A stretch of DNA of 64,000 nucleotides, taken from contig NZ_JAEMNV010000003.1 of assembly GCF_016482825.1 (NCBI RefSeq), forward strand, positions 310,001 through 374,000, read 5' to 3'. Source of the stretch: Antrihabitans stalagmiti (lineage in GTDB: Bacteria; Actinomycetota; Actinomycetes; Mycobacteriales; Mycobacteriaceae). Under the pieces are notes generated by a model. That model made no database searches, had not been told where the DNA came from, and was given only the letters and a program-made list of their open reading frames with translations. This document shows positions 1 to 64,000 of the stretch, piece by piece (the first letter of the stretch is position 1; every line of letters begins with the position of its first letter). The position numbers and the translations under genes were made by a program.

Positions 1-192
1 CTGATGGCGGACCTCGCCTCGACGGGTATGTCGATGATCGTCGTAACCCACGAGATGGGGTTCGCGCGGTCGGTGTCCGACACGGTTGTCTTCATGGACC
101 ACGGCACCGTCATCGAAACGGGTCCACCTGCTGCGCTGTTCGACAACGCCGAGACGGATCGTCTGCAGCAATTTCTGGCTCAGGTGCTCTGA
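1..192 (+). CDS. Amino-acid ABC transporter ATP-binding protein, C-terminal fragment
   Basis: This is the last 63 residues of an ABC ATPase whose start lies outside the window. It holds the switch (H-loop) histidine in VTHEMGFA and the typical polar-amino-acid importer ending, in which the hydrophobic strand VFMDHGTVIE is followed by a Pro-rich turn and a helix ending in FLAQVL. The HEMGFA form is characteristic of the GlnQ/HisP branch, which energises uptake of glutamine, histidine and similar amino acids at the inner face of the membrane. Walker A, signature and Walker B motifs are not visible here, so substrate cannot be inferred. The permease and binding-protein genes are presumably to the left of the window. 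Confidence 0.85.
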   Translation: MMADLASTGMSMIVVTHEMGFARSVSDTVVFMDHGTVIETGPPAALFDNAETDRLQQFLAQVL

Positions 193-424
193 GCTTTTCG
201 AAGTCTGGCAGGTTCTGGAGCATCAGGATGCGCGAGTTCGGGTCGGTGTGGGTCCAGTCAAGCGCACGCTGACCCGAATGCATGCACGCTGATGTCCCAT
301 CTGAGCGAGCTTTGTGCACACCGTCAGCCGGGCGGGGTAGGAATGTGCCCAGCCCCGATGCAAGCGCCCTGTCCGTTGTGCACCGGCCGAACCGCTGAAC
401 TTAGGGTCGCCTCGTTATTGCATC

Positions 425-435
425 GTTCACCCGCA
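425..435 (+). promoter_or_regulatory. Possible phosphate-regulon half-site upstream of phoX
   Basis: GTTCACCCGCA, 71 bp before the phoX start, resembles the GTTCACC-type half-sites bound by actinobacterial phosphate response regulators (PhoP of Streptomyces, RegX3 of mycobacteria). The expected second 11-bp repeat is poor here, so the call is tentative. The rest of the 313-bp stretch 193-505 holds no convincing gene. Confidence 0.3.
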
Positions 436-505
436 CGTTGGTTTGTCCTCTTTTGTGGTTTATATGTTCCAGCGAGTTGACCAACCGACTCGGGGAGTTC
501 TGCAA

Positions 506-2581
506 GTGAGTCTCATACCTTTGGCGTTGTTCGTTAAGCACGACGGACAGTCGTCCCGCGCGGGCGTGACGTGTAAGTACAAGTGCGGTAACGCGTGTTC
601 GCACGAGGTACCGAACAACTCCGACGGTGCGTACTTCGGAGACATCGTTCGTTCCGCGATGTCGCGTCGTGGTGTGCTCAAAGGTGGCGCCGCGGCGGTC
701 CTCGCTGTGGGTGCGGGAAGCGTGCTCGCTGCGTGTGGTGACGACGGCTCGTCGAGTGGCGGTGGAACAAGCACGGGGGCGCAGGCAGGGGGATCGCCGT
801 CCGGCACTCAGTTCACAGCCGTAGCTCCGAACAAGGAAGACGCCGTGGTAATCCCGGACGGCTACGAGCAGGCCGTCGTAATTCGTTGGGGCGAGCCACT
901 GTTCGCCGATGCGCCCGCCTTCGACTTCGATCGTCAGACGCCGCAGGCGCAGGAGCGGCAGTTCGGTTTCAACAACGACTTCGCGGGCCTTCTGCCGATC
1001 GAAGGTCAGCCGAATACGTTCTTGCTGGTCTGCAACCACGAATACACAACCGAGCCGTTTATGTTCAAGGGCTACGACGCAGAGAATCCCACGCTCGAGC
1101 AGTTCCAGGTTGCGGTCACCGCGCACGGCTTGTCGGTCGTGCAGGTGCAGGGTGAGTCCGGAAGTGGCAAGCTCACACCGGCTTTCGGGCAGTACAACCG
1201 GCGCATCTCGGCCAACAGCGAGTTCGTCGTCACCGGTCCCGCGGCCGGGAGCGATCTGTTGAAGACCGCTGCGGACCCAACCGGAACCAAGGTCATAGGC
1301 ACACTCAACAACTGCTCGGGTGGTGTGACGCCATGGGGCACAGTGCTTTCGGGTGAAGAGAACTTCAACCAGTACTTCGGCAACTACGACAAGGTCGGCG
1401 ACCAGACCGCCAAGGACCGCTTGAAGCGGTACGGATTCGTCGACGGCGCGTCGGAGCGCAAGTGGGAGCGCTTCGATCGTCGGTTCGATCTCGAGCAAGA
1501 ACCCAACGAGGCCAACAGGTTCGGCTACGTCGTCGAGGTCGACCCGTGGGATCCGGCGTCGACTCCCATCAAGCACACCGCGCTCGGACGCTTCAAGCAC
1601 GAAGCCGCCACCATCCATATCACCGGCGACGGAACGGTTGTCGCGTACAGCGGCGACGACGAGAAGTTCGACTACATGTACAAGTTCGTCTCGTCGAAGA
1701 AGATGCAACCCGGTACCGGGCAGGCAAGCATGCGACACAACATGACGCTGCTCGACGCCGGAACGCTGTACGTCGCGCGCTTGACCGGTAACGAGCCGAG
1801 CAAGATAGACGGGTCCGGAACTGTGCCGTCCGACAACGGATTCAGCGGCACGGGGGAATGGCTGCCGATCCTGAAGACCAACGAGGACGGTAAGGGCGAG
1901 TCGTTCGTCGACGGCATGAGCGCCGAAGAGGTCGCGGTCTTCACGCGGCTCGCGGGCGACAAGGTCGGGGCCACCAAGATGGACCGCCCCGAGGACATCC
2001 AGCCGAATCCCAAGACCGGCAAGGTGTACGTCGCGCTGACGAACAACGACAAGCGTGGCACCGAGGGCAAAGCGCCTGCAGACGAGGCGAACCCGCGAAA
2101 CACGAACAAAAACGGGCAGGTACTCGAGATCACCGACGAGCACGCAGGCACGAAGTTCACGTGGACGCTGCTACTCGTCTGCGGCGACCCGCAAGCGGCC
2201 GACACCTACTTCAGCGGTTTCGACAAGACCAAGGTGAGCCCGATCTCGTGCCCGGACAACCTTGCCTTCGACGACTACGGCAACCTGTGGATCTCGACCG
2301 ACGGCAACGCGTTGAAGTCGAACGACGGCCTGTTCTCCGTCGTCCTCGAAGGTCCGAACCGTGGCGAAACCAAACAGTTCCTTTCGGTTCCGAAGGGTGC
2401 CGAGACCTGCGGGCCGATCATCTCCGATGCCCGCGTCACGGTCTGCGTCCAGCATCCCGGCGAAGAAGACGATGCCAGCGCCGACAACCCAGCCTCGCAC
2501 TGGCCGGACGGTGGCGACAGCCAGCCACGACCGTCCGTCGTCGCAGTCTGGAAATCGGGTGGCGGGCGAATCGGGGTCTAG
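506..2581 (+). CDS. phoX: PhoX-family alkaline phosphatase (DUF839), Tat-exported lipoprotein
   Basis: This 691-residue protein belongs to the PhoX family (DUF839), secreted Ca/Fe-dependent phosphomonoesterases that release phosphate from organic esters outside the membrane. The GTG start at 506 is chosen because GGGGAG lies 8 bp upstream; the frame is open to 443 but without a ribosome site. Residues 23-33 form C-x3-C-x3-C-x-H, a PhoX-type N-terminal cysteine cluster. It is followed by a twin-arginine motif (SRRGVLK, Arg54-Arg55), a hydrophobic stretch and a lipobox LAAC ending at Cys77, so the mature protein is probably a lipoprotein. A Ser/Gly-rich linker leads into the catalytic region. 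A GTTCACC-like site upstream suggests phosphate control. It is convergent with the acyltransferase at 2585, only 3 bp away. Confidence 0.9.
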   Translation: MSLIPLALFVKHDGQSSRAGVTCKYKCGNACSHEVPNNSDGAYFGDIVRSAMSRRGVLKGGAAAVLAVGAGSVLAACGDDGSSSGGGTSTGAQAGGSPSGTQFTAVAPNKEDAVVIPDGYEQAVVIRWGEPLFADAPAFDFDRQTPQAQERQFGFNNDFAGLLPIEGQPNTFLLVCNHEYTTEPFMFKGYDAENPTLEQFQVAVTAHGLSVVQVQGESGSGKLTPAFGQYNRRISANSEFVVTGPAAGSDLLKTAADPTGTKVIGTLNNCSGGVTPWGTVLSGEENFNQYFGNYDKVGDQTAKDRLKRYGFVDGASERKWERFDRRFDLEQEPNEANRFGYVVEVDPWDPASTPIKHTALGRFKHEAATIHITGDGTVVAYSGDDEKFDYMYKFVSSKKMQPGTGQASMRHNMTLLDAGTLYVARLTGNEPSKIDGSGTVPSDNGFSGTGEWLPILKTNEDGKGESFVDGMSAEEVAVFTRLAGDKVGATKMDRPEDIQPNPKTGKVYVALTNNDKRGTEGKAPADEANPRNTNKNGQVLEITDEHAGTKFTWTLLLVCGDPQAADTYFSGFDKTKVSPISCPDNLAFDDYGNLWISTDGNALKSNDGLFSVVLEGPNRGETKQFLSVPKGAETCGPIISDARVTVCVQHPGEEDDASADNPASHWPDGGDSQPRPSVVAVWKSGGGRIGV

Positions 2582-2584
2582 GGG

Positions 2585-3103
2585 CTAGTCGAGTTCCCTG
2601 CGAAACTCGGCCGGGCTTCCTGCGTACACCGAATTCGGTTTGCAATCACGCGTGACCAGCGAGTTCGCACCGACGATGGTGCCTGATCCGATCGTCACAC
2701 CCGGCATGATCGCCGCACCAGATCCGATCCAGGCACCGTCGCCGATCATGACGCTCTCCGATTTGAGCGTCGACGCCCGCTGCGCAGCGCTGCCGATCTC
2801 GTGGCTGCTGGTGAGGACCCGGACATGGTCGGCGAGAAAGACGCTGTTTCCGATGGTGATATCGGCGACCGTGTCGAAGTAGCAGCCGTAGTTGACGAAG
2901 CAACCCGACCCGAGGCGCAGGGTCCCGAGGCCCTGCACCACAACTCCGCGATGCACAAGCGACGGAGTGCCTGCGACGACCCCTGCGTGCCTCAGCACTC
3001 GCATTCTCGAACGGCTGTTCAAGATCGGAAGATTGGCCAGTGCTACGAACACCGATTGTCTGCGATAAGTAACCCCCATAAAAACACCATAGGCCTGTGA
3101 CAT
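2585..3103 (-). CDS. Hexapeptide-repeat acyltransferase (WbbJ/NodL/LacA-like)
   Basis: The C-terminal two thirds is a left-handed beta-helix built of hexapeptide repeats (for example VMIGDG, AWIGSG, AAIMPG, VTIGSG, TIVGAN), and it ends in the family signature around NSVYAGSPAEFRREL. Such enzymes transfer an acetyl group from acetyl-CoA to a hydroxyl of a sugar or glycolipid; the SSHEIG segment carries the likely catalytic histidine. The start is uncertain: ATG at 3103 gives 172 residues and ATG at 3079 gives 164. The frame is open to 3184, but that extension reads through a repeated 12-mer and looks non-coding. The acceptor is unknown. The nearest functional neighbour, glucosylglycerate hydrolase, is transcribed in the same direction 96 bp upstream, so read-through is possible. 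Confidence 0.8.
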   Translation of the reverse strand: MSQAYGVFMGVTYRRQSVFVALANLPILNSRSRMRVLRHAGVVAGTPSLVHRGVVVQGLGTLRLGSGCFVNYGCYFDTVADITIGNSVFLADHVRVLTSSHEIGSAAQRASTLKSESVMIGDGAWIGSGAAIMPGVTIGSGTIVGANSLVTRDCKPNSVYAGSPAEFRRELD

Positions 3104-3143
3104 TCCTGGCGCCGGCCGGGCTTCACGCGTGAGCTTCCCTCCT

Positions 3144-3168
3144 CGCTCACTCGCTGCGCTCACTCGCT
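3144..3168. repeat. Direct repeat CGCTCACTCGCT x2
   Basis: Two perfect copies of CGCTCACTCGCT (3144-3155 and 3157-3168) are separated by one base, between the acyltransferase and ggH. The core CGCTCACTC recurs in the hairpin arm at 9294. This resembles the GAGTGAGCG-rich dispersed repeats common in actinobacterial intergenic DNA. Confidence 0.6.
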
Positions 3169-3199
3169 CGTCAGTCCAGCCCACGCGGCCCGGCCGGCG

Positions 3200-4543
3200 C
3201 TACCCCAACCAGTCGAGGACCGAAGCCGCCGTCCACGACTGCTGCATACTCCCCAACGGCTCGCCGGTGAAGGGTTCGTAGTACTCCGCGAAGCTGCCGT
3301 CACTGGCCTGGCGTAAACCCTCTGCACGCAGGCCGAGCGAACGTTCCGCCCAACCCCGACGCGCGAAAGCCCAGGAGAACAGCCAACTCATCACCGGCCA
3401 CACCGGACCCCGCCAGTACTCGCGGGGCCGGAAGTACTTGGAGACCGGTGACGTCGACGGCGGCAGTGCGTAGCGGAGGTCGGGGTGACCACAGAATCGC
3501 GGACCCTCGAAGATTCTCAGCAGATTGCGCTCTTGGGCGCGAGGAAGCCCGCCGCACAACAGCGGTGCGAACATTGCGAGCGTTTCCGTACTGATCCAGC
3601 GGCCGAGTCGAACGTCGAAGTCGCGTGCCGCGCCAGAACGTTCGTCGGTCGTCGCGACGACGCCTTTGCGGAAGTGGTCGGCCCAATAGTGCAGCTCACG
3701 GACATCGGAGTTGGGTTGCGAATACTCCTCACCGATGTGAGCGAGGACGTCGCACGCCAATGCGAAGATCGCGCTGACGAACACGTCCTCCACTGCGAAG
3801 CTCATGGTTGCTGCGAGTTGCGTGTCGTCGTAACGGGATTGACGCATTTCTTCGAGCAGCCACAGGTACCGGTCATATTCCACGTTGCTTGGTCGCTGCG
3901 ACGAATCGGTGACGATCGCGGTGTCTTCGCGCTGGTACGGGGGCAGCTCGCCAGGGATGACGTTGCTGTAGGCGCGATCCCAGCGTGGCGAGTTGTCCAT
4001 GCCGGATTCCCACCCGTGGTACAGCGTGATTCGACCGCGTTCGTCCTGGTCACGAGCATGGGCGAGCCAGCGGTGCCAGCGCACGAGGTCGGGCCAGCGG
4101 CGGTTCAGGAACTCTTCTGCGACCGACCGGGTGGTGCGTCCGTGCTTGCGGGAATGGTCGAGGATTCGTTGTAGTGCGATCGCGTGGACCGGCGGTTGCG
4201 TGATGCCCGACGTATCCGGACCCAGTGGTGCGAACGCGGCGAGTTCTCTGCACTCCCAGCGCGCGGGCCCGGGAAAGTAGCCGTCGACACCGTTTGCGAA
4301 CACGATGTGCGGAATCATGCCGTTCTTCCACTGTGCAGACAGCAGGGTGTCGAGTTCGACGACCGCGCGCTCGACGCTCAGCGGCGCTAGACCGACCGCG
4401 ACGAAGGCCGCATCCCAGCTCCACATGTGTGGATACAGGCGCGGGGCGGCGCTGGTCATCGTGCCCAGGTCGTTGCCGCGGAGCAGGTATGCAGCGCGGG
4501 CAGCCAGCTGTGTCGGGGTGAATCCACGGTCGGCCATGGTCAT
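3200..4543 (-). CDS. ggH: Glucosylglycerate hydrolase (GH63)
   Basis: At 447 residues this matches mycobacterial glucosylglycerate hydrolase (446 in M. hassiacum as I recall it) almost end to end, including the N-terminal TPTQLAARAAYLLRGND and the C-terminal GSMQQSWTAA. It hydrolyses 2-O-alpha-D-glucosyl-D-glycerate to glucose and glycerate; the solute accumulates under nitrogen limitation and is consumed when nitrogen returns. The catalytic acid and base known from the M. hassiacum enzyme (Asp182 and Glu419) correspond to Asp183 in GMDNSPRW and Glu420 in FAEYYEP. There is no signal peptide, so it acts in the cytoplasm. Its start lies 23 bp from that of the divergent SDR gene. ATG at 4537 is an alternative start. 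Confidence 0.93.
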   Translation of the reverse strand: MTMADRGFTPTQLAARAAYLLRGNDLGTMTSAAPRLYPHMWSWDAAFVAVGLAPLSVERAVVELDTLLSAQWKNGMIPHIVFANGVDGYFPGPARWECRELAAFAPLGPDTSGITQPPVHAIALQRILDHSRKHGRTTRSVAEEFLNRRWPDLVRWHRWLAHARDQDERGRITLYHGWESGMDNSPRWDRAYSNVIPGELPPYQREDTAIVTDSSQRPSNVEYDRYLWLLEEMRQSRYDDTQLAATMSFAVEDVFVSAIFALACDVLAHIGEEYSQPNSDVRELHYWADHFRKGVVATTDERSGAARDFDVRLGRWISTETLAMFAPLLCGGLPRAQERNLLRIFEGPRFCGHPDLRYALPPSTSPVSKYFRPREYWRGPVWPVMSWLFSWAFARRGWAERSLGLRAEGLRQASDGSFAEYYEPFTGEPLGSMQQSWTAASVLDWLG

Positions 4544-4553
4544 ATTGTGGGGC

Positions 4554-4559
4554 TAACCT
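4554..4559 (+). promoter_or_regulatory. -10 element for a leaderless SDR transcript
   Basis: TAACCT followed by 7 bp and then the ATG at 4567 places transcription start at or next to the start codon. No Shine-Dalgarno sequence precedes this ATG. The element lies in the 23-bp gap shared with ggH. Confidence 0.5.
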
Positions 4560-4566
4560 CGGATGT

Positions 4567-5244
4567 ATGCGACCGACAGCATTGATCACCGGTGCCAGCC
4601 GCGGACTCGGCGCCGCCATCGCGCGCGAACTCGCACCGACCCACGACCTGTTTGTCGGAGCCCGAACGCCGGACGCGCTGACCGCTCTGATCGACGAAAT
4701 TCCCGACGCTCGTGCCTGGCCAGCCGATCTCACCGACTACGACGCCGTTGCCGAAGCCGCCAGTGCCATAACGAAACTCGACGTTCTCGTGCACAATGCC
4801 GGTGTCGCCGATCTCGGCACGATCGCAGAATCGAGCGTCGAGCAGTGGCGGCACACGTTGGAAGGCAACGTCATTGCCGTCGCCGAACTCACCCGACTGC
4901 TCCTTCCTGTGCTGCGTGCATCGAAAGGCCATGTGGTACTCATCAATTCGGGTGCCGGTCTGCGCGCGAACGCGGGCTGGGCCTCGTATGCGGCGAGCAA
5001 GTTCGCGCTGCGGGCATTCGGCGACGCGCTTCGACTCGAAGAACCCGACCTTCGCGTCACATCCATCCACCCGGGCCGGATCGACACCGACATGCAGCGG
5101 GAAATCATCGGTCACGAAGGTCGCGAATACAACGCCGACGAATTTCTGACCGCGCAGACCGTTGCCCGGACTGTTGCCAACGCGATCGCGACACCGCGCG
5201 ACGCCCATCCGACCGAAATCGTGTTGCGACCGATCAAACGCTGA
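4567..5244 (+). CDS. Short-chain dehydrogenase/reductase (SDR)
   Basis: This 225-residue classical SDR carries the nucleotide-binding motif TGASRGLG near the N terminus, the NAG motif (VHNAGVAD), the catalytic Ser in INSGAG and the YxxxK pair in YAASKFALRAFGDALR. The PGRIDTDM loop after the active site is typical of the family. The Arg following the glycine motif suggests NADPH preference, but this is not certain. The substrate is unknown. It is transcribed divergently from ggH, with only 23 bp between the starts and an apparent leaderless promoter. Its 3-prime end overlaps that of the convergent TetR gene by 11 bp. Confidence 0.85.
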   Translation: MRPTALITGASRGLGAAIARELAPTHDLFVGARTPDALTALIDEIPDARAWPADLTDYDAVAEAASAITKLDVLVHNAGVADLGTIAESSVEQWRHTLEGNVIAVAELTRLLLPVLRASKGHVVLINSGAGLRANAGWASYAASKFALRAFGDALRLEEPDLRVTSIHPGRIDTDMQREIIGHEGREYNADEFLTAQTVARTVANAIATPRDAHPTEIVLRPIKR

Positions 5245-5893
5245 GGTCGGAGCGGACGTGCAGGCCCGCCGATACGGGCGCGGTGAGCAGTCCGTTCGCC
5301 ATGTCGAGCAACTCCGCAACAGCGTTGGGATCATCCGCGGCGATGCGACCGGCCTCGACCGCTCGCTCGTGGTCCGCAAGCAAGGAGAACAGAACGGTCG
5401 GCAACGACCGAAGCCGCCGCTCGCGTAACCGCGCAGGCAGCGGGGCCAGGGCTTTGTCGAGACCACGCATGATCGTCAGGATCGACGACCTGCGCTCGTC
5501 GCCGAGGTTGGTGGCGTCGCTGACTGCGCGGTTCGCGCGGACCTGTTCGTGGAACCGTGCGTAGTGGGTTGCGCCGAAGCGTGGGCCGAGTTCGAACATC
5601 GGCAGCGTGAGGACTTCGAGCAAGCCGTGGACGGGGTTGACCGCTTCGGCGGACGAAACGGTGCTGCCGAAATACTCGGCTAACAGGGCCCGACGTCGCG
5701 GTTCGAGCATTTCTATGCGGTAATCCACGACCGCACGGATCAGGCCGTCGCGGGTGTCGAAGTGGTACTGCACCGCCGAGTTGTTGCGTTGCTCGGCTGC
5801 GATTGCGATGTCGCGCAGCGATACCGACGGGCCCTTCTCCGCCATCAGACGCTCGGCGGCGAGGATCAGCCGTTCCCGTGCGGAGATCGTCAT
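5234..5893 (-). CDS. TetR-family transcriptional regulator
   Basis: The 219-residue protein has an N-terminal TetR DNA-binding domain: ARERLILAAERLMAEKG, then SLRDIAIAAEQRNNSAVQYHF as helix-turn-helix, then DTRDGLIRAVVDYR. The all-helical C-terminal domain is the ligand and dimer region, and its ligand is unknown. It is divergent from the SDR at 5978, and a perfect 7-4-7 inverted repeat (TTAAGAC-AGCG-GTCTTAA) lies between them. It probably represses itself and the SDR/reductase pair. It overlaps the convergent SDR gene at 5244 by 11 bp. Confidence 0.88.
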   Translation of the reverse strand: MTISARERLILAAERLMAEKGPSVSLRDIAIAAEQRNNSAVQYHFDTRDGLIRAVVDYRIEMLEPRRRALLAEYFGSTVSSAEAVNPVHGLLEVLTLPMFELGPRFGATHYARFHEQVRANRAVSDATNLGDERRSSILTIMRGLDKALAPLPARLRERRLRSLPTVLFSLLADHERAVEAGRIAADDPNAVAELLDMANGLLTAPVSAGLHVRSDLSV

Positions 5894-5917
5894 CGCATGA
5901 TGTTACCCCATTGACAG

Positions 5918-5935
5918 TTAAGACAGCGGTCTTAA
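5918..5935. promoter_or_regulatory. Probable TetR operator (7-4-7 inverted repeat)
   Basis: TTAAGAC-AGCG-GTCTTAA is a perfect inverted repeat in the divergent promoter region between the TetR gene (start 5893) and the SDR (start 5978). Size and position are those of a TetR dimer site. Confidence 0.75.
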
Positions 5936-5977
5936 TAATCCTTCTCGAAGGGCATCGGCGCATTGGAGGAGCGGCAC

Positions 5978-6766
5978 GTGATACTCGACAACTTTTCGCT
6001 CGACGGCAAGGTTGGCGTTGTGTCCGGCGCGGGTCGCGGTATCGGCGCTGCTGCCGCTCTCGCCCTCGCCGAAGCGGGTGCCGACGTTGCCATCGCGTCG
6101 CGGACCGAATCGCAGTTGGTCGAGGTTGCCGACCGGATCCGCGAGCTCGGCCGACGGGTCGTCGTCGTGCCTGCCGACCTGTCGGATCTGGACGCTGTCC
6201 GCGGCTTCTGCGCCACTGCCGCCGAAGAATTGGGACGTGTCGATATCGTCGTCAACAATGTCGGCGGGACGATGCCGAACACATTTCTCACAACCTCGAC
6301 CGACTTTCTCGAAGAGGCCTTTCATTTCAATGTGTCGACGGCCCACGCGCTGACTCAGGCTGCCGTGCCACATCTGCTTGCCAGCGGAGGCGGTGCGGTG
6401 ATCAACATTTCGTCGGTGATGGGTCGTGTGTCCGGCCGCGGTTTTCTTGCCTACGGAACCGCCAAAGCTGCACTCGCGCACTGGACCCGGCTTGCCGCGA
6501 CCGACCTGTCGCCGCGAATCAGAGTGAACGCGATCGCAGTCGGCTCGGTACTGACCTCGGCGCTGGACATTGTCGCGAGCAATCCGGCGATCAAGGAAAA
6601 AATGGAAGCGGCCACACCGCTCGGTCGCCTCGGTGAGCCGTGGGAGATCGGGGCGGCCATCGTCTATCTCGGCTCGCGAGCCGGTAGCTACATCACGGGC
6701 AAAGTGCTCGAGATCGACGGCGGAATCGAAGCGCCGAACCTCGAACTCGGCCTACCTGACCTGTAA
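5978..6766 (+). CDS. SDR oxidoreductase (3-oxoacyl-ACP reductase/7-alpha-HSDH-like)
   Basis: A 262-residue SDR. The GTG start at 5978 is preferred over the upstream TTG at 5963 because GGAGGA lies 7 bp before it. Visible motifs are SGAGRGIG for NAD(P) binding, NNVGG in the NNAG position, Ser in NISSVMG, and [13 protein letters not shown] as YxxxK. The C terminus [17 protein letters not shown] is the usual substrate-loop and dimer end. The reaction is reversible alcohol/ketone oxidation on an unknown, probably lipid-like or alicyclic substrate. It is co-transcribed with the dihydrodipicolinate-reductase-like gene 23 bp downstream, and the TetR operator at 5918 probably controls both. Confidence 0.85.
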
Positions 6767-6789
6767 ACCCCGTAACCAAGGAGATCGCT

Positions 6790-7869
6790 GTGGCGTACCG
6801 CGTCGTGCAATGGAGCACTGGAAATGTCGGGCGCTGGGCGTTGCGGTCGATCATCGCGCGTCCGGAGCTGGAACTGATCGGCGTGTGGGTGTCCAGCGAC
6901 GAGAAGGCAGGTAGGGACGCTGGTGAACTGGCCGGCCTCGACCATACGGTCGGAATTGCTGCGACCACCGACGCCGATGCGCTCGTCGCACTGAAGCCGG
7001 ATTGCATAGTCCATACGGCGATGGCCGACGACAGACTGATGGAAGCCGTAGAGGACTTGAAGAAGTTTCTGCGGGCAGGCATCAACGTCGTATCCAGCAG
7101 TCCTGTATTTCTGCAGTTTCCGTACGGCACGCTGCCGCAGGAGGCGATCGATCCGATCGTCGACGCCGCCGTCGAGGGTGGAGTGTCGTTGTGGGTCAAC
7201 GGTATCGATCCCGGATGGGCCAACGACTGGTTGCCTTTGCTGCTGAGTAGCGGGTGCGAGCGGTTCGACCAGATCATCTGCTCGGAGGTCATGGACTACT
7301 CGACCTACGACAATCCGAAAGTCCTTTTCGAGATCATGGGCTTCGGCAGCGCGCTCGACGACCTGCCGCTGCTCTTGCAACCCGGCATTCTGTCGTTGGC
7401 ATGGGGAAGCGTCGTCCGGCAGCTCGCGAGCGCACTCGACGTGGATTTGGACGGTGTGGAGCAGAATTTCGAGCGGGTGCCCGCGCCCGAGTCGTTCGAC
7501 TTCACCGGTCACCAGATTGCGGAGGGCACGGCCGCGGCGTTGCGATTCCAGGTGTGCGGCATGAAGGCGGGCAAGGCGGTGTTCGTGCTCGAACACGTCA
7601 CCCGGTTACGCCCTGATCTCGCGCCACAATGGCCACAGCCTGCTGGAAAAGGTTGCTACCGAGTCGAAATCAAGGGTGAGCCCGACTACGTCCTCGATCT
7701 ACAGCTCGTTGCGAGCGACGGCGAACACAGCACAGCGGGACTCGTCGGCACGGCGGCAAGACTTGTCAGCGCGGTCTCGGCGGTGATCGAAGCGCGGCCG
7801 GGACTACTGACCGCGGTCGACCTTCCGCTCACCACAGGGCGAGGGTTAGGCCCCGTGGGCACGCCCTAG
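6790..7869 (+). CDS. NAD(P)H-binding dihydrodipicolinate-reductase-like oxidoreductase
   Basis: The 359-residue protein starts with a Rossmann motif (VVQWSTGNVGRWALR) in the form seen in a large actinobacterial family related to dihydrodipicolinate reductase and diaminopimelate or amine dehydrogenases. A helical middle segment contains the family-typical WVNGIDPGWANDWLP. The family is not the DapB of lysine synthesis: it is longer and lacks the dapB context, and members are usually found in catabolic or secondary-metabolic clusters. The GTG start follows AAGGAG with good spacing. It sits 23 bp after the SDR gene in one operon. Its last 24 bp overlap the convergent PAS-protein gene. Substrate unknown. 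Confidence 0.8.
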   Translation: MAYRVVQWSTGNVGRWALRSIIARPELELIGVWVSSDEKAGRDAGELAGLDHTVGIAATTDADALVALKPDCIVHTAMADDRLMEAVEDLKKFLRAGINVVSSSPVFLQFPYGTLPQEAIDPIVDAAVEGGVSLWVNGIDPGWANDWLPLLLSSGCERFDQIICSEVMDYSTYDNPKVLFEIMGFGSALDDLPLLLQPGILSLAWGSVVRQLASALDVDLDGVEQNFERVPAPESFDFTGHQIAEGTAAALRFQVCGMKAGKAVFVLEHVTRLRPDLAPQWPQPAGKGCYRVEIKGEPDYVLDLQLVASDGEHSTAGLVGTAARLVSAVSAVIEARPGLLTAVDLPLTTGRGLGPVGTP

Positions 7870-8277
7870 TGACATGTACGGGCCACCGGCCCAAAGGTTT
7901 TCGGTGACATCGTGTAGGGAGACGAGGGTGATCGGATCGTCGCGACGCATGAAGACCGAGTCGCTCGCGATCACCCGTACCGGGTCGCCGTTGCGGTGAC
8001 GCAGCGCTATCGGCTGACCACCGTGGCAGGCGAGAACACCGATAGCGCTCTGGTATTCGTCCGGCGACCGACCGAGCAGATTGTCCAACGGCCGACCGGT
8101 GAGGTTGCCGGGGTCGTAACCCAGCAGTTCTTCCAACGCCGGATTGGCGTGCAGTACCTCACCTTTTGCGTCGACCGCCAAGATCGGTATCGGCAGGCGG
8201 TCGATCAGGATCAGTGCCGGAAGTTGATGTAAATAGCCGAGTGCCGTGTCCGGCGCAGGCTTTCGCTCTTCGTACAT
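7846..8277 (-). CDS. PAS-domain protein
   Basis: A small protein (143 residues from ATG 8277, preceded by GGGGAT) that is essentially one PAS domain: PIPILAVDAKGEVLHANPALEELLGYDPGNL at the front, a GRSPDEY segment, and ITLVSLHDVTE as the last strand. There is no kinase, GGDEF or HTH output domain, so it may work as a stand-alone sensor or adaptor. PAS domains bind small ligands or cofactors or mediate dimerisation; nothing shows which applies here. It is convergent with, and overlaps by 24 bp, the preceding oxidoreductase gene. Confidence 0.8.
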   Translation of the reverse strand: MYEERKPAPDTALGYLHQLPALILIDRLPIPILAVDAKGEVLHANPALEELLGYDPGNLTGRPLDNLLGRSPDEYQSAIGVLACHGGQPIALRHRNGDPVRVIASDSVFMRRDDPITLVSLHDVTENLWAGGPYMSLGRAHGA

Positions 8278-8497
8278 ATATCGAGATCCCCGTATCCGGT
8301 TCCGGTCGCGACCCAACTTGTAGCAATCGGTGAGTGTGACGACGCTGTGACCTCACCGATGCTGAATCGAGATACTAGCGCGGGTTCACCTACCCGTCTA
8401 ACCCTCTTCGGCGAGTCGTTATCCGTGCGTTTCGACGCCGGATTTGCTGGAAGATCGCGCTGTTCACATGGGCCTTCGTCAACGTCCGATATGCCGG

Positions 8498-8503
8498 TAA
8501 ACT
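8498..8503 (+). promoter_or_regulatory. -10 element for a leaderless lipoprotein transcript
   Basis: TAAACT, then 6 bp, then ATG 8510; there is no Shine-Dalgarno. The rest of the 232-bp gap 8278-8509 shows no gene. Confidence 0.5.
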
Positions 8504-8509
8504 CCGGCT

Positions 8510-8899
8510 ATGCGCCTCCGCCAGCACGTCCGCCGTTCTGTCACTGCCGCTTTCGTTGCGGCCCCTTTCGCAGTCCTGGTTCTCAGTGGTTGCGAGACGC
8601 TCGACCAGGCTGCGGCAACGGTCGACAAGGCAGGCGTCTGCGTCGATGCACTGCAGGCAGCAAACTTCACCCCGGATGTGAACAACCCCGACATTTCGGC
8701 ACAGAACGCCGCCGATGCCGCGCAGAAGTTGTCCGATCTGGCGGGCCAGACGACCGATGTCACGCTGCAGGACGCGCTCGAAGCGATGTCGAGCACGATC
8801 TCGCAGATGAACGTCGGCGACCTGAACCCACAAGCGATCGCGGACTGGACGCAGCAGAAGGCCGACCTGTATCAGTCGCTCAGCAGCGCCTGCCGCTAA
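8510..8899 (+). CDS. Small lipoprotein of unknown function
   Basis: The 129-residue protein begins with a basic n-region (MRLRQHVRR), a hydrophobic segment and a lipobox LSGC with Cys at about residue 28, so it should be a membrane-anchored lipoprotein. The mature part is Ala/Gln/Asp-rich, predicted helical, with two further cysteines (GVCVD and the terminal SSACR) that could form a disulfide. Similar small actinobacterial lipoproteins exist, but I cannot assign a function. The start codon appears to be leaderless. It is convergent with the ketosteroid isomerase, 16 bp away. Confidence 0.75.
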   Translation: MRLRQHVRRSVTAAFVAAPFAVLVLSGCETLDQAAATVDKAGVCVDALQAANFTPDVNNPDISAQNAADAAQKLSDLAGQTTDVTLQDALEAMSSTISQMNVGDLNPQAIADWTQQKADLYQSLSSACR

Positions 8900-8915
8900 A
8901 GAACCGAATGGCGAA

Positions 8916-9293
8916 CTACGTCAGTTTCAGATCGTCCTGACCCCAGTACGCCTTCATGCTCGTCACTCTGCCGTCGTCGTCGAATTCCATGACATCGATC
9001 GGCGCCAGCACGACCTTCTGTTCGCCGAAAGTCGTCGTCAACTCGAAGTGAAATGCTGCCTGCTTACCCGCGATGCGAGCGGTGAGTAGTTTCGTCTCCC
9101 GCTGGGCGGCCTGCAGTACCTCGTAGAAGTCACGGATCGCCGCATGCCCGACCTTCGGTTCGGTGCCGACCGGATCCTCGACGACGGCGTCGGCCGTGTA
9201 GAGGTCGGCAAGCTCCTGTGCGGTGCCTGTCGCGACCAGCGCAACATAGCGCTCCACAGTCGCGCGGATTGTGTCCGTCAACGTCGACGTCAT
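8916..9293 (-). CDS. ksi: Steroid delta-isomerase (ketosteroid isomerase)
   Basis: At 125 residues this is very close in length and pattern to bacterial ketosteroid isomerase, which moves the double bond of delta-5-3-ketosteroids to delta-4. The catalytic set is present: Tyr16 (VERYVAL), the general base Asp40 (VEDPVGTEP) and the second acid Asp100 (LAPIDVMEF), matching Tyr14/Asp38/Asp99 of the Comamonas enzyme. Many NTF2/SnoaL-fold proteins look alike, but this triad supports a true isomerase. A 14-bp KstR-type operator lies 20 bp upstream of the ATG, which ties the gene to cholesterol/steroid catabolism. GGAG inside a hairpin arm is the ribosome site. leuS lies upstream on the same strand. 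Confidence 0.88.
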   Translation of the reverse strand: MTSTLTDTIRATVERYVALVATGTAQELADLYTADAVVEDPVGTEPKVGHAAIRDFYEVLQAAQRETKLLTARIAGKQAAFHFELTTTFGEQKVVLAPIDVMEFDDDGRVTSMKAYWGQDDLKLT

Positions 9294-9339
9294 CGCTCAC
9301 TCCATCCAAAGTTAGAACGTGTTCTAGATGGAGTGAGCG
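9294..9339. terminator. 13-bp hairpin enclosing the KstR box, between leuS and ksi
   Basis: Perfect inverted repeat CGCTCACTCCATC (9294-9306) and GATGGAGTGAGCG (9327-9339) with a 20-bp loop. In a read-through leuS transcript it would fold and bury the ksi GGAG. It may also act as a terminator, although there is no T-tract. Confidence 0.6.
9313..9326. promoter_or_regulatory. KstR-type operator
   Basis: TAGAACGTGTTCTA is a perfect palindrome and fits the KstR consensus TNNAACNNGTTNNA at every fixed position. KstR is the TetR-family repressor of cholesterol catabolism in Rhodococcus and Mycobacterium. The site lies 20 bp before the ketosteroid isomerase start. Confidence 0.85.
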
Positions 9340-9344
9340 TAGCG

Positions 9345-12167
9345 TCAAGCGACGACGTTGACCATCCGTCCCGGAACCACGATTACTTTGCGCGGCGCTT
9401 TGCCGTCGAGCAGCGCAACGATCTTCTCGTCGGCCAGCGCGGCGGCCTCGACAGCAGCCTTGTCTGCATCCGCTGCAACGGTGATCCGACTGCGGACCTT
9501 GCCGTTGACCTGAATCGGGTAGTCGACGGTGTCGTCGACGAGCAGCGCCGGGTCCGCGGTCGGGAACGGTCCGTGCGCCAACGATTCCGTGTGACCGAGG
9601 CGCTCCCACAGTTCCTCGGCGAGATGCGGAGCGAGCGGAGCCAGCATCAGCACCAGCGGCTCGACGACCGACCTCGGCGCTCCGGCCGGGTAGGCCTTGG
9701 TGAGGTGGTTGTTCAACTCGATGAGCTTCGCACCCGCCGTGTTGTCGCGCAGAGCGGTGTAATCGGCGATGACGCCGTCGATCGTCTTGTGCAGCAGGCG
9801 AAGTGTCGCGTCGGACGGCGCGTCGTCGGTGACTTTTAGCTCGCCCGTCTCCTCGTCGAGTACGACGCGCCAGACGCGTTGCAGGAAGCGATGGGCACCG
9901 ATGACGTCCTTGGTCGCCCACGGGCGCGAGGTGTCGAGTGGACCCATCGACATCTCGTACATACGCAGTGTGTCGGCACCGTATTCGTCGCAGATCTCAT
10001 CGGGCGCAACAGCATTCTTCAGCGACTTGCCCATCTTCCCGTACTGCTGGAAGACCTCGTCGTCGCCGAGATAGAACTTTCCGTCACGCTCTCGGACTTC
10101 GTCTGCCGCGACGTAGACGCCACGAGCGTCGGTGTAGGCGAACGCTTGAATGTAGCCCTGGTTGAACAACCGCCGGTAGGGCTCGCTCGAGCTGACATAG
10201 CCGAGGTCGAACAGAACCTTGTGCCAGAACCGCGAATACAGCAGATGCAACACGGCATGCTCGACGCCCCCGACGTAGAGGTCGACGCCGCCCGGATCGT
10301 TCGGACCGTGCAACTCGGGCCGCGGACCGACCCAGTACTCTTCGTTTTCCTTGGCGCAGAACGTATCCGGATTGGTCGGATCGATGTAGCGCAGCTGATA
10401 CCACGAGCTACCCGCCCAGTTGGGCATGACGTTGGTATCGCGACGGTACTTCTTCGGTCCGTCGCCGAGATCGAGTTCGACCTCGACCCACTCGGTTGCC
10501 TTCGCCAACGGGGGTGACGGCTCGGAGTCGGCGTCGTCCGGGTCGAAGGAGACGGGTGCGTAATCCTCGACCTCGGGCAGTTCAACGGGCAGCATCGATT
10601 CCGGCAATGCGTGCGCGGCACCGTTCTCGTCGTAGACGATCGGGAACGGTTCGCCCCAATACCGTTGCCGCGCAAACAGCCAGTCGCGCAGCTTGTACTG
10701 GATGGTGCCGGTGCCGTGACCGTCTTCCTCCAACCGGGCGATGACCGCGGCCTTCGCCGCGTCGACGCCTAGACCGTTCAGGTAGTCGGAGTCCTTCAGC
10801 GGTCCGTCGCCGGGGTAGGCAGCCTCTGCCGAGTTGCCGCCCTCGATGACGTCGACGATGTCGAGCCCGAAAGCCGTTGCGAATTCCCAGTCACGTTGAT
10901 CGTGAGCGGGGACCGCCATGATCGCTCCGGTGCCGTAGCCGCTGAGGACGTAATCGGCGATGAAGATCGGCACCTTGTGGCCGTTGACAGGATTGGTTGC
11001 GTAAGAACCGACGAACACGCCGGTCTTGTCCTTGTTCTCCTGCCGTTCGAGATCGGTCTTCGCGGCAATCGTCTTGCGGTAGGCGGCAATTGCCTCTGCG
11101 GGGGTCGCCGCGCCGTTGTTGGTCCAGCGCTCGTCGACACCGTCGGGCCACTCGGCCGCGGTGAGGGTGTCGACCAGTTCGTGTTCCGGTGAGAGCACGA
11201 CGTACGTTGCGCCGAACAGCGTGTCGGGCCGGGTGGTGAAAACCTCGATCACCCCGCCATCGGCCTCGAACTTCACCTGGGCGCCGCGCGATCGCCCGAT
11301 CCAGTTGCGCTGCATGGCCTTGACCTTGTCGGGCCAGTCCAGGTACTCGAGATCGTCTACCAAACGGTCGGAGTACGCCGTGATGCGCATCATCCATTGC
11401 TGCAAGCGCTTACGGAACACCGGGAAGTTGCCGCGCTCACTGCGCCCGTCCGGCGTCACCTCCTCGTTCGCCAGCACGGTGCCGAGGCCGGGGCACCAGT
11501 TGACCATCGAGTTGGTTTGGTAGACAAGGCGATACGAGTCAAGGACGGCACCGCGGTCGGCTTCGCTCAGGTCCGCCCATGCTCGACCGTCGGGTAGCGG
11601 CCTTGTGCCGGAGGCGAATTCGTCGGTCAACTCCGTGATCGGACGCGCTTTGCCCTGCGCTTCGTCGTACCACGAATGAAAGATCTGCAGGAAGATCCAC
11701 TGGGTCCAGTGGTAGTACTCGGGATCCGTCGTCGCGAACGAGCGCCTCTTGTCGTGCCCGAGACCGAGCCGATCCAACTGCGCCTGCATCGTCACGATGT
11801 TGGCCTCGGTCGTGATCCGCGGATGGGTTCCCGTCTGCACCGCGTACTGCTCCGCTGGCAGGCCGAACGCGTCGTAGCCCAGTGTGTGCAGCACGTTGTG
11901 GCCGCGCATGCGGTGGAAGCGGCCGAAAACGTCGGTAGCTATGTAACCGAGTGGATGGCCGACGTGCAGGCCCGCGCCGGACGGGTACGGGAACATGTCC
12001 TGGACGAACAACTTGTCCTTCGGGACGGGGGATCCGGTCGCCAGCGGACCGACCGGATTGGGCGCGTTGAACGTGCCACGCTCGTTCCAGAGCTGCTGCC
12101 ACCGGCGCTCGATCCGCCCCGCCGCGGCGGCGTCGTAGCGGTGCTCGGGTACTTCGGCGTTCGGCAC
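9345..12167 (-). CDS. leuS: Leucyl-tRNA synthetase
   Basis: This class I synthetase charges tRNA-Leu. The HIGH signature appears as HVGH (His68-His71 counting from GTG 12167), just after FPYPSGAGL, and the KMSKS loop as KMGKS near residue 710 before [12 protein letters not shown]1 editing region lies between them, with the [15 protein letters not shown] motif, and a C-terminal anticodon-binding region follows. The 940-residue length suits an actinobacterial LeuRS. The start is uncertain: the frame is open to ATG 12236 without a ribosome site, and GTG 12167 best matches the family, which has about 10-30 residues before the HRYDA block. It is divergent from the SdpI-like gene. ksi follows downstream on the same strand. 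Confidence 0.95.
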
Positions 12168-12260
12168 AGGGCTCTCACATCTTCTCGGCGACAGTCTCGA
12201 AACTCGTGTATCAGCGTAAAGCGTCGTGAAACTCATTTATGCATGCAGGCAGTTCCGCCG

Positions 12261-12266
12261 TATCCT
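12261..12266 (+). promoter_or_regulatory. -10 element for a leaderless SdpI-like transcript
   Basis: TATCCT, 6 bp, then GTG 12273. No Shine-Dalgarno precedes the GTG. Confidence 0.4.
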
Positions 12267-12272
12267 GCATAC

Positions 12273-12665
12273 GTGGTTATCGTCGCTTCTGTCTTCTTCG
12301 TACTGGCGGTCGTCGTTGCAGGTGTCGGACTTGCAGGACTGACCGGCCAGTTGCCGCGCAACCGCTGGGCCGGAATCCGGACTGCGGAAACCCTGCGTGA
12401 CGACGCTGCATTCGAGCTTGCCAACAAAGTTGCTGCGCCCACAATGCTGGCCAGCGCCGGCGTGCTCGCGATCGGTGGCGTCGCCGCTTTCGCATTCAGC
12501 GGTGTCATCGCAATCGTCGCGGTCGTCGTCGCTGCATTCGCGGCATTGGTGATCGCCGGAATCGGTGGATCGATCGCAACTCGTGCAGTAGCTGCAACCG
12601 CCGCGGTCGATGGCTGTGGTGACGCGTGTGGTTCGTGCTCGCTCAAGGATGCCTGCGAGAAATGA
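12273..12665 (+). CDS. SdpI-family membrane protein with Cys-rich tail
   Basis: A 130-residue membrane protein with a first hydrophobic helix (VVIVASVFFVLAVVVAGVG), the SdpI-family signature around LPRNRWAGIRTAETLRDDAAFELANKVAAP, and two further hydrophobic segments. The family takes its name from the Bacillus SdpI immunity/signalling protein; most actinobacterial members are uncharacterised. The unusual part is the tail after the last helix: four cysteines spaced C-x3-C-x2-C-x5-C within about 14 residues, which could bind metal or form disulfides. GTG 12273 follows a TATCCT -10-like element by 6 bp, suggesting a leaderless message; ATG 12243 is the alternative. It lies about 100 bp before the MNIO cluster, transcribed the same way. 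Confidence 0.75.
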   Translation: MVIVASVFFVLAVVVAGVGLAGLTGQLPRNRWAGIRTAETLRDDAAFELANKVAAPTMLASAGVLAIGGVAAFAFSGVIAIVAVVVAAFAALVIAGIGGSIATRAVAATAAVDGCGDACGSCSLKDACEK

Positions 12666-12769
12666 GATGCTCCGCGTCGGCGCGAACCTGACGAGTACCT
12701 GCACTCGCTGACGCGCACGGGCGGCAAAAGTTCTACCGCCGTTCCAGTCCGCGCAGAAAGGTGATTGCG

Positions 12770-13702
12770 ATGTCGAACGTTTATGTAATCGCTGACGCAG
12801 TAACAGCAGCCGACACCTGGGGAATTCCGAGCGGGCAGTTCTTGCGCGGGTTCCTGGTGAGCGCCGTCATCGCGATCGTGCTCAGCATCTTCTTACGTAA
12901 GGCATACACCCGCAGCGTGTCGAATCCGCGCGGCAGCGTCGGTCCGTTGACCCCGCCCGAAATGGGCATGCTGGTTTCCGACGAACGGGCAGTGCTGGCG
13001 GCGCTCGCGCTGCTGCGTGGAGCGCAGTTGATCACCGCCACCGGCATCGCTCGATCGATGACAACAGCCGACACACACGCTCTGGATCCGTTCACGCGCA
13101 GCGTGTACGACCGGATCGCAATGGGCGGGTCGCTGTCGGTCGGCGCGCTGACGTCCTCGCTCACCGTTCCCCTTGCGCAGCTGCGCGGTTCGCTTGTGGA
13201 CCGCGGTCTACTCGTCGGGCCCGACCATCGGCGCGCGGCGAAGATGGCAACCGTACCGATCGTCGTCGTCGGCGTTGTCGGACTGCTTCGCGTCATCGCG
13301 GGGGTGCTGAACGGAAAGCCGGTCTTCTTCCTCATTTTGGCCCTCGTAATGCTGACGATGGCGGGTCTGCTTGTCGCGCGGTCCTCACGTCGTACCCGGC
13401 GCGGTATGACCGAGATGATGATCGCGTGGCAGAACAACGCGCATCTGCGACCGAGTCGCGCGCCTGCGCTCGGGTCCTACGGACCTGCGAGCGCAGCCGT
13501 GTCCGCCGCGATCTTCGGTGGCGCTGCACTGTGGTTGCTCGATCCCGCTGTCGCCGGTGCGTCCGGGGTGTCGTCGTCGGAATCGTCGGGCGGCATTTTT
13601 TCATCGGGCGACGGCGGCTCGTCGTCGAGCGGAGACGGTGGCGGATCAAGCTGCGGTGGGGGCGGCGGTTGTGGTGGCGGTGGTGGCGGATGCGGGGGCT
13701 GA
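12770..13702 (+). CDS. TIGR04222-type membrane protein with Gly/Cys tail (possible MNIO substrate)
   Basis: The 310-residue protein has an N-terminal transmembrane helix (about 20-40), a soluble domain of the TIGR04222 type with LTPPEMGMLV and DRGLL motifs, two central helices (about 165-210) and one further hydrophobic segment (about 245-265). The last 45 residues are almost only Ser and Gly with three cysteines near the end, spaced C-G5-C-G6-C-G-G (Cys295, Cys301, Cys308). Proteins of this family typically end this way and sit beside a DUF692 gene. That gene starts inside this one (13-bp overlap), so the two are translationally coupled. I infer that the tail is a modification substrate; this is not shown. 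The ATG at 12770 follows AAAGG by 8 bp; an in-frame GTG lies 9 bp upstream. Confidence 0.82.
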   Translation: MSNVYVIADAVTAADTWGIPSGQFLRGFLVSAVIAIVLSIFLRKAYTRSVSNPRGSVGPLTPPEMGMLVSDERAVLAALALLRGAQLITATGIARSMTTADTHALDPFTRSVYDRIAMGGSLSVGALTSSLTVPLAQLRGSLVDRGLLVGPDHRRAAKMATVPIVVVGVVGLLRVIAGVLNGKPVFFLILALVMLTMAGLLVARSSRRTRRGMTEMMIAWQNNAHLRPSRAPALGSYGPASAAVSAAIFGGAALWLLDPAVAGASGVSSSESSGGIFSSGDGGSSSSGDGGGSSCGGGGGCGGGGGGCGG

Positions 13703-14553
13703 GCAGCCCGCTCGCCGATCGTGGACTCGGGATGGGTTGGCGACCGGAGATCTGCGGCATCATCGCGCAACTCGACATCGGCTTCTGCGAGGTGATCGCG
13801 GAGTCACTGGTAAGTGGGAATCGCGGGTTGGCCATACCCGATGAGTTGACGGTATTGCGTTCCCGCGGTGTTCCCGTTGTTCCGCACGGCATTTCACTGT
13901 CGATAGGTGGCGTCGACGATGTCGATTCGGCACGGATCGCCCATCTGGCCGCCTGCGCCGACGCCCTCGACGCGCCGTTGGTCAGCGAGCACATCGCATT
14001 CGTCCGCGCCGATGGCGTCGAAGCCGGTCATCTGTTGCCGATGCCCCGAACGGCCGAAGCGCTGGACGTTTTGACGCGCAATATCCGCCGTGTTCAGGAC
14101 GGGCTCGAGGTGCCGTTCGCAGTCGAGAACATCGCAGCATTGTTCGATTGGCCCGATGCCGAATACAGCGAATCCGAATTTCTCGCCGAGTTGATCGAAC
14201 GGACCGGTGTGTACCTGCTGCTCGACATCGCCAACGTCTATGCGAACGCCCGCAACCGGGGTCTCGACGCCAGCGCAGAACTCGCCCGCCTACCGATCGA
14301 GCAGATCGCATACTGCCACGTCGCAGGCGGCAGCGAATTCGACGGGATGTATCACGACACTCACACCGATCGGGTGCCGGAGGAGGTCCTCGCCCTGGTC
14401 GGCGAGCTCCGCGCGGCAACATCTGCACCTCTGATGCTCGAACTCGACGGCAACTATCCGCCCGCTGCGGCACTGCTCGCCGAGCTCGACGCGATCGCAG
14501 ATTCGGCCGGTCTGGACCGAATCACCGCAGCAACAGAATGGTCGAATCGATGA
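13690..14553 (+). CDS. DUF692 multinuclear non-heme iron oxygenase (MNIO, MbnB/TglH/BufB-like)
   Basis: This 287-residue TIM-barrel protein belongs to DUF692, the multinuclear iron oxygenases that modify cysteines in peptides (oxazolone/thioamide in methanobactin, thiooxazole in bufferins). All expected metal-ligand positions can be seen: His66 (VPHGISL), His101 (SEHIAF), Glu146 (VENIA), Asp179 and Asn182 (LLDIANVYAN), His210 (YCHVAGG), Asp223/His225 (HDTHTD) and Glu251 (LELDGN). The start overlaps the upstream gene by 13 bp, and the stop overlaps the next gene in an ATGA. In known MNIO systems a small partner protein presents the peptide; here that role would fall to the gene at 14550. The substrate is probably the Gly/Cys tail encoded just upstream. 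Confidence 0.92.
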   Translation: MRGLSSPLADRGLGMGWRPEICGIIAQLDIGFCEVIAESLVSGNRGLAIPDELTVLRSRGVPVVPHGISLSIGGVDDVDSARIAHLAACADALDAPLVSEHIAFVRADGVEAGHLLPMPRTAEALDVLTRNIRRVQDGLEVPFAVENIAALFDWPDAEYSESEFLAELIERTGVYLLLDIANVYANARNRGLDASAELARLPIEQIAYCHVAGGSEFDGMYHDTHTDRVPEEVLALVGELRAATSAPLMLELDGNYPPAAALLAELDAIADSAGLDRITAATEWSNR

Positions 14554-14885
14554 CGGACGGTTTGGCGGCGCGGCAGGCCGCGTTGGTTCGGGCGTTGGTC
14601 GCGGGCGCAGAACCACCCGAAGGCTTCGATCGGGATGCACTCGCCACAGCGTCCCGAGCACTGCTTCGCAAACGCGCGCAGGAGGTCGGTCGGCGGTATC
14701 CGCGACTGACGTATGCGTGCGGGGATCGCTTCCAGGACCTCTACTGCGCCTGGGCAAAAGACCGACCGAAGACGACGACATACGCCGACGCGCGTGCCTT
14801 CGCCGACCACCTCACGGCGATCGGACTGCAACCGGTAGCGCGGTCGCGCTGGCCGTGGCGGCACCGGAAGCCGGCGACGCTGTGA
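14550..14885 (+). CDS. Small MNIO partner-like protein (SCO6045-like)
   Basis: A 111-residue basic protein that starts in an ATGA overlap with the MNIO gene, so the two are made together. It is helical at the front (LAARQAALVRALVAGAEPP) and contains a conserved-looking block YACGDRFQDLYCAWAKDRP with two cysteines. It resembles the short proteins that follow DUF692 genes in Streptomyces (SCO6045 follows SCO6044). The place of a DUF2063-type or other partner protein in MNIO systems suggests a substrate-binding role, but sequence alone does not prove it. The stop codon lies in the first unit of a 17-bp triple repeat. Confidence 0.7.
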   Translation: MTDGLAARQAALVRALVAGAEPPEGFDRDALATASRALLRKRAQEVGRRYPRLTYACGDRFQDLYCAWAKDRPKTTTYADARAFADHLTAIGLQPVARSRWPWRHRKPATL

Positions 14886-14921
14886 AGCCGGTGACGCTGT
14901 GAAGCTGGCGACGCTGTGAAG
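14871..14921. repeat. 17-bp tandem repeat, three copies, across a stop/start junction
   Basis: Units CCGGCGACGCTGTGAAG, CCGGTGACGCTGTGAAG and CTGGCGACGCTGTGAAG run head to tail. The first contains the stop of the MNIO partner gene, and the third contains the GTG start of the DUF1648 gene. Confidence 0.9.
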
Positions 14922-15887
14922 CACAAACGTCTGATCGACCCCGTCGGCCTCGTGTTCGGCATCATCGTGCCGATACTCGCCGCCGCGGTCGGGATCGCCG
15001 TGACCGCGCTGCTGAAATCGCGCCTACCCGACCAGATTGCGACGCACTGGACGGCCGCCAAACCGGATTCGTTCTCCGAGCCGATGACCTTCGCCTGGGT
15101 GTTCGCGCTCGTGATCGTGTTGATCGGCGGCGGATGCTGCGCTGTCGCAGCATTGGCGCAGGCACTGCTGCTGATGCGGCGAGCGATGCTGCTGCTCGGG
15201 CTGACGATCGTCGGGCTGTTGTTCACTTTGCAGATCACGATCCTGGTGATCCAGCTCGACCGCGACTCCGTGACCGACGTGCGCCTGCCGTGGCCGGTCA
15301 TCAGTCTGGGCGTGCTCGCCGGAATCCTGTTCGGCAGTACCGGCGCAGCGATGTTGCGTGACTTCCGTGTCCGGATCCGCGCCGAGGAACCACCGCCACC
15401 GACGCTGCCGCGCGGGGTGCTGGCCTCGATCGAAGACACCGTCGGGTTCAGCCGAATGGGATCGGTCGTCGTTGCGACGTCGGTGGTCGCAGTCGCGGCG
15501 GTCGGTTGTCTCTTCGTCGATGCAACATGGCCCCTTGTTGCGACCGTGCCCGTCGTCCTTGTCCTGCTGGCATTGATGCGTTTCGAAGTGATCGTCGACT
15601 CGACCGGGGTGCGGGTCCGCAATTTCGGTCTCACGTCGATAGACATCTCGATCGACGAGATCACCGGAGCAAAGTCGGTCCACGTCAATCCGTTCAAGGA
15701 CTACGGCGGTTGGGGGCTGCGCGCGAAAGGCCGCGGCCGCTACGGGATCGTCACCACCACCGGACCTGCCGTCGAGATCGGTGCGGCAAGTGGGCTGATG
15801 CTGACGATCACCACCCAGCATGCCGACGCCATGGCAGGTGCAATCAATTCATTTGCCGATCGGCGCTCCGCGAACGTACACGGTTGA
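14916..15887 (+). CDS. DUF1648-domain membrane protein
   Basis: A 323-residue membrane protein. The DUF1648 signature (LPDQIATHWTAAKPDSF) follows the first transmembrane helix. Further hydrophobic helices lie at about 60-85, 90-112, 128-146 and 185-225, and a soluble C-terminal beta-rich domain of PH-like character ends the protein. DUF1648 occurs in SdpI-type and stress-related membrane proteins; a function cannot be assigned. The GTG start sits within the third copy of a 17-bp repeat, 30 bp after the previous stop, and no ribosome site is obvious. It is likely the last gene of the MNIO cluster; the SdpI relationship also links it to the gene at 12273. Confidence 0.8.
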   Translation: MKHKRLIDPVGLVFGIIVPILAAAVGIAVTALLKSRLPDQIATHWTAAKPDSFSEPMTFAWVFALVIVLIGGGCCAVAALAQALLLMRRAMLLLGLTIVGLLFTLQITILVIQLDRDSVTDVRLPWPVISLGVLAGILFGSTGAAMLRDFRVRIRAEEPPPPTLPRGVLASIEDTVGFSRMGSVVVATSVVAVAAVGCLFVDATWPLVATVPVVLVLLALMRFEVIVDSTGVRVRNFGLTSIDISIDEITGAKSVHVNPFKDYGGWGLRAKGRGRYGIVTTTGPAVEIGAASGLMLTITTQHADAMAGAINSFADRRSANVHG

Positions 15888-15902
15888 CACGGACCGGTCG
15901 GG

Positions 15903-16138
15903 CGTCCCCGCGGGGACGTGTGGACGGTTTCAAGCCAGCATGCCGAAAGGCAGTGGAACTTCCGTGGTGAGGCGGCGGCGTGGTCGGTCGGACCGAGTTC
16001 CGGACGTCCCCGCGGGGACGCTTGATGGCCCGTTCTTGTCGGTAACTCCGTGGCTCGGCGGCTCGGGTGGCTCGGTCGCGCCGCTTCGACGTCCCCGCGG
16101 GGACGCGTGGGCTGCGTTCCGACGTCCCCGCGGGGACG
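15903..16138. repeat. Array of four identical 16-bp palindromes
   Basis: The perfect palindrome CGTCCCCGCGGGGACG occurs at 15903-15918, 16005-16020, 16090-16105 and 16123-16138. Start-to-start spacing is 102, 85 and 33 bp. The stretch 15888-16214 (327 bp) holds no gene; it lies just upstream of the HNH gene and I did not notice the palindrome elsewhere in the window. Confidence 0.9.
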
Positions 16139-16214
16139 TTTCGGTGATCGTGTTTCTGTCGGTGGGTCGCGGTAGGTTTGTCGAACATCAGTTCTATCGA
16201 AACGGGGAGATTCG

Positions 16215-17537
16215 ATGAACACCGCAGAACTACCGGCAGACCAACCGGCGCAACGGCCGATCGAGGAGATCGAAACCGAAATCTGTTCTCTCGCCGGGCA
16301 AATCGCCGCCGCCACCGCCCGATTCCTGACCCTGCTCGCCGAATTCGACGCCCGCCGCGGCTGGGCCGGCTGGCAACTACACTCCGCCGCCCACTGGCTG
16401 TCCTGGAAAGCCGGCGTCAGCCTGCACACCGCTCGTGAGCAGGTCCGCGTCGCGAACGCCGTGACCGTGTTGCCGCGGATTGCGCAGGCGTTTGCCGAGG
16501 GCCGGGTGTCCTACTCCAAAGTCCGTGCTCTCACCCGGGTCGCGACACCCCATACCGAAGAGTCGTTGCTGCGTATCGCCTTGCAAGCACCGGCGGCGCA
16601 GCTGGACCGACTCGTCCGCGGCCTGGTCCGACAAACCCGCACCCCCGATGACCCGGATACCGACCGTGCCGGTGGGCGGTGGTTCTACGACGACGACGGC
16701 TACCTGGTTCTGATGGCCCGATTCCGTCCCGAGGACGGTGCCCGATTCCTCGCCGCCCTCACCCGCGCCGAGTGTGAACGAACCCGCACCGACGCGACTG
16801 GACCCGACACCCCTGACCCGGATCTGACCGCACCGGCACCCTCGAATCCGGTGCCGGCGATGGTGGCGATGGCCGAGACCCTGTGCACCGCCGAGTCTCC
16901 GGTCGTGTCTCCGTCCGCGGATGTGTTGGTTCATGTCGGTCCGGACGGGACACCACTGGACGCTCCGCATGCTCATCTCGACGACGGTCCCGGTCTCGAT
17001 TCGCAGACTCTGGAGGCGGTGTTGTGTACCGCGTCGGTGCGGCTGATCCGGCACGGGCGTCTCGGACCGACCATCGCCTGGGATAAGTCTCGACGTCGGC
17101 CGAGTCGAACTCTGCTGCGGCAGTTGCTGATCCGGGATCGATGCTGCACGGTTCCGGGCTGCGGCCGCACCCGATTCCTGCACGCGCACCACGTTGTCTA
17201 CTATTCGCGGGGCGGTCCGACCGATCTCGACAATCTGACCCTGCTGTGCGGTGAGCATCACCGCGCGTTGCATGACGGGTTGTTCACCATCACCGCCGAC
17301 GGCAATCAGAAGTTCACCTTCGCAGACCTCGACGGACGCAGAATCGACTACGCCCCACTGCTGTTCGGCGATGCCGACGACCTCGCCCGCCGTTATCGCT
17401 ACGTCGATCCCGATGCTGTCACTGCTGATTGGTCCGGTGAACCGCTCGATGCCAGCTTCGCCACCGATGTGCTGCTCCGCAACTGGGACCTGGAGAAACG
17501 CCGCCGCAACACCGACACCCTGGCATCGGCGGCCTAG
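16215..17537 (+). CDS. 13E12-repeat-family HNH endonuclease (DUF222)
   Basis: The 440-residue protein has the two parts of the 13E12 family: an N-terminal helical DUF222 region (about 20-290, with FDARRGWAGWQLHSAAHWLSW) and a C-terminal HNH nuclease. The HNH has a zinc-type pair in CCTVPGCG, the catalytic His in HAHHVVYYS, the Asn in LDNLTLLC and the last His pair in GEHHRALHDG. The family is multi-copy in mycobacteria and rhodococci and linked to REP13E12 elements; its biological role is unknown. GGGGAG precedes the ATG by 8 bp. Four identical 16-bp palindromes lie within 320 bp upstream. Its stop is 3 bp from that of the convergent PLP aminotransferase gene. Confidence 0.9.
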   Translation: MNTAELPADQPAQRPIEEIETEICSLAGQIAAATARFLTLLAEFDARRGWAGWQLHSAAHWLSWKAGVSLHTAREQVRVANAVTVLPRIAQAFAEGRVSYSKVRALTRVATPHTEESLLRIALQAPAAQLDRLVRGLVRQTRTPDDPDTDRAGGRWFYDDDGYLVLMARFRPEDGARFLAALTRAECERTRTDATGPDTPDPDLTAPAPSNPVPAMVAMAETLCTAESPVVSPSADVLVHVGPDGTPLDAPHAHLDDGPGLDSQTLEAVLCTASVRLIRHGRLGPTIAWDKSRRRPSRTLLRQLLIRDRCCTVPGCGRTRFLHAHHVVYYSRGGPTDLDNLTLLCGEHHRALHDGLFTITADGNQKFTFADLDGRRIDYAPLLFGDADDLARRYRYVDPDAVTADWSGEPLDASFATDVLLRNWDLEKRRRNTDTLASAA

Positions 17538-17540
17538 ACC

Positions 17541-18581
17541 TCAGCCGCGCGCAGCGGCGCGAAGAGTCCTCAGCACCGCACGACTCGCCACCGGATCGCC
17601 GACCGCAATCCGCGCACTGCCGTCCGCGTAGGTTTTGGCAAGGATGCCGACGTCTTCCAGCGCGGATGCGATGCCTGGACCCTTGAGGAAAAGGAAGTTC
17701 GCGAAGCTACGTGGAACGCGGACGCCCAAGTGCAACAGCGAGTTACGCAGGTATTCGCGTTCGGTTGTGATCCTGGCGACGCGAGCCTTCAGTTCGTGCT
17801 CGGCAGCGTATGACGCGGTGACGGCGGCGACCGCTGCGGAGTTGACCCCGAACGGTAGCTGCCACCGACGGACCCGCTCGATCAGCTGCGGGGAACCGAA
17901 GGCATAGCCGATACGCAGCCCAGCGAGACCGAACGCCTTCGAGAACGTACGCAGCACAAGCAGATTGGGGTGTTTCGCAACCAGCGCGCGAGCATCGACC
18001 GCGTTCGCAGCATTGACGAACTCGACGTATGCCTCGTCGAGGATCACCGTCACTCGCTTCGGGACCGCAGCGAGGAAGCGCTCCAATTCCGCTGCCGTGA
18101 CCAGGGTTCCGGTCGGGTTGTGCGGTCGGCACACGACGACGACGCTGGTCCGACGGTCGATCGCCGCAGCCATCGTCCTGAGGTCTTGGCGCCCCGCGCT
18201 GTCGAGCGGCACCGCGGTCGCCCGCATGCCGACGATCCCGGCCATGATCGGATAGCCGTCGAAGTTGGGCAGCGCGAAAACGATCCGGTCGCCCGTCGTC
18301 ATCACCGACTGCATGATCTGCATCGCGACCCCGGTGGCACCGGACCCGACGACAACTTGATCGGGTGCAACGCCGACGCGGTTGGCGATCACACGAGGTA
18401 GGCGCTCCGGCAGAAACTCCGGATACTTGTTGGCCTGCGCCATCACGCTTGTCAACGCGTCGAGTACCGAAGGCAATGGCGGAAAGGGGTTTTCGCTCAG
18501 TCCGAGCTCGAAGTTCCTGCCCGTCAATGCAAACTGCGACGGATCGAAAGGAATTGTCGGTTCGAGCATTCCAGCAGTCAT
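17541..18581 (-). CDS. PLP-dependent aminotransferase (HisC-like, fold type I)
   Basis: A 346-residue class I/II aminotransferase of the histidinol-phosphate type. Visible motifs are HNPTGT (154-159), ILDEAYVEF with the PLP-pyridine Asp182, and the Schiff-base Lys215 in TFSKAFGLAGLRIGY. The true hisC lies in the histidine operon in such genomes and no his gene is near, so this is a paralogue. It is the last gene of a four-gene run joined by 4-bp ATGA overlaps (ThDP enzyme, SRPBCC, KAS III-like, aminotransferase). A plausible role is transamination of a keto product made by the upstream condensing enzymes. ATG 18569 is an alternative start but would lose the overlap. Confidence 0.85.
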   Translation of the reverse strand: MTAGMLEPTIPFDPSQFALTGRNFELGLSENPFPPLPSVLDALTSVMAQANKYPEFLPERLPRVIANRVGVAPDQVVVGSGATGVAMQIMQSVMTTGDRIVFALPNFDGYPIMAGIVGMRATAVPLDSAGRQDLRTMAAAIDRRTSVVVVCRPHNPTGTLVTAAELERFLAAVPKRVTVILDEAYVEFVNAANAVDARALVAKHPNLLVLRTFSKAFGLAGLRIGYAFGSPQLIERVRRWQLPFGVNSAAVAAVTASYAAEHELKARVARITTEREYLRNSLLHLGVRVPRSFANFLFLKGPGIASALEDVGILAKTYADGSARIAVGDPVASRAVLRTLRAAARG

Positions 18582-19606
18582 AACGTGGGCTCCGCTCCCC
18601 ATTGCACGGCTGCCGCTGCTGCGAAGTCGCCCGCATGAGCGAACGCCGACATCAGCACGAACGACCCGTTTTTGATTCGTCCAGCTTGGTTTTCTACGTC
18701 GAGGGTGATGGGAATGCCTGCACCGAAAAGGTTTCCGCATTCGTCGAACGTGTCGGGATGGCGCTCGGCCGGTAGCTCGAGTGCGTCTCCCCAGTTGCGT
18801 AGGAACAGTCGGTTCGGCTGATTCGTGACGAACGTATCGACGGTCGATGGCTTGATTCCCAGTTCGTCGCACAGTGCGGTTGCGACCTCGGGGACGAGCC
18901 GGTTGCCGCGGGCGAAGACCTTCATGATCTTGGCTTCGGTGAACGCGATTCGCCACTGACCTTCGCCGGGCTCCCAGTATTTGCGAGCAGGCTCGACCTC
19001 GCCGGTCATGTCGCCGGCGAACTCGGGATAGTTGCGCGCGAGCACACCGAGCACGGGTGCCTCGTCGGACTTGAGAAGTAGACCGACACCGCAGCCGTCG
19101 CCGGGGATGGTTGCCTGCGCGAGCTTGCGTACCTCCGTCTGCGTCATGCCCTGTCCCGCAGCGTTTTGCACGGCGACGATCAGCGCGGACTTTGCAGTGG
19201 TGGTGCTCATGATCATCTGGGCAAGCTGGATCATGTAGGGGAACGACGCGCATCCGCCATTGTGAACGTCGAGGATCCATTCGGGTTTCATGCCCATCCG
19301 CTTCGCGAGCTCGGAGCCGCAGCCGAGAACGGGCAGGTCGGGCAGCTGGGTGTGGGTGAGCAGGATATCGACCCCCAAAACCTCTGCCGCACCACGACGT
19401 TCGATCAGTGGTGCCATGGCGCGCTCCGCCATGTCGACCGCAGTTTCGTCGGCGGCGACGTGATGACGCCACGTCGGCGCACGGAACATGATGTTCTTCG
19501 CCATCCGGTCGGTCTTGGCGTACTGAGTGAAATACGAGGTGGGAACGCGGTTTTCGGGAAGATAGCTGGCCACATCGACCAGGCTCACCGTTGCGAGAGG
19601 TGTCAT
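18578..19606 (-). CDS. 3-oxoacyl-ACP synthase III-like enzyme lacking the catalytic His
   Basis: The 342-residue protein has the thiolase-like fold of FabH, with the nucleophile Cys119 in VHNGGCASFP and the late Asn292 in CGNLFGAGIP. In FabH the second catalytic residue is His in HQAN; here the aligned stretch reads NQPN (Asn262). Loss of that His argues against ordinary decarboxylative condensation with malonyl-ACP and points to an acyltransferase or unusual condensing role, as in KAS III-like enzymes of secondary metabolism. ATG 19606 overlaps the previous stop by 4 bp; ATG 19618 is less likely. It is embedded in the ThDP/SRPBCC/aminotransferase operon. Confidence 0.83.
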   Translation of the reverse strand: MTPLATVSLVDVASYLPENRVPTSYFTQYAKTDRMAKNIMFRAPTWRHHVAADETAVDMAERAMAPLIERRGAAEVLGVDILLTHTQLPDLPVLGCGSELAKRMGMKPEWILDVHNGGCASFPYMIQLAQMIMSTTTAKSALIVAVQNAAGQGMTQTEVRKLAQATIPGDGCGVGLLLKSDEAPVLGVLARNYPEFAGDMTGEVEPARKYWEPGEGQWRIAFTEAKIMKVFARGNRLVPEVATALCDELGIKPSTVDTFVTNQPNRLFLRNWGDALELPAERHPDTFDECGNLFGAGIPITLDVENQAGRIKNGSFVLMSAFAHAGDFAAAAAVQWGAEPTL

Positions 19607-20262
19607 CTGTTCATCCACTCGGGCTTGATCGGGAGGTTGTGCGTCGCGCGGTATTCGCAGATTGCTTTGAGGTTGTCCATTTCGATCTGGTGGCCGGCTG
19701 AGAACATGTCCCAGAAGTCACCGACCCACACCGGGCGCGTGGGTGGTGCCGTCTCCGGATACGGGTTCTCGTCGTAGAACGGATGGTGGCAATTCGTCCA
19801 CAGCACAACCGATCCCGGCTTGTCGAAGACTTGCTGCGCGTCGACCACACGGATCAGGTAGATCATCCACAGGTGCTTGCCCTGGTCCCACGCGCAGTGA
19901 TAGTCGACCGTCATCGCGTCCGGATTGGCGACCGTCCGCGTGTAGATGCTGGTGTTCTTGCCGATTCTGTCTTCGGCGAGCCACAGGCCGGGCTCGTCGG
20001 TTTCGACGAAGCCGCGCAGGCTGTAGGTCCACTCCTCCAAACTTCGTGTGTCCGCCAGGTATTCGTACACGTCTCGCGGCGGGGCCGCGATGTAGGCGTT
20101 GACCGGGCAGAACTCGCCGAAGATCTGCTGATGCGGATACACCGACCGCAGCATGTCGACGATGATCGGCGTCGTCTCGTCTTTGTCCGAGTTCTCGATC
20201 CTGAGTATCCCCTGGATGTCGTCGGACGCGATATCACTGAGCGCGGGAAGTGCGATGGTCAC
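19603..20262 (-). CDS. SRPBCC (polyketide cyclase/START-like) protein
   Basis: The 219-residue protein contains an SRPBCC lipid-binding fold starting at about residue 55 (VNAYIAAPPRDVYEYLADTRSLEEWTYSLRGF) and ending in a long C-terminal helix. Such domains bind hydrophobic ligands, and in biosynthetic operons they often act as aromatases or cyclases. An N-terminal extension of about 50 residues and a HHPFYDENPYPE segment are not usual for the smallest members. It overlaps the ThDP enzyme gene upstream and the KAS III-like gene downstream by 4 bp each. The operon context suggests it handles the condensation product; the actual ligand is unknown. Confidence 0.75.
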   Translation of the reverse strand: MTIALPALSDIASDDIQGILRIENSDKDETTPIIVDMLRSVYPHQQIFGEFCPVNAYIAAPPRDVYEYLADTRSLEEWTYSLRGFVETDEPGLWLAEDRIGKNTSIYTRTVANPDAMTVDYHCAWDQGKHLWMIYLIRVVDAQQVFDKPGSVVLWTNCHHPFYDENPYPETAPPTRPVWVGDFWDMFSAGHQIEMDNLKAICEYRATHNLPIKPEWMNR

Positions 20263-21956
20263 GTGATCTCTCCTCGATCGCCGAGTGATTGAAGGAACGG
20301 CACGAACGGTGGAACTTCGTCGGGATCGCAGTCGACCGCGATGAAGGACGGTCCGTCATGGTCGGCTGCTGCGGCGAGCGCGGCTGCCAGTTGTGGAAGG
20401 TCACGTGCTGCGAACGACGGCATGGTCGGGAACATCGCAGCGACACCCTCGCCGATCATCGTCGGCTGGAATCGGTTGAAGCTGTACCGATCCTGGTAGA
20501 AGAGCTGTTCGCGAGTAAGGCACATCGCATGCGCGTTGTTGTTGAACACGACGAACGTCACGGGCAGCCCGTGTTCGACCGCCGTGTGAATCTCCATGCC
20601 GTGCATGAAGAATGCGCCGTCGCCTGCGATGACCAAGGTCCGCCGCTCGCGTACACAGGACGACCCGATCGCGGCGCCGAAGGCATAGCCCATGCCGCCC
20701 ATCCCGAGGGCGACGACGAAACGTCCGCCGTCCGGAATCGGCAGATGATGCACCACAGACGCTCCGGTGTTGCCTGCATCGGCGAAGACGTCGGCACCGG
20801 CGGGTAGAACTGCGGCGATGGCGTCGACAGCGTCGCGATACCGCAGGCCCGGACCGTCCGAGGCAGGTACGTGCAGGGTCGTCACGGTGTTGGTCGCGAT
20901 GCTGCGCTCGGCAGGTGTGGGAGACCCGAAGGCTTGTGCGAGTTCGGCGAGGGTACCGCCGAGATCGCTGCTCGTGGCGTGGGTCGACGCGACGTAGGGC
21001 TCTTCGGCGCCGATGCTGACGACCGTCGTATCGGCCAGAGCGGCAGCGAGACCCGCGCCCGCGGTGGACGGTAGCCGAGTGCCGACCAACAGGCACAAGG
21101 CAGAGTTCCGCACCGCTGCAACGAGTTCGGCGTTGCCCATGATTCCGGCGACACCGCAGAAGCCTGGGTCGTTGCTGCCGTAGACGTCTTTCGCATCGGG
21201 TGCGACACCGACGGATGCGTCCAAAGCTCCAGCCAAGCCACGCAATTGCCTGCGCGCATCGTTCCGCGCGACCTGATCACCTGCGATGATCGTGATCTTG
21301 CCGGTTGTACGCGCCGTTGCGATGGCGTCGGAGACCGCCGCCAGACCGACCAGATCGCGGACGGGACGAACAACCGGCCTTCGATAGGCAGCTTTCGGGG
21401 TGAACGTCGCCTGCTGGATATCCTTGGGAAGCAACAAAATTCCCGGACCGCCACGCAGTGCGGCGCGGACCGCACGATCGAGCTGCTCTTCTATGTCTTC
21501 AGCGCGTTCGACCCGTGCGCAGTAGTTGGCGATCTCGGAGAACAGTGCGAGCGCGTTGATCGATCCAGCCTTGCCACTCGAATCCTGGAAGCCGCCCTTG
21601 CCTTCGACAGAGGTCGGCGACTGACCGATCAGTGCGAGCACGGGAACACGTGAGGTGAACGACTCCGCGAGTCCCGCCACCAGGTTCATCGCGCCGCCAC
21701 CCGAGGTTGCTGCCACGACGCCGAGGCCACTCGACGAGCGGGCGTAGCCGTCGGCCATCGTCGCTGCCGAGAATTCGTGCTTCGCGACGATCCCCGTGAC
21801 GGGGCTGTCGGTGGCGAAGATAGCGTCGTAGAGGTCCTCGATATTGGCGCCGTCGACGCCGAAGACGTGGTGCACACCGAGTGCGGCGATCGCGTCGACC
21901 AGGTAGTCGACTACGCGCTGGGGGCGCTGTACCTGGTCATGGGTGGCCGCGTTCAT
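20259..21956 (-). CDS. Thiamine-diphosphate-dependent enzyme (acetolactate-synthase-like)
   Basis: A 565-residue ThDP enzyme with the three usual domains: an N-terminal pyrimidine-binding domain with the cofactor-activating Glu61 (AKHEFSAATMADGYAR), a central domain, and a C-terminal pyrophosphate-binding domain with the GDG...NNN motif (IAGDGAFFMHGME to VVFNNNAH). The family decarboxylates a 2-oxo acid and transfers the carbanion to an acceptor. The context differs from ilvB: no ilvN or ilvC is nearby, and it heads a run with SRPBCC, KAS III-like and aminotransferase genes. ThDP plus aminotransferase pairs act, for example, in prodigiosin side-chain synthesis, so a keto-acyl amine product is one possibility. 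It starts 32 bp after rslA. Confidence 0.85.
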   Translation of the reverse strand: MNAATHDQVQRPQRVVDYLVDAIAALGVHHVFGVDGANIEDLYDAIFATDSPVTGIVAKHEFSAATMADGYARSSSGLGVVAATSGGGAMNLVAGLAESFTSRVPVLALIGQSPTSVEGKGGFQDSSGKAGSINALALFSEIANYCARVERAEDIEEQLDRAVRAALRGGPGILLLPKDIQQATFTPKAAYRRPVVRPVRDLVGLAAVSDAIATARTTGKITIIAGDQVARNDARRQLRGLAGALDASVGVAPDAKDVYGSNDPGFCGVAGIMGNAELVAAVRNSALCLLVGTRLPSTAGAGLAAALADTTVVSIGAEEPYVASTHATSSDLGGTLAELAQAFGSPTPAERSIATNTVTTLHVPASDGPGLRYRDAVDAIAAVLPAGADVFADAGNTGASVVHHLPIPDGGRFVVALGMGGMGYAFGAAIGSSCVRERRTLVIAGDGAFFMHGMEIHTAVEHGLPVTFVVFNNNAHAMCLTREQLFYQDRYSFNRFQPTMIGEGVAAMFPTMPSFAARDLPQLAAALAAAADHDGPSFIAVDCDPDEVPPFVPFLQSLGDRGEIT

Positions 21957-21988
21957 ACCTATTGATACGAAGCTCGGCACCGAATGGT

Positions 21989-22702
21989 TCAGACCGTCCC
22001 GACCAAAAGCACCTGGTTGGTTGCGACGGACCGAATATCGACCGTACGGATTTCGTCGGGCACGTTGTTGGTGACAGCGGTGGTGTCGACCGTGTCGCCG
22101 GGGCGGGCAGACCACTGCGCGATCTTCGACTCGACGCCGTCCGCGCTGGTCACCCACATCGCGAACGTGCCCGTATAGCTACGTCCACCCGCATCCGCAT
22201 ATCGACATTCCATGGCGACACGCGTCCCACCGTCCGGCAGCGCGAGCAGGGAAAAGTTCGCAGACAACGACGACGGGACGACGTTCGTCATCGCCAGCTC
22301 GGCGACGATGGTCTCCGACGTCCCCTGATTTCGGTTGTCGAGGTAGTTCGCAGTCACGGGGACAGCGATGGCAACCGCAGCTACCGCAGCGGCGATGGCG
22401 GCGCCGATGGCAACGAGACGTCCACGTCGGCGGCGTTGACGTGTTTCGGCCACCAGCCGATGCAGCATCAGGTCCGGCTGTGCCGGCGTCGTCGGCTCAG
22501 GCTCGGCGTCGACCAACGACAACGCGACGTCGTGCGGCACAAGGGACAACAAGCCGGGAACACCCGCCACCTCGCCGACCGCCTGGTGGCACTGCGAGCA
22601 GCCCTTGAGGTGTGCTTCGAACTCGTGTCGGTCCGTCGCGGACAACGCACCCAAAACGTAGGCGGCGTCCCAGGTGTCGTAGCGATCGTCTTCGTCGATC
22701 AT
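21989..22702 (-). CDS. rslA: Zinc-binding anti-sigma factor RslA-like
   Basis: The 237-residue protein has an N-terminal cytoplasmic anti-sigma domain with the zinc motif His31-x3-Cys35-x2-Cys38 (HLKGCSQC), a basic stretch (RQRRRRGR), one transmembrane helix (about 95-117) and an extracytoplasmic RskA-type C-terminal domain. It should hold SigL at the membrane until oxidation or another cue releases it; the zinc-cysteine site is the redox switch in the M. tuberculosis pair. Its ATG overlaps the sigL stop in ATGA, so the two are made together. The ThDP operon begins 32 bp downstream, perhaps on the same transcript. Confidence 0.9.
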   Translation of the reverse strand: MIDEDDRYDTWDAAYVLGALSATDRHEFEAHLKGCSQCHQAVGEVAGVPGLLSLVPHDVALSLVDAEPEPTTPAQPDLMLHRLVAETRQRRRRGRLVAIGAAIAAAVAAVAIAVPVTANYLDNRNQGTSETIVAELAMTNVVPSSLSANFSLLALPDGGTRVAMECRYADAGGRSYTGTFAMWVTSADGVESKIAQWSARPGDTVDTTAVTNNVPDEIRTVDIRSVATNQVLLVGTV

Positions 22703-23205
22703 CTCGTCACCCCCATCTCCTGCAGCGCGAGGCGCAGAGCCCGGATTCCGTAGTGCATCCGCGACTTCACCGTGCCATCGGGTATTCGAAGCTCAGCCGC
22801 AATTTGGTGGGTCGACAGCCCACGGAAATAGGCGGCAACGACTACCTCGCGGTGTTCGACGCTCAACTTGGCCAATGCGTCTGCTACCAGCCACGCGTCG
22901 AGTGCACGATCGGACTGATCGGGGCTCGGCACCTCGGGTGGCGATTCCATGCCGAACTCGCGCCTGCTCCGCGCGCTGCGATGCTCGTCGAATGCAAGAT
23001 TGCGTGCCACCGTGAACAGCCAGGCCCGCGCCGACGTCGTCGACTGATCGAGAATGTTGGGCCGCTGCCACGCCCGCAGCAGAGTTTCCTGCACGATGTC
23101 TTCTGCCCGACCCGGATCGCCCGTGAGGCCGAGCGTGTATCGCCACAGCGCTGTCGCATGCTCGCTGTAGAGAACCTGCATCAACTCGGCCTGATCGTCG
23201 GGCAC
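22699..23205 (-). CDS. sigL: ECF sigma factor SigL
   Basis: This 168-residue ECF sigma factor has region 2 (LYSEHATALWRYTLGLTGDPGRAEDIVQETLLRAWQRP), a short linker, and region 4 (SVEHREVVVAAYFRGLSTHQIAAELRIPDGTVKSRMHYGIRALRLAL), ending in QEMGVTR as M. tuberculosis SigL ends in QELGVTR. The GTG start at 23205 is chosen because GGGAGG lies 8 bp upstream, although the frame is open to 23337. An autoregulatory-type promoter (TGAACC-N16-CGTT) lies just upstream. It is coupled to rslA. SigL in M. tuberculosis controls lipid and polyketide-type genes, which makes the biosynthetic operon downstream a natural target. Confidence 0.92.
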   Translation of the reverse strand: MPDDQAELMQVLYSEHATALWRYTLGLTGDPGRAEDIVQETLLRAWQRPNILDQSTTSARAWLFTVARNLAFDEHRSARSRREFGMESPPEVPSPDQSDRALDAWLVADALAKLSVEHREVVVAAYFRGLSTHQIAAELRIPDGTVKSRMHYGIRALRLALQEMGVTR

Positions 23206-23226
23206 GTCGTCACCTCCCGCACAACA

Positions 23227-23252
23227 AACGGTACAGCGGTCGGGAGGGTTCA
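23227..23252 (-). promoter_or_regulatory. SigL-type autoregulatory promoter
   Basis: On the minus strand, TGAACC (23247-23252) is followed by 16 bp and CGTT (23227-23230), matching the remembered SigL consensus TGAACC-N16-18-CGT. It lies 22 bp before the sigL GTG. Confidence 0.7.
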
Positions 23253-23310
23253 ATGCAGCGCAGAGAATTTCGAGCAACGGAAATCGCGGCGGCGCAGCGA
23301 CCGGCAGGTC

Positions 23311-23316
23311 TAGCGT
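23311..23316 (+). promoter_or_regulatory. -10 element for gad
   Basis: TAGCGT, 7 bp, then ATG 23324. A GGAG also lies within the gap, so the message is leaderless or nearly so. Confidence 0.4.
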
Positions 23317-23323
23317 TGGAGCG

Positions 23324-24715
23324 ATGAAGCGGATCACCCATCCCGATGGCTTTCTCGCACCCGCCTATACGGCTCGCCTCGATACCGAACCTGTTCCGGC
23401 GCTTCGGCTTCCGGACTCGGAGATGCATCCCGAGGTGGCGTATCGGTACATCCACGACGAGCTGATGCTCGACGGCAGTTCACGGCTGAATCTGGCTACC
23501 TTCGTCACGACGTGGATGGAACCACAGGCCGAGCGGCTGATGGCCGAGACGTTCGACAAGAACATGATCGACAAGGACGAATATCCAGCGACGGCATCGA
23601 TCGAGGAGCGGTGCGTCAATATGGTCGCCGACCTCTTCCACGCGCCGGATCTGGATCCGACGGATTCGAGATCGGCGACGGGTGTGTCGACGATCGGATC
23701 GAGCGAGGCTGTCATGCTCGCGGGCCTTGCGCTGAAGTGGCGCTGGCGGGATGCGCGGGCTGGGAAAGCTGGGTCGGACAAAGACACGACGAAGCCGAAT
23801 CTTGTTCTCGGCAGCAATGTTCAGGTCGTGTGGGAGAAGTTCTGCAAGTACTTCGACGTCGAGGCGAAGTACCTGCCGATGACTCCCGATCGGTATGTCA
23901 TCACGCCCGAGCAGGTGCTCGACGCCGTGGACGAGAACACGATCGGCGTCGTCGCCATCCTCGGAACGACGTACACGGGCGAGTTGGAGCCGATCGCCGA
24001 GATAGCGGCAGCGCTCGACAAGCTGGCTGCCGACGGCGGACCCGACATACCGCTGCACGTCGACGCGGCGAGTGGTGGTTTCGTCGTCCCGTTTCTGGAT
24101 CCGGATCTGTTGTGGGACTTCAGGGTTCCGCGCGTGGTGTCGATCAACGCGAGCGGCCACAAGTACGGGCTCACGTACCCGGGCATCGGCTTCGTCGTCT
24201 GGCGCAGCCGCGAGCACCTGCCCGAGGACCTGGTCTTCCACGTCAACTATCTCGGCGGCGACATGCCGACCTTCACCTTGAACTTCTCGCGGCCGGGTAA
24301 CCAGGTGGTTGGGCAGTACTACAACTTCATCAGGCTGGGCCGCGGCGGCTACACGGCGATCATGGAAACGTTGCGCGACACGGCAGTTCGGGTCAGTGGC
24401 AAGCTCGCGGAGTTGCCCGAGGTCGAGGTGATCACCGACGGGTCGGCGATTCCGGTGGTGACCTTCAAGCTGCAGGCAGAATGCGGCTTCACGGTCTTCG
24501 ACATTTCACACGAACTGCGCGCCGGTGGTTGGCAGGTGCCTGCGTACACGATGCCCGCGGATGCGGAGGACGTCGCCGTATTGCGCATCGTGTTCCGCGA
24601 AGGCTTCAGTGCGGATCTCGGTCACATGCTGATGGTGGCGATAAAGGCAGTGGTCAAGGAATTGTGCGAACGAGGTCGCAACGGGCACTCGCACGCGGCG
24701 CATTTCGCCCACTAG
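23324..24715 (+). CDS. gadB: Glutamate decarboxylase
   Basis: A 463-residue PLP enzyme that converts glutamate to gamma-aminobutyrate and CO2, consuming a cytoplasmic proton. The Schiff-base lysine is Lys280 in INASGHKYGLTYPG, and Asp247 in HVDAASGGF binds the PLP nitrogen. TSIGSSEA-like (STIGSSEAVM) and FSRPGNQVVGQYYNF are typical of GAD. The protein ends in a His-rich HSHAAHFAH, recalling the C-terminal plug that inactivates GadB at neutral pH in E. coli. No antiporter gene (gadC) is adjacent. It is divergent from sigL, 118 bp apart. A strong hairpin follows the stop. Confidence 0.93.
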   Translation: MKRITHPDGFLAPAYTARLDTEPVPALRLPDSEMHPEVAYRYIHDELMLDGSSRLNLATFVTTWMEPQAERLMAETFDKNMIDKDEYPATASIEERCVNMVADLFHAPDLDPTDSRSATGVSTIGSSEAVMLAGLALKWRWRDARAGKAGSDKDTTKPNLVLGSNVQVVWEKFCKYFDVEAKYLPMTPDRYVITPEQVLDAVDENTIGVVAILGTTYTGELEPIAEIAAALDKLAADGGPDIPLHVDAASGGFVVPFLDPDLLWDFRVPRVVSINASGHKYGLTYPGIGFVVWRSREHLPEDLVFHVNYLGGDMPTFTLNFSRPGNQVVGQYYNFIRLGRGGYTAIMETLRDTAVRVSGKLAELPEVEVITDGSAIPVVTFKLQAECGFTVFDISHELRAGGWQVPAYTMPADAEDVAVLRIVFREGFSADLGHMLMVAIKAVVKELCERGRNGHSHAAHFAH

Positions 24716-24716
24716 T

Positions 24717-24758
24717 CGTGAGTCCTTTTGGCGGGCAGGCCCTCCGAAAGGACTCACG
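24717..24758. terminator. Bidirectional hairpin between gadB and yqgE
   Basis: CGTGAGTCCTTTTGG (24717-24731) pairs with CCGAAAGGACTCACG (24744-24758), with one G-T mismatch. It starts 2 bp after the gadB stop and lies between two convergent genes. A close relative lies at 32107-32152, so it is also a dispersed repeat. Confidence 0.75.
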
Positions 24759-24782
24759 AGCGGCGAAGCCGCCTCAGCCACC

Positions 24783-25460
24783 TCAGTTTCTTTCGACCTC
24801 GATGGGGTGGGTCGCGAGCATGGCAAGGGGTAGCGGCTGGCGTCTGAGGACGCTTGCCCAGAGATCGACGCGCGGCGGACCGATCAGATCGGATGCCAAC
24901 GCCGACAACACCATCCAGTCCTGTCGTTCCAGCTCGCCTTCGAGCTGCCCGAAGGTCCACCCCGAGTAGCCCGCGAAGATACGAACGCCCTCGACCAGCG
25001 GGCGGATCTCGTCGGGATCGGAATCGAGGTCGACCATCGCTACGCGGCCGTCGACTCGCCGCAAACCTGGGACGTCGTCGATGTCGACACCGACGCGGAG
25101 CGTCGCAAGGCAGAGCGCTGCATCGCGCTTGACCGGACCGCCGACGTACAGCGCGCGCGGACGCGACACGAGGCTGGACCACTGCGGCAGCACGTTGTGC
25201 ACCGCGGTGTCGCTGGGCCGATTGATCACGACGCCCAAGCTGCCCGAGTCGTTGTGCTCGATGATGTAGATGACGGTTCTTCGAAAGGCAGGCTCGACAA
25301 GTTCTGTCGAGGCAACCAGCAGGCTGCCTGGGCGCACGACTGATTCGGGCTCCCAGTGGTCTGCCGAGAGGCCCTCGCCGCGACGCGATGCTCCACCGTC
25401 GCTGCGCTCGCCCCAATCGTCCCGGGTTGTCTGGTCGTCGGGTTCGTCTCCCTGTGCCAC
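24783..25460 (-). CDS. YqgE/AlgH family protein
   Basis: A 225-residue member of the YqgE/AlgH family (DUF179). The hallmark PGSLLVASTELVEPAFRRTVIYIIEHNDSGSLGVVINRP is complete, as is the later RIFAGYSGWTFGQLEGEL. An acidic, disordered N-terminal extension of about 40 residues precedes it. The family is widespread, has known structures and no established biochemical role; a regulatory role was proposed for AlgH in Pseudomonas. Translation starts at GTG. It is convergent with gadB, separated by a hairpin. Confidence 0.9.
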   Translation of the reverse strand: MAQGDEPDDQTTRDDWGERSDGGASRRGEGLSADHWEPESVVRPGSLLVASTELVEPAFRRTVIYIIEHNDSGSLGVVINRPSDTAVHNVLPQWSSLVSRPRALYVGGPVKRDAALCLATLRVGVDIDDVPGLRRVDGRVAMVDLDSDPDEIRPLVEGVRIFAGYSGWTFGQLEGELERQDWMVLSALASDLIGPPRVDLWASVLRRQPLPLAMLATHPIEVERN

Positions 25461-25527
25461 CAGGACATCATCGCACCGTTCCGGCGGGGTTGTCCGTTAA
25501 GACGCTCGCAGAGATTGCGCCGAGAAT

Positions 25528-26223
25528 TCAGACGAGGCCGATCGATTCCAGCAGCACCTCGAGATGGTGGGCGAACAGGGCGGATTTGTCGCTGAACGTA
25601 TGCGGTCCGTATTGGTCGAACACCTCGAAATTCACGACGCCGAAAAGCCCTGCCCACGCGAAGACACCGCGTGCGATGAGCTCGTCCGGTGCCTCCAGGT
25701 CGAACTGGGTGCGGATCGCGGCGAAGCTGCGATGCAGCTCGGCGGGCGCGGCGACGGTGGTCGGAATCGTCAGATCGCCGCTGCGGTAGGCGCGTTCGTA
25801 CAGCCCGACCAATGCGGTGATCACGCGCGTGCCCGGTCCGGTCGTCTGCTCGGCGGGAGCTGCGTAGCCGGGAACCGGGCTGCCGAACAAGAGTGCGTAG
25901 CGAGCCGGTTCCCGCAGCGCCCAACTGCGGACCGCCCAGCCGATTGCGCGGAACTGCTCGCGGTAGTCGTCGGCCGGCGCGTCGGCGAGAGCGGCGTCCA
26001 CCTCGTCGCCGAGTTCGTTGTAGGCGTCGACGACCAACAGGGTCAGCAGCTCGTCGCGACTCTTGACGTAGCGATAGACCGCCGACGAGACGACGCCGAG
26101 GTCGCGCGCGACGGCACGCAGTGAGAGCGCTGCAGCACCCTCCTTGGCCAGATGATCTCGACCGATCCGCGTGATGTCTTCGAGCGTTTGTACCCGGGCA
26201 CGCTCACGTGGAGTGCTGGTCAT
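25528..26223 (-). CDS. TetR-family regulator with WHG-type C-terminal domain
   Basis: A 231-residue TetR regulator: RVQTLEDITRIGRDHLAKEGAAALSLRAVARDLGVVSSAVYRYVKSRDELLTLLV is the DNA-binding domain. The C-terminal region contains LREPARYALLFGSPVPGY, typical of the WHG-type ligand domain. ATG 26223 is preferred to the GTG 15 bp upstream. It is divergent from the NAD-binding epimerase-like gene at 26355. Three copies of AGAGCAGTG lie in the gap, one of them part of a perfect palindrome. It probably represses itself and that gene; the ligand is unknown. Confidence 0.88.
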   Translation of the reverse strand: MTSTPRERARVQTLEDITRIGRDHLAKEGAAALSLRAVARDLGVVSSAVYRYVKSRDELLTLLVVDAYNELGDEVDAALADAPADDYREQFRAIGWAVRSWALREPARYALLFGSPVPGYAAPAEQTTGPGTRVITALVGLYERAYRSGDLTIPTTVAAPAELHRSFAAIRTQFDLEAPDELIARGVFAWAGLFGVVNFEVFDQYGPHTFSDKSALFAHHLEVLLESIGLV

Positions 26224-26246
26224 GGTGTCAGCTTGCACCGTCTACA

Positions 26247-26328
26247 AGAGCAGTGTCAACAAAAGAGAGCAGTGCTCTTGACTCGAAGGCGATCCGGGTG
26301 CATGCTTGGAATCGAACCGAGAGCAGTG
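26247..26328. promoter_or_regulatory. Triple AGAGCAGTG operator region
   Basis: AGAGCAGTG occurs at 26247-26255, 26266-26274 and 26320-26328. The middle copy is part of the palindrome AGAGCA-G-TGCTCT (26266-26278). The sites lie between the TetR gene and its divergent neighbour. Confidence 0.65.
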
Positions 26329-26354
26329 CTCACAAACGAGATCAGGGGAACGAA

Positions 26355-27287
26355 ATGACCGGAATACATGTCGTCAACGGAGCGGGGCAGGTCGGAACCA
26401 ACATCGCCGAGCAGTTGGCGGCGCAGGGCCATCAGGTTCGAATCCTGACCAGGTCCGGCAGTGGACCCGAGCACGCGCTGATCGAACGCCGCAAGACCGA
26501 TGTATCCAAGCCCGAGCAGCTTGCCGCGGCCTTCGACGGTGCGGTGGCCGTCTACCACTGCATTCACGGATCGGCCTACACAGCCAAGGCGTGGCAGGCC
26601 GAGTTGCCGGTCGCCGAGCAGGCAGTACTCGAAGCAGCGGGCAGGGTCGGCGCCGTTGTCGTCTTCCCCGAGAGCCTCTACTCCTACGGTCATGTCGACG
26701 GTCCGATCACAGAAGACACTCCGCGCAATGCGACGAAAGGCAAGCTCGGCATCCGCACCGAGCTGCTACGCGCCCGCGAAGAGTCCGCAACCAACACCGT
26801 CAGCGTCGCGGCATCGGACTTCTTCGGTCCGCACGTGATGATGTCGCATGCAGGCGAGCGCATGATTCCTACGGTCTTGGCCGGCAAGACGATGCGCGTC
26901 ATCGGGAGCCTCGACATGCCGCACTCGTTCACCTACGTCCCGGACTTGGCGAGCGCGATGATCGCTGCAGCGACCAACCCGGAGTTGTGGAACGGCTTCT
27001 ATCACGCACCGACCGCACCTGCGGTGACACAGCGAGAGCTGATCGAAGCGGTTGCCCGCGCGGGGGATGTGCCGACTCCCAAGATGTCGGCGATCCCAGC
27101 CTGGGTGTTGCACGTCGGCGGCGTCGTGTCGACGGATTCGCGGGAACTCGCCGAGACGTCGTATCAGTTCAGCAAGCCGTTCGTGATCGACTCCTCACGC
27201 AGCGAGAAGGTCCTCGGGGTGAGCCCGACCCCGTTCGACACAGCGATCAAACAGACCGTCGAATGGTGGCGAGCCCGTCAGGCGTGA
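26355..27287 (+). CDS. NAD(P)-dependent epimerase/dehydratase-like (extended SDR) protein
   Basis: A 310-residue extended SDR. The N-terminal VVNGAGQVGTNIAEQL is a Rossmann GxGxxG variant, and AVYHCIHG and VFPESLYSYGHVDGP correspond to the active-site region with a YxxxK-like end missing in its usual form. FTYVPDLASAMIAAA is a typical substrate-domain motif. Close relatives are annotated as NAD-dependent epimerase or NmrA-like proteins, some of which are sensors and not enzymes. It is preceded by an AGGGGAA ribosome site and by repeated AGAGCAGTG sequences, and is probably controlled by the divergent TetR regulator. Substrate unknown. Confidence 0.8.
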   Translation: MTGIHVVNGAGQVGTNIAEQLAAQGHQVRILTRSGSGPEHALIERRKTDVSKPEQLAAAFDGAVAVYHCIHGSAYTAKAWQAELPVAEQAVLEAAGRVGAVVVFPESLYSYGHVDGPITEDTPRNATKGKLGIRTELLRAREESATNTVSVAASDFFGPHVMMSHAGERMIPTVLAGKTMRVIGSLDMPHSFTYVPDLASAMIAAATNPELWNGFYHAPTAPAVTQRELIEAVARAGDVPTPKMSAIPAWVLHVGGVVSTDSRELAETSYQFSKPFVIDSSRSEKVLGVSPTPFDTAIKQTVEWWRARQA

Positions 27288-27299
27288 AACGCGGCGAAT

Positions 27300-27342
27300 C
27301 CTCGATAATGCCCGCGGCTCGATGTCTCGGGCATTATCGAGG
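27300..27342. terminator. 15-bp perfect hairpin directly before the pbpLipo start
   Basis: CCTCGATAATGCCCG (27300-27314) and CGGGCATTATCGAGG (27328-27342) enclose a 13-bp loop. It begins 12 bp after the preceding stop and ends 2 bp before the next GTG start. There is no T-tract. Confidence 0.65.
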
Positions 27343-27344
27343 TC

Positions 27345-29126
27345 GTGCGCACAACGCTTCTCGCCGTCGGGGCGAGCTTGACCATGATTCTCACCGCATG
27401 TGGCGACAGCGGTCCAGACCAGCCGCAGACGCTCGGGGAGCAGTTCGCGAACGCGTTGAACAGCGACGATGTCGGTGCTGCGGCCGCGTTGACCTCCGAC
27501 CCCGCCCAGGCGAGCGCTGCCATAACGCAGGTGTACGACGGGCTCGGCAAGGAAGTGCAGTTCTCCGTCGACAAGACAGGTAAGTCCGGCGACGACGACA
27601 CGATCACCTTCGCCGCCAGCTGGAAACTCGGCGGAGGTGACTCGCCGAAAGAGTGGAAATACACGACAAACGCGACGGCGATCGATGGTGCCGAGGGCTG
27701 GCGGATCAGCTGGGACCCGTCCGTTCTGGCGCCGTTCGAAGCAGGCAGCACCGGCTCGCTGGTCTACCGCGCGACGTATCCGAAACCTGCTCGTGTGGCC
27801 GACAGCGCCGGCCGTGATCTTTTGACGCAGCAGGTCGTGACGCTGGTCAACGTGTCACCGACCGCGGACACCGCTGCTGTTGCCGCGCTGCTCACACCCG
27901 TCGCGCCGACCGTCACCGCGCAGTCGATGCAGACCGATCTTGCTGCGGCAGAAGGCAAACCGATCACTCCGGTCGCTCTTCGCGAACAGGATGCAGCGCC
28001 GATCTCGGCTGCGCTCGCTGCGATTCCGGGCGTCGAACTCGTTCAACAGACCCGGCTGCTCACCGCCGACCGCGCGCTCACCTCGCCGGCGTTCAACGGG
28101 CTGAGCGAACTGTGGCAGGAAGCCAACGACGCCGCGGCGGGTTGGGAGGTCGCGTCGATCGCGCCCGACGGCAGCGCAGAGCGCCTGATCGGCGAAGATG
28201 CCAAGACAACGCCGGACATCGCGACGACACTCGACACGAACCTGCAGGTCGCTGCCGAAGCTGCGCTCGCTCCCATTCAGCAGCCGGCAGCGATCGTGGC
28301 GATCGAGCCCTCGACCGGCGGCATTCTCGGCGTCGCGCAAAACGCGTCCGCCGATGCCCAAGGTCCGATCGCACTCACCGGGCTCTACCCGCCGGGTTCC
28401 ACGTTCAAGACCGTGACGGCGTCGGCCGCGTTGCAAGCGGGGACGGTCACGCCGGACACCGTGCTGCCGTGCCCCGGCACGGAGAACATCGAAGGTCGGC
28501 AGATCCCGAACGACGAGAACTTCGACCTCGGTCAGGTGCCGTTCCACACCGCGTTCGCGCGGTCGTGCAACACGACCTTGGGTCGCCTCGCCGTCGCCCT
28601 TCCGCCTGACGCGTTGACCAAGGCAGCGGCGCAGTTCGGTCTCGGCGTCGACTACGTCACCCCCGGCCTCACGACGGTCACCGGCTCGGTTCCTCCGGCC
28701 GACACACCTGCGGAGCGAGTCGAATCCGGCATCGGTCAGGGCAAGGTGACGGCGTCGCCGTTCGGTATGGCGCTCGTCGCGTCATCGATCGCCAACAACG
28801 GCGTGAGCGCACCGATGATCGTCCAGGGGAAGCCGGGAACGGGCGACAAAACGCCGGACCAGCTTCCACCGAACATATCGTCGGAGCTATTGACGATGAT
28901 GCGAGAGACGGTCACCGGCGGAACGGCGACGATTCTGAACGACATTCCAGACCTGCGCGGCAAGACCGGAACCGCCGAGCATGGCAACGGCCCTGCACAC
29001 GGCTGGTTTGTCGGAATCGCGGGCGACGTCGCGTTTGCGGTGTTCGTTTCCGACGCCGACAGTTCCGGGCCGGCTTTGGAGGCCGCTGGACGCTTCCTTC
29101 GATCGGAACAGTTCCGCGCGCGCTAG
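27345..29126 (+). CDS. pbpLipo: Lipoprotein penicillin-binding protein PbpLipo (Rv2864c-like)
   Basis: The 593-residue class B penicillin-binding protein cross-links peptidoglycan outside the membrane. A lipobox LTAC at Cys19 follows a short signal sequence. An NTF2-like MecA N-terminal domain (about 28-145) and a dimerisation domain precede the transpeptidase. The three catalytic motifs are intact: Ser352-x-x-Lys355 (STFK), Ser407-Cys-Asn409 and Lys540-Thr-Gly. Length and domain order fit M. tuberculosis Rv2864c (603 residues as remembered). The GTG start lies 2 bp after a 15-bp hairpin and has no good ribosome site. A degenerate paralogue lies at 30005. Confidence 0.92.
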   Translation: MRTTLLAVGASLTMILTACGDSGPDQPQTLGEQFANALNSDDVGAAAALTSDPAQASAAITQVYDGLGKEVQFSVDKTGKSGDDDTITFAASWKLGGGDSPKEWKYTTNATAIDGAEGWRISWDPSVLAPFEAGSTGSLVYRATYPKPARVADSAGRDLLTQQVVTLVNVSPTADTAAVAALLTPVAPTVTAQSMQTDLAAAEGKPITPVALREQDAAPISAALAAIPGVELVQQTRLLTADRALTSPAFNGLSELWQEANDAAAGWEVASIAPDGSAERLIGEDAKTTPDIATTLDTNLQVAAEAALAPIQQPAAIVAIEPSTGGILGVAQNASADAQGPIALTGLYPPGSTFKTVTASAALQAGTVTPDTVLPCPGTENIEGRQIPNDENFDLGQVPFHTAFARSCNTTLGRLAVALPPDALTKAAAQFGLGVDYVTPGLTTVTGSVPPADTPAERVESGIGQGKVTASPFGMALVASSIANNGVSAPMIVQGKPGTGDKTPDQLPPNISSELLTMMRETVTGGTATILNDIPDLRGKTGTAEHGNGPAHGWFVGIAGDVAFAVFVSDADSSGPALEAAGRFLRSEQFRAR

Positions 29127-29899
29127 GACGTGCCTGTGCCGTGCTCGCCCGCGACGAGGTCCCGAATTCGGTTCCAGCGGGCGTTGTACTCTTCGCCGAA
29201 TCGGGCCCGAGCGCGCTGCATCCGTGCCGGTTTGGTGGCGTAACGACGACGTGCCCACCACGAATCCGGTTTGGCGAGGCGGAGCGCACCGATGATCGCG
29301 ATCGGTTCGACCATGACGCCGACGATTCCGGTGACGAATTTTCCTTTGAGCATGCAGACCACCGATATCGCCAACCCGACGAGCAGATAGCAGATCGATA
29401 GCCACCAACCCGATGAGCCGATCGTGCCGCTGACAAATTCCGAGCCTCCGATGAGCACCCCGGTGATTGCCAATGCGCAGAAGATCGCGTCGATCGATTT
29501 GCGTCCGTCGGTACTCCAATACACATCGTCGAGGTGCAGCCACAGAGCGAATTCGTCGAGAGTGAGGGCTAGTCCGACACCGAAGGCGGCCGAAAAGATG
29601 TTCAGGGCAGCGCCTTCGGGCGTCGTGGCGATGAGTGCGACCCCGACGATGGCCATCAGCAGGATTCCGAAGACCTGATGATGGATGTGGACACCGCCGA
29701 TGTTGATGTCTCGAAATACTTGGGTCGTCGCCTCCGACTCGACCTCGGTCGTTGCCTCCGACGGTTCGCGAGTCGAGCGGGCGCGAATGTGTCGCGTGAC
29801 CAGTCGCGTTGCCACGAAGGTGACGAGTACTGCAACGAACAACCACATCACGGGGACCAGCAACCGGTCGTTGCCGGCGCCGAAATTCAGCTCGATCAC
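29123..29899 (-). CDS. Conserved integral membrane protein, function unknown
   Basis: A 258-residue protein with an N-terminal helix (VPVMWLFVAVLVTFVATRLVT), then the motif GGVHIHHQVFGILL, then DEFALWLHLDDVYW after another helix, two to three more membrane segments, and a basic C-terminal tail (WWARRRYATKPARMQRAR). The clustered His and Asp residues at membrane boundaries suggest metal binding or a hydrolase-like site, but I do not recognise a characterised family. It is convergent with pbpLipo (4-bp overlap) and lies between the two PBP-like genes on the opposite strand. Confidence 0.75.
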   Translation of the reverse strand: MIELNFGAGNDRLLVPVMWLFVAVLVTFVATRLVTRHIRARSTREPSEATTEVESEATTQVFRDINIGGVHIHHQVFGILLMAIVGVALIATTPEGAALNIFSAAFGVGLALTLDEFALWLHLDDVYWSTDGRKSIDAIFCALAITGVLIGGSEFVSGTIGSSGWWLSICYLLVGLAISVVCMLKGKFVTGIVGVMVEPIAIIGALRLAKPDSWWARRRYATKPARMQRARARFGEEYNARWNRIRDLVAGEHGTGTS

Positions 29900-30004
29900 C
29901 CGTCGACGATAGTTGGCCTGTTCTTCACTCCGTGGCGATATTGTGATGCCATCGTGCGGCGCGGTTGCTTGTTACTGATGTGACAAGAGTGGAGATTGTT
30001 ACTC

Positions 30005-31684
30005 ATGGGGTTTGAGATGTCTCGTCGGGTGGGCGTAACCGGTGCAACTGCCGCAGTGGCGGTTGCGACGTTGGTAGCGACCTTGGGGTCGTGTGCGGTC
30101 GGTCGGCAAGCGAGCGAAGCCGAAAGGCTGGTCGAGCACTTTGCGGAGGCCCTCGACAGTCAGGACGTCGGCGGTGCGGCGTCGCTGACGTCGTACCCGA
30201 ACGCAGCCTCGGCATCGATCCAGCAAATATTCGACGGTCTGCACCCGGAAAGCGTCGACTACAAGGTCAGTCAGTTCATCGGCCTCGACGAGGCATCCGG
30301 ATTCTTCACCCTCGACGCCGTCTGGGATTTCGGACGCGACCGCAATTGGACCTACAGCGTCTCGGGCAGTGTCCGCAAACTTGCCGTCGGCTGGCGGATC
30401 TCCTGGGAGCCGTCCGTCGTAATGCCCGAACTCGGCCACAGTCGAGCCGTCAACCTCGTCCGCACGGACGCGGCGGCGCCCCGCGTCGTCGACGCCTCCG
30501 GCGCGGTGTTGATGGACGAGCAGACGATCAATGCCATCAGGCTCGATCCCGCGCACATGCCGGACCCCGTCGCATCGACGACCGCACTCGCGAAGGCGAT
30601 CGAGCCGGTCGCACCGCTGATCACGTCGCAGTCGTTGTTGCAGGATCTGGTTGTGGCACAGGGTAAATCGATCACGGCGGTGACACTGCGTGACGCGGAC
30701 TTCGAGATCCTCGAGCCCGAGTTGAGTCCGATCCCCGGCGTCGTCCTGGAAAAGCAGCCGAAACTGATCGCAACCGACCGGCGCGTCGTCTCGCCCGTTC
30801 TCGACGGACTCCGCAACGTCTGGCAGGCCAATCGCGACGCGACCTCGGGTTGGGCAGTACGAATCTCCGAACGCAGCGGTGGTGAGCCGATCCAGATGGC
30901 AGGCTTCCAAGGACCTCCGGGCCCGGACGTCGCCGCAACACTCGATCCGAAGCTGCAGCTCGCTGCCGAAGATGCGGTCGTCAGCGTCGGCACACCGGCG
31001 ACGATCGTCGCGATTCAACCGTCGACCGGCGCTGTTCTCGCGGTCGCGCAGAACAGCTACGCCACCGATATCGGACCGATCTCGTTGACCGGACTGTTTC
31101 CGGCAGGCTCGAACCTCGAACTTTTCCGCGACGCCGCCGCTGCGATGAAAGGTGTAGCGCCGAGCAATGTTTCGGCTTCGGACATCCTCGATGCAGCGAG
31201 CGACCTCGGCATCGGCGTCGATTTCGACGTGCCGGGGTTGGACGAAGTCACCGGTAGTTTGCCGGGCGACGGGTCCGGGATGGAAGGTATTCGCGAGCGA
31301 AAGCCCAAGTCGGACGCGGTCATGGTCAGTCCGTTCGGAATGGCCGTCGTGTCTGCGTCGATCGCTCGCGGTGCACCGACGGCACCGATGATCGCCTATG
31401 GCCAACCCAGCACCGCGGACACCGAGCAGGAGCCGCTTCGAGCCGACATGGTCGAGCGGTTGCGTGGACTGATGCGCGACGCGGCAAAGAATCCCGACCT
31501 CGAGAGCCTGCGATCGATGCCGGATGTGGCTGCCTATCCTGCGTCCAACGGTGGCGATCAGTGGCTGATCGGAAATCGCGGCGACCTGGCGTTCGCCGTG
31601 TTCATCCAGGATGCGGACGGCTCCGATCAGGCCGCGAAGATGACTACTCGGATGTTCCGCGCGTTGTCGAAGCCTCAGCCTTAG
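30005..31684 (+). CDS. Catalytically degenerate PbpLipo paralogue
   Basis: The 559-residue protein aligns with PbpLipo at 27345 along its whole length: lipobox LGSC, MecA-N domain, dimer domain and transpeptidase fold, with shared blocks such as TIVAIQPSTG and VMVSPFGMAVVSASIA. All catalytic motifs are gone. The SxxK serine region reads SNLE (Ser369 to Glu372), the segment carrying SxN is deleted by several tens of residues, and KTG is replaced by SNG. The reading frame is intact and codon use looks normal, so it is a maintained pseudoenzyme and not a decaying gene. It could act as scaffold, regulator or beta-lactam decoy. ATG 30005 has GGAG 10 bp upstream; TTG 29996 and ATG 30017 are alternatives. 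It overlaps the convergent DUF3054 gene by 41 bp. Confidence 0.85.
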   Translation: MGFEMSRRVGVTGATAAVAVATLVATLGSCAVGRQASEAERLVEHFAEALDSQDVGGAASLTSYPNAASASIQQIFDGLHPESVDYKVSQFIGLDEASGFFTLDAVWDFGRDRNWTYSVSGSVRKLAVGWRISWEPSVVMPELGHSRAVNLVRTDAAAPRVVDASGAVLMDEQTINAIRLDPAHMPDPVASTTALAKAIEPVAPLITSQSLLQDLVVAQGKSITAVTLRDADFEILEPELSPIPGVVLEKQPKLIATDRRVVSPVLDGLRNVWQANRDATSGWAVRISERSGGEPIQMAGFQGPPGPDVAATLDPKLQLAAEDAVVSVGTPATIVAIQPSTGAVLAVAQNSYATDIGPISLTGLFPAGSNLELFRDAAAAMKGVAPSNVSASDILDAASDLGIGVDFDVPGLDEVTGSLPGDGSGMEGIRERKPKSDAVMVSPFGMAVVSASIARGAPTAPMIAYGQPSTADTEQEPLRADMVERLRGLMRDAAKNPDLESLRSMPDVAAYPASNGGDQWLIGNRGDLAFAVFIQDADGSDQAAKMTTRMFRALSKPQP

Positions 31685-32081
31685 AAGCCGCAGCCCTAGA
31701 CGCAGCAGCCCTAGTCCGGCGCGAGTCGACCGCGCGGTAGACAGCGCGCCAGCCGATCAGGAAAACCCCGAGCACGGTCGTCGCCACGATGATGAAACTG
31801 GTTGCCGTTCCCTGACCGCTGACGGCGCGCAACACCATGCCGACCACGACGGTCGTGACCCAGACGAGGATGCCGGTCGGGAGTACCAGTTCGGGGGTGA
31901 ACTTCTCCCTGTACAGCGCGATCGTGGCCAGCCAGCCGACCCCGAGGCCGGCGAGGAACGGCCACACCGTGCCCAACAGGCCGAAAATGGCGTTGGACTC
32001 GTCGTGGCTGCGTCGACCGATCACGCAGAAAACCACAACGAGTCCAACGTCGAGAGCAAGTGCAGGGGCGTGCCGCTTCAT
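31644..32081 (-). CDS. DUF3054 membrane protein
   Basis: A 145-residue protein with four predicted transmembrane helices and the DUF3054 signature VVVFCVIGRRSHDE near the N terminus. GTVWPFLAGLGVGWL and WVTTVVVGMVLRAVSGQGTATSFIIVATTVL form the next helices, and an Ala/Ser/Arg-rich tail ends it. The family is common in Mycobacteriales and uncharacterised. ATG 32081 is preferred to TTG 32102. The last 41 bp overlap the 3-prime end of the PBP-like gene on the other strand. Confidence 0.85.
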   Translation of the reverse strand: MKRHAPALALDVGLVVVFCVIGRRSHDESNAIFGLLGTVWPFLAGLGVGWLATIALYREKFTPELVLPTGILVWVTTVVVGMVLRAVSGQGTATSFIIVATTVLGVFLIGWRAVYRAVDSRRTRAAASRAAASKAEASTTRGTSE

Positions 32082-32106
32082 ACGAACAAGCGTAGGCGGC
32101 AAGCCG

Positions 32107-32152
32107 CTCGTGAGTCTTTTCGGTGGTCCCGACCTCCGAAAAGACTCACGAG
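32107..32152. terminator. 17-bp perfect hairpin after yceI; dispersed repeat family
   Basis: CTCGTGAGTCTTTTCGG (32107-32123) pairs perfectly with CCGAAAAGACTCACGAG (32136-32152). It lies 13 bp beyond the yceI stop. Sequence and layout match the hairpin at 24717. Confidence 0.75.
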
Positions 32153-32164
32153 GCGCGGAGCGCC

Positions 32165-32710
32165 CTACGCCTTTGCAACCTCGATTTCGAGGACGAGGTT
32201 GATCTTGTCGCCGACAACCGCGCCACCGTTGGCGAGCGGCATGTCGATGGTGATGCCGAAGTCACGGCGATTGATGGTGGTCTTGGCCTCGAAGCCTGCG
32301 ACCGGGCCGTTGCCCATGCCCTCGTTGACGCCGTTGAACTCGACCTCGAGGGAGACCGGCTTGGTGACGCCGTGGATCGTGAAGTCGCCATCGACTACGA
32401 AGTCGTCACCGTTGACGCGGAAACCGGTCGACTTGAACGTCGCGGTCGGGAACTCTTCGGCGTGGAAGAAGTCGGCGGTACGGAGGTGGCCGTCACGCTG
32501 CTCGTTGTCGGTGGTGACGCTGGCGACCTTGATCTCGGCCTCGGCGGAGGCTGTGCCGTCTTCGTTGATGACGAGCTTGCCGGAGAAGTCGGTGAAACGG
32601 CCGCGGACCTTGCTCACCATCAGGTGGCGAACCGAGAAACCGAGAGTCGAATGGCTGGCATCGATGTTCCAGGTGCCTGCGGTGAGCTTGGTGGTCGTTG
32701 CGGTGGTCAT
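32165..32710 (-). CDS. YceI-family protein (polyisoprenoid-binding-like)
   Basis: A 181-residue lipocalin-like beta-barrel of the YceI family: GTWNIDASHSTLGFSVRHLMVSKVRGRFTDFSG at the front, ATFKSTGF in the middle, and RRDFGITIDMPLANGGAVVGDKINLVLEIEV at the end. YceI-fold proteins bind long hydrophobic molecules such as polyprenoids; this member has no signal peptide, so it is cytoplasmic. An inverted repeat TTGAGGT-N15-ACCTCAA spans its -10 box (TATAGT), which points to repression by a MarR-type or similar dimer encoded elsewhere. A strong hairpin follows the stop. Confidence 0.9.
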   Translation of the reverse strand: MTTATTTKLTAGTWNIDASHSTLGFSVRHLMVSKVRGRFTDFSGKLVINEDGTASAEAEIKVASVTTDNEQRDGHLRTADFFHAEEFPTATFKSTGFRVNGDDFVVDGDFTIHGVTKPVSLEVEFNGVNEGMGNGPVAGFEAKTTINRRDFGITIDMPLANGGAVVGDKINLVLEIEVAKA

Positions 32711-32726
32711 GTGAGCTCCTGTGTGG

Positions 32727-32755
32727 TTGAGGTTTCAACTAATACTATACCTCAA
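32727..32755 (-). promoter_or_regulatory. yceI promoter with overlapping inverted repeat
   Basis: TTGAGGT (32727-32733) and ACCTCAA (32749-32755) flank a 15-bp spacer. The minus-strand -10 TATAGT covers 32744-32749, so a bound protein would block RNA polymerase. A second short palindrome, GTTGA-N4-TCAAC, overlaps the left arm. Confidence 0.6.
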
Positions 32756-32807
32756 TCGGACTACGGTCCGCTTTATTCCATGGGTCTTGACTCGGAAGAT
32801 CGCAAAC

Positions 32808-33884
32808 TCAGCGGATCGGACGTTCCAACTCTGCTGCGAAGTCGACATCTTCGTGCTGATGCCGCCGGAACAGGAAGAGGAAAACGATCCAGCCGACAAG
32901 CGCGACCAGAATGAAGCTGACCCCGCGATAGACGAAGGCGGCTGCGACGGCCTGAGAGGCAGGCAGAGCAGCAGCCGAGGTCAGCGTCGCGATCAAGGTC
33001 GCGTCCACGTAGACGAGGCCACCCGGCGCGAACGGCACAGTCCCGACCGCCTTGCCGATCGCGAACGTGATGAGCAAACCGGCGAGCGTCGGATCCGCGC
33101 CGATGGCATAACAGGCGAACGCCAGACAGGCGACGTCGCCACCACGGTGCAGGACCGCCCAGACGATCGAGAGCCCCCCGTCACGGACGCCGAGCTTGAC
33201 CGACTCGATTTGATCGATCACTTCGCGAACGCGGTCCATCCCGACGTCCAACCGTTGCTTGCGAATCCGGTTGTACTTACCGACCACCCAGCCGACCGCG
33301 CGCTCGAGACTGTCCGGATGCGTCGAGGCGTACTGACCCGCATAGATCAGCGCAACCATGCCGCCGATCGAAATGATCAGCGTGAACGGACTCACCGAGC
33401 CACCGACCGCGATCGCGCCGGCAAGACCGATGAGCGCGAGACCGGAGGCCGCGATGACGCCGGATATCGCGAGTTGCCAGGACGCGACGATCGGACTTGC
33501 ACCCCACCGACGGGTCTCGCGATAGGTGAACGCCGTCGAGAAGACCTGACCTGCGGGCAGCGTCACCGACATCGCGGTGCTTGCATAGATGACGGCAACC
33601 GATTTACGTTGACTGACCCGAACGCCACCGGCCTGCAGCAGTTGGCGTTGCAATGCACCGAAGCCGCTCAGCGACACCGCCTGCGCCGCGATACACGCGC
33701 TCAACCAGCCCCAATGGATCTCACTCAGGCTCTTCCACGATTCGTGCAACCGTGGCCACAAATAGATGGCTTCGCCGGTCAACAAAGCAAGCAATGCGAT
33801 TCCGGCAACCCACTTGACCCACCGAAATCTGCCCCGCTTCGGCGCGGGCTCGGCATCAGGCGCGTCAGGTCCGGGCTGTGCCAC
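32808..33884 (-). CDS. YbhN/UPF0104 (LPG-synthase-TM-like) membrane protein
   Basis: A 358-residue polytopic membrane protein (about 8 helices) of the UPF0104/YbhN family, related to the flippase domain of lysyl-phosphatidylglycerol synthase. Family marks are VTLPAGQVFSTAFTYRETRRWG and the late TVPFAPGGLVYVDATLIATL. Such proteins are thought to move or expose lipids. The GTG start at 33884 follows AAAGG; the upstream open frame overlaps the cyclase gene and is rejected. It lies 31 bp downstream of the class III cyclase, same strand, probably one transcript. Confidence 0.82.
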   Translation of the reverse strand: MAQPGPDAPDAEPAPKRGRFRWVKWVAGIALLALLTGEAIYLWPRLHESWKSLSEIHWGWLSACIAAQAVSLSGFGALQRQLLQAGGVRVSQRKSVAVIYASTAMSVTLPAGQVFSTAFTYRETRRWGASPIVASWQLAISGVIAASGLALIGLAGAIAVGGSVSPFTLIISIGGMVALIYAGQYASTHPDSLERAVGWVVGKYNRIRKQRLDVGMDRVREVIDQIESVKLGVRDGGLSIVWAVLHRGGDVACLAFACYAIGADPTLAGLLITFAIGKAVGTVPFAPGGLVYVDATLIATLTSAAALPASQAVAAAFVYRGVSFILVALVGWIVFLFLFRRHQHEDVDFAAELERPIR

Positions 33885-33915
33885 ACCTTTAGAGTAGCGA
33901 ACGAGGTACTTCGAT

Positions 33916-35427
33916 CTAGCTGCGAAGTACAGGAGACGCCAAGTGTGTCCTCCTGCGACGACCACGCAATTGCACTTCTTCGCCGAGTTCCCAGTTGCTC
34001 TGCTCGTCCTCGTCCGCGAAGTACAGTGCGCTGCTCGACGCAAGAACACGCGCCGGTTGGAGCTTCGCCAGCTCTGTCAATCGCGACGCCTCGTTGACCG
34101 GATCGCCGATCACCGTGTACTCGAACCGATTTGCGGCGCCGATGTTTCCGGCGACGGCAAGTCCGGCGGAGACGCCGATACCGATGTCGAGTCCGACGAC
34201 TTTGCTGAGCTCTATCCGCATATCTCGGGCGGCCGCAAGAGCAGCGGTCGGCGCGTCCGGACGATCGAGTGGCGCACCGAAAATCGCAAGCGCGGCATCA
34301 CCCATGAACTTGTTGACGAAGCCGTGATGCCGGTCGACCACCTCGACGACGATCCGGAAGAACTCGTTGAGCAAGCTGACGACCTCGGTGGGGGGTCGCT
34401 CCGCCGCCGTCGCCGTCGACCCGACCATGTCGACGAAAAGCACAGCGACGAAACGGGTCTCACCACCGAGTTCGGTACCGAACTGCAGCGCACGCCGCGC
34501 TACGTCCTCGCCGACATGCTGGCCGAACAACTCCTGCAGGACCCTGCGCTCGGACGCTTCCTCCATCATCCTGTTGAACCCGACCTGCAGCCGGCCGATC
34601 TCGCTACCGTCGAACACCTCGACCGAAACGTCCGGCTCGCCCTCCTGCACCTTGTCGATGGCCCTGGTGAGTTGGCGGATGGGATCGGAAATGCTGCCGC
34701 TGGTCAGCATCGACAGCGCGAACGCCTGCACGATCACCACGATGGTCAGCAGCAGCACGGCGACAGCGAGCGAGTTCGACGAGTATTCGAGGTCCGTCGA
34801 AATCTGCGTGACGCACAGCAACACGATCGCGATCGAGGGCGCGAGTGTGCCGAGCCCCCAGGTCATCGCCATCCGGGTACCGATGCCGGGAGTGAGAGTG
34901 CGGTCGAAACTGCCTTCGCTCAACGCTTTTGCCGCAACCGGGCGCAGGATGCGCTCGCCGAGCATGTAGGAGAAGCCGAACACGATGACCGCACCCATGA
35001 TGTAGGTCATGATCACGGCTGCCGACAACTCAGGCGCACTCGGAATCGCGAGGATCGCGAATGCGGTGCCGCCGAAGATCCACAGGATCAAATGCACTAT
35101 CGCCTGCCGAAGCGGTGCGTGCAGCGCGGCCATTTGTTCGCGCCGACTCGGCGGACCACCCCGCAACTGCCATCGCACGACCGGGCTGAGCATAAACGCC
35201 GACGACCCCAAACTCACGAGCGCGCCGACACCGAGCAGGGCGGCGATGATGGTCGCGCTACGCCTGCGATCCGAGATCACCGCCGACGATTGGGGAACAG
35301 GGAGGCCGTGCTGAATGAAGGCGTAGACCAGCAGTACTCCGAAGCCGTTTGCCAAGGCCATCGAGACGACATAGAGCGGCCAGCGAGTATGCATCGTCTG
35401 TTTGACCGCTTCGAGTGGCGCTGACAC
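33916..35427 (-). CDS. Membrane-bound class III adenylate cyclase with HAMP
   Basis: The 503-residue protein has about six transmembrane helices (20-230), a HAMP linker (about 240-295: SISDPIRQLTRAIDKVQEGEPD) and a C-terminal cyclase homology domain. Metal-binding Asp333 (FVDMVGST) and Asp377 (KFMGDAALAIFG), the adenine-selecting Lys373, and Asn445/Arg449 (GDPVNEASRL) are all present, so it should make cAMP as a homodimer. The architecture is that of the M. tuberculosis Rv1318c-Rv1320c group. What its membrane part senses is unknown. The YbhN-type gene follows on the same strand. Confidence 0.92.
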   Translation of the reverse strand: MSAPLEAVKQTMHTRWPLYVVSMALANGFGVLLVYAFIQHGLPVPQSSAVISDRRRSATIIAALLGVGALVSLGSSAFMLSPVVRWQLRGGPPSRREQMAALHAPLRQAIVHLILWIFGGTAFAILAIPSAPELSAAVIMTYIMGAVIVFGFSYMLGERILRPVAAKALSEGSFDRTLTPGIGTRMAMTWGLGTLAPSIAIVLLCVTQISTDLEYSSNSLAVAVLLLTIVVIVQAFALSMLTSGSISDPIRQLTRAIDKVQEGEPDVSVEVFDGSEIGRLQVGFNRMMEEASERRVLQELFGQHVGEDVARRALQFGTELGGETRFVAVLFVDMVGSTATAAERPPTEVVSLLNEFFRIVVEVVDRHHGFVNKFMGDAALAIFGAPLDRPDAPTAALAAARDMRIELSKVVGLDIGIGVSAGLAVAGNIGAANRFEYTVIGDPVNEASRLTELAKLQPARVLASSSALYFADEDEQSNWELGEEVQLRGRRRRTHLASPVLRS

Positions 35428-35481
35428 GGAACCAATTTAGCGTTCCCGGTGTGCGTACCGCCCGGTGATGGTCTTTCCCGA

Positions 35482-35487
35482 TAGGCT
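35482..35487 (+). promoter_or_regulatory. -10 element for the AI-2E-family gene
   Basis: TAGGCT, 7 bp, then ATG 35495, without a Shine-Dalgarno. Confidence 0.4.
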
Positions 35488-35494
35488 CGGCGCA

Positions 35495-36685
35495 ATGAAT
35501 GCCCAGGTACCCGCGTCAGAACCGGCTCCGAAATCGCATGCGGATTCGGTGCATCCGCTGGTTCGGGTAGGCGCCGAATGGACGTGGCGGCTGCTCGTTC
35601 TGTTCGCGGGACTCCTTGCGATCGGCTACATCGTCCAAGAGCTCGCGACGGTGATGATTCCACTTGCGATCGCGCTTCTCGGGGCCGCGATGCTCGCACC
35701 GATGGTCAATTGGATGCAACGACAAGGGGTTCCGAGGTCCGCGGCCGTCGTCGTCGCCATCGTCGGCTCGATCAGTGTGCTCGCAGGCATTCTGACCTTC
35801 GTGGTCGAGCAGTTCATCGAAGGTCTGCCCCAGTTGGTCAGCCAATTCTCGACGAGCATCGAGCAGGTCCAGAATTGGCTCACCGATGGTCCCCTGCACT
35901 TCAGTGAAGACCAGATCCGCAGCGGCGGCGATTCACTGCGCCAAGCGCTGGAATCGAATCAGGATTCGCTCACGAGCGGCGCACTGACGACCGCGGCCGT
36001 CATCGGTGAAATCCTGACGGGTTCGTTGCTCGCATTGTTCATCCTGATCTTCTTCCTCTACGGCGGCGAACAGATCTGGGACTTCCTAACGCGAATCGTG
36101 CCGACCGACTCGCGTCGCCGGGTGCGGGTCGCCGGTCGGCAGGGCTTCGGTTCCCTCGTCGGCTTCGTACGCGCGACGGTCGCTGTGGCTGCGGTCGATG
36201 CGATCGGTATCGGCGCGGGACTGGCAATACTCGGTGTGCCCCTTGCGCTGCCGTTGGCGTCACTTGTGTTCATCGGCGCCTTCGTTCCGATCATCGGCGC
36301 CTTCGTCGCCGGTTTCGTCGCCGTCTTCATCGCGCTCGTGACCAAGGGTCTACTCACCGCTCTGATCACGTTCGGCATCATCGTCGCGGTGATGCAGTTG
36401 GAAGGCCATGTGCTGCAGCCGCTTCTGTTAGGTCGGGCAGTACGGGTGCATCCGCTGGCCGTTGTTCTTGCGATCACCGCGGGCCTCGTCGTTGCGGGCA
36501 TCGCAGGCGCGTTGTTCGCCGTTCCGCTCGTCGCCTTCTTGAACACCGCCATCAGGTCGCTGCTCGTCGACGAGCCCGACGAGGTTTTCGAGGAGCAGAC
36601 TGCCGACATGGTGACCGGTCCATCGTTCGCTGCGACACCCGACGAGCCTGATAAACCCGATAAACCCGATGAACCAGCAGGGTAG
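35495..36685 (+). CDS. AI-2E family transporter (PerM/TqsA-like)
   Basis: A 396-residue membrane protein with the family pattern: paired N-terminal helices (TWRLLVLFAGLLAIGYIVQELATVMIPLAIALLGAAMLAPMVNW), a soluble helical insert (about 105-155), and a C-terminal helix block with LEGHVLQPLLLGRAVRVHPLAVVLAITAG, the most conserved part. Members export small molecules or act as Na/H antiporters; AI-2 export is shown only for some. The C-terminal tail is acidic, with a short tandem DEPDKPDKPDEP. The start codon appears leaderless. It overlaps the histidine kinase gene by 17 bp, so the transporter and two-component system are likely one operon. Confidence 0.87.
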   Translation: MNAQVPASEPAPKSHADSVHPLVRVGAEWTWRLLVLFAGLLAIGYIVQELATVMIPLAIALLGAAMLAPMVNWMQRQGVPRSAAVVVAIVGSISVLAGILTFVVEQFIEGLPQLVSQFSTSIEQVQNWLTDGPLHFSEDQIRSGGDSLRQALESNQDSLTSGALTTAAVIGEILTGSLLALFILIFFLYGGEQIWDFLTRIVPTDSRRRVRVAGRQGFGSLVGFVRATVAVAAVDAIGIGAGLAILGVPLALPLASLVFIGAFVPIIGAFVAGFVAVFIALVTKGLLTALITFGIIVAVMQLEGHVLQPLLLGRAVRVHPLAVVLAITAGLVVAGIAGALFAVPLVAFLNTAIRSLLVDEPDEVFEEQTADMVTGPSFAATPDEPDKPDKPDEPAG

Positions 36686-37901
36686 AGGTGAGCGCAGGCT
36701 GCACCGCGGGCGTGAGCGCCGCAGGCTGAACCTGCGCGCCGTTACGGGCGTCGAGGCGGATCCCGTTGCGCCGCTCTGGCGAGCGTCACAAGCGTTCCGG
36801 CTGATCACTTTGGTCTACGCGGCGTCCTACCAGTTCACCGTTATCGACAACTACACGAATCAGCGTCTCGCCTGGTTCTTCTTCGCGTTGATGGCTGTGT
36901 GGACCGGGATGTCGGCGTTGGCACTGACTGTCAATTCGCTACCCCGCTGGTGGATCGTGGCCGCAGACCAGTTGGTCGTCGCGGGGCTGATGCTCGCGAC
37001 CAAGCTTGTCGCCGATCACGACTGGTACACAACCAAGCAGACTTTGCCGACGACGCTGTGGGCTGCCAACGCCGTGCTGTCGGCTGCCATTCTCTGCGGA
37101 CCGTGGATCGGCGTCGTATCGGGACTTGGCATCGCCTTGGTAAGTCTCTATGTGCAGGAACGCATCACACTCGATCTTGGCGGCGACGCGACGGTACCGA
37201 TGCTGGTCTCGACAGGGCTGGCGATCGGGCTGGCGTCGAGTGCGGCGACCCGCGCACACGGGCAGCTCGAGCGCGCTGTCCGGCTCGCCGCAGCAACCGA
37301 GGAACGCGAGCGACTTGCTCGTGAAGTACACGACGGGGTGCTGCAGGTGCTCGCCTACGTGCAGCGGCGGGGCGCTGAAATAGGCGGTCCGGCAGTCGAA
37401 CTCGCTGCCAAGGCCGGTGAACAGGAAGTCGCCCTCAGGATGTTGATCTCGGAGCAGGGCGCCGGTGCGGAGTCCGATGCAGGCGGCGGCGCCATCGATC
37501 TGTGCCCGCTGTTGCGATCGCAAGCGCGGCCTCTCGTTGCGGTGTCCACTCCTGCCGATCCGGTGTTGGTCGGACGGTTCATCGGCACGGAACTCGCCGC
37601 CGCCGTGGCGACGGCACTGTCCAACACCGAACTCCATGCCGGCGCGGGCGCGAAAGCGTATGTGTTGCTGGAGGATATGGGCACCGAGATCATCCTCAGC
37701 GTTCGCGACGACGGCAGTGGTATCGCTGCCGGTCGGCTGGCGGAGGCCGAAGCCGAAGGGCGGCTCGGTGTTTCGAAATCGATCTGCGGACGCGTCGAAG
37801 CGCTCGGTGGCACCGCCACACTGGTGACCGAGCCCGGCGGCGGGACAGAATGGGAATTCACGGTGCCCCGCGATACAACGGACATCGGCAAACATCGTTA
37901 G
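36669..37901 (+). CDS. MacS-family sensor histidine kinase
   Basis: The 410-residue HisKA_3-type sensor kinase has four to five transmembrane helices (about 45-195) forming a membrane sensor without a large outside loop. The phosphoacceptor is His221 in EERERLAREVHDGVLQVLAY, and a HATPase_c domain carries VATALSNTELHAG as N-box and DDGSGI as G1. It is of the MacS/DUF5931 type, whose signal is unknown. The gene starts within the end of the AI-2E transporter gene and is followed 17 bp later by its response regulator. Confidence 0.9.
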   Translation: MNQQGRGERRLHRGRERRRLNLRAVTGVEADPVAPLWRASQAFRLITLVYAASYQFTVIDNYTNQRLAWFFFALMAVWTGMSALALTVNSLPRWWIVAADQLVVAGLMLATKLVADHDWYTTKQTLPTTLWAANAVLSAAILCGPWIGVVSGLGIALVSLYVQERITLDLGGDATVPMLVSTGLAIGLASSAATRAHGQLERAVRLAAATEERERLAREVHDGVLQVLAYVQRRGAEIGGPAVELAAKAGEQEVALRMLISEQGAGAESDAGGGAIDLCPLLRSQARPLVAVSTPADPVLVGRFIGTELAAAVATALSNTELHAGAGAKAYVLLEDMGTEIILSVRDDGSGIAAGRLAEAEAEGRLGVSKSICGRVEALGGTATLVTEPGGGTEWEFTVPRDTTDIGKHR

Positions 37902-37918
37902 CGGAAGGGGAGACACAC

Positions 37919-38578
37919 GTGACCGAAGCGGATCAGGTGTCTGTGATGGTTGTCGACGATCATCCGATGTGGCGCGACGGAGTGTCCCGTGACCTGGAGG
38001 CCGCGGGTTTCACGGTGGTCGCGACAGCAGACGGCGTCGGCACAGCAAGCCGCCGAGCGGCTGCCGTGCAACCCGACGTCGTGCTTATGGATATGCAGCT
38101 CATCGACGGCAACGGTGCGGAGGCAACCGCGAAGGTGCTCGACGTGTCGCCGAACAGTCGGGTCCTTGTGCTGTCTGCGTCCGCCGAGCGGGAGGACGTG
38201 CTCGATGCGATCAAAGCCGGCGCATCGGGCTATCTCGTGAAGAGTGCGTCGGCCACGGAGCTGATCGACGCCGTTCGCGCAACCGCGGCAGGTCAACCGG
38301 TGTTCACTCCAGGGCTGGCAGGTCTGGTGCTCGGGGAGTATCGACGGATGGCGACGGCACCGGCCGACGAGCGCGCACCCGAGGTTCCCGCGCTGACCGA
38401 ACGGGAGACGGAGGTGCTCCGGATGGTCGCAAAAGGCCTGAGTGCGAAGCAGATTGCGACGAGGTTGACGTTGAGTCACCGCACCGTCGAAAACCACGTA
38501 CAGGCGACGTTACGCAAGCTGCAGCTCGCCAACCGAGTCGAGCTGACGCGCTACGCAATCGAGCAAGGTCTCGAATAA
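37919..38578 (+). CDS. NarL/LuxR-family response regulator
   Basis: A 219-residue two-domain regulator: a receiver with the acidic pair in VVDDHPMWRDG, the phospho-acceptor Asp58 in VLMDMQL and the Lys in GYLVKSAS, then a LuxR-type HTH (LTERETEVLRMVAKGLSAKQIATRLTLSHRTVENHVQATLRKLQLANRVELTRYAI). The GTG start is preceded by GAAGGGGAG with good spacing. It is paired with the MacS-type kinase 17 bp upstream. Possible targets are its operon neighbours (AI-2E transporter, DUF1707 protein). Confidence 0.93.
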   Translation: MTEADQVSVMVVDDHPMWRDGVSRDLEAAGFTVVATADGVGTASRRAAAVQPDVVLMDMQLIDGNGAEATAKVLDVSPNSRVLVLSASAEREDVLDAIKAGASGYLVKSASATELIDAVRATAAGQPVFTPGLAGLVLGEYRRMATAPADERAPEVPALTERETEVLRMVAKGLSAKQIATRLTLSHRTVENHVQATLRKLQLANRVELTRYAIEQGLE

Positions 38579-38582
38579 CACC

Positions 38583-38588
38583 TATTCT
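38583..38588 (+). promoter_or_regulatory. -10 element for the DUF1707 gene
   Basis: TATTCT, 6 bp, then ATG 38595, in the 16-bp gap after the response regulator. It suggests a separate leaderless transcript. Confidence 0.45.
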
Positions 38589-38594
38589 GGATTT

Positions 38595-39242
38595 ATGGAC
38601 GCAAGAGACTTGCGGGTATCGGACGCCGAACGCGAACACGTCGGGCGGATACTGCAGAGCGCGGTGGGGCAGGGCATGCTTTCGCTCGGCGAATTCACCG
38701 AACGAATGGACACCGCGCTTGCGGCGAAAACGCGCGCCGAGCTCAACATAGTGCTGGTCGATCTGCCTGGAGTGCGCCTGGTCGGTGCAGAGACAGCCAA
38801 CCGTGGGTACACGGCTCCGCAACCGACCTCGGGTCCGCAGCAGCAGCACCCCACGGTCGCACCTGGTGAACGCGACGTCGTCCGCGGCAGAATGTCGGGA
38901 CTTTCGCGCAAAGGACCGTGGCACGTGCCGGCGACCCTGTTCGTCAGCACCAAGATGTCGAGCGTGACCCTCGACTTCACCGAAGCAGTCGTCTCGACGC
39001 AGGTCGTCGAGGTCGTCGTCGACGATTTCGCCAGTAGCGTCTCCCTGATCGTTCCGCCCAACGCGACGGTGGACATGAACGGGCTCGACCTCGTCGGCGC
39101 GAGCGCGAACAACAAGGTGCGAACCGGTCCGCCGGTCGGCGCGCTGCACCTCGTCGTCCGGGGCCGAATGCGCTTCGGCTCGGTGACCGCCAAGCATCCC
39201 TTCGGCACCGGCTGGCGACGCCTGCTCGGTCAGATGGACTGA
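38595..39242 (+). CDS. DUF1707 protein with LiaF-like C-terminal domain
   Basis: The 215-residue protein begins with a DUF1707 domain (LRVSDAEREHVGRILQSAVGQGMLSLGEFTERMDTALAAKTRAEL), a short DNA-binding-like helical motif, followed by a Gln/Pro linker and a beta-rich C-terminal domain resembling the LiaF-type cell-wall-active-antibiotic-response domain (FVSTKMSSVTLDF, VSLIVPPNATVDMNG, GRMRFGSVTAKHPF). No membrane helix is present. The combination suggests a role in envelope-stress sensing. It follows the two-component system by 16 bp but has its own -10-like element. Confidence 0.85.
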   Translation: MDARDLRVSDAEREHVGRILQSAVGQGMLSLGEFTERMDTALAAKTRAELNIVLVDLPGVRLVGAETANRGYTAPQPTSGPQQQHPTVAPGERDVVRGRMSGLSRKGPWHVPATLFVSTKMSSVTLDFTEAVVSTQVVEVVVDDFASSVSLIVPPNATVDMNGLDLVGASANNKVRTGPPVGALHLVVRGRMRFGSVTAKHPFGTGWRRLLGQMD

Positions 39243-39265
39243 TTACCCGCAGATCAGGGTCCAAT

Positions 39266-39288
39266 TCCCTACCCGGGCTGAGTAGGGA
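39266..39288. promoter_or_regulatory. Inverted repeat before the DUF2339 gene
   Basis: TCCCTAC-N9-GTAGGGA (39266-39272 and 39282-39288) lies 24 bp after the DUF1707 stop and 41 bp before the DUF2339 start. It could be a weak terminator or an operator. Confidence 0.4.
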
Positions 39289-39328
39289 TACTCATCTGCT
39301 AGAGCGGTCGATGGACGAGTCTTGTGTC

Positions 39329-41275
39329 ATGACATCACCTCGGTCGCCTTTCGTCGATCCGCAACTAGTCACGCGGCTCTCCGACGATTTCGCATCCCTC
39401 GGCGCGCAACTCGGCCACGTCGGCCGAAATCTCGCGATACTGCGGACGCAGTTGGACGCGGCAGTAGCGCCGCCGCAGCCCGCGCCGCCGCAGCCCGCAC
39501 CGCCGCAGCACGCACCGCCGCAGCCCGCACCGCCGCAGCCCGCACCGCAAGTAGCGCCTCAGCCCGTGCAACCGCAATACCGGCCGCCGCAACCACCGCC
39601 GCAGTACCGCCCGCCACAGCCGCCGCCACAGTATTGGTCACCCGCGCCGCAGCAGGCAAGGCCCCGTCCACAGCTCCCGCCGCGTACGCCGTGGTGGCAG
39701 CGCGACGGCGTGATCAGCAAGTTGCTCGCCGTCGCGGGTGCAGGCGTCACGCTGATCGGTGTGGTCATGTTGCTTGTGATCGCCGCGCAGGCGGGCTTCT
39801 TCGGACCGGTCGCTCGTGTCACAGCGGGAGCGGCGCTGTCCATCGTGCTGGTCGGAATCGGCGCGCGTGTCTTCGGGCGAACCGGCGGCCGGGTCGGCGG
39901 AATCGCCTTGGCCGCAACGGGTATCGCAGGTGCGTACCTCGACGTGATGGCGGTGACCTCGATCTACGGTTGGCTCGTTCCGCCGCTCGGGCTGCTCGTC
40001 GCGCTCGGGGTCGGGGCCTTCGGTGTTGCGCTTGCGGCCAAATGGCAGTCGCAGTCGTTGGCGCTGCTCGTCGTCGTCGGCGTTGCCGTGCTTGCGCCGA
40101 TCGTCACCGACGGGATCACACTTGTGCTCATCGGCTTCCTCGTCGTCATCCAGATCGCTTGCTACCCAGTGCAATTGGTTCGTCCGTGGCCCTATCTCGA
40201 AGCAGCACGCACCATCCCGGTGGTACTCGCCCTGCTGCTCGCCATCGCGCTGAGCGTCGTCGACTCCGATTCGAGCAACGAGTACTGGCTGCTCGCGTCT
40301 AGCATCGTCGTCGCACTGGTCGGCATCGCAGCAGTCGTCCCCTACGGTCGCCGTCGCGTCGACGTGCTCGGTAGCGCGATGTTCGCAACAGCCGCACTGC
40401 CGCTGCTGTTCACGAGCGCGCTGTTCGAGCGTCCCATCGTTGTCGCGATCGAAGCGCCGTTCGCCGCTGTGCTGCTGCTCATCGCTGCGCTGCCGATGTT
40501 CGCCGCGCACACCAGGATTGCTGCTGTCACGGTCGCCGTACTTGCCCTGCTGCAGACCACGTTCGCTGCAACCGATCGCAACACGCTCGCGATCGCACTC
40601 CTTGTCGTTGCCGCCGGATTCATCGCAGCATCGGATCGGCTGCGGTCGAAGGTCGCCTACGGGATCGGCTTCGGCTTCACCGTCGTCGCCGGGTTCGCCT
40701 ACCTCGCACAGGCCTCACCCGACAGCGTCGCGTCGGCGAGCCGTGCGGTCGAAAATCTGGGCAGCTCGGTTGTCCTCGCGGGCGCCGCCGCCATTGCAGT
40801 GCTGGTCTTGCTGGTGTGGGTTGGACAACGTTCCGGCATCGTGGCGAAGTCCACTGTCGAGCCGCTGACGTTCCTGGCCGGGCTCGCCGGTCTCTATGCG
40901 ATGACCACAGCAACCGTCGCAGCCGGCGTCGCGATAGCAGGCAGGGACGGGTTCATCGGCGGACACTGCGTCGCAACGATCACGTGGATGATCGTCGCAA
41001 CACTCGTCCTGATGCGCGGACTGCGGGTTCGCAGCAACGCACACCTCACGCTGCTGTGCGGGCTTGCGCTGTGCGCTGCCGCGATTGCGAAGCTGTTCCT
41101 CTTCGACCTGGCAACCCTCGACGGCCTGTTCCGAGTCTCGGCCTTCATTGCGGTCGGGCTGCTACTGCTGGTCGCAGGCACCAAGTACGCACGGGCCTTC
41201 GCGGAGCGTGAAAGCGCTGCCGAACTGGCCGAGCAACAGGCTAGTGACGGTTCTCCCGCTCCAGCAGCTCGCTGA
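39329..41275 (+). CDS. DUF2339 polytopic membrane protein
   Basis: A 648-residue protein. A short coiled segment (LVTRLSDDFASLGAQLGHVGRNLAILRTQL) is followed by a Pro/Gln-rich stretch made of APPQP repeats (about residues 47-120), then at least 15 transmembrane helices of the DUF2339 type, beginning ISKLLAVAGAGVTLIGVVMLL. The family is found across bacteria with no firm function. ATG 39329 is favoured as a start; ATG 39311 would add six residues. The repeat is encoded by a 15-bp minisatellite. The gene overlaps the convergent mmpL3 gene by 35 bp. Confidence 0.82.
   Translation: MTSPRSPFVDPQLVTRLSDDFASLGAQLGHVGRNLAILRTQLDAAVAPPQPAPPQPAPPQHAPPQPAPPQPAPQVAPQPVQPQYRPPQPPPQYRPPQPPPQYWSPAPQQARPRPQLPPRTPWWQRDGVISKLLAVAGAGVTLIGVVMLLVIAAQAGFFGPVARVTAGAALSIVLVGIGARVFGRTGGRVGGIALAATGIAGAYLDVMAVTSIYGWLVPPLGLLVALGVGAFGVALAAKWQSQSLALLVVVGVAVLAPIVTDGITLVLIGFLVVIQIACYPVQLVRPWPYLEAARTIPVVLALLLAIALSVVDSDSSNEYWLLASSIVVALVGIAAVVPYGRRRVDVLGSAMFATAALPLLFTSALFERPIVVAIEAPFAAVLLLIAALPMFAAHTRIAAVTVAVLALLQTTFAATDRNTLAIALLVVAAGFIAASDRLRSKVAYGIGFGFTVVAGFAYLAQASPDSVASASRAVENLGSSVVLAGAAAIAVLVLLVWVGQRSGIVAKSTVEPLTFLAGLAGLYAMTTATVAAGVAIAGRDGFIGGHCVATITWMIVATLVLMRGLRVRSNAHLTLLCGLALCAAAIAKLFLFDLATLDGLFRVSAFIAVGLLLLVAGTKYARAFAERESAAELAEQQASDGSPAPAAR
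39467..39541. repeat. 15-bp minisatellite, five copies, coding for APPQP
   Basis: Five head-to-tail copies of a unit close to GCGCCGCCGCAGCCC, all in frame, encode Ala-Pro-Pro-Gln-Pro (one copy ends in His). Degenerate copies continue downstream. Confidence 0.85.
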
Positions 41276-43850
41276 CGCTGACGGCTGGATGGTCGGCACT
41301 GCGACGGTGCCGACCAGTGTCGTCGTCGAGGTCGTCGCTCGGAGGATCCGTCGCAGGCGGGGTGCTAGCGCCGTTGTCGCCCATGGTCGCGGGCGGTCGC
41401 TGTGGCCGATCCGACGTCGGTCCAGCCGACCCCGATTGCGTCGGACGCGGTGTGGAACCACGCAGGTCGGCGAGCCAACTCTCGATTCCGCTCGAATTGC
41501 GGTCCGGGGGTGGTGGTGTCGGCTTCTGCACGCGGGGCTGTGGCCGCACCGCACGGACCGGCGGCGTCGCCGAGATCCGCGGAAGCGGTTCGGTAAGCGG
41601 CTCCGGAGCCGCAGCTTGATGATGATGCGTCGCGCGCCCGACAGGATGTGGGACCGCAGCGGGACCGACGTCGGGTACATCGTGGGGAATGTTCTGCTCG
41701 TGCAGCAGCGGTTCGCCGAGGCCGAGCTTCTCCTGAATGCGTTTCATCCATGCAGGAGCCCACCAGCAGTCGTCACCGAGCAGCTTCATGGTCGCTGGGA
41801 CAAGGAACATCCGGATCAGGGTGGCGTCGATGATCAGCGCCGCGATCATGCCGTAGGCGATGTACTGCATCATCACCAGATCGGAGAAGCCGAACGCGCC
41901 GGTGACGACGATCAGGATCAACGCGGCGGCCGTGATGATTCGGCCCGTGTGCGCGGTACCGATGCGGACCGCCTCGGTTGTACTCGCTCCCATCGCGCGC
42001 GCTTCGACCATCCGCGAGAGCAGGAACACTTCGTAGTCCGTCGACAGGCCGTAAATGACGGCGATGATCAGCACAAGGACTGGCGAACTCACCGGCCCCG
42101 GCGTGAAGTTCAAGATTCCTGAGCCATGACCGTCGACGAAGATCCAGGTCAGAATGCCGAGTGTCGACCCGAGACCGAGCGCGCTCATCAACGCGGCCTT
42201 GATCGGCAACACCAACGATCCGAACGTCAAGAACATCAACAGGGTCGTCGACAAAACGACAAGGATGATCATCAGTGGCATTCGATCGAGCAGCGCGGTG
42301 ACACTGTCCGCCTCGATCGCCGGGGTGCCGGTCACACCGACCTTCACGCCGTCGGGAACGTCCATGCTCCGGAGATAGTCGATCGCAGGCGTTGCGACGT
42401 TGCGATCCTTGAGCCCGGCTTCGGACCTGAAGACGTTGTCCTTGGTCGGCGACAGCGGATTGAGCGTGAACTTCTGCACCAACCCCGGCGCATTGCTGGC
42501 CTCTTTGAGAATGTCCGAAACCTGAGTGCTGTTCGCGCCGGTGATGACCAGTTTGATCGGCTCGGTACGCAGGTTGGGGAACAGTGAGTCGAACTCCTGC
42601 TGCGCGACGCGTGTCGCGTTGTCCGGTGGCAGATACTTTTCGCTGATGCCGCCGAACTTGATGGCATTCACCGGGATGATCAGCAGCAGCAGGCCGATGA
42701 CGATCGGGATCGCGACCTTCAGCGGGTGCTTCATCACGAACCGGGTGAGGCGTCCCCAGAAACTCGCCTCGACCTCTTCGGCCGTCTTCGTTTTGCGGAA
42801 ACGCTTGAGGCCGAACGCGTCTACTCGGGGCCCGAGGATGCCGAGGATGCCGGGTAGGACCGTGATTGCGGCAAGCGCAGCCAAGCTGACGGTGGCGATG
42901 GCACCGTAGGCGACGGACTTCAGGAAGCCCTGCGGGAACAGCAGCAGACCCGCAAGGCTGGCGACGATCATCGTCGCGGAGAACACAACTGTTCGCCCTG
43001 CCGTCATCACCGACCGTCGGACGGCGTCCTCGGTGCTGTAACCCTCGGCTAGTTCCTCGCGAAAGCGGCTGACTATGAACAGTCCGTAGTCGATCGCCAG
43101 ACCTAGTCCGATGAGCGAGACGACGGGCGAGACAAAGGCGTTGACCTCGGTGAACATCGTGATGACGCGGACGACGCCCCACGCACCGACAACGGTGAGG
43201 CCGCCGACGATCAACGGCAGCGCTGCCGCGATAACGCCGCCGAAGATGAAGAAGAGCAGGACACCGACAACAGGAATTGCGAGCAGTTCCATGCGGTGGA
43301 TGTCGTTCTGCATCGTGTCGTTGATCGTTCCGAAGACCGGCTGCAAACCGGCGAGTTGGACGTCGACGCCGTCGATGTAGAAGTTGCTCTTGACCTTCTG
43401 GAAGTTCTGCGTCAGTTCGGTGTCGGTATCGCCGACGATGCCGATGCTGGCGACCGCATGCTGCTTCTCTTTGTCGGCCGCCGCCTGGTTGTTGATCGCA
43501 CCTTCGACCGGGTAGTACGAGATGTTGACCTTGAGGATCTGGTCGGGATGGTCTTTGACCAGGCTGTTCAGATTGTTTTGGATGGCCTGTGCGAACTGCG
43601 GATCGTCGATCGTCTTGCCAGGCGGGGCAGTGTAGAGCGCGAGGACGTCGGAATTGTGATCACGTCCGTAGGTCTTGTCCAGAAGTTGGGCTGCCGCAAC
43701 AGAATCCGACCCGGGATCGTCGAAACCGCTCTGACTCAGGTGATCTTCGAGACCGAGGCCGTAGGCGCCGAGCCCTAGCAGGCCCGCGACCATCAGACCG
43801 ATGACGGTGTACCGAAGCTTGTAGACCAAGCGGCCCCAACCGGCGAACAC
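41241..43850 (-). CDS. mmpL3: MmpL3-type trehalose monomycolate flippase
   Basis: This 869-residue RND/MMPL transporter moves trehalose monomycolate across the membrane for mycolate cell-wall assembly. The start at GTG 43850 gives an N terminus (FAGWGRLVYKLRYTVIG) aligning with MmpL3 (FAWWGRTVYRFRY), and it shares one base with the upstream stop. Both proton-relay Asp-Tyr pairs are visible (GLAIDYGLFIVSRF and GLSTDYEVFLLSRM), as are GGISEKYLPPDNA and FVDGHGSG. After the last helix, DDCWWAPAWMKRIQEKLGLGE leads into a long Pro-rich cytoplasmic tail with IESWLADLRG, also present in MmpL3. Gene order with the NYN protein and trmB matches M. tuberculosis Rv0206c-Rv0208c. Confidence 0.95.
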   Translation of the reverse strand: MFAGWGRLVYKLRYTVIGLMVAGLLGLGAYGLGLEDHLSQSGFDDPGSDSVAAAQLLDKTYGRDHNSDVLALYTAPPGKTIDDPQFAQAIQNNLNSLVKDHPDQILKVNISYYPVEGAINNQAAADKEKQHAVASIGIVGDTDTELTQNFQKVKSNFYIDGVDVQLAGLQPVFGTINDTMQNDIHRMELLAIPVVGVLLFFIFGGVIAAALPLIVGGLTVVGAWGVVRVITMFTEVNAFVSPVVSLIGLGLAIDYGLFIVSRFREELAEGYSTEDAVRRSVMTAGRTVVFSATMIVASLAGLLLFPQGFLKSVAYGAIATVSLAALAAITVLPGILGILGPRVDAFGLKRFRKTKTAEEVEASFWGRLTRFVMKHPLKVAIPIVIGLLLLIIPVNAIKFGGISEKYLPPDNATRVAQQEFDSLFPNLRTEPIKLVITGANSTQVSDILKEASNAPGLVQKFTLNPLSPTKDNVFRSEAGLKDRNVATPAIDYLRSMDVPDGVKVGVTGTPAIEADSVTALLDRMPLMIILVVLSTTLLMFLTFGSLVLPIKAALMSALGLGSTLGILTWIFVDGHGSGILNFTPGPVSSPVLVLIIAVIYGLSTDYEVFLLSRMVEARAMGASTTEAVRIGTAHTGRIITAAALILIVVTGAFGFSDLVMMQYIAYGMIAALIIDATLIRMFLVPATMKLLGDDCWWAPAWMKRIQEKLGLGEPLLHEQNIPHDVPDVGPAAVPHPVGRATHHHQAAAPEPLTEPLPRISATPPVRAVRPQPRVQKPTPPPPDRNSSGIESWLADLRGSTPRPTQSGSAGPTSDRPQRPPATMGDNGASTPPATDPPSDDLDDDTGRHRRSADHPAVSVSELLERENRH

Positions 43851-44581
43851 TATGAAACTCCTGAACGTGACGCCAACAGAGCGGACAGCGGCCGGAACGG
43901 CTGCAGCCACGCGCCCTCGTCGGGTAGCGAATCGAGGCTTACGCGTGGAAGCGGCTCGCGGAATACGCCTGGGATGTCTTCGAGATCGATGAAGTCGAGG
44001 ATGTCGGATGCGACAGCCCAGCTGGCATGCTCACGGAATCCGAGCACCTGCACGGGAACGCCGGTCGCGGCGATTGCTTCGAGCGGCTCGCGAAAAGCCT
44101 GGCCGTCGGCAGAGGCGACCATGATTCCGGCGAGACCGTTGTCGCGGGCGCGTAGTTCGATGTGGGCGAGCATGTCGGAGTCGACATCGGAATCTTCGTC
44201 GATCTTGGGTTTTGCGAAGACAGCGAAACCGACGTTGCGCAACGCCTCGACCCATGGCCGGACGACGTCGGCACTGCCGGTGGCGATGTTGGTGAAGACT
44301 GTTGCTTCCGGTTCGAGCGATGCGCTCTTACCGTTGGAAAGATCTGCTGTCCTGCCGAGCAGCCAGCGACCGAGGGCGTCGAACCTGGGTCGGTATGCGG
44401 CGGTGGGTCGGCCACCGAGGATCGCGCCGAGGCCCATGTCGAGGTTGGGAGCGTCCCAAACGAGCAGAACGCGTCGGACCGTGCGGTTGGTCCGGGGCAG
44501 TTCGCCCGGCAGGCCACCCTCTGCACCCAGGACATCTGCGACTCCAAGGACGGGGTCCGGCGGCGCTTCGCTGATGCTCAT
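43850..44581 (-). CDS. NYN-domain protein (Rv0207c-like)
   Basis: A 243-residue protein with a NYN/PIN-like nuclease fold: VRRVLLVWDAPNLDMGLGAILGGRP carries the first acidic and Asn residues, EDSDVDSDMLAHIELRA the second acidic group, and IMVASADGQAF the third. NYN domains cleave RNA, but members linked to mmpL3 are uncharacterised. It is bound between trmB (4-bp ATGA overlap) and mmpL3 (1-bp overlap), the order of Rv0208c-Rv0207c-Rv0206c, so it is strictly coupled to both. ATG 44581 is chosen from the overlap. Confidence 0.85.
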   Translation of the reverse strand: MSISEAPPDPVLGVADVLGAEGGLPGELPRTNRTVRRVLLVWDAPNLDMGLGAILGGRPTAAYRPRFDALGRWLLGRTADLSNGKSASLEPEATVFTNIATGSADVVRPWVEALRNVGFAVFAKPKIDEDSDVDSDMLAHIELRARDNGLAGIMVASADGQAFREPLEAIAATGVPVQVLGFREHASWAVASDILDFIDLEDIPGVFREPLPRVSLDSLPDEGAWLQPFRPLSALLASRSGVS

Positions 44582-45303
44582 GACCTGATCTTCCCCCATA
44601 TCAGCTCGGTGATGGAGCTTCCAACGCGATGAGCTTTGCTTTCGAACTTCGTCACAGGGCGCTCGTGCGTCATGGGTGAATCCCAATCGAGTGCGCTGAG
44701 ATGGGGATCAGCATTGCCTACCGAGGCGATGTATTCGGCGTATTCCGCATGGTCGGTTGCGACATGGAGCACTCCGCCCGCCTGCAGCCTGTTCGCGATC
44801 AGTGCGACGGTCGGCGGTTGAAGCAGTCGTCGTTTGTGATGACGGGCCTTCGGCCAGGGATCGGGAAAGAAGACGCGAACGCCGGTCAGCGAATCGGGGG
44901 CGAGCATATTTTCGAGAACGTCGACGGCGTCGCCGCGGAGCAAACGGATGTTGGGGATGTCCTCGCGCTCGACCTGCTGGACGAGTTGCGCGAGCCCGGG
45001 CCGATAGACCTCGATGGCAATGAGGTTGACGTGGGGTTCTGCCCTCGCCATTGCCGCCGTCGCGGTGCCTGTGCCCGATCCGATTTCGATGATCAGCGGT
45101 GCTTCGCGACCGAACCAGGCAGCGACGTCGACAGGTTCGTCACCGACATCGCGGCCGATCTGCGGCCACATTCGGTTCCAACTCTGTTGCTGAGTCTCGG
45201 TCAGCGCGCCACGGCGCGACCGAAAACTGGTCACTCGAGGGTGCAGCCGTGAGCCCCGCGTCGCGATCTGTTCGGCGTCGTTCACTCGACCATTGTCACG
45301 CAT
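44578..45303 (-). CDS. trmB: tRNA (guanine-N7)-methyltransferase
   Basis: This enzyme methylates G46 of tRNA using S-adenosylmethionine. In 241 residues it shows the SAM motif IIEIGSGTGTATAAMA, the FFPDPWPKARHHKRRL block that defines TrmB, and the C-terminal VTKFESKAHRVGSSI with the T-x-F-E motif. The start is probably ATG 45303; GTG 45285 or an upstream ATG are possible. It is the first gene of the trmB-NYN-mmpL3 run and is coupled to the NYN gene by ATGA. Confidence 0.93.
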   Translation of the reverse strand: MRDNGRVNDAEQIATRGSRLHPRVTSFRSRRGALTETQQQSWNRMWPQIGRDVGDEPVDVAAWFGREAPLIIEIGSGTGTATAAMARAEPHVNLIAIEVYRPGLAQLVQQVEREDIPNIRLLRGDAVDVLENMLAPDSLTGVRVFFPDPWPKARHHKRRLLQPPTVALIANRLQAGGVLHVATDHAEYAEYIASVGNADPHLSALDWDSPMTHERPVTKFESKAHRVGSSITELIWGKIRS

Positions 45304-45349
45304 AAACCGCTGCTGTGACACAAGGGTCTGAAGTTGTTATTGGGACGTT

Positions 45350-45598
45350 TCAGATCACAACGACATCTCCACCCATCTCACGCTGGGCAAAAGCGGCGTG
45401 GTCGGAGGCCGCAACAGCCAGCGGAAACGTTGTGACCTGCGTTGTCACGCTTACCCGTACTGCAGCCGTCACAGTGTCCGAAACGCTGCACAAAGCAGCG
45501 TCCGGGACGAGACCGACGGCCGATCCAGCCGTCGTCGTTGCTGTGATGTTCCTCCCAGCAATGCTGTTGCCGTCCAGGTAGAGCTCGCGAATGCACAC
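45350..45598 (-). CDS. Possible small protein with EspC/WXG-like composition
   Basis: A weakly supported 82-residue frame in the otherwise empty 351-bp gap 45304-45654. From GTG 45598, preceded by GAGG, it reads as a plausible Ala/Val/Thr-rich protein whose second half (SVSDTVTAAVRVSVTT, then LAVAASDHAAFAQREMGG) recalls the helical ends of small EspC or WXG100-type secreted proteins. Codon third positions look coding. No ESX gene is near. A plus-strand frame (45315-45581) overlaps it; the minus-strand reading looks more protein-like. Treat as a candidate only. Confidence 0.35.
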   Translation of the reverse strand: MCIRELYLDGNSIAGRNITATTTAGSAVGLVPDAALCSVSDTVTAAVRVSVTTQVTTFPLAVAASDHAAFAQREMGGDVVVI

Positions 45599-45654
45599 AT
45601 TTCCTCGACTTCTGGGAAGATTTCGCAGAACGCGGGTGCTTTGGGGGGAACGTT

Positions 45655-46716
45655 TTGTCTGGCTACAGATTGTCCGACCACGGGCCGTCGAACGACGCGC
45701 TCGATCGGCTCGTCGAGCGGGTCCGCCGCGTCGACGCCTCGGTCGCGGATCAACTCTCCGAGTCGGTCGCGCGGTATCAACGACCGCTGACAGTGCAGGT
45801 TGCCGGTCGTGCAGGCACGGGACGATCGAGCGTGATCCGAGCTCTGCTCGCCGGACGGGCAGAGCCGTTCGGGTTCGACCCCGCCGACACGGACCCGGTC
45901 GACAGCCCCGCGACACCCGACCCGACGCTGGACGGCGATCTGGTCCTCTACGTCCTTGCTGCCTCGTTGCATCCCGCCGATCGTGCCGCCGTCCGATCGA
46001 TTCCGACCGGCCACGGCCTCGTCGTCTTGAACAAAGCAGATGCGGTCGGCGCGTCCTTGGCAACGGTGTTGGCACGTGCGAACGAATGCACCGATTCGCT
46101 CGGCATGCGAACACTTCCGCTCGTCGCAAACACCGCGGCGACCGCTGCGAGCAGTGCCGTCACACCAGCCGAACTCGCTCTGTTCAGAAACTGCGCAGAC
46201 AACGATCCGACGCTGGTCGAGCGCTGGGGGTCGTTCGGAGTCGGCATCGCGATCGATGTACTGCGTCGGAACCCGCAAACGAGCGCGCGAACGCTGACGC
46301 AGATCCTCGCCGCTGCGAGTGGTGCGAGCGGTCTGCAGACGGCATTCGAGCGGCAACGTCGACAAGCGCAGGCGCTACGTGGGGTGAGGCTGATCGACGA
46401 CCTCGAACGGCTCGCGACTCGTGCGCTCGAGGGTGCGGCTCGCGACGAGATCGAGCACTTTCTGCGATCCGACGGTGCCGCGCAGATCGGGCTCGTCGGA
46501 GCGTGGGCCTCGCCGGATATCGCGGCTGTTGTCGGTGAGCACGAACTCGTCGATCCCGTCGACGATGAGCAGGCCTTGCAGCTTGCCCGGTGGTGGCGTG
46601 GCTTCGCCGACGCCGGCGACACGCGCAGCGATCCGACCGGGGCAGGCAAGCGCGCAGCCTTGCGGATCCACCACGGTTACGTGCGGTCGTGGGCGAGAGC
46701 GGTGCGCGATGGCTGA
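45655..46716 (+). CDS. Dynamin-like/P-loop GTPase (Rv0209-like)
   Basis: A 353-residue protein with a P-loop-like GRAGTGRSS (51-59), in which the Walker A lysine is replaced by Arg57, and a guanine-specifying NKAD (VVLNKADAVG). The rest is helical. Length and position between trmB and pckA match M. tuberculosis Rv0209 (about 361 residues), whose role is unknown. TTG 45655 is taken as start because GGGGGGAA lies just upstream. It overlaps the next gene by 8 bp; the pair resembles a two-subunit dynamin-like membrane GTPase. The K-to-R change may lower or abolish nucleotide hydrolysis. Confidence 0.75.
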   Translation: MSGYRLSDHGPSNDALDRLVERVRRVDASVADQLSESVARYQRPLTVQVAGRAGTGRSSVIRALLAGRAEPFGFDPADTDPVDSPATPDPTLDGDLVLYVLAASLHPADRAAVRSIPTGHGLVVLNKADAVGASLATVLARANECTDSLGMRTLPLVANTAATAASSAVTPAELALFRNCADNDPTLVERWGSFGVGIAIDVLRRNPQTSARTLTQILAAASGASGLQTAFERQRRQAQALRGVRLIDDLERLATRALEGAARDEIEHFLRSDGAAQIGLVGAWASPDIAAVVGEHELVDPVDDEQALQLARWWRGFADAGDTRSDPTGAGKRAALRIHHGYVRSWARAVRDG

Positions 46717-48175
46717 TCGAAGTTCGAACCTCGACGAACTCGTTCCCCCTGCCGTCGAAGCAGTGTTGCAACGCTGGCACCCCACAGGCGTCGATCAGCT
46801 CGTCGCGATCAGACATACCTCCGGAACAGACGGTCGCGTCGCAATCGTCGGAGACGTCGACGGTGTGTTGCACGACGAACTCGCCAAGGCAGACCCCGGA
46901 TTACGGTTCGTCGATTCGCCCGAGGCGGCGTCGGTGCTCGTCGTTCGCTTCGACGCTGCCGCGCCGATCGGCCGGACCGAACTCGAACTCGTCACACGGT
47001 CGAGTGCCGCCGGGCAGCCGGTCGTGTTCGCGTTGACCGGAATCGACGCACACGCGGACTGGCGGATCGTTCGTGATCGCAACATCGAAATCCTGGGGGC
47101 ACACACCGCACGCTTCGGCGATGCCCGAATCTGGCCGGTCGGTGGCGGATCGGCGCCGAACGATCTCGTGCGCGAGATCGGCGACGTGCTCCGAGCCGAT
47201 CCCGCGTCGGCGCGTGCGATGCAACTACGGCACGCGAGTGCTGCCGTTGTCGTCGAGGCCAGACGTCGTATCGCCACGAAGGTTGCCGAACTGCGCGCAT
47301 CAACGGAGTCGGCGGTGCTGCGGAACGAGCGAACCGCCCTCGTCGCACGTCGTGACGGTGGTCGTGTCGAGTCGATGGCGATACTGCGCAGCCAGATCCA
47401 GTTGGCGCGGCACGAACTGCTGCACGAGGTCGGCAATCGGGTGCGGTCGGTCAACGTCGGCGCGCGAACCGAGATCGAGCGCGCGGACCGCGGCGGGGTG
47501 ACGGAATTTCCCGGGCGACTGGACGGGATCGTCTCCGCGGTTGTTGCGCAGACCGACGAGTCCGTGGTGGCCAGAGTCGGCGCTGTGCAGAGCGCAGTAC
47601 TGAGCAGACTCGAACCGACAGACGTATCGGGAGACGCATCGGGCTACGGGCTGCGATTGCCACCCGCGCCCGACCTCGGTGCCGGACCCGAGCCTCGTCG
47701 GCACGGGATCGAAGACAGAATGATGGTCCTGATCGGCGCATCGGCTGGATTCGGGATAGGCAGGTTGGCCGTCGCGCCGCTGTCGATCGTCCCTGCTCTC
47801 GATATTGCGAGTATTCCGATCACGCTGCTGCTCGGCGGGTTCGCCGCCTGGTGGCTCACGAGGTCACGCAGCCTGGTTGCCGATCGTGCGCATCTGCGGC
47901 AGTGGACCGCCGACGTGCTTGTCACGCTCAAATCTGCACTCGAACAACGGGTCGTCGGTGCAGTCGTCGGCGCGGAAGCCGACCTCGCCGATCGTGTGGT
48001 GCGGGACAGTTCGGCGCGGCAGATCCTCATCGACCAGGAGGTTGCGCGGATCGACGCCGAAATACGGCAGCTCAACGCACGAACGACGGCACAACTCGCC
48101 TCGTGTGAGCGGGATCTCGACGTGCTGTCCAGTCCGATGGAACCGCGACGGGTCGGCGTGCGTCGAACAGTGTGA
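46709..48175 (+). CDS. Membrane-associated helical partner protein (Rv0210-like)
   Basis: The 488-residue protein has an N-terminal alpha/beta domain reminiscent of a degenerate GTPase (residues 30-150: VAIVGDVDG, VFALTGIDAH), a long helical region, a hydrophobic hairpin (about 350-400: MMVLIGASAGFGIGRLAVAPLSIVPAL and IPITLLLGGFAAWWL), and a C-terminal coiled coil. This layout recalls the membrane paddle and stalk of dynamin-like proteins. Length and position match M. tuberculosis Rv0210 (about 492 residues). It overlaps the Rv0209-like gene by 8 bp, so the two probably work as a pair. No characterised function is known to me. Confidence 0.72.
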   Translation: MADRSSNLDELVPPAVEAVLQRWHPTGVDQLVAIRHTSGTDGRVAIVGDVDGVLHDELAKADPGLRFVDSPEAASVLVVRFDAAAPIGRTELELVTRSSAAGQPVVFALTGIDAHADWRIVRDRNIEILGAHTARFGDARIWPVGGGSAPNDLVREIGDVLRADPASARAMQLRHASAAVVVEARRRIATKVAELRASTESAVLRNERTALVARRDGGRVESMAILRSQIQLARHELLHEVGNRVRSVNVGARTEIERADRGGVTEFPGRLDGIVSAVVAQTDESVVARVGAVQSAVLSRLEPTDVSGDASGYGLRLPPAPDLGAGPEPRRHGIEDRMMVLIGASAGFGIGRLAVAPLSIVPALDIASIPITLLLGGFAAWWLTRSRSLVADRAHLRQWTADVLVTLKSALEQRVVGAVVGAEADLADRVVRDSSARQILIDQEVARIDAEIRQLNARTTAQLASCERDLDVLSSPMEPRRVGVRRTV

Positions 48176-48196
48176 GCCGACTTTGGGAGCACACTG

Positions 48197-48502
48197 ATGA
48201 TCGCGTCGAACGAGTTTCCGGGCATTCCGGAGCTGACGGATGCGTCGACCCCGCTGGAGAACCTGGGCGCAGTCGAACTCGACACCCCGGGCCACGACAT
48301 CGACGCCGACGGCACCCTCGATACGGAGACGTTTCGCACCGACGATGCCTTCGTTGTAGCGACCGATACCGATCTCGACGGATTCGCCGATCACCTCACC
48401 ATCGTCGACACCGACGGGGACTTCGCTGCGTGGGAGTTTCACCACTCTGAAGACGGTGAGACGCATTGGAAACGCACTGATAACGGTAAACTGGGCGAAT
48501 AA
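48197..48502 (+). CDS. Small acidic protein with Ca-binding-like Asp repeats
   Basis: A 101-residue very acidic protein. It contains DTPGHDIDADGTLDTETF and DTDLDGFADHLTIVDTDGDF, two Dx[DN]xDG-type loops of the kind seen in calcium-binding EF-hand or thrombospondin-3-like repeats. It resembles DUF6802-type actinobacterial proteins. There is no signal peptide. It starts 21 bp after the Rv0210-like gene and is probably the third gene of that operon. It may bind Ca2+; no other function is evident. Confidence 0.7.
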   Translation: MIASNEFPGIPELTDASTPLENLGAVELDTPGHDIDADGTLDTETFRTDDAFVVATDTDLDGFADHLTIVDTDGDFAAWEFHHSEDGETHWKRTDNGKLGE

Positions 48503-48592
48503 TTTTCGCCGGTGCAAACCGGTCGGCGTGGCGTTGAAACAAAAGGTCGAGAATCGGACACGACCCGATTCTGTGGTTGGCGTAGCACACGT

Positions 48593-48598
48593 TAACCT
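48593..48598 (+). promoter_or_regulatory. Probable -10 element of pckA
   Basis: TAACCT placed so that transcription would begin near 48605, about 150 bp before the pckA ATG. No clear -35 is seen. Confidence 0.35.
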
Positions 48599-48604
48599 CT
48601 AGGG

Positions 48605-48753
48605 CTAGGAACCCCGGCCCCCGTGCAGGACCGCTTCACGAAGTTTGTAAGAGCGGACGAAACGGGTAGCCCCCCGCCGACAGGGGGAAACTGGGGATGC
48701 GGTGCCAGCCAGCGCCGAAGCTCCGGTTCCGGCCCCACCTCAGGGAGAGTTTG
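48605..48753 (+). ncRNA. Structured 5-prime leader of pckA
   Basis: The leader contains consecutive short stems: CCGCT/AGCGG (48631-48635 with 48652-48656) and CCCCC/GGGGG (48671-48675 with 48683-48687), plus a GC-rich GGG/CCC hairpin at its start, followed by GGAAACTGGGGATGCGG. Spacing and GC content suggest a regulatory leader, but I could not match it to a known riboswitch class. The ribosome site GGGAGAG precedes the ATG. Confidence 0.35.
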
Positions 48754-50607
48754 ATGACCTCAGCGACCATTCCAGGTGTCGACGGCCCAACGGGCGGAGC
48801 TTCAGCCCAGCCTCCTACTCAGCACAAAGAGCTGCTGGCGTGGGTCCAGGAGATCGCCGAGCTCACCCAACCCGCACGCGTCGTATTCGCAGATGGTTCC
48901 GAAGAAGAATGGGACCGGCTGACGGCCCAGCTCGTCGAGGCAGGCACCTTCAAGCAGCTCAATCCTGACAAGAAGCCGAACTCGTTCCTCGCGTTGTCGG
49001 ATCCGACGGACGTCGCTCGTGTCGAGTCGCGCACCTACATCTGTTCGCGCACTCCCGAGGGCGCAGGCCCGACGAACAACTGGATCGATCCCACCGAGAT
49101 GCGCGCGACCATGTCGGAGCTGTACCGCGGTTCGATGCGCGGTCGCACGATGTGGGTCGTCCCGTTCTGCATGGGCCCGCTCGGCGCGGAGGATCCGAAG
49201 CTCGGTGTCGAGATCACCGACTCCGAGTACGTGGTCGTCTCGATGAAGGTCATGACCCGCATGGGTGCTGCTGCACTCGAAAAGCTCGGCACGGACAAGC
49301 CGTTCGTCAAGGCATTGCACTCGGTCGGCGCACCTCTCGAAGACGGTCAGGCAGATGTGCCGTGGCCATGCAACTCGACGAAATACATCACTCACTTCCC
49401 GGAAGACCGCGAAATCTGGAGCTTCGGCTCGGGCTACGGCGGCAACGCGTTGCTCGGCAAGAAGTGCTACTCGCTGCGGATCGCGTCGGCTATGGCACAC
49501 GACGAGGGCTGGCTCGCCGAGCACATGCTGATCCTCAAGCTGATCTCGCCCGAGAACAAGTCGTTCTACGTCGCGGCCGCGTTCCCGAGTGCGTGTGGCA
49601 AGACCAACCTCGCGATGATCCAGCCGACCGTTCCCGGCTGGCGTGCGGAGACCCTCGGCGACGACATCGCGTGGATGCGGTTCGGTGACGACGGCCAGCT
49701 CTACGCCGTCAACCCCGAGTTCGGTTTCTTCGGCGTTGCCCCCGGCACCAACTGGTCGTCGAATCCGAATGCGATGAAGACCGTCGAAGGTGGCAACACC
49801 GTCTACACCAACGTTGCTCTCACCGACGACGGCGACGTCTGGTGGGAAGGCCTCGAAGGCGACCCCGATCACCTGATCGACTGGAAGGGCCACGACTGGG
49901 ATCGCGAGTCGGAAGAGAAGGCAGCGCACCCGAACTCGCGCTACTGCACCCCGATGTCGCAGTGCCCGACCTTGGCTCCCGAATGGGACGACCCGAAGGG
50001 TGTGCCGATCTCGGCAATTCTGTTCGGTGGACGCCGCAAGACGACGGTCCCGCTGGTGACCGAGTCGTTCGACTGGCAGCACGGTGTGTTCATGGGCGCG
50101 ACGTTGTCGTCCGAGCAGACCGCCGCCGCAGAAGGCAAGGTCGGTACGGTCCGCCGCGACCCGATGGCGATGATTCCGTTCATCGGCTACAACGTCGGCG
50201 ACTACCTCGGTCACTGGATCAACATCGGTAAGAACGCCGATGCCCAGAAGTTGCCGAAGATCTTCTACGTCAACTGGTTCCGCCGCGGTGCAGACGGTCG
50301 CTTCCTGTGGCCAGGATTCGGCGAGAACTCCCGCGTGCTGGAGTGGATCGTCGACCGCATCGAGGGTCGGGCAGATGCCGTCGCCACACCGATCGGCAAC
50401 GTTCCGACCGCTGCGCAGATGGACCTCGCCGGCCTCGATGTCGATGCCAACGACGTCGACGAAGCACTGAAGGTCGACGTCGAAGAGTGGAAGAAGGAAA
50501 TTCCGCTCATCGAAGAATGGTTCGAGTTCATCGGTGACAAACTGCCATCCGGTATTCGCGACGAGTTCGAGTCGCTGAAGGAGCGCCTCAGCGGCGAGCC
50601 CGCGTGA
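48754..50607 (+). CDS. pckA: Phosphoenolpyruvate carboxykinase (GTP)
   Basis: A 617-residue GTP-type PEP carboxykinase, which makes PEP and CO2 from oxaloacetate and GTP in gluconeogenesis. Family motifs are complete: the kinase-type P-loop [12 protein letters not shown] with the conserved reactive Cys, [13 protein letters not shown] (metal-binding Asp pair), FGVAPGTNW, and the C-terminal [29 protein letters not shown]. The ATG at 48754 follows AGGGAGAG. It occupies the same position as M. tuberculosis Rv0211, after the Rv0209/Rv0210-like genes. The patatin gene begins in a GTGA overlap with its stop. Confidence 0.97.
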
Positions 50608-51470
50608 GCTGGGGTCTCGTACTCGCCGGTGGCGGGGTCACCGGATTGGCGTGGGAGGCCGGCGTCATCGTCGGCCTTGCCGACTCCGGTGTCGATCTGA
50701 CCTCTGCTGACGTCGTTGTCGGCACCTCGGCAGGGTCGATCGTCGGATCACTCGTGCTCGGCGGGATCGCACCATCGGAATTGGCGGGACTCGTCGCCGA
50801 CCCGGAGCGGTCACCGCTCGAGCTCAACGGCAAGTCGAAGAACGACGGCGACGGTGGCGTCAACGCGCAGGTGTTCATCCGGTGGATGTCGGTGAAAGAG
50901 TTCGACGAATCCTCGACGAGCGCGATCGCGCAGCTGTCACTCGGCTCGCGGACGATGACCGAAGCAGCGTGGGTCGAGGCGTTCACCGAAGAACTCGGCG
51001 AGCGCACCTGGGCACCGTCGCTTCGAATCGTGTCCGTCGATGTCGAGACCGGCCGACGCAAGTTGTGGTCCGCGGCGGACTCTGCGCCGCTTCCCTCCGT
51101 CGTCGCGTCCTCGTGCGCGGTTCCCGGTGTGTTCCCGGCCGTCGAGATCGACGGAACCAAGTACGTCGACGGTGGTCTCTGGTCACCGACGAGCGCGGAT
51201 CTTCTGCTCGACGCAGGCTTGGACGCCGTCGTTGTCGTGTCGCCGCTCGGTGGCAGCGATCCGATGGGCGTTGCCTTCAACAGGTCGACCGATCGTGAGG
51301 TCGCCGAGTTGATCGAACGTGGCATCGACACCGAGGTGTTGCGACCGCAGACCCCCATCAGTCCGCTCAGCGCGTTCGACGATTCGCAACGAATCCCGGC
51401 GTTCGAAGCGGGAATCGTCGACGGTAAGGCTGCGGCGGAGCGCTTGGGTCGTGTGGTCGGCGTTGCCTGA
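50604..51470 (+). CDS. Patatin-like phospholipase
   Basis: A 288-residue patatin-fold acyl hydrolase with a Ser-Asp dyad: the oxyanion-hole motif [16 protein letters not shown], nucleophile Ser42 in VVGTSAGS, and Asp in [10 protein letters not shown]. Such enzymes cleave fatty acids from phospholipids or other acyl esters; the substrate is unknown. There is no signal peptide. The GTG start shares a base overlap (GTGA) with the pckA stop, so it is translated from the pckA message, an unusual pairing whose meaning is unclear. The thioesterase gene follows within 8 bp. Confidence 0.88.
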
Positions 51471-51477
51471 TTCGGAG

Positions 51478-52275
51478 ATGCATAGTTTCGACAATGCGCT
51501 GGAATTGACCGGTTCCGGCGAAAAGCTTTCGGGCCGAACGACTCCCGAATACGCCAACATGGTCGGCCCCTTCGGTGGTGTCACGGCCGCTGTCGTGGTG
51601 CGGGCAATTCAGCAGCATCCCGATGTGCTCGGTGATCCCGTCACGTTGACGGTGAACTTCCTCGGTCCCATCGCGTACGGAGATTTCGATCTGAGTGTGC
51701 GGCCGGTGCGAACCAACCGCGCGACCCAACACTGGTCCGTCGAGATAAGCCAGGACGGCGCGGCGGTGACGACGGCGACGGCTGTGTTCGGCTTTCGGCG
51801 CTCGACCTGGTCGGCGACCGAAGCGGGTTTTCCGTCAGTCCCGGATGCCGAAACTGTTGCCGAGCAATCGTTTCCGGACATCTACGCGTGGCCGCAGAAC
51901 TACGAAATGCGCTTCGTCGAGGGTGGCTTGATGGAACTCGACGGCAGCGAGAACGCCGAGTCGGTGTCGACGTTGTGGTTGCGCGACAAGCCCGTTCGAC
52001 CACTCGATTTTCCGGCACTGACATCGATTGCGGACGCCTTCTACCCGCGCATCTTCAGAAGGTTGGGCCGCCCCACCGTCGCCGGAACGGTCTCGATGAC
52101 GACCTACTTCCACGCCGACGCTGCAACTCTGGCGGCATACGGCACCGACTACATCCTCGGTACCGCACGCGGGCAAGCTTTCGGCGCAGGGTATTTCGAT
52201 CAGACCGCACAATTGTGGGGAGTCGGAAAGAACCTGCTCGCGACCAGTCACCAGGTCGTCTACTTCAAGGGCTGA
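51478..52275 (+). CDS. Double-hotdog acyl-CoA thioesterase family protein
   Basis: A 265-residue protein of two tandem hotdog domains (4HBT_3/TesB-like): EYANMVGPFGGVTAAVVVRAIQQHPDVLGDPVTLTVNFLGPIAYGDF forms the first, and ALTSIADAFYPRIFRRLGRPTVAGTVSMTTYFHAD the second. Members hydrolyse acyl-CoA, usually medium to long chain. The start is uncertain: ATG 51478 lies next to GGAG with too little spacing, while an in-frame GTG at 51451 overlaps the patatin gene and would be translationally coupled. It forms an operon with pckA and the patatin gene. Confidence 0.82.
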   Translation: MHSFDNALELTGSGEKLSGRTTPEYANMVGPFGGVTAAVVVRAIQQHPDVLGDPVTLTVNFLGPIAYGDFDLSVRPVRTNRATQHWSVEISQDGAAVTTATAVFGFRRSTWSATEAGFPSVPDAETVAEQSFPDIYAWPQNYEMRFVEGGLMELDGSENAESVSTLWLRDKPVRPLDFPALTSIADAFYPRIFRRLGRPTVAGTVSMTTYFHADAATLAAYGTDYILGTARGQAFGAGYFDQTAQLWGVGKNLLATSHQVVYFKG

Positions 52276-52300
52276 GTGCGGTCCTTCGAGGGTCGGCTCG

Positions 52301-52360
52301 ACTGCGCAACACGTTCTCGCACTTCGCAACGCGTTCTCGCACTGCGCAACCCGCGTAACG
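52301..52360. repeat. 20-bp tandem repeat, about 2.5 copies, with inverted flanks
   Basis: ACTGCGCAACACGTTCTCGC, ACTTCGCAACGCGTTCTCGC and a partial ACTGCGCAACCCGCG lie in register. TGCGCAGT, the inverse of ACTGCGCA, follows at 52373 and 52393. The gap 52276-52480 between convergent genes also holds the hairpin CTGGAAT-N7-ATTCCAG (52404-52424). Confidence 0.75.
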
Positions 52361-52480
52361 TGTCCGGGGGCGTGCGCAGTGTCAACGCATGCTGCGCAGT
52401 GAGCTGGAATACCCGGAATTCCAGTGCTAGCGCGACTAGGAGTTCGATCAGCTGGCGATGGCAACAGGGACTGATAGCCC

Positions 52481-53236
52481 TTACTCAGCGAACGGCGCCT
52501 GCCGGATCAGCAGCGGGAACATCGCGTAGCGCCTGGCCCAGTTGGCTCTCCCGTTGGGCACCGCTTTGCTCTCGTCGAGCCACGCGGACACCATGTGTTT
52601 CTTGAAGCCGAGTCGGGGATGCCGTTGCAGCAGTTCGTCCACCCACTCTGGCGAGAATTCGTCGACGCGCGAGCCCATCACGTCCGCGCTCGCGCCGGCC
52701 GAGACGAATCCGCCTGGGTCGCTGAGGTCGCCATCGACGCCGACCGTGATGTGCGCGGCGATTGCAGCACCGATGGCCTGCGCGCGTTCGGGTTCCGCGC
52801 CGTGCTCCGCCGCGAACGCGACTGCGCGCGTGCCGCCGACGACAGCGAAACAGGTGCCGGGTGTCGGTCTCTCGAGGTTCAGATCGTGCAGCAACGATGC
52901 GACGTACACAATCTCGTCGTCGTAGGTCGCGCCATCGAGGGCCGCCAGAACTCGTCCGAAATAGTAGGTTCGATAGCTGTGTTCGAGCACGTGTGCCGAA
53001 ACTGATTCGCGTGCTTGCATTTCCGCGGCCTTGGCAAGCTTCGAGTCGGGGAGTGTGATGCCCCCGAAATCGAGGGCGCCACTGCCTCGCCGGCCCATTC
53101 GAGTGCGGACGGCACTGAGGGTGAATGCGGGTAGCGACCGCGCCAACGTTGCCGACAGCTGCAGTTTTTGGCGACGATCGAGATTGCCACCCGTCCGCTG
53201 CGCCCACTCCCAGTCGATGCCGTCAGGTCCGCTCAT
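52481..53236 (-). CDS. HD-domain protein
   Basis: The 251-residue protein has an HD-type metal-dependent phosphohydrolase core: HVLEHSYRTYYFGRVLAAL provides the first histidines, YVASLLHDLNLERP the HD pair, and AAIAAHITVGVDGD the next histidine, followed by DVMGSRVDEF with the final Asp. This is typical of small cyanamide-hydratase- or nucleotidase-like HD proteins of actinobacteria. The substrate is unknown. It shares a strand with the SRPBCC gene upstream (17 bp gap) and may be co-expressed with it. Confidence 0.82.
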   Translation of the reverse strand: MSGPDGIDWEWAQRTGGNLDRRQKLQLSATLARSLPAFTLSAVRTRMGRRGSGALDFGGITLPDSKLAKAAEMQARESVSAHVLEHSYRTYYFGRVLAALDGATYDDEIVYVASLLHDLNLERPTPGTCFAVVGGTRAVAFAAEHGAEPERAQAIGAAIAAHITVGVDGDLSDPGGFVSAGASADVMGSRVDEFSPEWVDELLQRHPRLGFKKHMVSAWLDESKAVPNGRANWARRYAMFPLLIRQAPFAE

Positions 53237-53253
53237 GGGACAAGTGAAGCAGA

Positions 53254-53706
53254 TCAGCCCTCAGCCAGGTGCTTGATGTCGGCGAGTCCTTTGTCGAAGT
53301 CTTTGCCGATTGCTTTGTCGAAGAACAGTTTCCCCGCGATCTCCATGGCGAGGTTGCGCTTGCCCGTCATGGTCCAGGACAACTCGGTTCCGCCCGCGGT
53401 CGGCTTCAGCTCGAAGATCGTCTTGTTGGACGCTTTGAACGGTTTGATGAACTCCAGGTCGATGTCGATCCGATCTGGAGTGGAGTCGGTGATCTCCATC
53501 CGGCCCGACCCGACCTTCTTGTTCCCCTCCCACGAGTACTTCGCACCCGCGCCTTGCTCGGCGCCTGCGAAATGTCGCTGTAGTTGGGGATCTAGCTTCT
53601 CCCACGGAGACCATGCGCCCCACTGATGGAAGTCGTTGAGCAGCTTGTGTATTGCTGCTGCGTCCGCCTTGATTACTGTTGTGCGTGTCTGTGTGAAGGC
53701 TGCCAT
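53254..53706 (-). CDS. SRPBCC (Bet v1/START-like) protein
   Basis: A 150-residue stand-alone SRPBCC domain: TRTTVIKADAAAIHKLLNDFHQWGAWSPWEKLDPQLQRHF opens the fold, GTELSWTMTGKRNLAMEIAGKLFF forms the central strands and start of the C-terminal helix, and DFDKGLADIKHLAE ends it. It is typical of polyketide-cyclase-like ligand-binding proteins with no assigned ligand. The ATG has no strong ribosome site. It is followed by the HD-domain gene; the cation-efflux gene lies 30 bp upstream. Confidence 0.85.
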   Translation of the reverse strand: MAAFTQTRTTVIKADAAAIHKLLNDFHQWGAWSPWEKLDPQLQRHFAGAEQGAGAKYSWEGNKKVGSGRMEITDSTPDRIDIDLEFIKPFKASNKTIFELKPTAGGTELSWTMTGKRNLAMEIAGKLFFDKAIGKDFDKGLADIKHLAEG

Positions 53707-53736
53707 GTCAGAGAGGGTACCTGCGACTACGCCACA

Positions 53737-54672
53737 TCAGGCGGTGATGGTCGGCTCTGTTGCTGTCGCGAGGCTGAGCACCGCACGGACGACGTGCTCG
53801 CTCGTCTCGATGCGGGACTCCAAGTCGCGCAACGATTGTGCGATCTCGGATTCAGGTCGGTCGCCGACGAGGTCGACGGTCGCGACGAGCAGGACCCGAC
53901 GCGGACCCAGGTATTCCATTCGCAGGAAGGTGACGCGGTCGATCTCCGGCAACGAGGTCAGTACTTTGATCCCGACGTTGCGTAGCTCGGGTGCTGCTTG
54001 TTCGCCGACGAGGAAGCGGCGATTGCGGTCGATCAGCAAGATGGCGACGACGCCGAGCAGGATGCCGACCGCGATGGACCCGATCGCGTCCGGAATCGGC
54101 GACCCGGTGAGTTGGTGCATAAGGATGCCGACGAATGCGATGGCGAGCCCGATCAACGCGGCGGCATCCTCGGCGAACACGGCTCGTACCGTCGGGTCGG
54201 AGGTGTTGAGCGCGTGCTGCCACAGGTCACGATCGAAATCGGCTGCCTCGGAGCGTAATTGGCGATAGGCCTGTTGGAAGGAGACCACCTCGAGTGCAAA
54301 CGAGATGCCGAGCACGATGTAGGCGACCGGGAAGTTGCTCGACGGTTCGGAGTGGAACAGTTCCTGAATGCCGTGGGTGATGGACACGCCTGCTCCGAGC
54401 GCGAACAGTCCGAGTGCGGCGAACATCGACCATACGTAGGCCTCGCGGCCGTAACCGAGTGGATGCTCGTCGTCCGGTGGTGTCGACGAGCGTCTGTTGG
54501 CGATCAGCAGCAGGACCTCGTTGCCTGCGTCTGCCCAGGAATGCGCTGCTTCGGCAACCATCGACGCCGATCCGGTAAGGGCGGCGGCAACCGATTTCGC
54601 CAGTGCTATCAACAGATTTGCGGCGAAAGCGAGTACGACGGTGAGGCTGGATTCCTGCTCGGCGTCGGCCAT
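53737..54672 (-). CDS. Cation diffusion facilitator (SLC30A9-like)
   Basis: A 311-residue CDF transporter with six helices. The metal site shows His44 and Asp48 (EAAHSWADAGNE) and the partner helix DPTVRAVFAEDAAALIGL with Glu/Asp, a pattern of the ZnT9/SLC30A9-like branch and not the classical H-x3-D pair. The C-terminal cytoplasmic domain (about 215-300) is the usual dimer domain. It exports Zn2+, Co2+ or a similar metal in exchange for protons, inferred from the family. ATG 54672 is chosen; an upstream extension to 54753 overlaps promoter-like DNA. Confidence 0.85.
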   Translation of the reverse strand: MADAEQESSLTVVLAFAANLLIALAKSVAAALTGSASMVAEAAHSWADAGNEVLLLIANRRSSTPPDDEHPLGYGREAYVWSMFAALGLFALGAGVSITHGIQELFHSEPSSNFPVAYIVLGISFALEVVSFQQAYRQLRSEAADFDRDLWQHALNTSDPTVRAVFAEDAAALIGLAIAFVGILMHQLTGSPIPDAIGSIAVGILLGVVAILLIDRNRRFLVGEQAAPELRNVGIKVLTSLPEIDRVTFLRMEYLGPRRVLLVATVDLVGDRPESEIAQSLRDLESRIETSEHVVRAVLSLATATEPTITA

Positions 54673-54819
54673 CTGCTCACCGTAGGCCAGGTTCACCGCC
54701 ACGTGAAGATTGGGCACGCGAACCGTTGGCGCGCACCAACTTCGTGCGCTCACGGCTGCGAGGTGTCATTCTGGTTAACGCTGAATGCGGGAATTGCCCG
54801 ATCTGTTGAGGAGACCATC

Positions 54820-55218
54820 ATGGCGCGCAAGGTTCACAGGAGTGCGGCGATCGTTGCTGTCGCTATGTCGGTCATGCTGGCATTGTCCGGTTGTTCCAAG
54901 CAGGAGAAGGACTTTCGGAAGCAGCTCGAGCAGGCGGGCTTCTCGGTATCCGACGTCAGATCGGAGAAAGCGTCGTCGTCCAAAACGAAAACCAAGTCCA
55001 AGAAGCGCCCGAAGAAGAGCTCGAACAAGAAGGTCTTCGAGGCGGACGTGAAGCTGGGCAACTGCCTTGTCGAGTTCGAGCAGGGCGAGAAGGAAAAGCG
55101 GTACTACCTCGACGAGGTCAACAACGACGAACCGGTCATCGGCCTGATGAAAGACAACCCGACCAAGGCGGACGTCGAAGCCTACCTGCGCGGCCCCGAC
55201 AGTCCCTGCAAACTCTGA
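54820..55218 (+). CDS. Lys-rich lipoprotein, function unknown
   Basis: A 132-residue protein with a signal peptide (AAIVAVAMSVMLALSGC) and lipobox LSGC. The mature part begins with charged residues, then a striking Ser/Lys stretch (KTKTKSKKRPKKSSNKK) and a compact C-terminal domain with two cysteines (LGNCLVEFEQ and the final SPCKL), perhaps a disulfide. The basic stretch could contact acidic cell-wall polymers. GAGGAG precedes the ATG. It is convergent with the RidA gene 4 bp away. Confidence 0.78.
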   Translation: MARKVHRSAAIVAVAMSVMLALSGCSKQEKDFRKQLEQAGFSVSDVRSEKASSSKTKTKSKKRPKKSSNKKVFEADVKLGNCLVEFEQGEKEKRYYLDEVNNDEPVIGLMKDNPTKADVEAYLRGPDSPCKL

Positions 55219-55222
55219 CCGG

Positions 55223-55630
55223 TCAGTCCAGTACGGCTGTCGCGTCTACTTCGACGAGAAGATCTGGCTCGGTCAACGACGCGACCGGGATCAAAGTGAT
55301 CGGCTTGACCGGGTTCACGCCGAGCTTCGCGGCAGCGCGCGCGACGCCCTCACCGAGTAGAGGGAACTTTTCGTCGGACCAGTCGACGACGTAGACGGTC
55401 AGCTTTGCGACGTCGTCGAAGGACCCGCCAACCTCTGCGAGTGCTGTCGCGATGTTGAGGTAGCTCTGCTCGACCTGTGCGGCGAGATCACCTGCACCGA
55501 CCTGGTTGCCGTCTGCGTCTCGTGCAACCTGTCCGGCGAGAAATACGAACTTGGTGCCGGTCGCGACCGACATCTGCCGGTAGACCTCCGGCTTGGGTAG
55601 TCCATCGGGATTGATAACGGTGACGGTCAT
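55223..55630 (-). CDS. RidA-family protein
   Basis: A 135-residue member of the RidA/YjgF family, trimeric enzymes that hydrolyse reactive enamine/imine intermediates from PLP enzymes. FVFLAGQVARDADGNQVGAGDLAAQVEQSYLNIATALAEVGGSFDDVAKLTVYVVD is the family core, and the catalytic-site Arg equivalent of true RidA (near residue 105) is not obvious, so it may belong to an Rid1-7 subgroup. GAGGAG precedes the ATG. It is divergent from a TetR gene with a perfect operator-like palindrome between them. Confidence 0.88.
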   Translation of the reverse strand: MTVTVINPDGLPKPEVYRQMSVATGTKFVFLAGQVARDADGNQVGAGDLAAQVEQSYLNIATALAEVGGSFDDVAKLTVYVVDWSDEKFPLLGEGVARAAAKLGVNPVKPITLIPVASLTEPDLLVEVDATAVLD

Positions 55631-55660
55631 GTCTGCTCCTCGGTTTGTGGGATGGTTTTC

Positions 55661-55678
55661 ATAACATAGCAATGTTAT
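55661..55678. promoter_or_regulatory. Probable TetR operator (7-4-7), overlapping a -10 box
   Basis: ATAACAT-AGCA-ATGTTAT lies between the RidA and TetR genes. Its right arm overlaps TATACT (55676-55681), a likely -10 of the TetR gene, which starts 9 bp downstream. Binding would give autorepression. Confidence 0.75.
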
Positions 55679-55690
55679 ACTTAAAGCACC

Positions 55691-56299
55691 ATGGCAAGGA
55701 CAAAACAACCTCAGGTTCGAGCCCAGCTGATCGAGCGAGCGGCGCAGATGCTCCGCACACGAGAGCCGGTCACGTTGCGCGCGCTCGTCGACGGCACCGG
55801 ACTTTCGACGATGGCCGTCTACACCTACTTCGGCAGCATGGACGGATTGTGGAGAGCGGTCCGCCAGGAGGGCTTCAGTCGACTGGCGACGAAAGTCGCG
55901 ACGGTACCGACGACGACGGATCCAGTTCGAGATCTGGCAGCACTCGGGGCCGCGTACACCGCCAACGCGCTGGAAGCCCCGGACCTGTATCGCGTCATGT
56001 TCGACGCGGGGTTCGAATTGGAGGATGCGGAGGGCGCCGACGCGACGCTTCACGTACTCGTTGCCGCTGCCGAGAGGGCCAAGGTGGCCGGCCGCTTTCG
56101 TGCCGACGTGGACCCGATCGATCTCGCGACCCAGACGTGGGTGATCGGGCACGGTCTTGCCTCACTCGTCGCAACCGGACCCCTACCCGAAGCAGCTCTG
56201 GCACATGCGATTCCGATGCTCACCGCGCTGTTCGCATACGCCGGAGACGACGCTGTGGCCGCGCGCGAATCGGTCGAAGCCGGCTGGACAGGACTCTAG
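55691..56299 (+). CDS. TetR-family regulator
   Basis: A 202-residue TetR protein: VRAQLIERAAQMLRTREPVTLRALVDGTGLSTMAVYTYFGSMDGLWRAVRQEGF is the DNA-binding domain, with TMAVYTYF as recognition helix, and a C-terminal domain (LYRVMFDAGFEL and LASLVATGPLPEAALAHAIPML) of the TetR_C_13-like kind. It probably controls the divergent RidA gene and itself through the 7-4-7 palindrome at 55661. The ligand is unknown. Confidence 0.88.
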   Translation: MARTKQPQVRAQLIERAAQMLRTREPVTLRALVDGTGLSTMAVYTYFGSMDGLWRAVRQEGFSRLATKVATVPTTTDPVRDLAALGAAYTANALEAPDLYRVMFDAGFELEDAEGADATLHVLVAAAERAKVAGRFRADVDPIDLATQTWVIGHGLASLVATGPLPEAALAHAIPMLTALFAYAGDDAVAARESVEAGWTGL

Positions 56300-56303
56300 T
56301 TCG

Positions 56304-57224
56304 CTATTCGCTCGGGCTGCGGCTCGGCTGATCGGCCGTTGCGGTGGTAGCGAGGTTGGTGGCGGCCCAGTTCCCGAGCAGCGTCATGGCGTCGGCCGAC
56401 GGGGTGCCGGGTTCTGCGCTGTACAACGTCAGGACCATGCCGGGGTCGGCAGGCAGCGGCATCGTTTCGTAGCCGATCGTGATGTCGCCGACGACGGGAT
56501 GGTGGAAAGTCTTTGTGCCCGTGTAGTGCAGGCGCACATTATGTCTGGCCCATCGAATGCGGAATTCATCACTGCGGGTGGATAATTCGCCAACCAAGTC
56601 GGAGATGCCACGATCGTAGGGGTCGCGGCCCGCATCAGTTCGAAGCAGGTTCACCCCGCCGTCGGCCATCTGATCCCAGTCGGGATAGAACTCACGCGCT
56701 CGGGGGTCAAGGAAGCAGAATCGGACGAAGTTGACCGGCGTCGTCGGGTCCGGTCGCATGTGGTCCGGGTACAGCGGCGAGTAGAAGGCATAGGCGAGTT
56801 GGTTGGCAGCGACGAGATCATGGCGGGCATTGCGCACGAAGGCGGGCCCCGAGAAACCGTCGAGCAGCCGCTGAACGACCGGCCTGATCGTGTGACCCGT
56901 CCGGCGGGGACGTGTCCGCTGCGGGCTGGTCAACGCACTGCGGTGCAGATCGAACAGGTACGAACGTTCGGCTTCGTAGAGCTCGAGTGCTCGCGCGATG
57001 GCAACGAGAACCGATTCGGAAATACCGTTGACCTTGCCTCGTTCGATTTGGGTGTAGTACTCGACGGAGAGCCCGGCGAGAGTGGCGACCTCTTGCCTGC
57101 GTAGGCCGGGCACGCGTCTCTTGGCGGCGTCGTAGACCGGCAACCCCACTTGGTCGGGCGTGATCTTGGCACGTCGCGACGTCAGGAACTGCCCGATCGC
57201 GGCCGCTCGGTCGATGGACTCCAT
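56304..57224 (-). CDS. XRE-family regulator with MmyB-like ligand domain
   Basis: The 306-residue protein has an N-terminal XRE helix-turn-helix (about 12-80: VPGLRRQEVATLAGLSVEYYTQIERGKVNGISESVLVAIARAL) and a C-terminal MmyB-like ligand-binding domain (PAFVRNARHDLVAANQLAYAFYSPLY, then FLDPRAREFYPDW and VRLHYTGTKTFHHPVVGD). Regulators of this class bind fatty-acid-like or small hydrophobic ligands and usually control a divergent oxidoreductase or transporter. Here the divergent gene is an MFS transporter 116 bp away. ATG 57224 is chosen; the open frame above it overlaps the promoter region. Confidence 0.9.
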   Translation of the reverse strand: MESIDRAAAIGQFLTSRRAKITPDQVGLPVYDAAKRRVPGLRRQEVATLAGLSVEYYTQIERGKVNGISESVLVAIARALELYEAERSYLFDLHRSALTSPQRTRPRRTGHTIRPVVQRLLDGFSGPAFVRNARHDLVAANQLAYAFYSPLYPDHMRPDPTTPVNFVRFCFLDPRAREFYPDWDQMADGGVNLLRTDAGRDPYDRGISDLVGELSTRSDEFRIRWARHNVRLHYTGTKTFHHPVVGDITIGYETMPLPADPGMVLTLYSAEPGTPSADAMTLLGNWAATNLATTATADQPSRSPSE

Positions 57225-57340
57225 ACCGCTGAGGCTACGACTCCCGGGTAGGCGGTTGCCAGGTTCTGTGAGGGGGGTGCTGCCAGTACACCTCTCGTCC
57301 GCATCTCCCACACGGCTCGTCCGCGACGTTGCATGGTGAC

Positions 57341-58588
57341 ATGACATCGCGACCGACCTCCCGAACACCGACCAGCAGGCTGCCTGCACTGGTGTACGTG
57401 CTTGCAGCTGGAATCTTTCTGATGGGCACGACCGAGTTCATGGTCGCCGGGCTACTGCCCGACGTTGCCGCGGATCTGAACGTGGATCTCGCGCAGGCAG
57501 GGTTGCTGGTCACGGCGTTTGCGGTAGGAATGGTCATCGGTCCGCCGGTGATGGCCTTGGCGACGCTGCGACTCCCCGCGCAGGCCACGCTCATCGGTGC
57601 GCTGGCGGTATTCGCCGCTGGACACCTGGTCGCGGCGGTCAGCGACTCGTTCACCGTGGTGATCGTCTCGCGGGTAGTGACCGCACTGGCTACAGGCACG
57701 TTCTGGGCCACCGGTGCCGTCGTTGCTGCAGCGGTCGCCGGGCCGGGGGCCAGCGCGCGGGCACTCGCGGTGATGTCGGGTGGCTTGAGCCTGGCGGTGG
57801 TCGCGGGGGTGCCGTTGGGAACTTTCGCCGGCCAGTTTGTCGGGTGGCGCGGCCCCTTCTGGATGTTGGCCGCATTGACGGTCCCGGCCATTTTCGCGGT
57901 GCTCCGGTTCGCACCGAGGGCCGCTGGAAACAAGCAGACCAGGGTCGCTATCGGTGCGGAGGTGGCAACGGTCAGGTCGGGGCGAATGTGGCTGGTGTTG
58001 GGGGTGATCGTCCTCGCTCAGGCTGGGTTCCTCGGGGCCTACAGCTTCATCAGCCCGTTGCTGACCGACCGTGCGGGTCTACCCGCGGTACTTGTGCCGT
58101 TGGTGCTGGTCGGATTTGGTATCGGTGCTCTGGCCGGCACCGCAATCGGCGGACGTCTCGGGGACCGGCGACCGCTTACGACTGTTGCCGTCGCAGTGTC
58201 TGCGACCTCGGTGCTGCTGCTGATCCTCGCGGCAACGGCAAGTCATTCGATGGTGGTCGTTGGACTTGTTGTGGTGGTTGGCGCGACCGGCCTCGGCGCA
58301 AACCCGGTGCTGATCGCGCAGACGCTGCAGTTCGCCGGGCACGGCTCACGACTCGCCTCGTCGCTGGCCACTGCGGCGTTCAACCTCGGCACCGCCACCG
58401 GGTCGGCTCTTGCCGCGACCACGTTGTCGAGCTCGCTCGGTGTGGTCGGACCTGCAGTGCTCGGCGCTGGAATCACAGTCACCGCGCTGATCCCGCTCGC
58501 CCTGCTGGCTGCTCGTTCCCGCTCGCGCACAGACACAACGACGTCATCCCGCGTTGAGCCGACGCGGGTTGCTGTGGGAGTGAGCTGA
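57341..58588 (+). CDS. MFS transporter (DHA1, AraJ/Cmr-like)
   Basis: A 415-residue major-facilitator protein with twelve helices. LPALVYVLAAGIFLMGTTEFMVAGLLPDVAADLNVDLAQAGLLVTAFAVGMVIGPPVMA is typical of the DHA1 drug/sugar efflux branch (AraJ, chloramphenicol exporters). WRGPFWMLA and LGDRRPLTT are the loop motifs of each half. The export substrate is unknown. It is divergent from the XRE/MmyB-type regulator and leads an operon with a cyclophilin-like lipoprotein and an alpha/beta-hydrolase lipoprotein. ATG 57341 is favoured over TTG 57329. Confidence 0.88.
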   Translation: MTSRPTSRTPTSRLPALVYVLAAGIFLMGTTEFMVAGLLPDVAADLNVDLAQAGLLVTAFAVGMVIGPPVMALATLRLPAQATLIGALAVFAAGHLVAAVSDSFTVVIVSRVVTALATGTFWATGAVVAAAVAGPGASARALAVMSGGLSLAVVAGVPLGTFAGQFVGWRGPFWMLAALTVPAIFAVLRFAPRAAGNKQTRVAIGAEVATVRSGRMWLVLGVIVLAQAGFLGAYSFISPLLTDRAGLPAVLVPLVLVGFGIGALAGTAIGGRLGDRRPLTTVAVAVSATSVLLLILAATASHSMVVVGLVVVVGATGLGANPVLIAQTLQFAGHGSRLASSLATAAFNLGTATGSALAATTLSSSLGVVGPAVLGAGITVTALIPLALLAARSRSRTDTTTSSRVEPTRVAVGVS

Positions 58589-58622
58589 CCATGGCGACCG
58601 CAGTGACGAGACGGGGAATCTG

Positions 58623-59120
58623 ATGCGCATCAGACTGGTCGGCCTTGTCGCAGCCGCCGCTGTCGCAGGACTCAGCGCGTGTGCGAGCCCGTCGACTTCC
58701 GACAGTTCGGTCGCTTCACCGACAACACAACCCACAACAACGCAACCCGGCCAGCAAGTCACGTCCACGCAGATTCGGTTGAGGATCGGCACGGACGAGG
58801 CGACAGCGCGACTTTACGACAACGCGCCGGCGCGAGAGTTTGCCTCCCTGCTACCGACCACACTCAGCCTGCACGATCTCGGCGGGCGGGAGAAAGCTGG
58901 CGCGCTGCCACGCGATCTCACCAGCGGACAGGGTCAAAGCGACTATCGGGCAGGGCAACTCGGCTACTGGCCGCCCAGCGGCGACCTGGCCATCTACTAC
59001 CGCGAAGACAGCTTCCGGATCCCCGACCCAGGGATCGTGATGATCGGCGAGATCGAGACCGGACTCGACGCGATTGCCAACTCCGACGACGACGCCAGTC
59101 TGATCGTCACCGCCGACTGA
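58623..59120 (+). CDS. Cyclophilin-like-fold lipoprotein
   Basis: A 165-residue protein with a signal peptide and lipobox LSAC (Cys at about residue 20), a Ser/Thr/Pro linker, and a domain of the cyclophilin-like (Cyclophil_like) family: QIRLRIGTDEATARLYDNAPAREFASLLPTTLSLHDL, LGYWPPSGDLAIYYRED, PDPGIVMIGEI. The domain lacks evidence for prolyl isomerase activity and its role is unknown. GGGGAA precedes the ATG. It lies 34 bp after the MFS gene and 42 bp before the hydrolase gene in one operon. Confidence 0.8.
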   Translation: MRIRLVGLVAAAAVAGLSACASPSTSDSSVASPTTQPTTTQPGQQVTSTQIRLRIGTDEATARLYDNAPAREFASLLPTTLSLHDLGGREKAGALPRDLTSGQGQSDYRAGQLGYWPPSGDLAIYYREDSFRIPDPGIVMIGEIETGLDAIANSDDDASLIVTAD

Positions 59121-59162
59121 CGACCCTTCGACAACTGTTCGACAATCAAAAGGAGTACCGAA

Positions 59163-60275
59163 ATGACCACCATCTCGACACGGCGAGGCAATCGTCGCTG
59201 GACCAAACTTGCCGGCACCGGCGCTGCCCTGCTCGGCGTACTTGCAACGTCGGCCTGCGGTAGCGCGGAGTCGACCCCGGGCTGGTCGAGTCGCACAGCC
59301 GAAGCGACTGATTTGCCTGCCGGTGACATGTCCAGAGGAGCCGACAACTTCTACACCAGCGATCGCGTCACCGTCGAAAAGGTGACGTTCCAGAATCAGT
59401 ACCAAATGAGCGTTTCCGGCAACCTGTTCGTTCCCGACGACCTCGACCGCAACACCACGAACCCGGCTGTGGTTGTCGGGCACCCGATGGGTGCCGTCAA
59501 GGAACAGAGCGCCGACCTCTACGCAACAAAGCTGGCCGAACAGGGTTTTGTAACTCTGTCACTCGACCTGTCGTTCTGGGGTGAAAGCGACGGAGATCCG
59601 CGCAACCTGGTTGCACCCGACATCTACGCCGAAGATTTCAGTGCCGGAGTCGACTACCTGCGCGCACAGTCGTTCGTCGACAAGGAGCGCGTAGGTGCGA
59701 TCGGCGTATGTGGCAGTGGCAGTTTCGTCATCAGTGCCGCCAAGATCGACCCGAGGATCAAAGCAGTCGCAACGGTCAGCATGTACGACATGGGTGGCGT
59801 CAGCCGCAACGGCCTCAACCACTCGGTCACGCTCGAAAAGCGGCGGGACATGCTGGCAAAGGCGGCTGCGCAACGTGATGTGGAATTCTCCGGTGGAGAA
59901 ACGGCGTACACCGGCGGAACTCCCGAACGATTGACCGATCAGTCGACCGCGATCGATCGTGAGTTCTACGACTTCTATCGCACAACGCGGGGTAACAGTC
60001 CCGGAACTACGACGCACCCAACGCTGTCGAGCAACGTCAGGTTCATGAACTTCTACCCCTTCGCGGACATCGAAACCATCTCGCCCCGACCGATGCTGTT
60101 CATTGCCGGCGAAAATGCGCACTCACGTGAATTCAGCGAAGAGGCCTACCGCTTGGCCGGTGACCGCAAGGAACTGGTGATCGTGCCCGACGCCGGTCAC
60201 GTCGATCTCTACGACCGCACCGACCTGATCCCGTTCGACAAGCTTGCTGCGTTCTTCACTGAGAACCTCGGCTGA
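59163..60275 (+). CDS. Lipoprotein alpha/beta hydrolase (YcjY/DLH-like)
   Basis: The 370-residue protein carries a basic, hydrophobic signal peptide and a lipobox-like TSAC near residue 32, so it should be anchored outside the membrane. The hydrolase fold follows: VVVGHPMGAVKEQSADLYATKLAEQGF as oxyanion strand, LSFWGESDG, nucleophile elbow GVCGSGSF, and a late His in DAGHVDLYD. The elbow reads G-x-C-G-S, so Cys stands where the nucleophile is expected, as in dienelactone hydrolase. AAGGAG precedes the ATG. It is the third gene of the MFS operon, suggesting that it processes the exported or imported compound. Confidence 0.83.
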   Translation: MTTISTRRGNRRWTKLAGTGAALLGVLATSACGSAESTPGWSSRTAEATDLPAGDMSRGADNFYTSDRVTVEKVTFQNQYQMSVSGNLFVPDDLDRNTTNPAVVVGHPMGAVKEQSADLYATKLAEQGFVTLSLDLSFWGESDGDPRNLVAPDIYAEDFSAGVDYLRAQSFVDKERVGAIGVCGSGSFVISAAKIDPRIKAVATVSMYDMGGVSRNGLNHSVTLEKRRDMLAKAAAQRDVEFSGGETAYTGGTPERLTDQSTAIDREFYDFYRTTRGNSPGTTTHPTLSSNVRFMNFYPFADIETISPRPMLFIAGENAHSREFSEEAYRLAGDRKELVIVPDAGHVDLYDRTDLIPFDKLAAFFTENLG

Positions 60276-60278
60276 CGG

Positions 60279-61322
60279 TCAGATCGCCGCTGGATCCAAG
60301 CGGTGGGCGGCGACGTAGTAGATGGTCGTTCCCGCGGGTACCGGTGCGTCCCACGGGGGACTTACCACCAGGTCCGTGTCGGTCCGAACGGCAAGTGCGA
60401 TCGCCGAGAACCGCCGCCCGAGGTCGGTCTGCACGTCGCCGAAACCGGCGTAGTCGCGCGGTAGTCGGAACGAGTACGTGTTGCCACTGCCACCCGAGGT
60501 CATCAGCTCCGCGTAGACCTGACTGATGCCGGGGTCGTGGGCTTCCTCGACAAGCAGGTTCGGCACGTGCCACTGCACGCACTGCACGCGTGAGCTGACG
60601 TACTGGAACTGGCTGGTCCGGCTCATGTCGCGAAGCGCGACGATCAGATGTGTGCGGTTCTCGGCGGCACCGCGGCGGCCACTCGGTCGGCTCGCATGTG
60701 CGACAGCAACCGATATCGCCAGCGACTCGTTGTCGTCGCGCCCGTCGATCAGGACGATCGCCGCGGACGGCACACACGCGCGGGAGAGGACAGCAAAATC
60801 TGTGAGATCGCCACGGACGAACAGGACCCGCTGTTCGTTCGGCATCGGATGCTCGTGCACGTTGTCCCATGCGCACAGCACAAGTTGTACGGTCGGCTCG
60901 GCGATCAGCTCGGCGACGAGCCGTTCTGTGCGGCCTTCCGTGTAGCCGAGCAGCACGATGTGGTCGGTAAGTTCGAGTTCCGCGAGCCCACGCATTCGTT
61001 GTCCCTTCGCCCTGGACAGCTTGTCGACCAGATGTGTGAAAAGCATTGTCAGAGCGACGATGCCGCCGACGATCACGTACGCGCCGACGACGTGACCAGC
61101 GGCTGACGTCGGAAAGAAATCGCCGTAGCCGACGGTCGCGGCGGTCACGACGAAGTACCACGGATAGTTCTGCGGCTTGGTGATCTCGTTCGTCGACGGT
61201 TCGACCAGCCACATCGCGAGCCAACTGGTTGCGAATACGAAGAGCGCGATCGTCAGCGGCAGCGCCCAGCCGGTCACCAGGGGCCGCATCAATAGGCGGA
61301 GGCGGGCGATGAATAGCGGCAC
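60279..61322 (-). CDS. Two-TM potassium channel with RCK/TrkA-N domain
   Basis: A 347-residue ion channel subunit: two transmembrane helices (about 20-40 and 76-96) flank the pore loop with the selectivity filter TVGYGD (63-68), followed by a TrkA-N/RCK domain (LTDHIVLLGYTEGRTERLVAEL, VLFVRGDLTDFAVLSRA) that usually gates the pore by binding a nucleotide or Ca2+. The nucleotide motif is the degenerate GYTEGR. It should act as a tetramer conducting K+. It is convergent with the hydrolase gene; the SRPBCC gene of the ECF41 operon lies just upstream on the same strand (18 bp). Confidence 0.9.
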   Translation of the reverse strand: MPLFIARLRLLMRPLVTGWALPLTIALFVFATSWLAMWLVEPSTNEITKPQNYPWYFVVTAATVGYGDFFPTSAAGHVVGAYVIVGGIVALTMLFTHLVDKLSRAKGQRMRGLAELELTDHIVLLGYTEGRTERLVAELIAEPTVQLVLCAWDNVHEHPMPNEQRVLFVRGDLTDFAVLSRACVPSAAIVLIDGRDDNESLAISVAVAHASRPSGRRGAAENRTHLIVALRDMSRTSQFQYVSSRVQCVQWHVPNLLVEEAHDPGISQVYAELMTSGGSGNTYSFRLPRDYAGFGDVQTDLGRRFSAIALAVRTDTDLVVSPPWDAPVPAGTTIYYVAAHRLDPAAI

Positions 61323-61340
61323 GGGCGGATGGTATCGCTT

Positions 61341-61802
61341 TTAGTGCGGCTGGATACGGGCTCCGGTGAGGTCTGCCTGCGCGGCGTCGAGGACTCTGCC
61401 GAACACCCGCCTGATTATCGGGACCCCGACGACCCGCGTCAGGAACGCGCCGACGAGTGGCAGCCGAATTTCGAAGGTGCTCGTCCACGTGACATGAGTA
61501 CCGCCCGCAACTTCTGTGAAGGACTTCCGACCGGCCTCGTGGCGCGAAGGAGGGAAGCTGCGCTCGACGTGATAGTCGAAGCTGCGCGGCGGGTCGTAGG
61601 CGGTGATTCGTTCGTAGAAGATGCCGACGGTCCAGAGCAGCACCCGCAGAGCGCCGAGCCCGTAGGGCGCGTCGGCGCCGGGTTCGGCCAGTCTTTCGCG
61701 CAGCACGAACTTGGAGCGCGTGTAGTTGTGCGCGTTGCTGAGCCACGCGAACACGTCCTCGATCGGTGCCGCGATGGTTTGTTCGACGGTGAGGGTCTCC
61801 AC
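61341..61802 (-). CDS. SRPBCC family protein
   Basis: A 153-residue SRPBCC domain: VEQTIAAPIEDVFAWLSNAHNYTRS at the front, AYDPPRSFDYHVERSFPPSRHEAGRKSFTEVAGGTHVTWTSTFEI in the middle, and a C-terminal helix. GTG 61802 is preferred, with AAAGGG 6 bp upstream; ATG 61823 would overlap the sigma factor gene by 20 bp. It follows the ECF41 sigma factor in the same operon. The ligand is unknown, perhaps the product of the flavin oxidoreductase. Confidence 0.82.
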   Translation of the reverse strand: METLTVEQTIAAPIEDVFAWLSNAHNYTRSKFVLRERLAEPGADAPYGLGALRVLLWTVGIFYERITAYDPPRSFDYHVERSFPPSRHEAGRKSFTEVAGGTHVTWTSTFEIRLPLVGAFLTRVVGVPIIRRVFGRVLDAAQADLTGARIQPH

Positions 61803-61803
61803 G

Positions 61804-62703
61804 TCAGTCCCTTTCTCGGGCAAGCGGGTTGGATAGGTGCGCTGTTGCGAGCTTTTCGGGGTTCAGGACGGCGTAGAGGCCCTGGATCACGTTGTCGACG
61901 ATGTCGAACAACAGCACGAATTCGAGTGCACCGCGGGAGCGCACCAGCATCGCAGGCTGGGCGTTGCAGGTCGTCAGCTCGAAGGTCGGCTCCGCCAGTT
62001 CACCCCGCGCGATGCCGAGTACGAACCGGGCAACACGTTCGGGTCCGAGAACGGGTCGACGTGCTGCGCTGACATGTCCACCGCCGTCGGATATTTCGAC
62101 AACGTCGGGCGACATCAGATCCATCAGGCCCTGGATGTCGCCGCTGGTCGCTGCTGCGAAGAACTTTTCGACGATCTCTGTCGCCGTGCGTGATTCGGGT
62201 TGGAAGCGGCGTCGCCGTGCCTGTACGTGTGCCTTGGCGCGATGGGCGATCTGGCGGACGGCGACGTCGGTCTTGCCGACCATGTCGGCCACCTCCGGGA
62301 AGGTGTAGCCGAACACGGTGTGCAGTACGAACACTGCGCGTTCGTCCGGGCTGAGCGTTTCCAGGACGAGCAGCATCGCGATCGACACCGACTCGGCAAG
62401 CACTGCGTCGTCGCTGACGTCGGACGCGGTCTGGATCGGTTCGGGCAGCCAGTTGCCCGGATAGTCTTCGCGTCGGCGCTGGGCGGTACGAAGGTTGTTG
62501 AGCGCGAGGCGGCTTGCGATTCTGGCGAGGTAGGCGCGGGGATTGTCGACCTCGGTCGGATCTACCTGACTCCATCGAATGTAGCTGTCCTGCAACACAT
62601 CCTCGGTATCCGCCTTGCTACCGAGGATCTCGTAGACAATCGTGAACAGCAGTGGTCGATGTTCGGTGAAGATCTCGGAACTGGACGGTTCGGAGCTAGA
62701 CAC
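61804..62703 (-). CDS. ECF41-group sigma factor with SnoaL-like C-terminal domain
   Basis: The 299-residue protein has sigma region 2 (LLFTIVYEILGSKADTEDVLQDSYIRW), region 4 (LSPDERAVFVLHTVFGYTFPEVADMVGKTDVAVRQIAHRAKAHV) and a C-terminal SnoaL-like domain (170-299). The ECF41 marks are all visible: WLPEP (85-89) in the linker, DGGG (206-209) and NPEK near residue 283. ECF41 factors have no separate anti-sigma; their own C-terminal domain adjusts activity. They are usually next to a COE-type gene (carboxymuconolactone decarboxylase, oxidoreductase or epimerase); here that is the flavin oxidoreductase, whose stop overlaps this start by 8 bp. SigJ of mycobacteria is a relative. Confidence 0.93.
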   Translation of the reverse strand: MSSSEPSSSEIFTEHRPLLFTIVYEILGSKADTEDVLQDSYIRWSQVDPTEVDNPRAYLARIASRLALNNLRTAQRRREDYPGNWLPEPIQTASDVSDDAVLAESVSIAMLLVLETLSPDERAVFVLHTVFGYTFPEVADMVGKTDVAVRQIAHRAKAHVQARRRRFQPESRTATEIVEKFFAAATSGDIQGLMDLMSPDVVEISDGGGHVSAARRPVLGPERVARFVLGIARGELAEPTFELTTCNAQPAMLVRSRGALEFVLLFDIVDNVIQGLYAVLNPEKLATAHLSNPLARERD

Positions 62704-63826
62704 CGACGGTGACCTCCTTGGCAGCGACCTTCGGGCCAGCGGGACGCCAGGATGTGACGGTCCGCCCGCGCAAGCCGACGACAGTGAAGCGGCAGACCAA
62801 CTCCTTCGTCATCGTCCCGATCCGGCGTTTCACGGCGAAACGCGTCGGAGTGTCGTCGGTGCGGGTGAATTGCATGAAGCCCGCTCTGCGGCCGAGGCTG
62901 ACGCATTGGCCGAACATTCCGATGGACACAGGCTGTGGCGAGCGTCCACGCACGAGAGCCGCGACGGTTGCGGCGCCGTGTACGCCGAGCGGCATCGCGG
63001 ACTGGCAACTCATCCGTAGGTGACCGGCGACGGAGACGGGTGGTGCAACCGCGTCGCCCACGCCGACGATGCGCGGATTGGACAGCGACACAAGGCTTTC
63101 GTCCGTTCGTAGCCGGCCCAGATCGTCGACGAGGAGACCACTTCGCCGCGCGAGGGCGGGGACGGTGAACGATCCTGCCCAGACGGTGGCATCGCTTGCG
63201 ATGGTTGCGCCGGATGCGGTCCGGACCCCATCGGCGTCGACCTGGGTGATCGTCGTTGCCTCGTGGATCGTGACGCCCAGCTCCGAGAGGGTGCCCGCTA
63301 CGTAGTCGCGAGTCGCTGCCGGGAGCCAACCTGCGACCGAATCGGACGCCAGGTGCACGTCCAACTCGGGGAATTGCTCAGCGATCTCCGCAGCCGTTTC
63401 GACGCCCGTCAACCCACCGCCAACGACAACGACCTGTGCGCCCGCGGTCAGTTCGTCGAGTCGGGAGCCGAGTCGGTCGGCGTCTTCGAGTGCACCGACG
63501 TTGTAGGTGTTCGGTCGGCGGTCGACGTGGCTGCCGACGGCGTAGACGAGGTAGTCGAAGTCGATGGCGGTCCCGTCGTCGAGCAGTACCGACCGTTCGG
63601 CGATCGACTCGACCTTTCCGAGGCGGAGTTCGACGTTGCGCCGGAGCAGCTTCGACAGTGGTCGCGTTGCAGGCCCGGATCCAGTCGCGTACTGATGCAA
63701 CCTGATTCGCTCGACGAAGTCCGGCCGCGGATTGACGACCGTCACCGACAATCCCGCTACCTTGGCGAGCCGGTTTGCGGCAAGCACCCCGGCATATCCT
63801 GCGCCGACGACAACGATGTGATTCAT
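62696..63826 (-). CDS. FAD-dependent NAD(P)H oxidoreductase (NDH-2-like)
   Basis: A 376-residue two-dinucleotide-binding flavoprotein. The FAD motif VVVGAGYAGVLAANRL is at the N terminus, a second Rossmann motif VVVGGGLTGVETAAEIAEQFPEL binds NAD(P)H, and PRIVGVGDAVAPP is the FAD-ribityl motif. It resembles type II NADH dehydrogenases and AIF-like reductases; no membrane anchor helix is evident. GAAGGA precedes the ATG. It is the first gene of the ECF41 operon and the expected target of that sigma factor, through the promoter at 63875-63901. Confidence 0.9.
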   Translation of the reverse strand: MNHIVVVGAGYAGVLAANRLAKVAGLSVTVVNPRPDFVERIRLHQYATGSGPATRPLSKLLRRNVELRLGKVESIAERSVLLDDGTAIDFDYLVYAVGSHVDRRPNTYNVGALEDADRLGSRLDELTAGAQVVVVGGGLTGVETAAEIAEQFPELDVHLASDSVAGWLPAATRDYVAGTLSELGVTIHEATTITQVDADGVRTASGATIASDATVWAGSFTVPALARRSGLLVDDLGRLRTDESLVSLSNPRIVGVGDAVAPPVSVAGHLRMSCQSAMPLGVHGAATVAALVRGRSPQPVSIGMFGQCVSLGRRAGFMQFTRTDDTPTRFAVKRRIGTMTKELVCRFTVVGLRGRTVTSWRPAGPKVAAKEVTVGV

Positions 63827-63874
63827 GTGTCCATCCTTCCGAGAAGACCTGCGGTCTGTATGGGTTTGCCATAA

Positions 63875-63901
63875 GACACCGCTCGTCAGCGAACCGTGAC
63901 A
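63875..63901 (-). promoter_or_regulatory. ECF41-type promoter
   Basis: On the minus strand TGTCACG (63895-63901) is followed by 16 bp and TGTC (63875-63878). The ECF41 consensus as I recall it is TGTCACA-N16-CGTC; one base differs in each element. It lies about 50 bp before the oxidoreductase ATG. The remaining 63902-64000 shows no gene. Confidence 0.65.
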
Positions 63902-64000
63902 GTCCGTGGATGTGGGGTGAAGCACATCGGGGCCGCACGACGAGTGGCCAGGTCGGCGTCGGAAGATATTCGCTCGCCTTGGATCGCGAAGGAGGGGCTG

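Follow-up and report, generated by a model that had tools for sequence, protein, structure and literature searches.

We noted that, in the host soil bacterium, a TIGR04222 membrane protein, an MNIO/DUF692 enzyme and a small partner protein are encoded by a three-gene operon. The genes and features of this part of the window (the whole 64,000-nt stretch of DNA that was analyzed) are as follows.

12243..12665, + strand: SdpI-family protein with a four-cysteine tail (CGDACGSCSLKDAC); 50.5 bits, cut-off 28.2
12770..13702, + strand: TIGR04222 membrane protein, 310 aa, the proposed substrate; 112 bits, cut-off 43
13553..13699, + strand: Ser/Gly tail with Cys295, Cys301 and Cys308; conserved in kind
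13690..14553, + strand: MNIO (DUF692) enzyme, 287 aa; PF05114, 263.8 bits, cut-off 25
14550..14885, + strand: small partner, 111 aa, predicted to be all-helical; recognized by comparison of loci, fusions and AlphaFold2
14916..15887, + strand: DUF1648 membrane protein, 30 bp downstream; 34.4 bits, cut-off 28.7

The MNIO gene starts with an ATG at 13690 and overlaps the TIGR04222 gene by 13 nt (13690-13702), and the partner starts with an ATG at 14550, in an ATGA overlap with the MNIO stop codon. Coordinates and profile scores thus confirm the arrangement first proposed from the sequence alone, namely, a Cys-tailed TIGR04222 protein followed by an overlapping MNIO gene and an ATGA-overlapping partner. 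An alternative in-frame GTG start for the TIGR04222 gene, at 12761, also is possible. Profile searches of the whole genome returned one match each to TIGR04222 and to PF05114. The DUF1648 gene was rejected as a core member, being a neighbor in just 5 of 56 loci; the SdpI-family gene is the upstream neighbor in 10 of 56, and its link to the system is putative.

Residues 28 to 255 of the TIGR04222 protein match positions 2 to 229 of the 229-position NCBIfam profile, and the protein ends in CGGGGGCGGGGGGCGG (...SSCGGGGGCGGGGGGCGG). The codons of the tail cysteines lie at 13652-13654 (Cys295), 13670-13672 (Cys301) and 13691-13693 (Cys308). AlphaFold2 gave a mean pLDDT of 82.2, with residues 277 to 310 below 50. 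Tails were compared across 97 unique TIGR04222 proteins (from 109 ORFs, 8 with a matched domain of <120 aa were dropped, and 97 of the remaining 101 were unique). Cysteine accounts for 421 of 5720 tail residues compared with 94 of 22187 in the preceding stretch, which indicates that the Cys tail is beyond chance. The sequence-only reading had described three evenly spaced cysteines with the specific pattern C-G5-C-G6-C-G-G. The Cys-rich Ser/Gly tail was borne out, but the even spacing is no feature of the family: spacings are mostly 3 to 9, the number and spacing of cysteines vary widely, and the exact pattern, rejected as a signature, is present in 4/97 proteins. The traits that recur are cysteines flanked by Gly or Ser and a final C-G-G, observed in 74 of 90 tails from MNIO loci. 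The final CGG persists in the MNIO-less loci L064, L087, L100 and L103, and because it is kept where MNIO is absent, we rejected the notion that its conservation is a by-product of the gene overlap.

The enzyme covers positions 2 to 260 of the 263 in PF05114, and its structural matches among PDB profiles included 3bww (E = 4.6e-26) and 8hci (E = 3e-21). H66, H101, E146, D179, N182, H210, D223, H225, E251 and D253 are identical wherever an aligned residue is present among 112 sequences, in agreement with the earlier statement that all metal-ligand residues are present. We take H66, H101, E146, D179, H210 and E251 to be iron ligands. Via the alignment to 3bww, N182, D223 and H225 would correspond by motif to N175, D242 and H244, the site 3 ligands of HvfB as given in the accessible text of PMC13419390. 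The enzyme does not reach the cut-off of any curated functional equivalog among its matches, including the bufferin and oxazolin maturases (NF050167 and NF003818; BufB, 186.1/310 bits; HvfB, 164/360 bits).

The small partner has no Pfam or NCBIfam match above the cut-off, and AlphaFold2 modeled it with a mean pLDDT of 88.9. A partner gene is found with MNIO in 48 of 49 loci of the family and in 32 of 32 named loci, always on the same strand and with a median gap of about 30 nt; in the class sample, 25 of 25 MNIO loci also have one. Counted by genome, it occurs in 61 of 251 in the family, 60 of which have MNIO. In all 13 MNIO loci of genus f4/g34, the two are fused. These counts uphold the proposal that the small gene is a dedicated partner. 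It is short, lacks the Pfam DUF2063 signature and lies directly after the MNIO gene, as expected of the short PME-type 2 partners described by Antoine et al. (2025; PMC12452194). A search of PDB with the partner profile matched no NGO1945 or TglI chain, and neither was listed by Foldseek or VIA; a direct hhalign comparison with one DUF2063 protein was weak (E = 0.27 and 0.57). According to the portion of PMC12452194 available to us, at least 10% of the TIGR04222 clusters include a PME-type 2 protein, and many clusters seemingly have no partner gene. In the loci sampled here, by contrast, the partner is nearly constant, and in one genus it forms a fusion with MNIO. The comparison also points to a partner for loci in which none had been reported.

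TIGR04222 and MNIO occur together. Among 251 genomes of the family, TIGR04222 was over the cut-off in 49, MNIO in 66 and both in 48; among 326 genomes of the phylum, the figures were 18, 22 and 17. We scored tail cysteines as [GS]C[GS] within the last 45 residues. They were present in 27 of 31 TIGR04222 proteins with MNIO in the genome and in 2 of 29 without (Fisher P = 1.1e-10, uncorrected for kinship, in a sample holding no f4/g34 genome, where exceptions cluster). Adding 11 f4/g34 loci with an adjacent TIGR04222 gene, 4 of them Cys-tailed, gave 31/42 versus 2/29 (P = 1.0e-8, again uncorrected for kinship). In one of the two MNIO-less Cys-tailed cases, L205, the contig edge carries a partial match to MNIO. 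Gly-rich tails lacking MNIO (13/29) average 3.85 Asp and 0.38 Cys in the last 30 residues, compared with 0.96 Asp and 3.71 Cys for those with MNIO (28/31); MNIO-less Gly-rich tails carry Asp in place of Cys. In G003, MNIO and partner are on a different contig from the TIGR04222 gene, which retains four tail cysteines. No enrichment of a metal-regulator motif was found upstream of the loci.

This covariation supports the earlier suggestion that the tail is the MNIO substrate, but a minority of pairs lack tail cysteines. We propose, with a probability of about 0.7, that the three genes form a protein-tailoring unit in which the TIGR04222 protein would have the cysteines of its disordered Ser/Gly tail oxidized by MNIO and the small helical partner. 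As in bufferins and oxazolins, the products most likely would be heterocycles of the thiooxazole type. The anchor would retain the tail at the membrane after modification, where it probably would serve as a tethered, copper-like metal ligand.

Exceptions to the pairing cluster in f4/g34. In seven f4/g34 loci, the MNIO-partner fusion adjoins a TIGR04222 protein without tail Cys, and two further f4/g34 genomes have the fusion and no TIGR04222 match genome-wide. In four of the seven genomes with Cys-less neighbors, another TIGR04222 protein, encoded elsewhere, has a Gly-rich tail that contains a single Cys; no remote Cys-tailed TIGR04222 protein was found in the other three. With L247, another Cys-less neighbor of a fusion, there are eight such proteins in all. 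Pairs without conserved tail Cys, named in advance by the sequence-only reading as evidence against it, thus make up a minority. In the f4/g34 loci, the enzyme beside a Cys-less protein must therefore have another substrate or none nearby. Together with the loose Cys spacing, these seven loci favor an account in which tail cysteines are unmodified free thiols serving as metal or redox ligands, while MNIO and partner act on some other substrate and are merely coinherited. We consider this improbable: such tails would have no need of the enzyme, yet Gly/Ser-tail cysteines are nearly absent without it, and two different anchors bear the same kind of tail beside it.

Among the 32 named loci, TIGR04222 was undetected in 6, and contig ends truncate 4 of these. 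No tail ORF was found in L065 and L116, which have MNIO and no adjacent TIGR04222 gene. Besides L247, the following exceptions were retained in the counts. L116 has neither this partner nor a tail protein, and by eye its neighbors resemble another RiPP cluster; L182, L197 and L198 have a distant MNIO and no tail ORF; in L234, the reading frame continues past the Cys tail; L241 is an unlinked paralogue; L250 has another MNIO type; and in L213, Cys was counted in an implausible frame.

The second anchor was found in other MNIO loci, 22 of 25 of which encode one or two small proteins with a single hydrophobic helix and a Ser/Gly/Cys tail (the set excludes L178, which is decayed and has no MNIO, as well as L065 and L116). 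All 32 of these proteins are encoded on the same strand as MNIO and no more than 753 bp away, and the partners at these loci are homologous to the Antrihabitans partner (hhalign E = 2e-14). The TIGR04222 protein was not found in this second lineage and the tail is retained; it follows that what the loci have in common is the tail rather than the TIGR04222 domain.

This anchor swapping also bears on whether the TIGR04222 protein might instead be a chaperone, exporter or scaffold for MNIO, with an uncalled small peptide as the real precursor. Cys-less TIGR04222 proteins do occur beside the enzyme, and characterized MNIO substrates are mainly peptides, as stated in the available part of PMC12452194. 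We nevertheless regard such a role as highly improbable, given a lineage that keeps the tail without a detected TIGR04222 protein and a scan for Gly/Ser/Cys tails over 790 kb of family loci, in which all 66 tail ORFs were TIGR04222 (other kinds of precursor would escape it). Two background ORFs also passed the scan, an antisense one in the window and one of 43 aa in L205. Returning to modification of the tail, a broader version has, in our estimate, even odds: the enzyme-partner module would serve interchangeable anchors, either the multipass TIGR04222 domain or a single helix unrelated to it, with only the Ser/Gly/Cys tail constant, making never-released, membrane-bound, RiPP-like heterocycle brushes for metal handling in Actinomycetes.

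The side of the membrane on which the tail lies was assessed from hydrophobicity and charge. The fourth hydrophobic segment of the TIGR04222 proteins is weak (mean KD19 of 1.58 versus 2.14 and 2.51 for the others), and 42 of 92 reach 1.6. Of 31 unique single-helix proteins (start codon uncertain in 4), 26 are more positively charged on the C-terminal side of the helix than on its N-terminal side; under the positive-inside rule, this suggests that their tails are inside. MNIO enzymes act in the cytosol. All three points favor a variant with the same enzyme and substrate, in which the tail would face the cytosol and act as a sensor or as a buffer for intracellular metal. Against it, net charge before the fourth segment exceeds that after it in 67 of 92 TIGR04222 proteins, so that a tail-out orientation is favored for these, and Antoine et al. 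(PMC12452194, accessible text) predict a periplasmic tail. We judge the cytosolic variant rather unlikely. The membrane-displayed tail put forward earlier agrees with the charge bias of the TIGR04222 proteins, but sits less well with the marginal last segment and the apparently tail-in single-helix counterparts.

MbnB/MbnC (methanobactin) and TglH/TglI share with this system the enzyme family, a partner protein and a Cys target. Their substrates, however, are peptides, and the MNIO described here is a distant relative (36.7/325 bits against the MbnB profile). Bufferins and oxazolins, for which the accessible parts of PMC12452194 and PMC13419390 give thiooxazole chemistry and copper binding, likewise combine an MNIO of the same Pfam family (BufB/HvfB type), a partner gene (theirs DUF2063) and a Cys-containing substrate. 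Their precursors have Sec signal peptides, whereas the candidate substrate here is a multipass membrane protein; the sequence of the partner is not recognizably that of a DUF2063 protein, and the enzyme scores well below the BufB/HvfB cut-offs. For an HvfBC fusion, PMC13419390 tracks the product chromophore by its absorbance at about 302 nm. A close likeness is to the TIGR04222-MNIO clusters of Antoine et al. (PMC12452194), in which, from the text available, a Ser/Gly/Cys-tailed TIGR04222 protein adjoins MNIO and sometimes a PME-type 2 protein. They already propose MNIO modification of C-proximal Cys segments of TIGR04222 proteins, and the novelty suggested by the initial reading is not supported. 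The accessible text contains no comparison of Cys tails with MNIO presence, MNIO-partner fusion or single-helix tail proteins. The present sequence comparison goes beyond the published prediction in that it lends it comparative support, shows the helper gene to be nearly constant and brings in a second type of tail carrier.

The natural MNIO-partner fusion is convenient for biochemistry, and the single-helix candidate substrates, at about 75 to 125 residues, should lend themselves to expression much more readily than the TIGR04222 protein does. If the proposal holds, a type of modification seen chiefly in peptide natural products also decorates permanent membrane proteins, widely in actinomycetes.

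The sequence-only reading described a membrane protein of the TIGR04222 family, an MNIO enzyme (DUF692/PF05114) and a small partner in one cluster. This arrangement was confirmed as three overlapping genes (12770-14885), which lie among their neighbors as follows:

12243-12665, SdpI-family protein, preceding the three-gene unit
12770-13702, TIGR04222 membrane protein, overlapping the MNIO gene head to tail
13690-14553, MNIO enzyme, overlapping both flanking genes head to tail
14550-14885, partner of 111 residues, overlapping the MNIO gene head to tail
starting 30 bp after the partner gene, DUF1648 membrane gene

Genome-wide profile searches of the source genome returned a single match each for TIGR04222 and PF05114. 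The SdpI-family protein ends in CGDACGSCSLKDACEK. Ten copies were found in family loci, the window's among them, and 9 retain its CGxxCGxCxLxxxC pattern; the remaining copy is truncated by a contig end. This tail could be a metal site or a further substrate. The palindrome GTCCCCGCGGGGAC occurs in four exact copies at 15904-16137, in the intergenic stretch that follows the DUF1648 gene (0 in 100 shuffles). Of 23 TIGR04222 members, 19 weakly resemble the C-terminal domain of DUF2207 (best E value, 3e-4; window protein, 1.1), and on this sequence similarity the two possibly form a wider family.

TIGR04222 and MNIO genes were found to co-occur across genomes. Among 251 genomes of the family, TIGR04222 exceeded the cutoff in 49 and PF05114 in 66, with both in 48 of the 49; among 326 genomes of the phylum, the counts were 18 and 22, with both in 17. 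TIGR04222 was undetected in 6 of 32 loci from named organisms, 4 of which are cut by a contig end. A class sample, in which 80 of 114 TIGR04222-positive genomes were examined, comprised 51 genomes with MNIO and 29 without, and the latter provided a contrast set.

We read the tails in 60 of these 80 genomes, namely, every MNIO-less genome (29) and 31 of the MNIO-positive ones, the latter including none from genus f4/g34. A [GS]C[GS] cysteine within the last 45 residues was present in 27 of 31 genomes with MNIO versus 2 of 29 without (P = 1.1e-10, uncorrected for kinship). As for the two MNIO-less exceptions, an incomplete MNIO match lies at a contig edge in L205, and the frame read in L213 is doubtful. 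Gly-rich tails also occur in 13 of the 29 MNIO-less proteins, with Asp instead of Cys (over the last 30 residues, means of 3.85 and 0.38, respectively); those accompanied by MNIO (28 of 31) average 0.96 Asp and 3.71 Cys. Among 90 unique TIGR04222 proteins from MNIO loci of the family and named sets, 87 carry at least two tail cysteines, and each of the other three shares its locus with a Cys-tailed copy. Six Cys-tailed proteins lie in MNIO-less loci, and all of them come from genomes with MNIO elsewhere; the sole Cys-less case in such loci is L095, from a genome (G171) in which no MNIO was found. The residue after a tail cysteine is Gly in 360 of 421 cases and Ser in 56. In MNIO-less genomes, the TIGR04222 proteins of L217, L219, and L223 to L226 combine Gly tails containing Asp or Glu with an upstream LCxxAxxC motif, possibly a different metal-binding version. 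One TIGR04222 array (L077:2903-5439) lies near genes resembling, by eye, a metal ABC importer.

Lack of conserved cysteines in homologous pairs had been named as evidence against a substrate tail. Most pairs are Cys-tailed: with the 11 f4/g34 loci that have an adjacent TIGR04222 protein (4 Cys-tailed), the comparison becomes 31 of 42 versus 2 of 29 (P = 1.0e-8, uncorrected for kinship). However, in seven f4/g34 loci an MNIO-partner fusion adjoins a TIGR04222 protein lacking tail cysteines and, by eye, the last hydrophobic segment, and L247 is an additional exception. Four of these seven genomes encode a remote TIGR04222 protein with one tail cysteine; two further f4/g34 loci have the fusion and zero TIGR04222 matches genome-wide. 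The link between tail cysteines and MNIO is therefore strong but not universal, given the Cys-less f4/g34 neighbors, L247, and the named loci without detected TIGR04222.

A profile built from homologues of the window's partner detected it in 48 of 49 family MNIO loci, in all 32 named loci (Nocardia, Actinomadura, Thermomonospora, and others; L119 is cut by a contig end), and in all 25 class loci holding MNIO. In the family and named sets, it always shares the strand of MNIO, and the two matched stretches lie a median of about 30 nt apart. All 13 f4/g34 MNIO loci have the partner joined to the MNIO C terminus as a fusion, and the two share one reading frame in 7 of the 25 class loci. MNIO is present in 60 of the 61 family genomes (of 251) with a partner, the exception, G194, being decayed; in G003 and five genomes of genus g23, the pair stays together apart from the TIGR04222 genes. 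No NCBIfam match over the cutoff and no consistent Pfam match was obtained, and comparison did not demonstrate a relationship to DUF2063. The partner is predicted to be all helical (pLDDT, 88.9). In a decaying locus of a genome without detected MNIO (L178:4653-5329), the partner gene is broken into pieces in two frames.

Of 25 MNIO loci without TIGR04222, 22 have one or two genes for small proteins in which a single hydrophobic helix at the N terminus is combined with a Ser/Gly/Cys tail; the other three have distantly related MNIOs. All 32 such proteins share the strand of MNIO and lie no more than 753 bp away, and the accompanying partner genes encode homologues of the window's partner (hhalign E value, 2e-14). 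Elsewhere, our scan for reading frames with Gly/Ser/Cys tails returned 66 in 790 kb of family loci, all TIGR04222 proteins; one non-TIGR04222 frame in the window, antisense; and two in 133 kb of MNIO-less loci, both in L205, one being its TIGR04222 protein. None was returned from L065 and L116, two further MNIO loci that lack a neighboring TIGR04222 gene and are not among the 25. L116 has a different MNIO cluster (3534-4810), which comprises an MNIO and a 127-aa protein containing CACVCSYVCSC, with a 245-aa protein downstream (2797-3534). A locus from another family of the phylum (L167:5484-7919) has a bufferin-like order of Cys-rich frame (by eye), MNIO, and DUF2063 protein.

In agreement with the sequence-only reading, candidate metal-ligand residues of the enzyme are present, and they are invariant over 112 aligned sequences. 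According to PMC13419390, a related MNIO converts Cys to thiooxazole, and its mixed-valent diiron center assembles only with its partner. Here, the MNIO-partner pair would oxidize a tail still in the cytosol. The charge pattern favors a tail-out orientation for 67 of 92 TIGR04222 proteins, although the last segment of this family is of marginal hydrophobicity; for 26 of 31 single-helix proteins, charge favors tail-in. By analogy with bufferins, the modified tail may bind metal; no enrichment of metal-regulator sites was found.

The sequence-only reading, that the Cys tail of the membrane protein is the likely substrate in an undescribed arrangement, is largely supported by comparison but not novel, since Antoine et al. 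(2025; PMC12452194) already propose subsets of TIGR04222 proteins as MNIO substrates; the core interpretation is thus a published prediction. The same paper gives more than one-quarter of TIGR04222 proteins as lacking C-proximal Cys, one-third of TIGR04222 genomes as lacking MNIO, and short partners called "PME-type 2" as accompanying 10% or more of TIGR04222 clusters. We found no description of the single-helix tail proteins in the sections consulted; the paper's adjamnio-I group (122 to 293 aa, 8 to 21 Cys, gene preceding MNIO) differs from them in size and gene order, although the groups could overlap. The titles and abstract openings of the literature searched reported no experimental product of such a locus. 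Beyond the published prediction, the present comparison adds the covariation test, a partner that is nearly constant and can be fused to MNIO, and the swap of membrane anchors.
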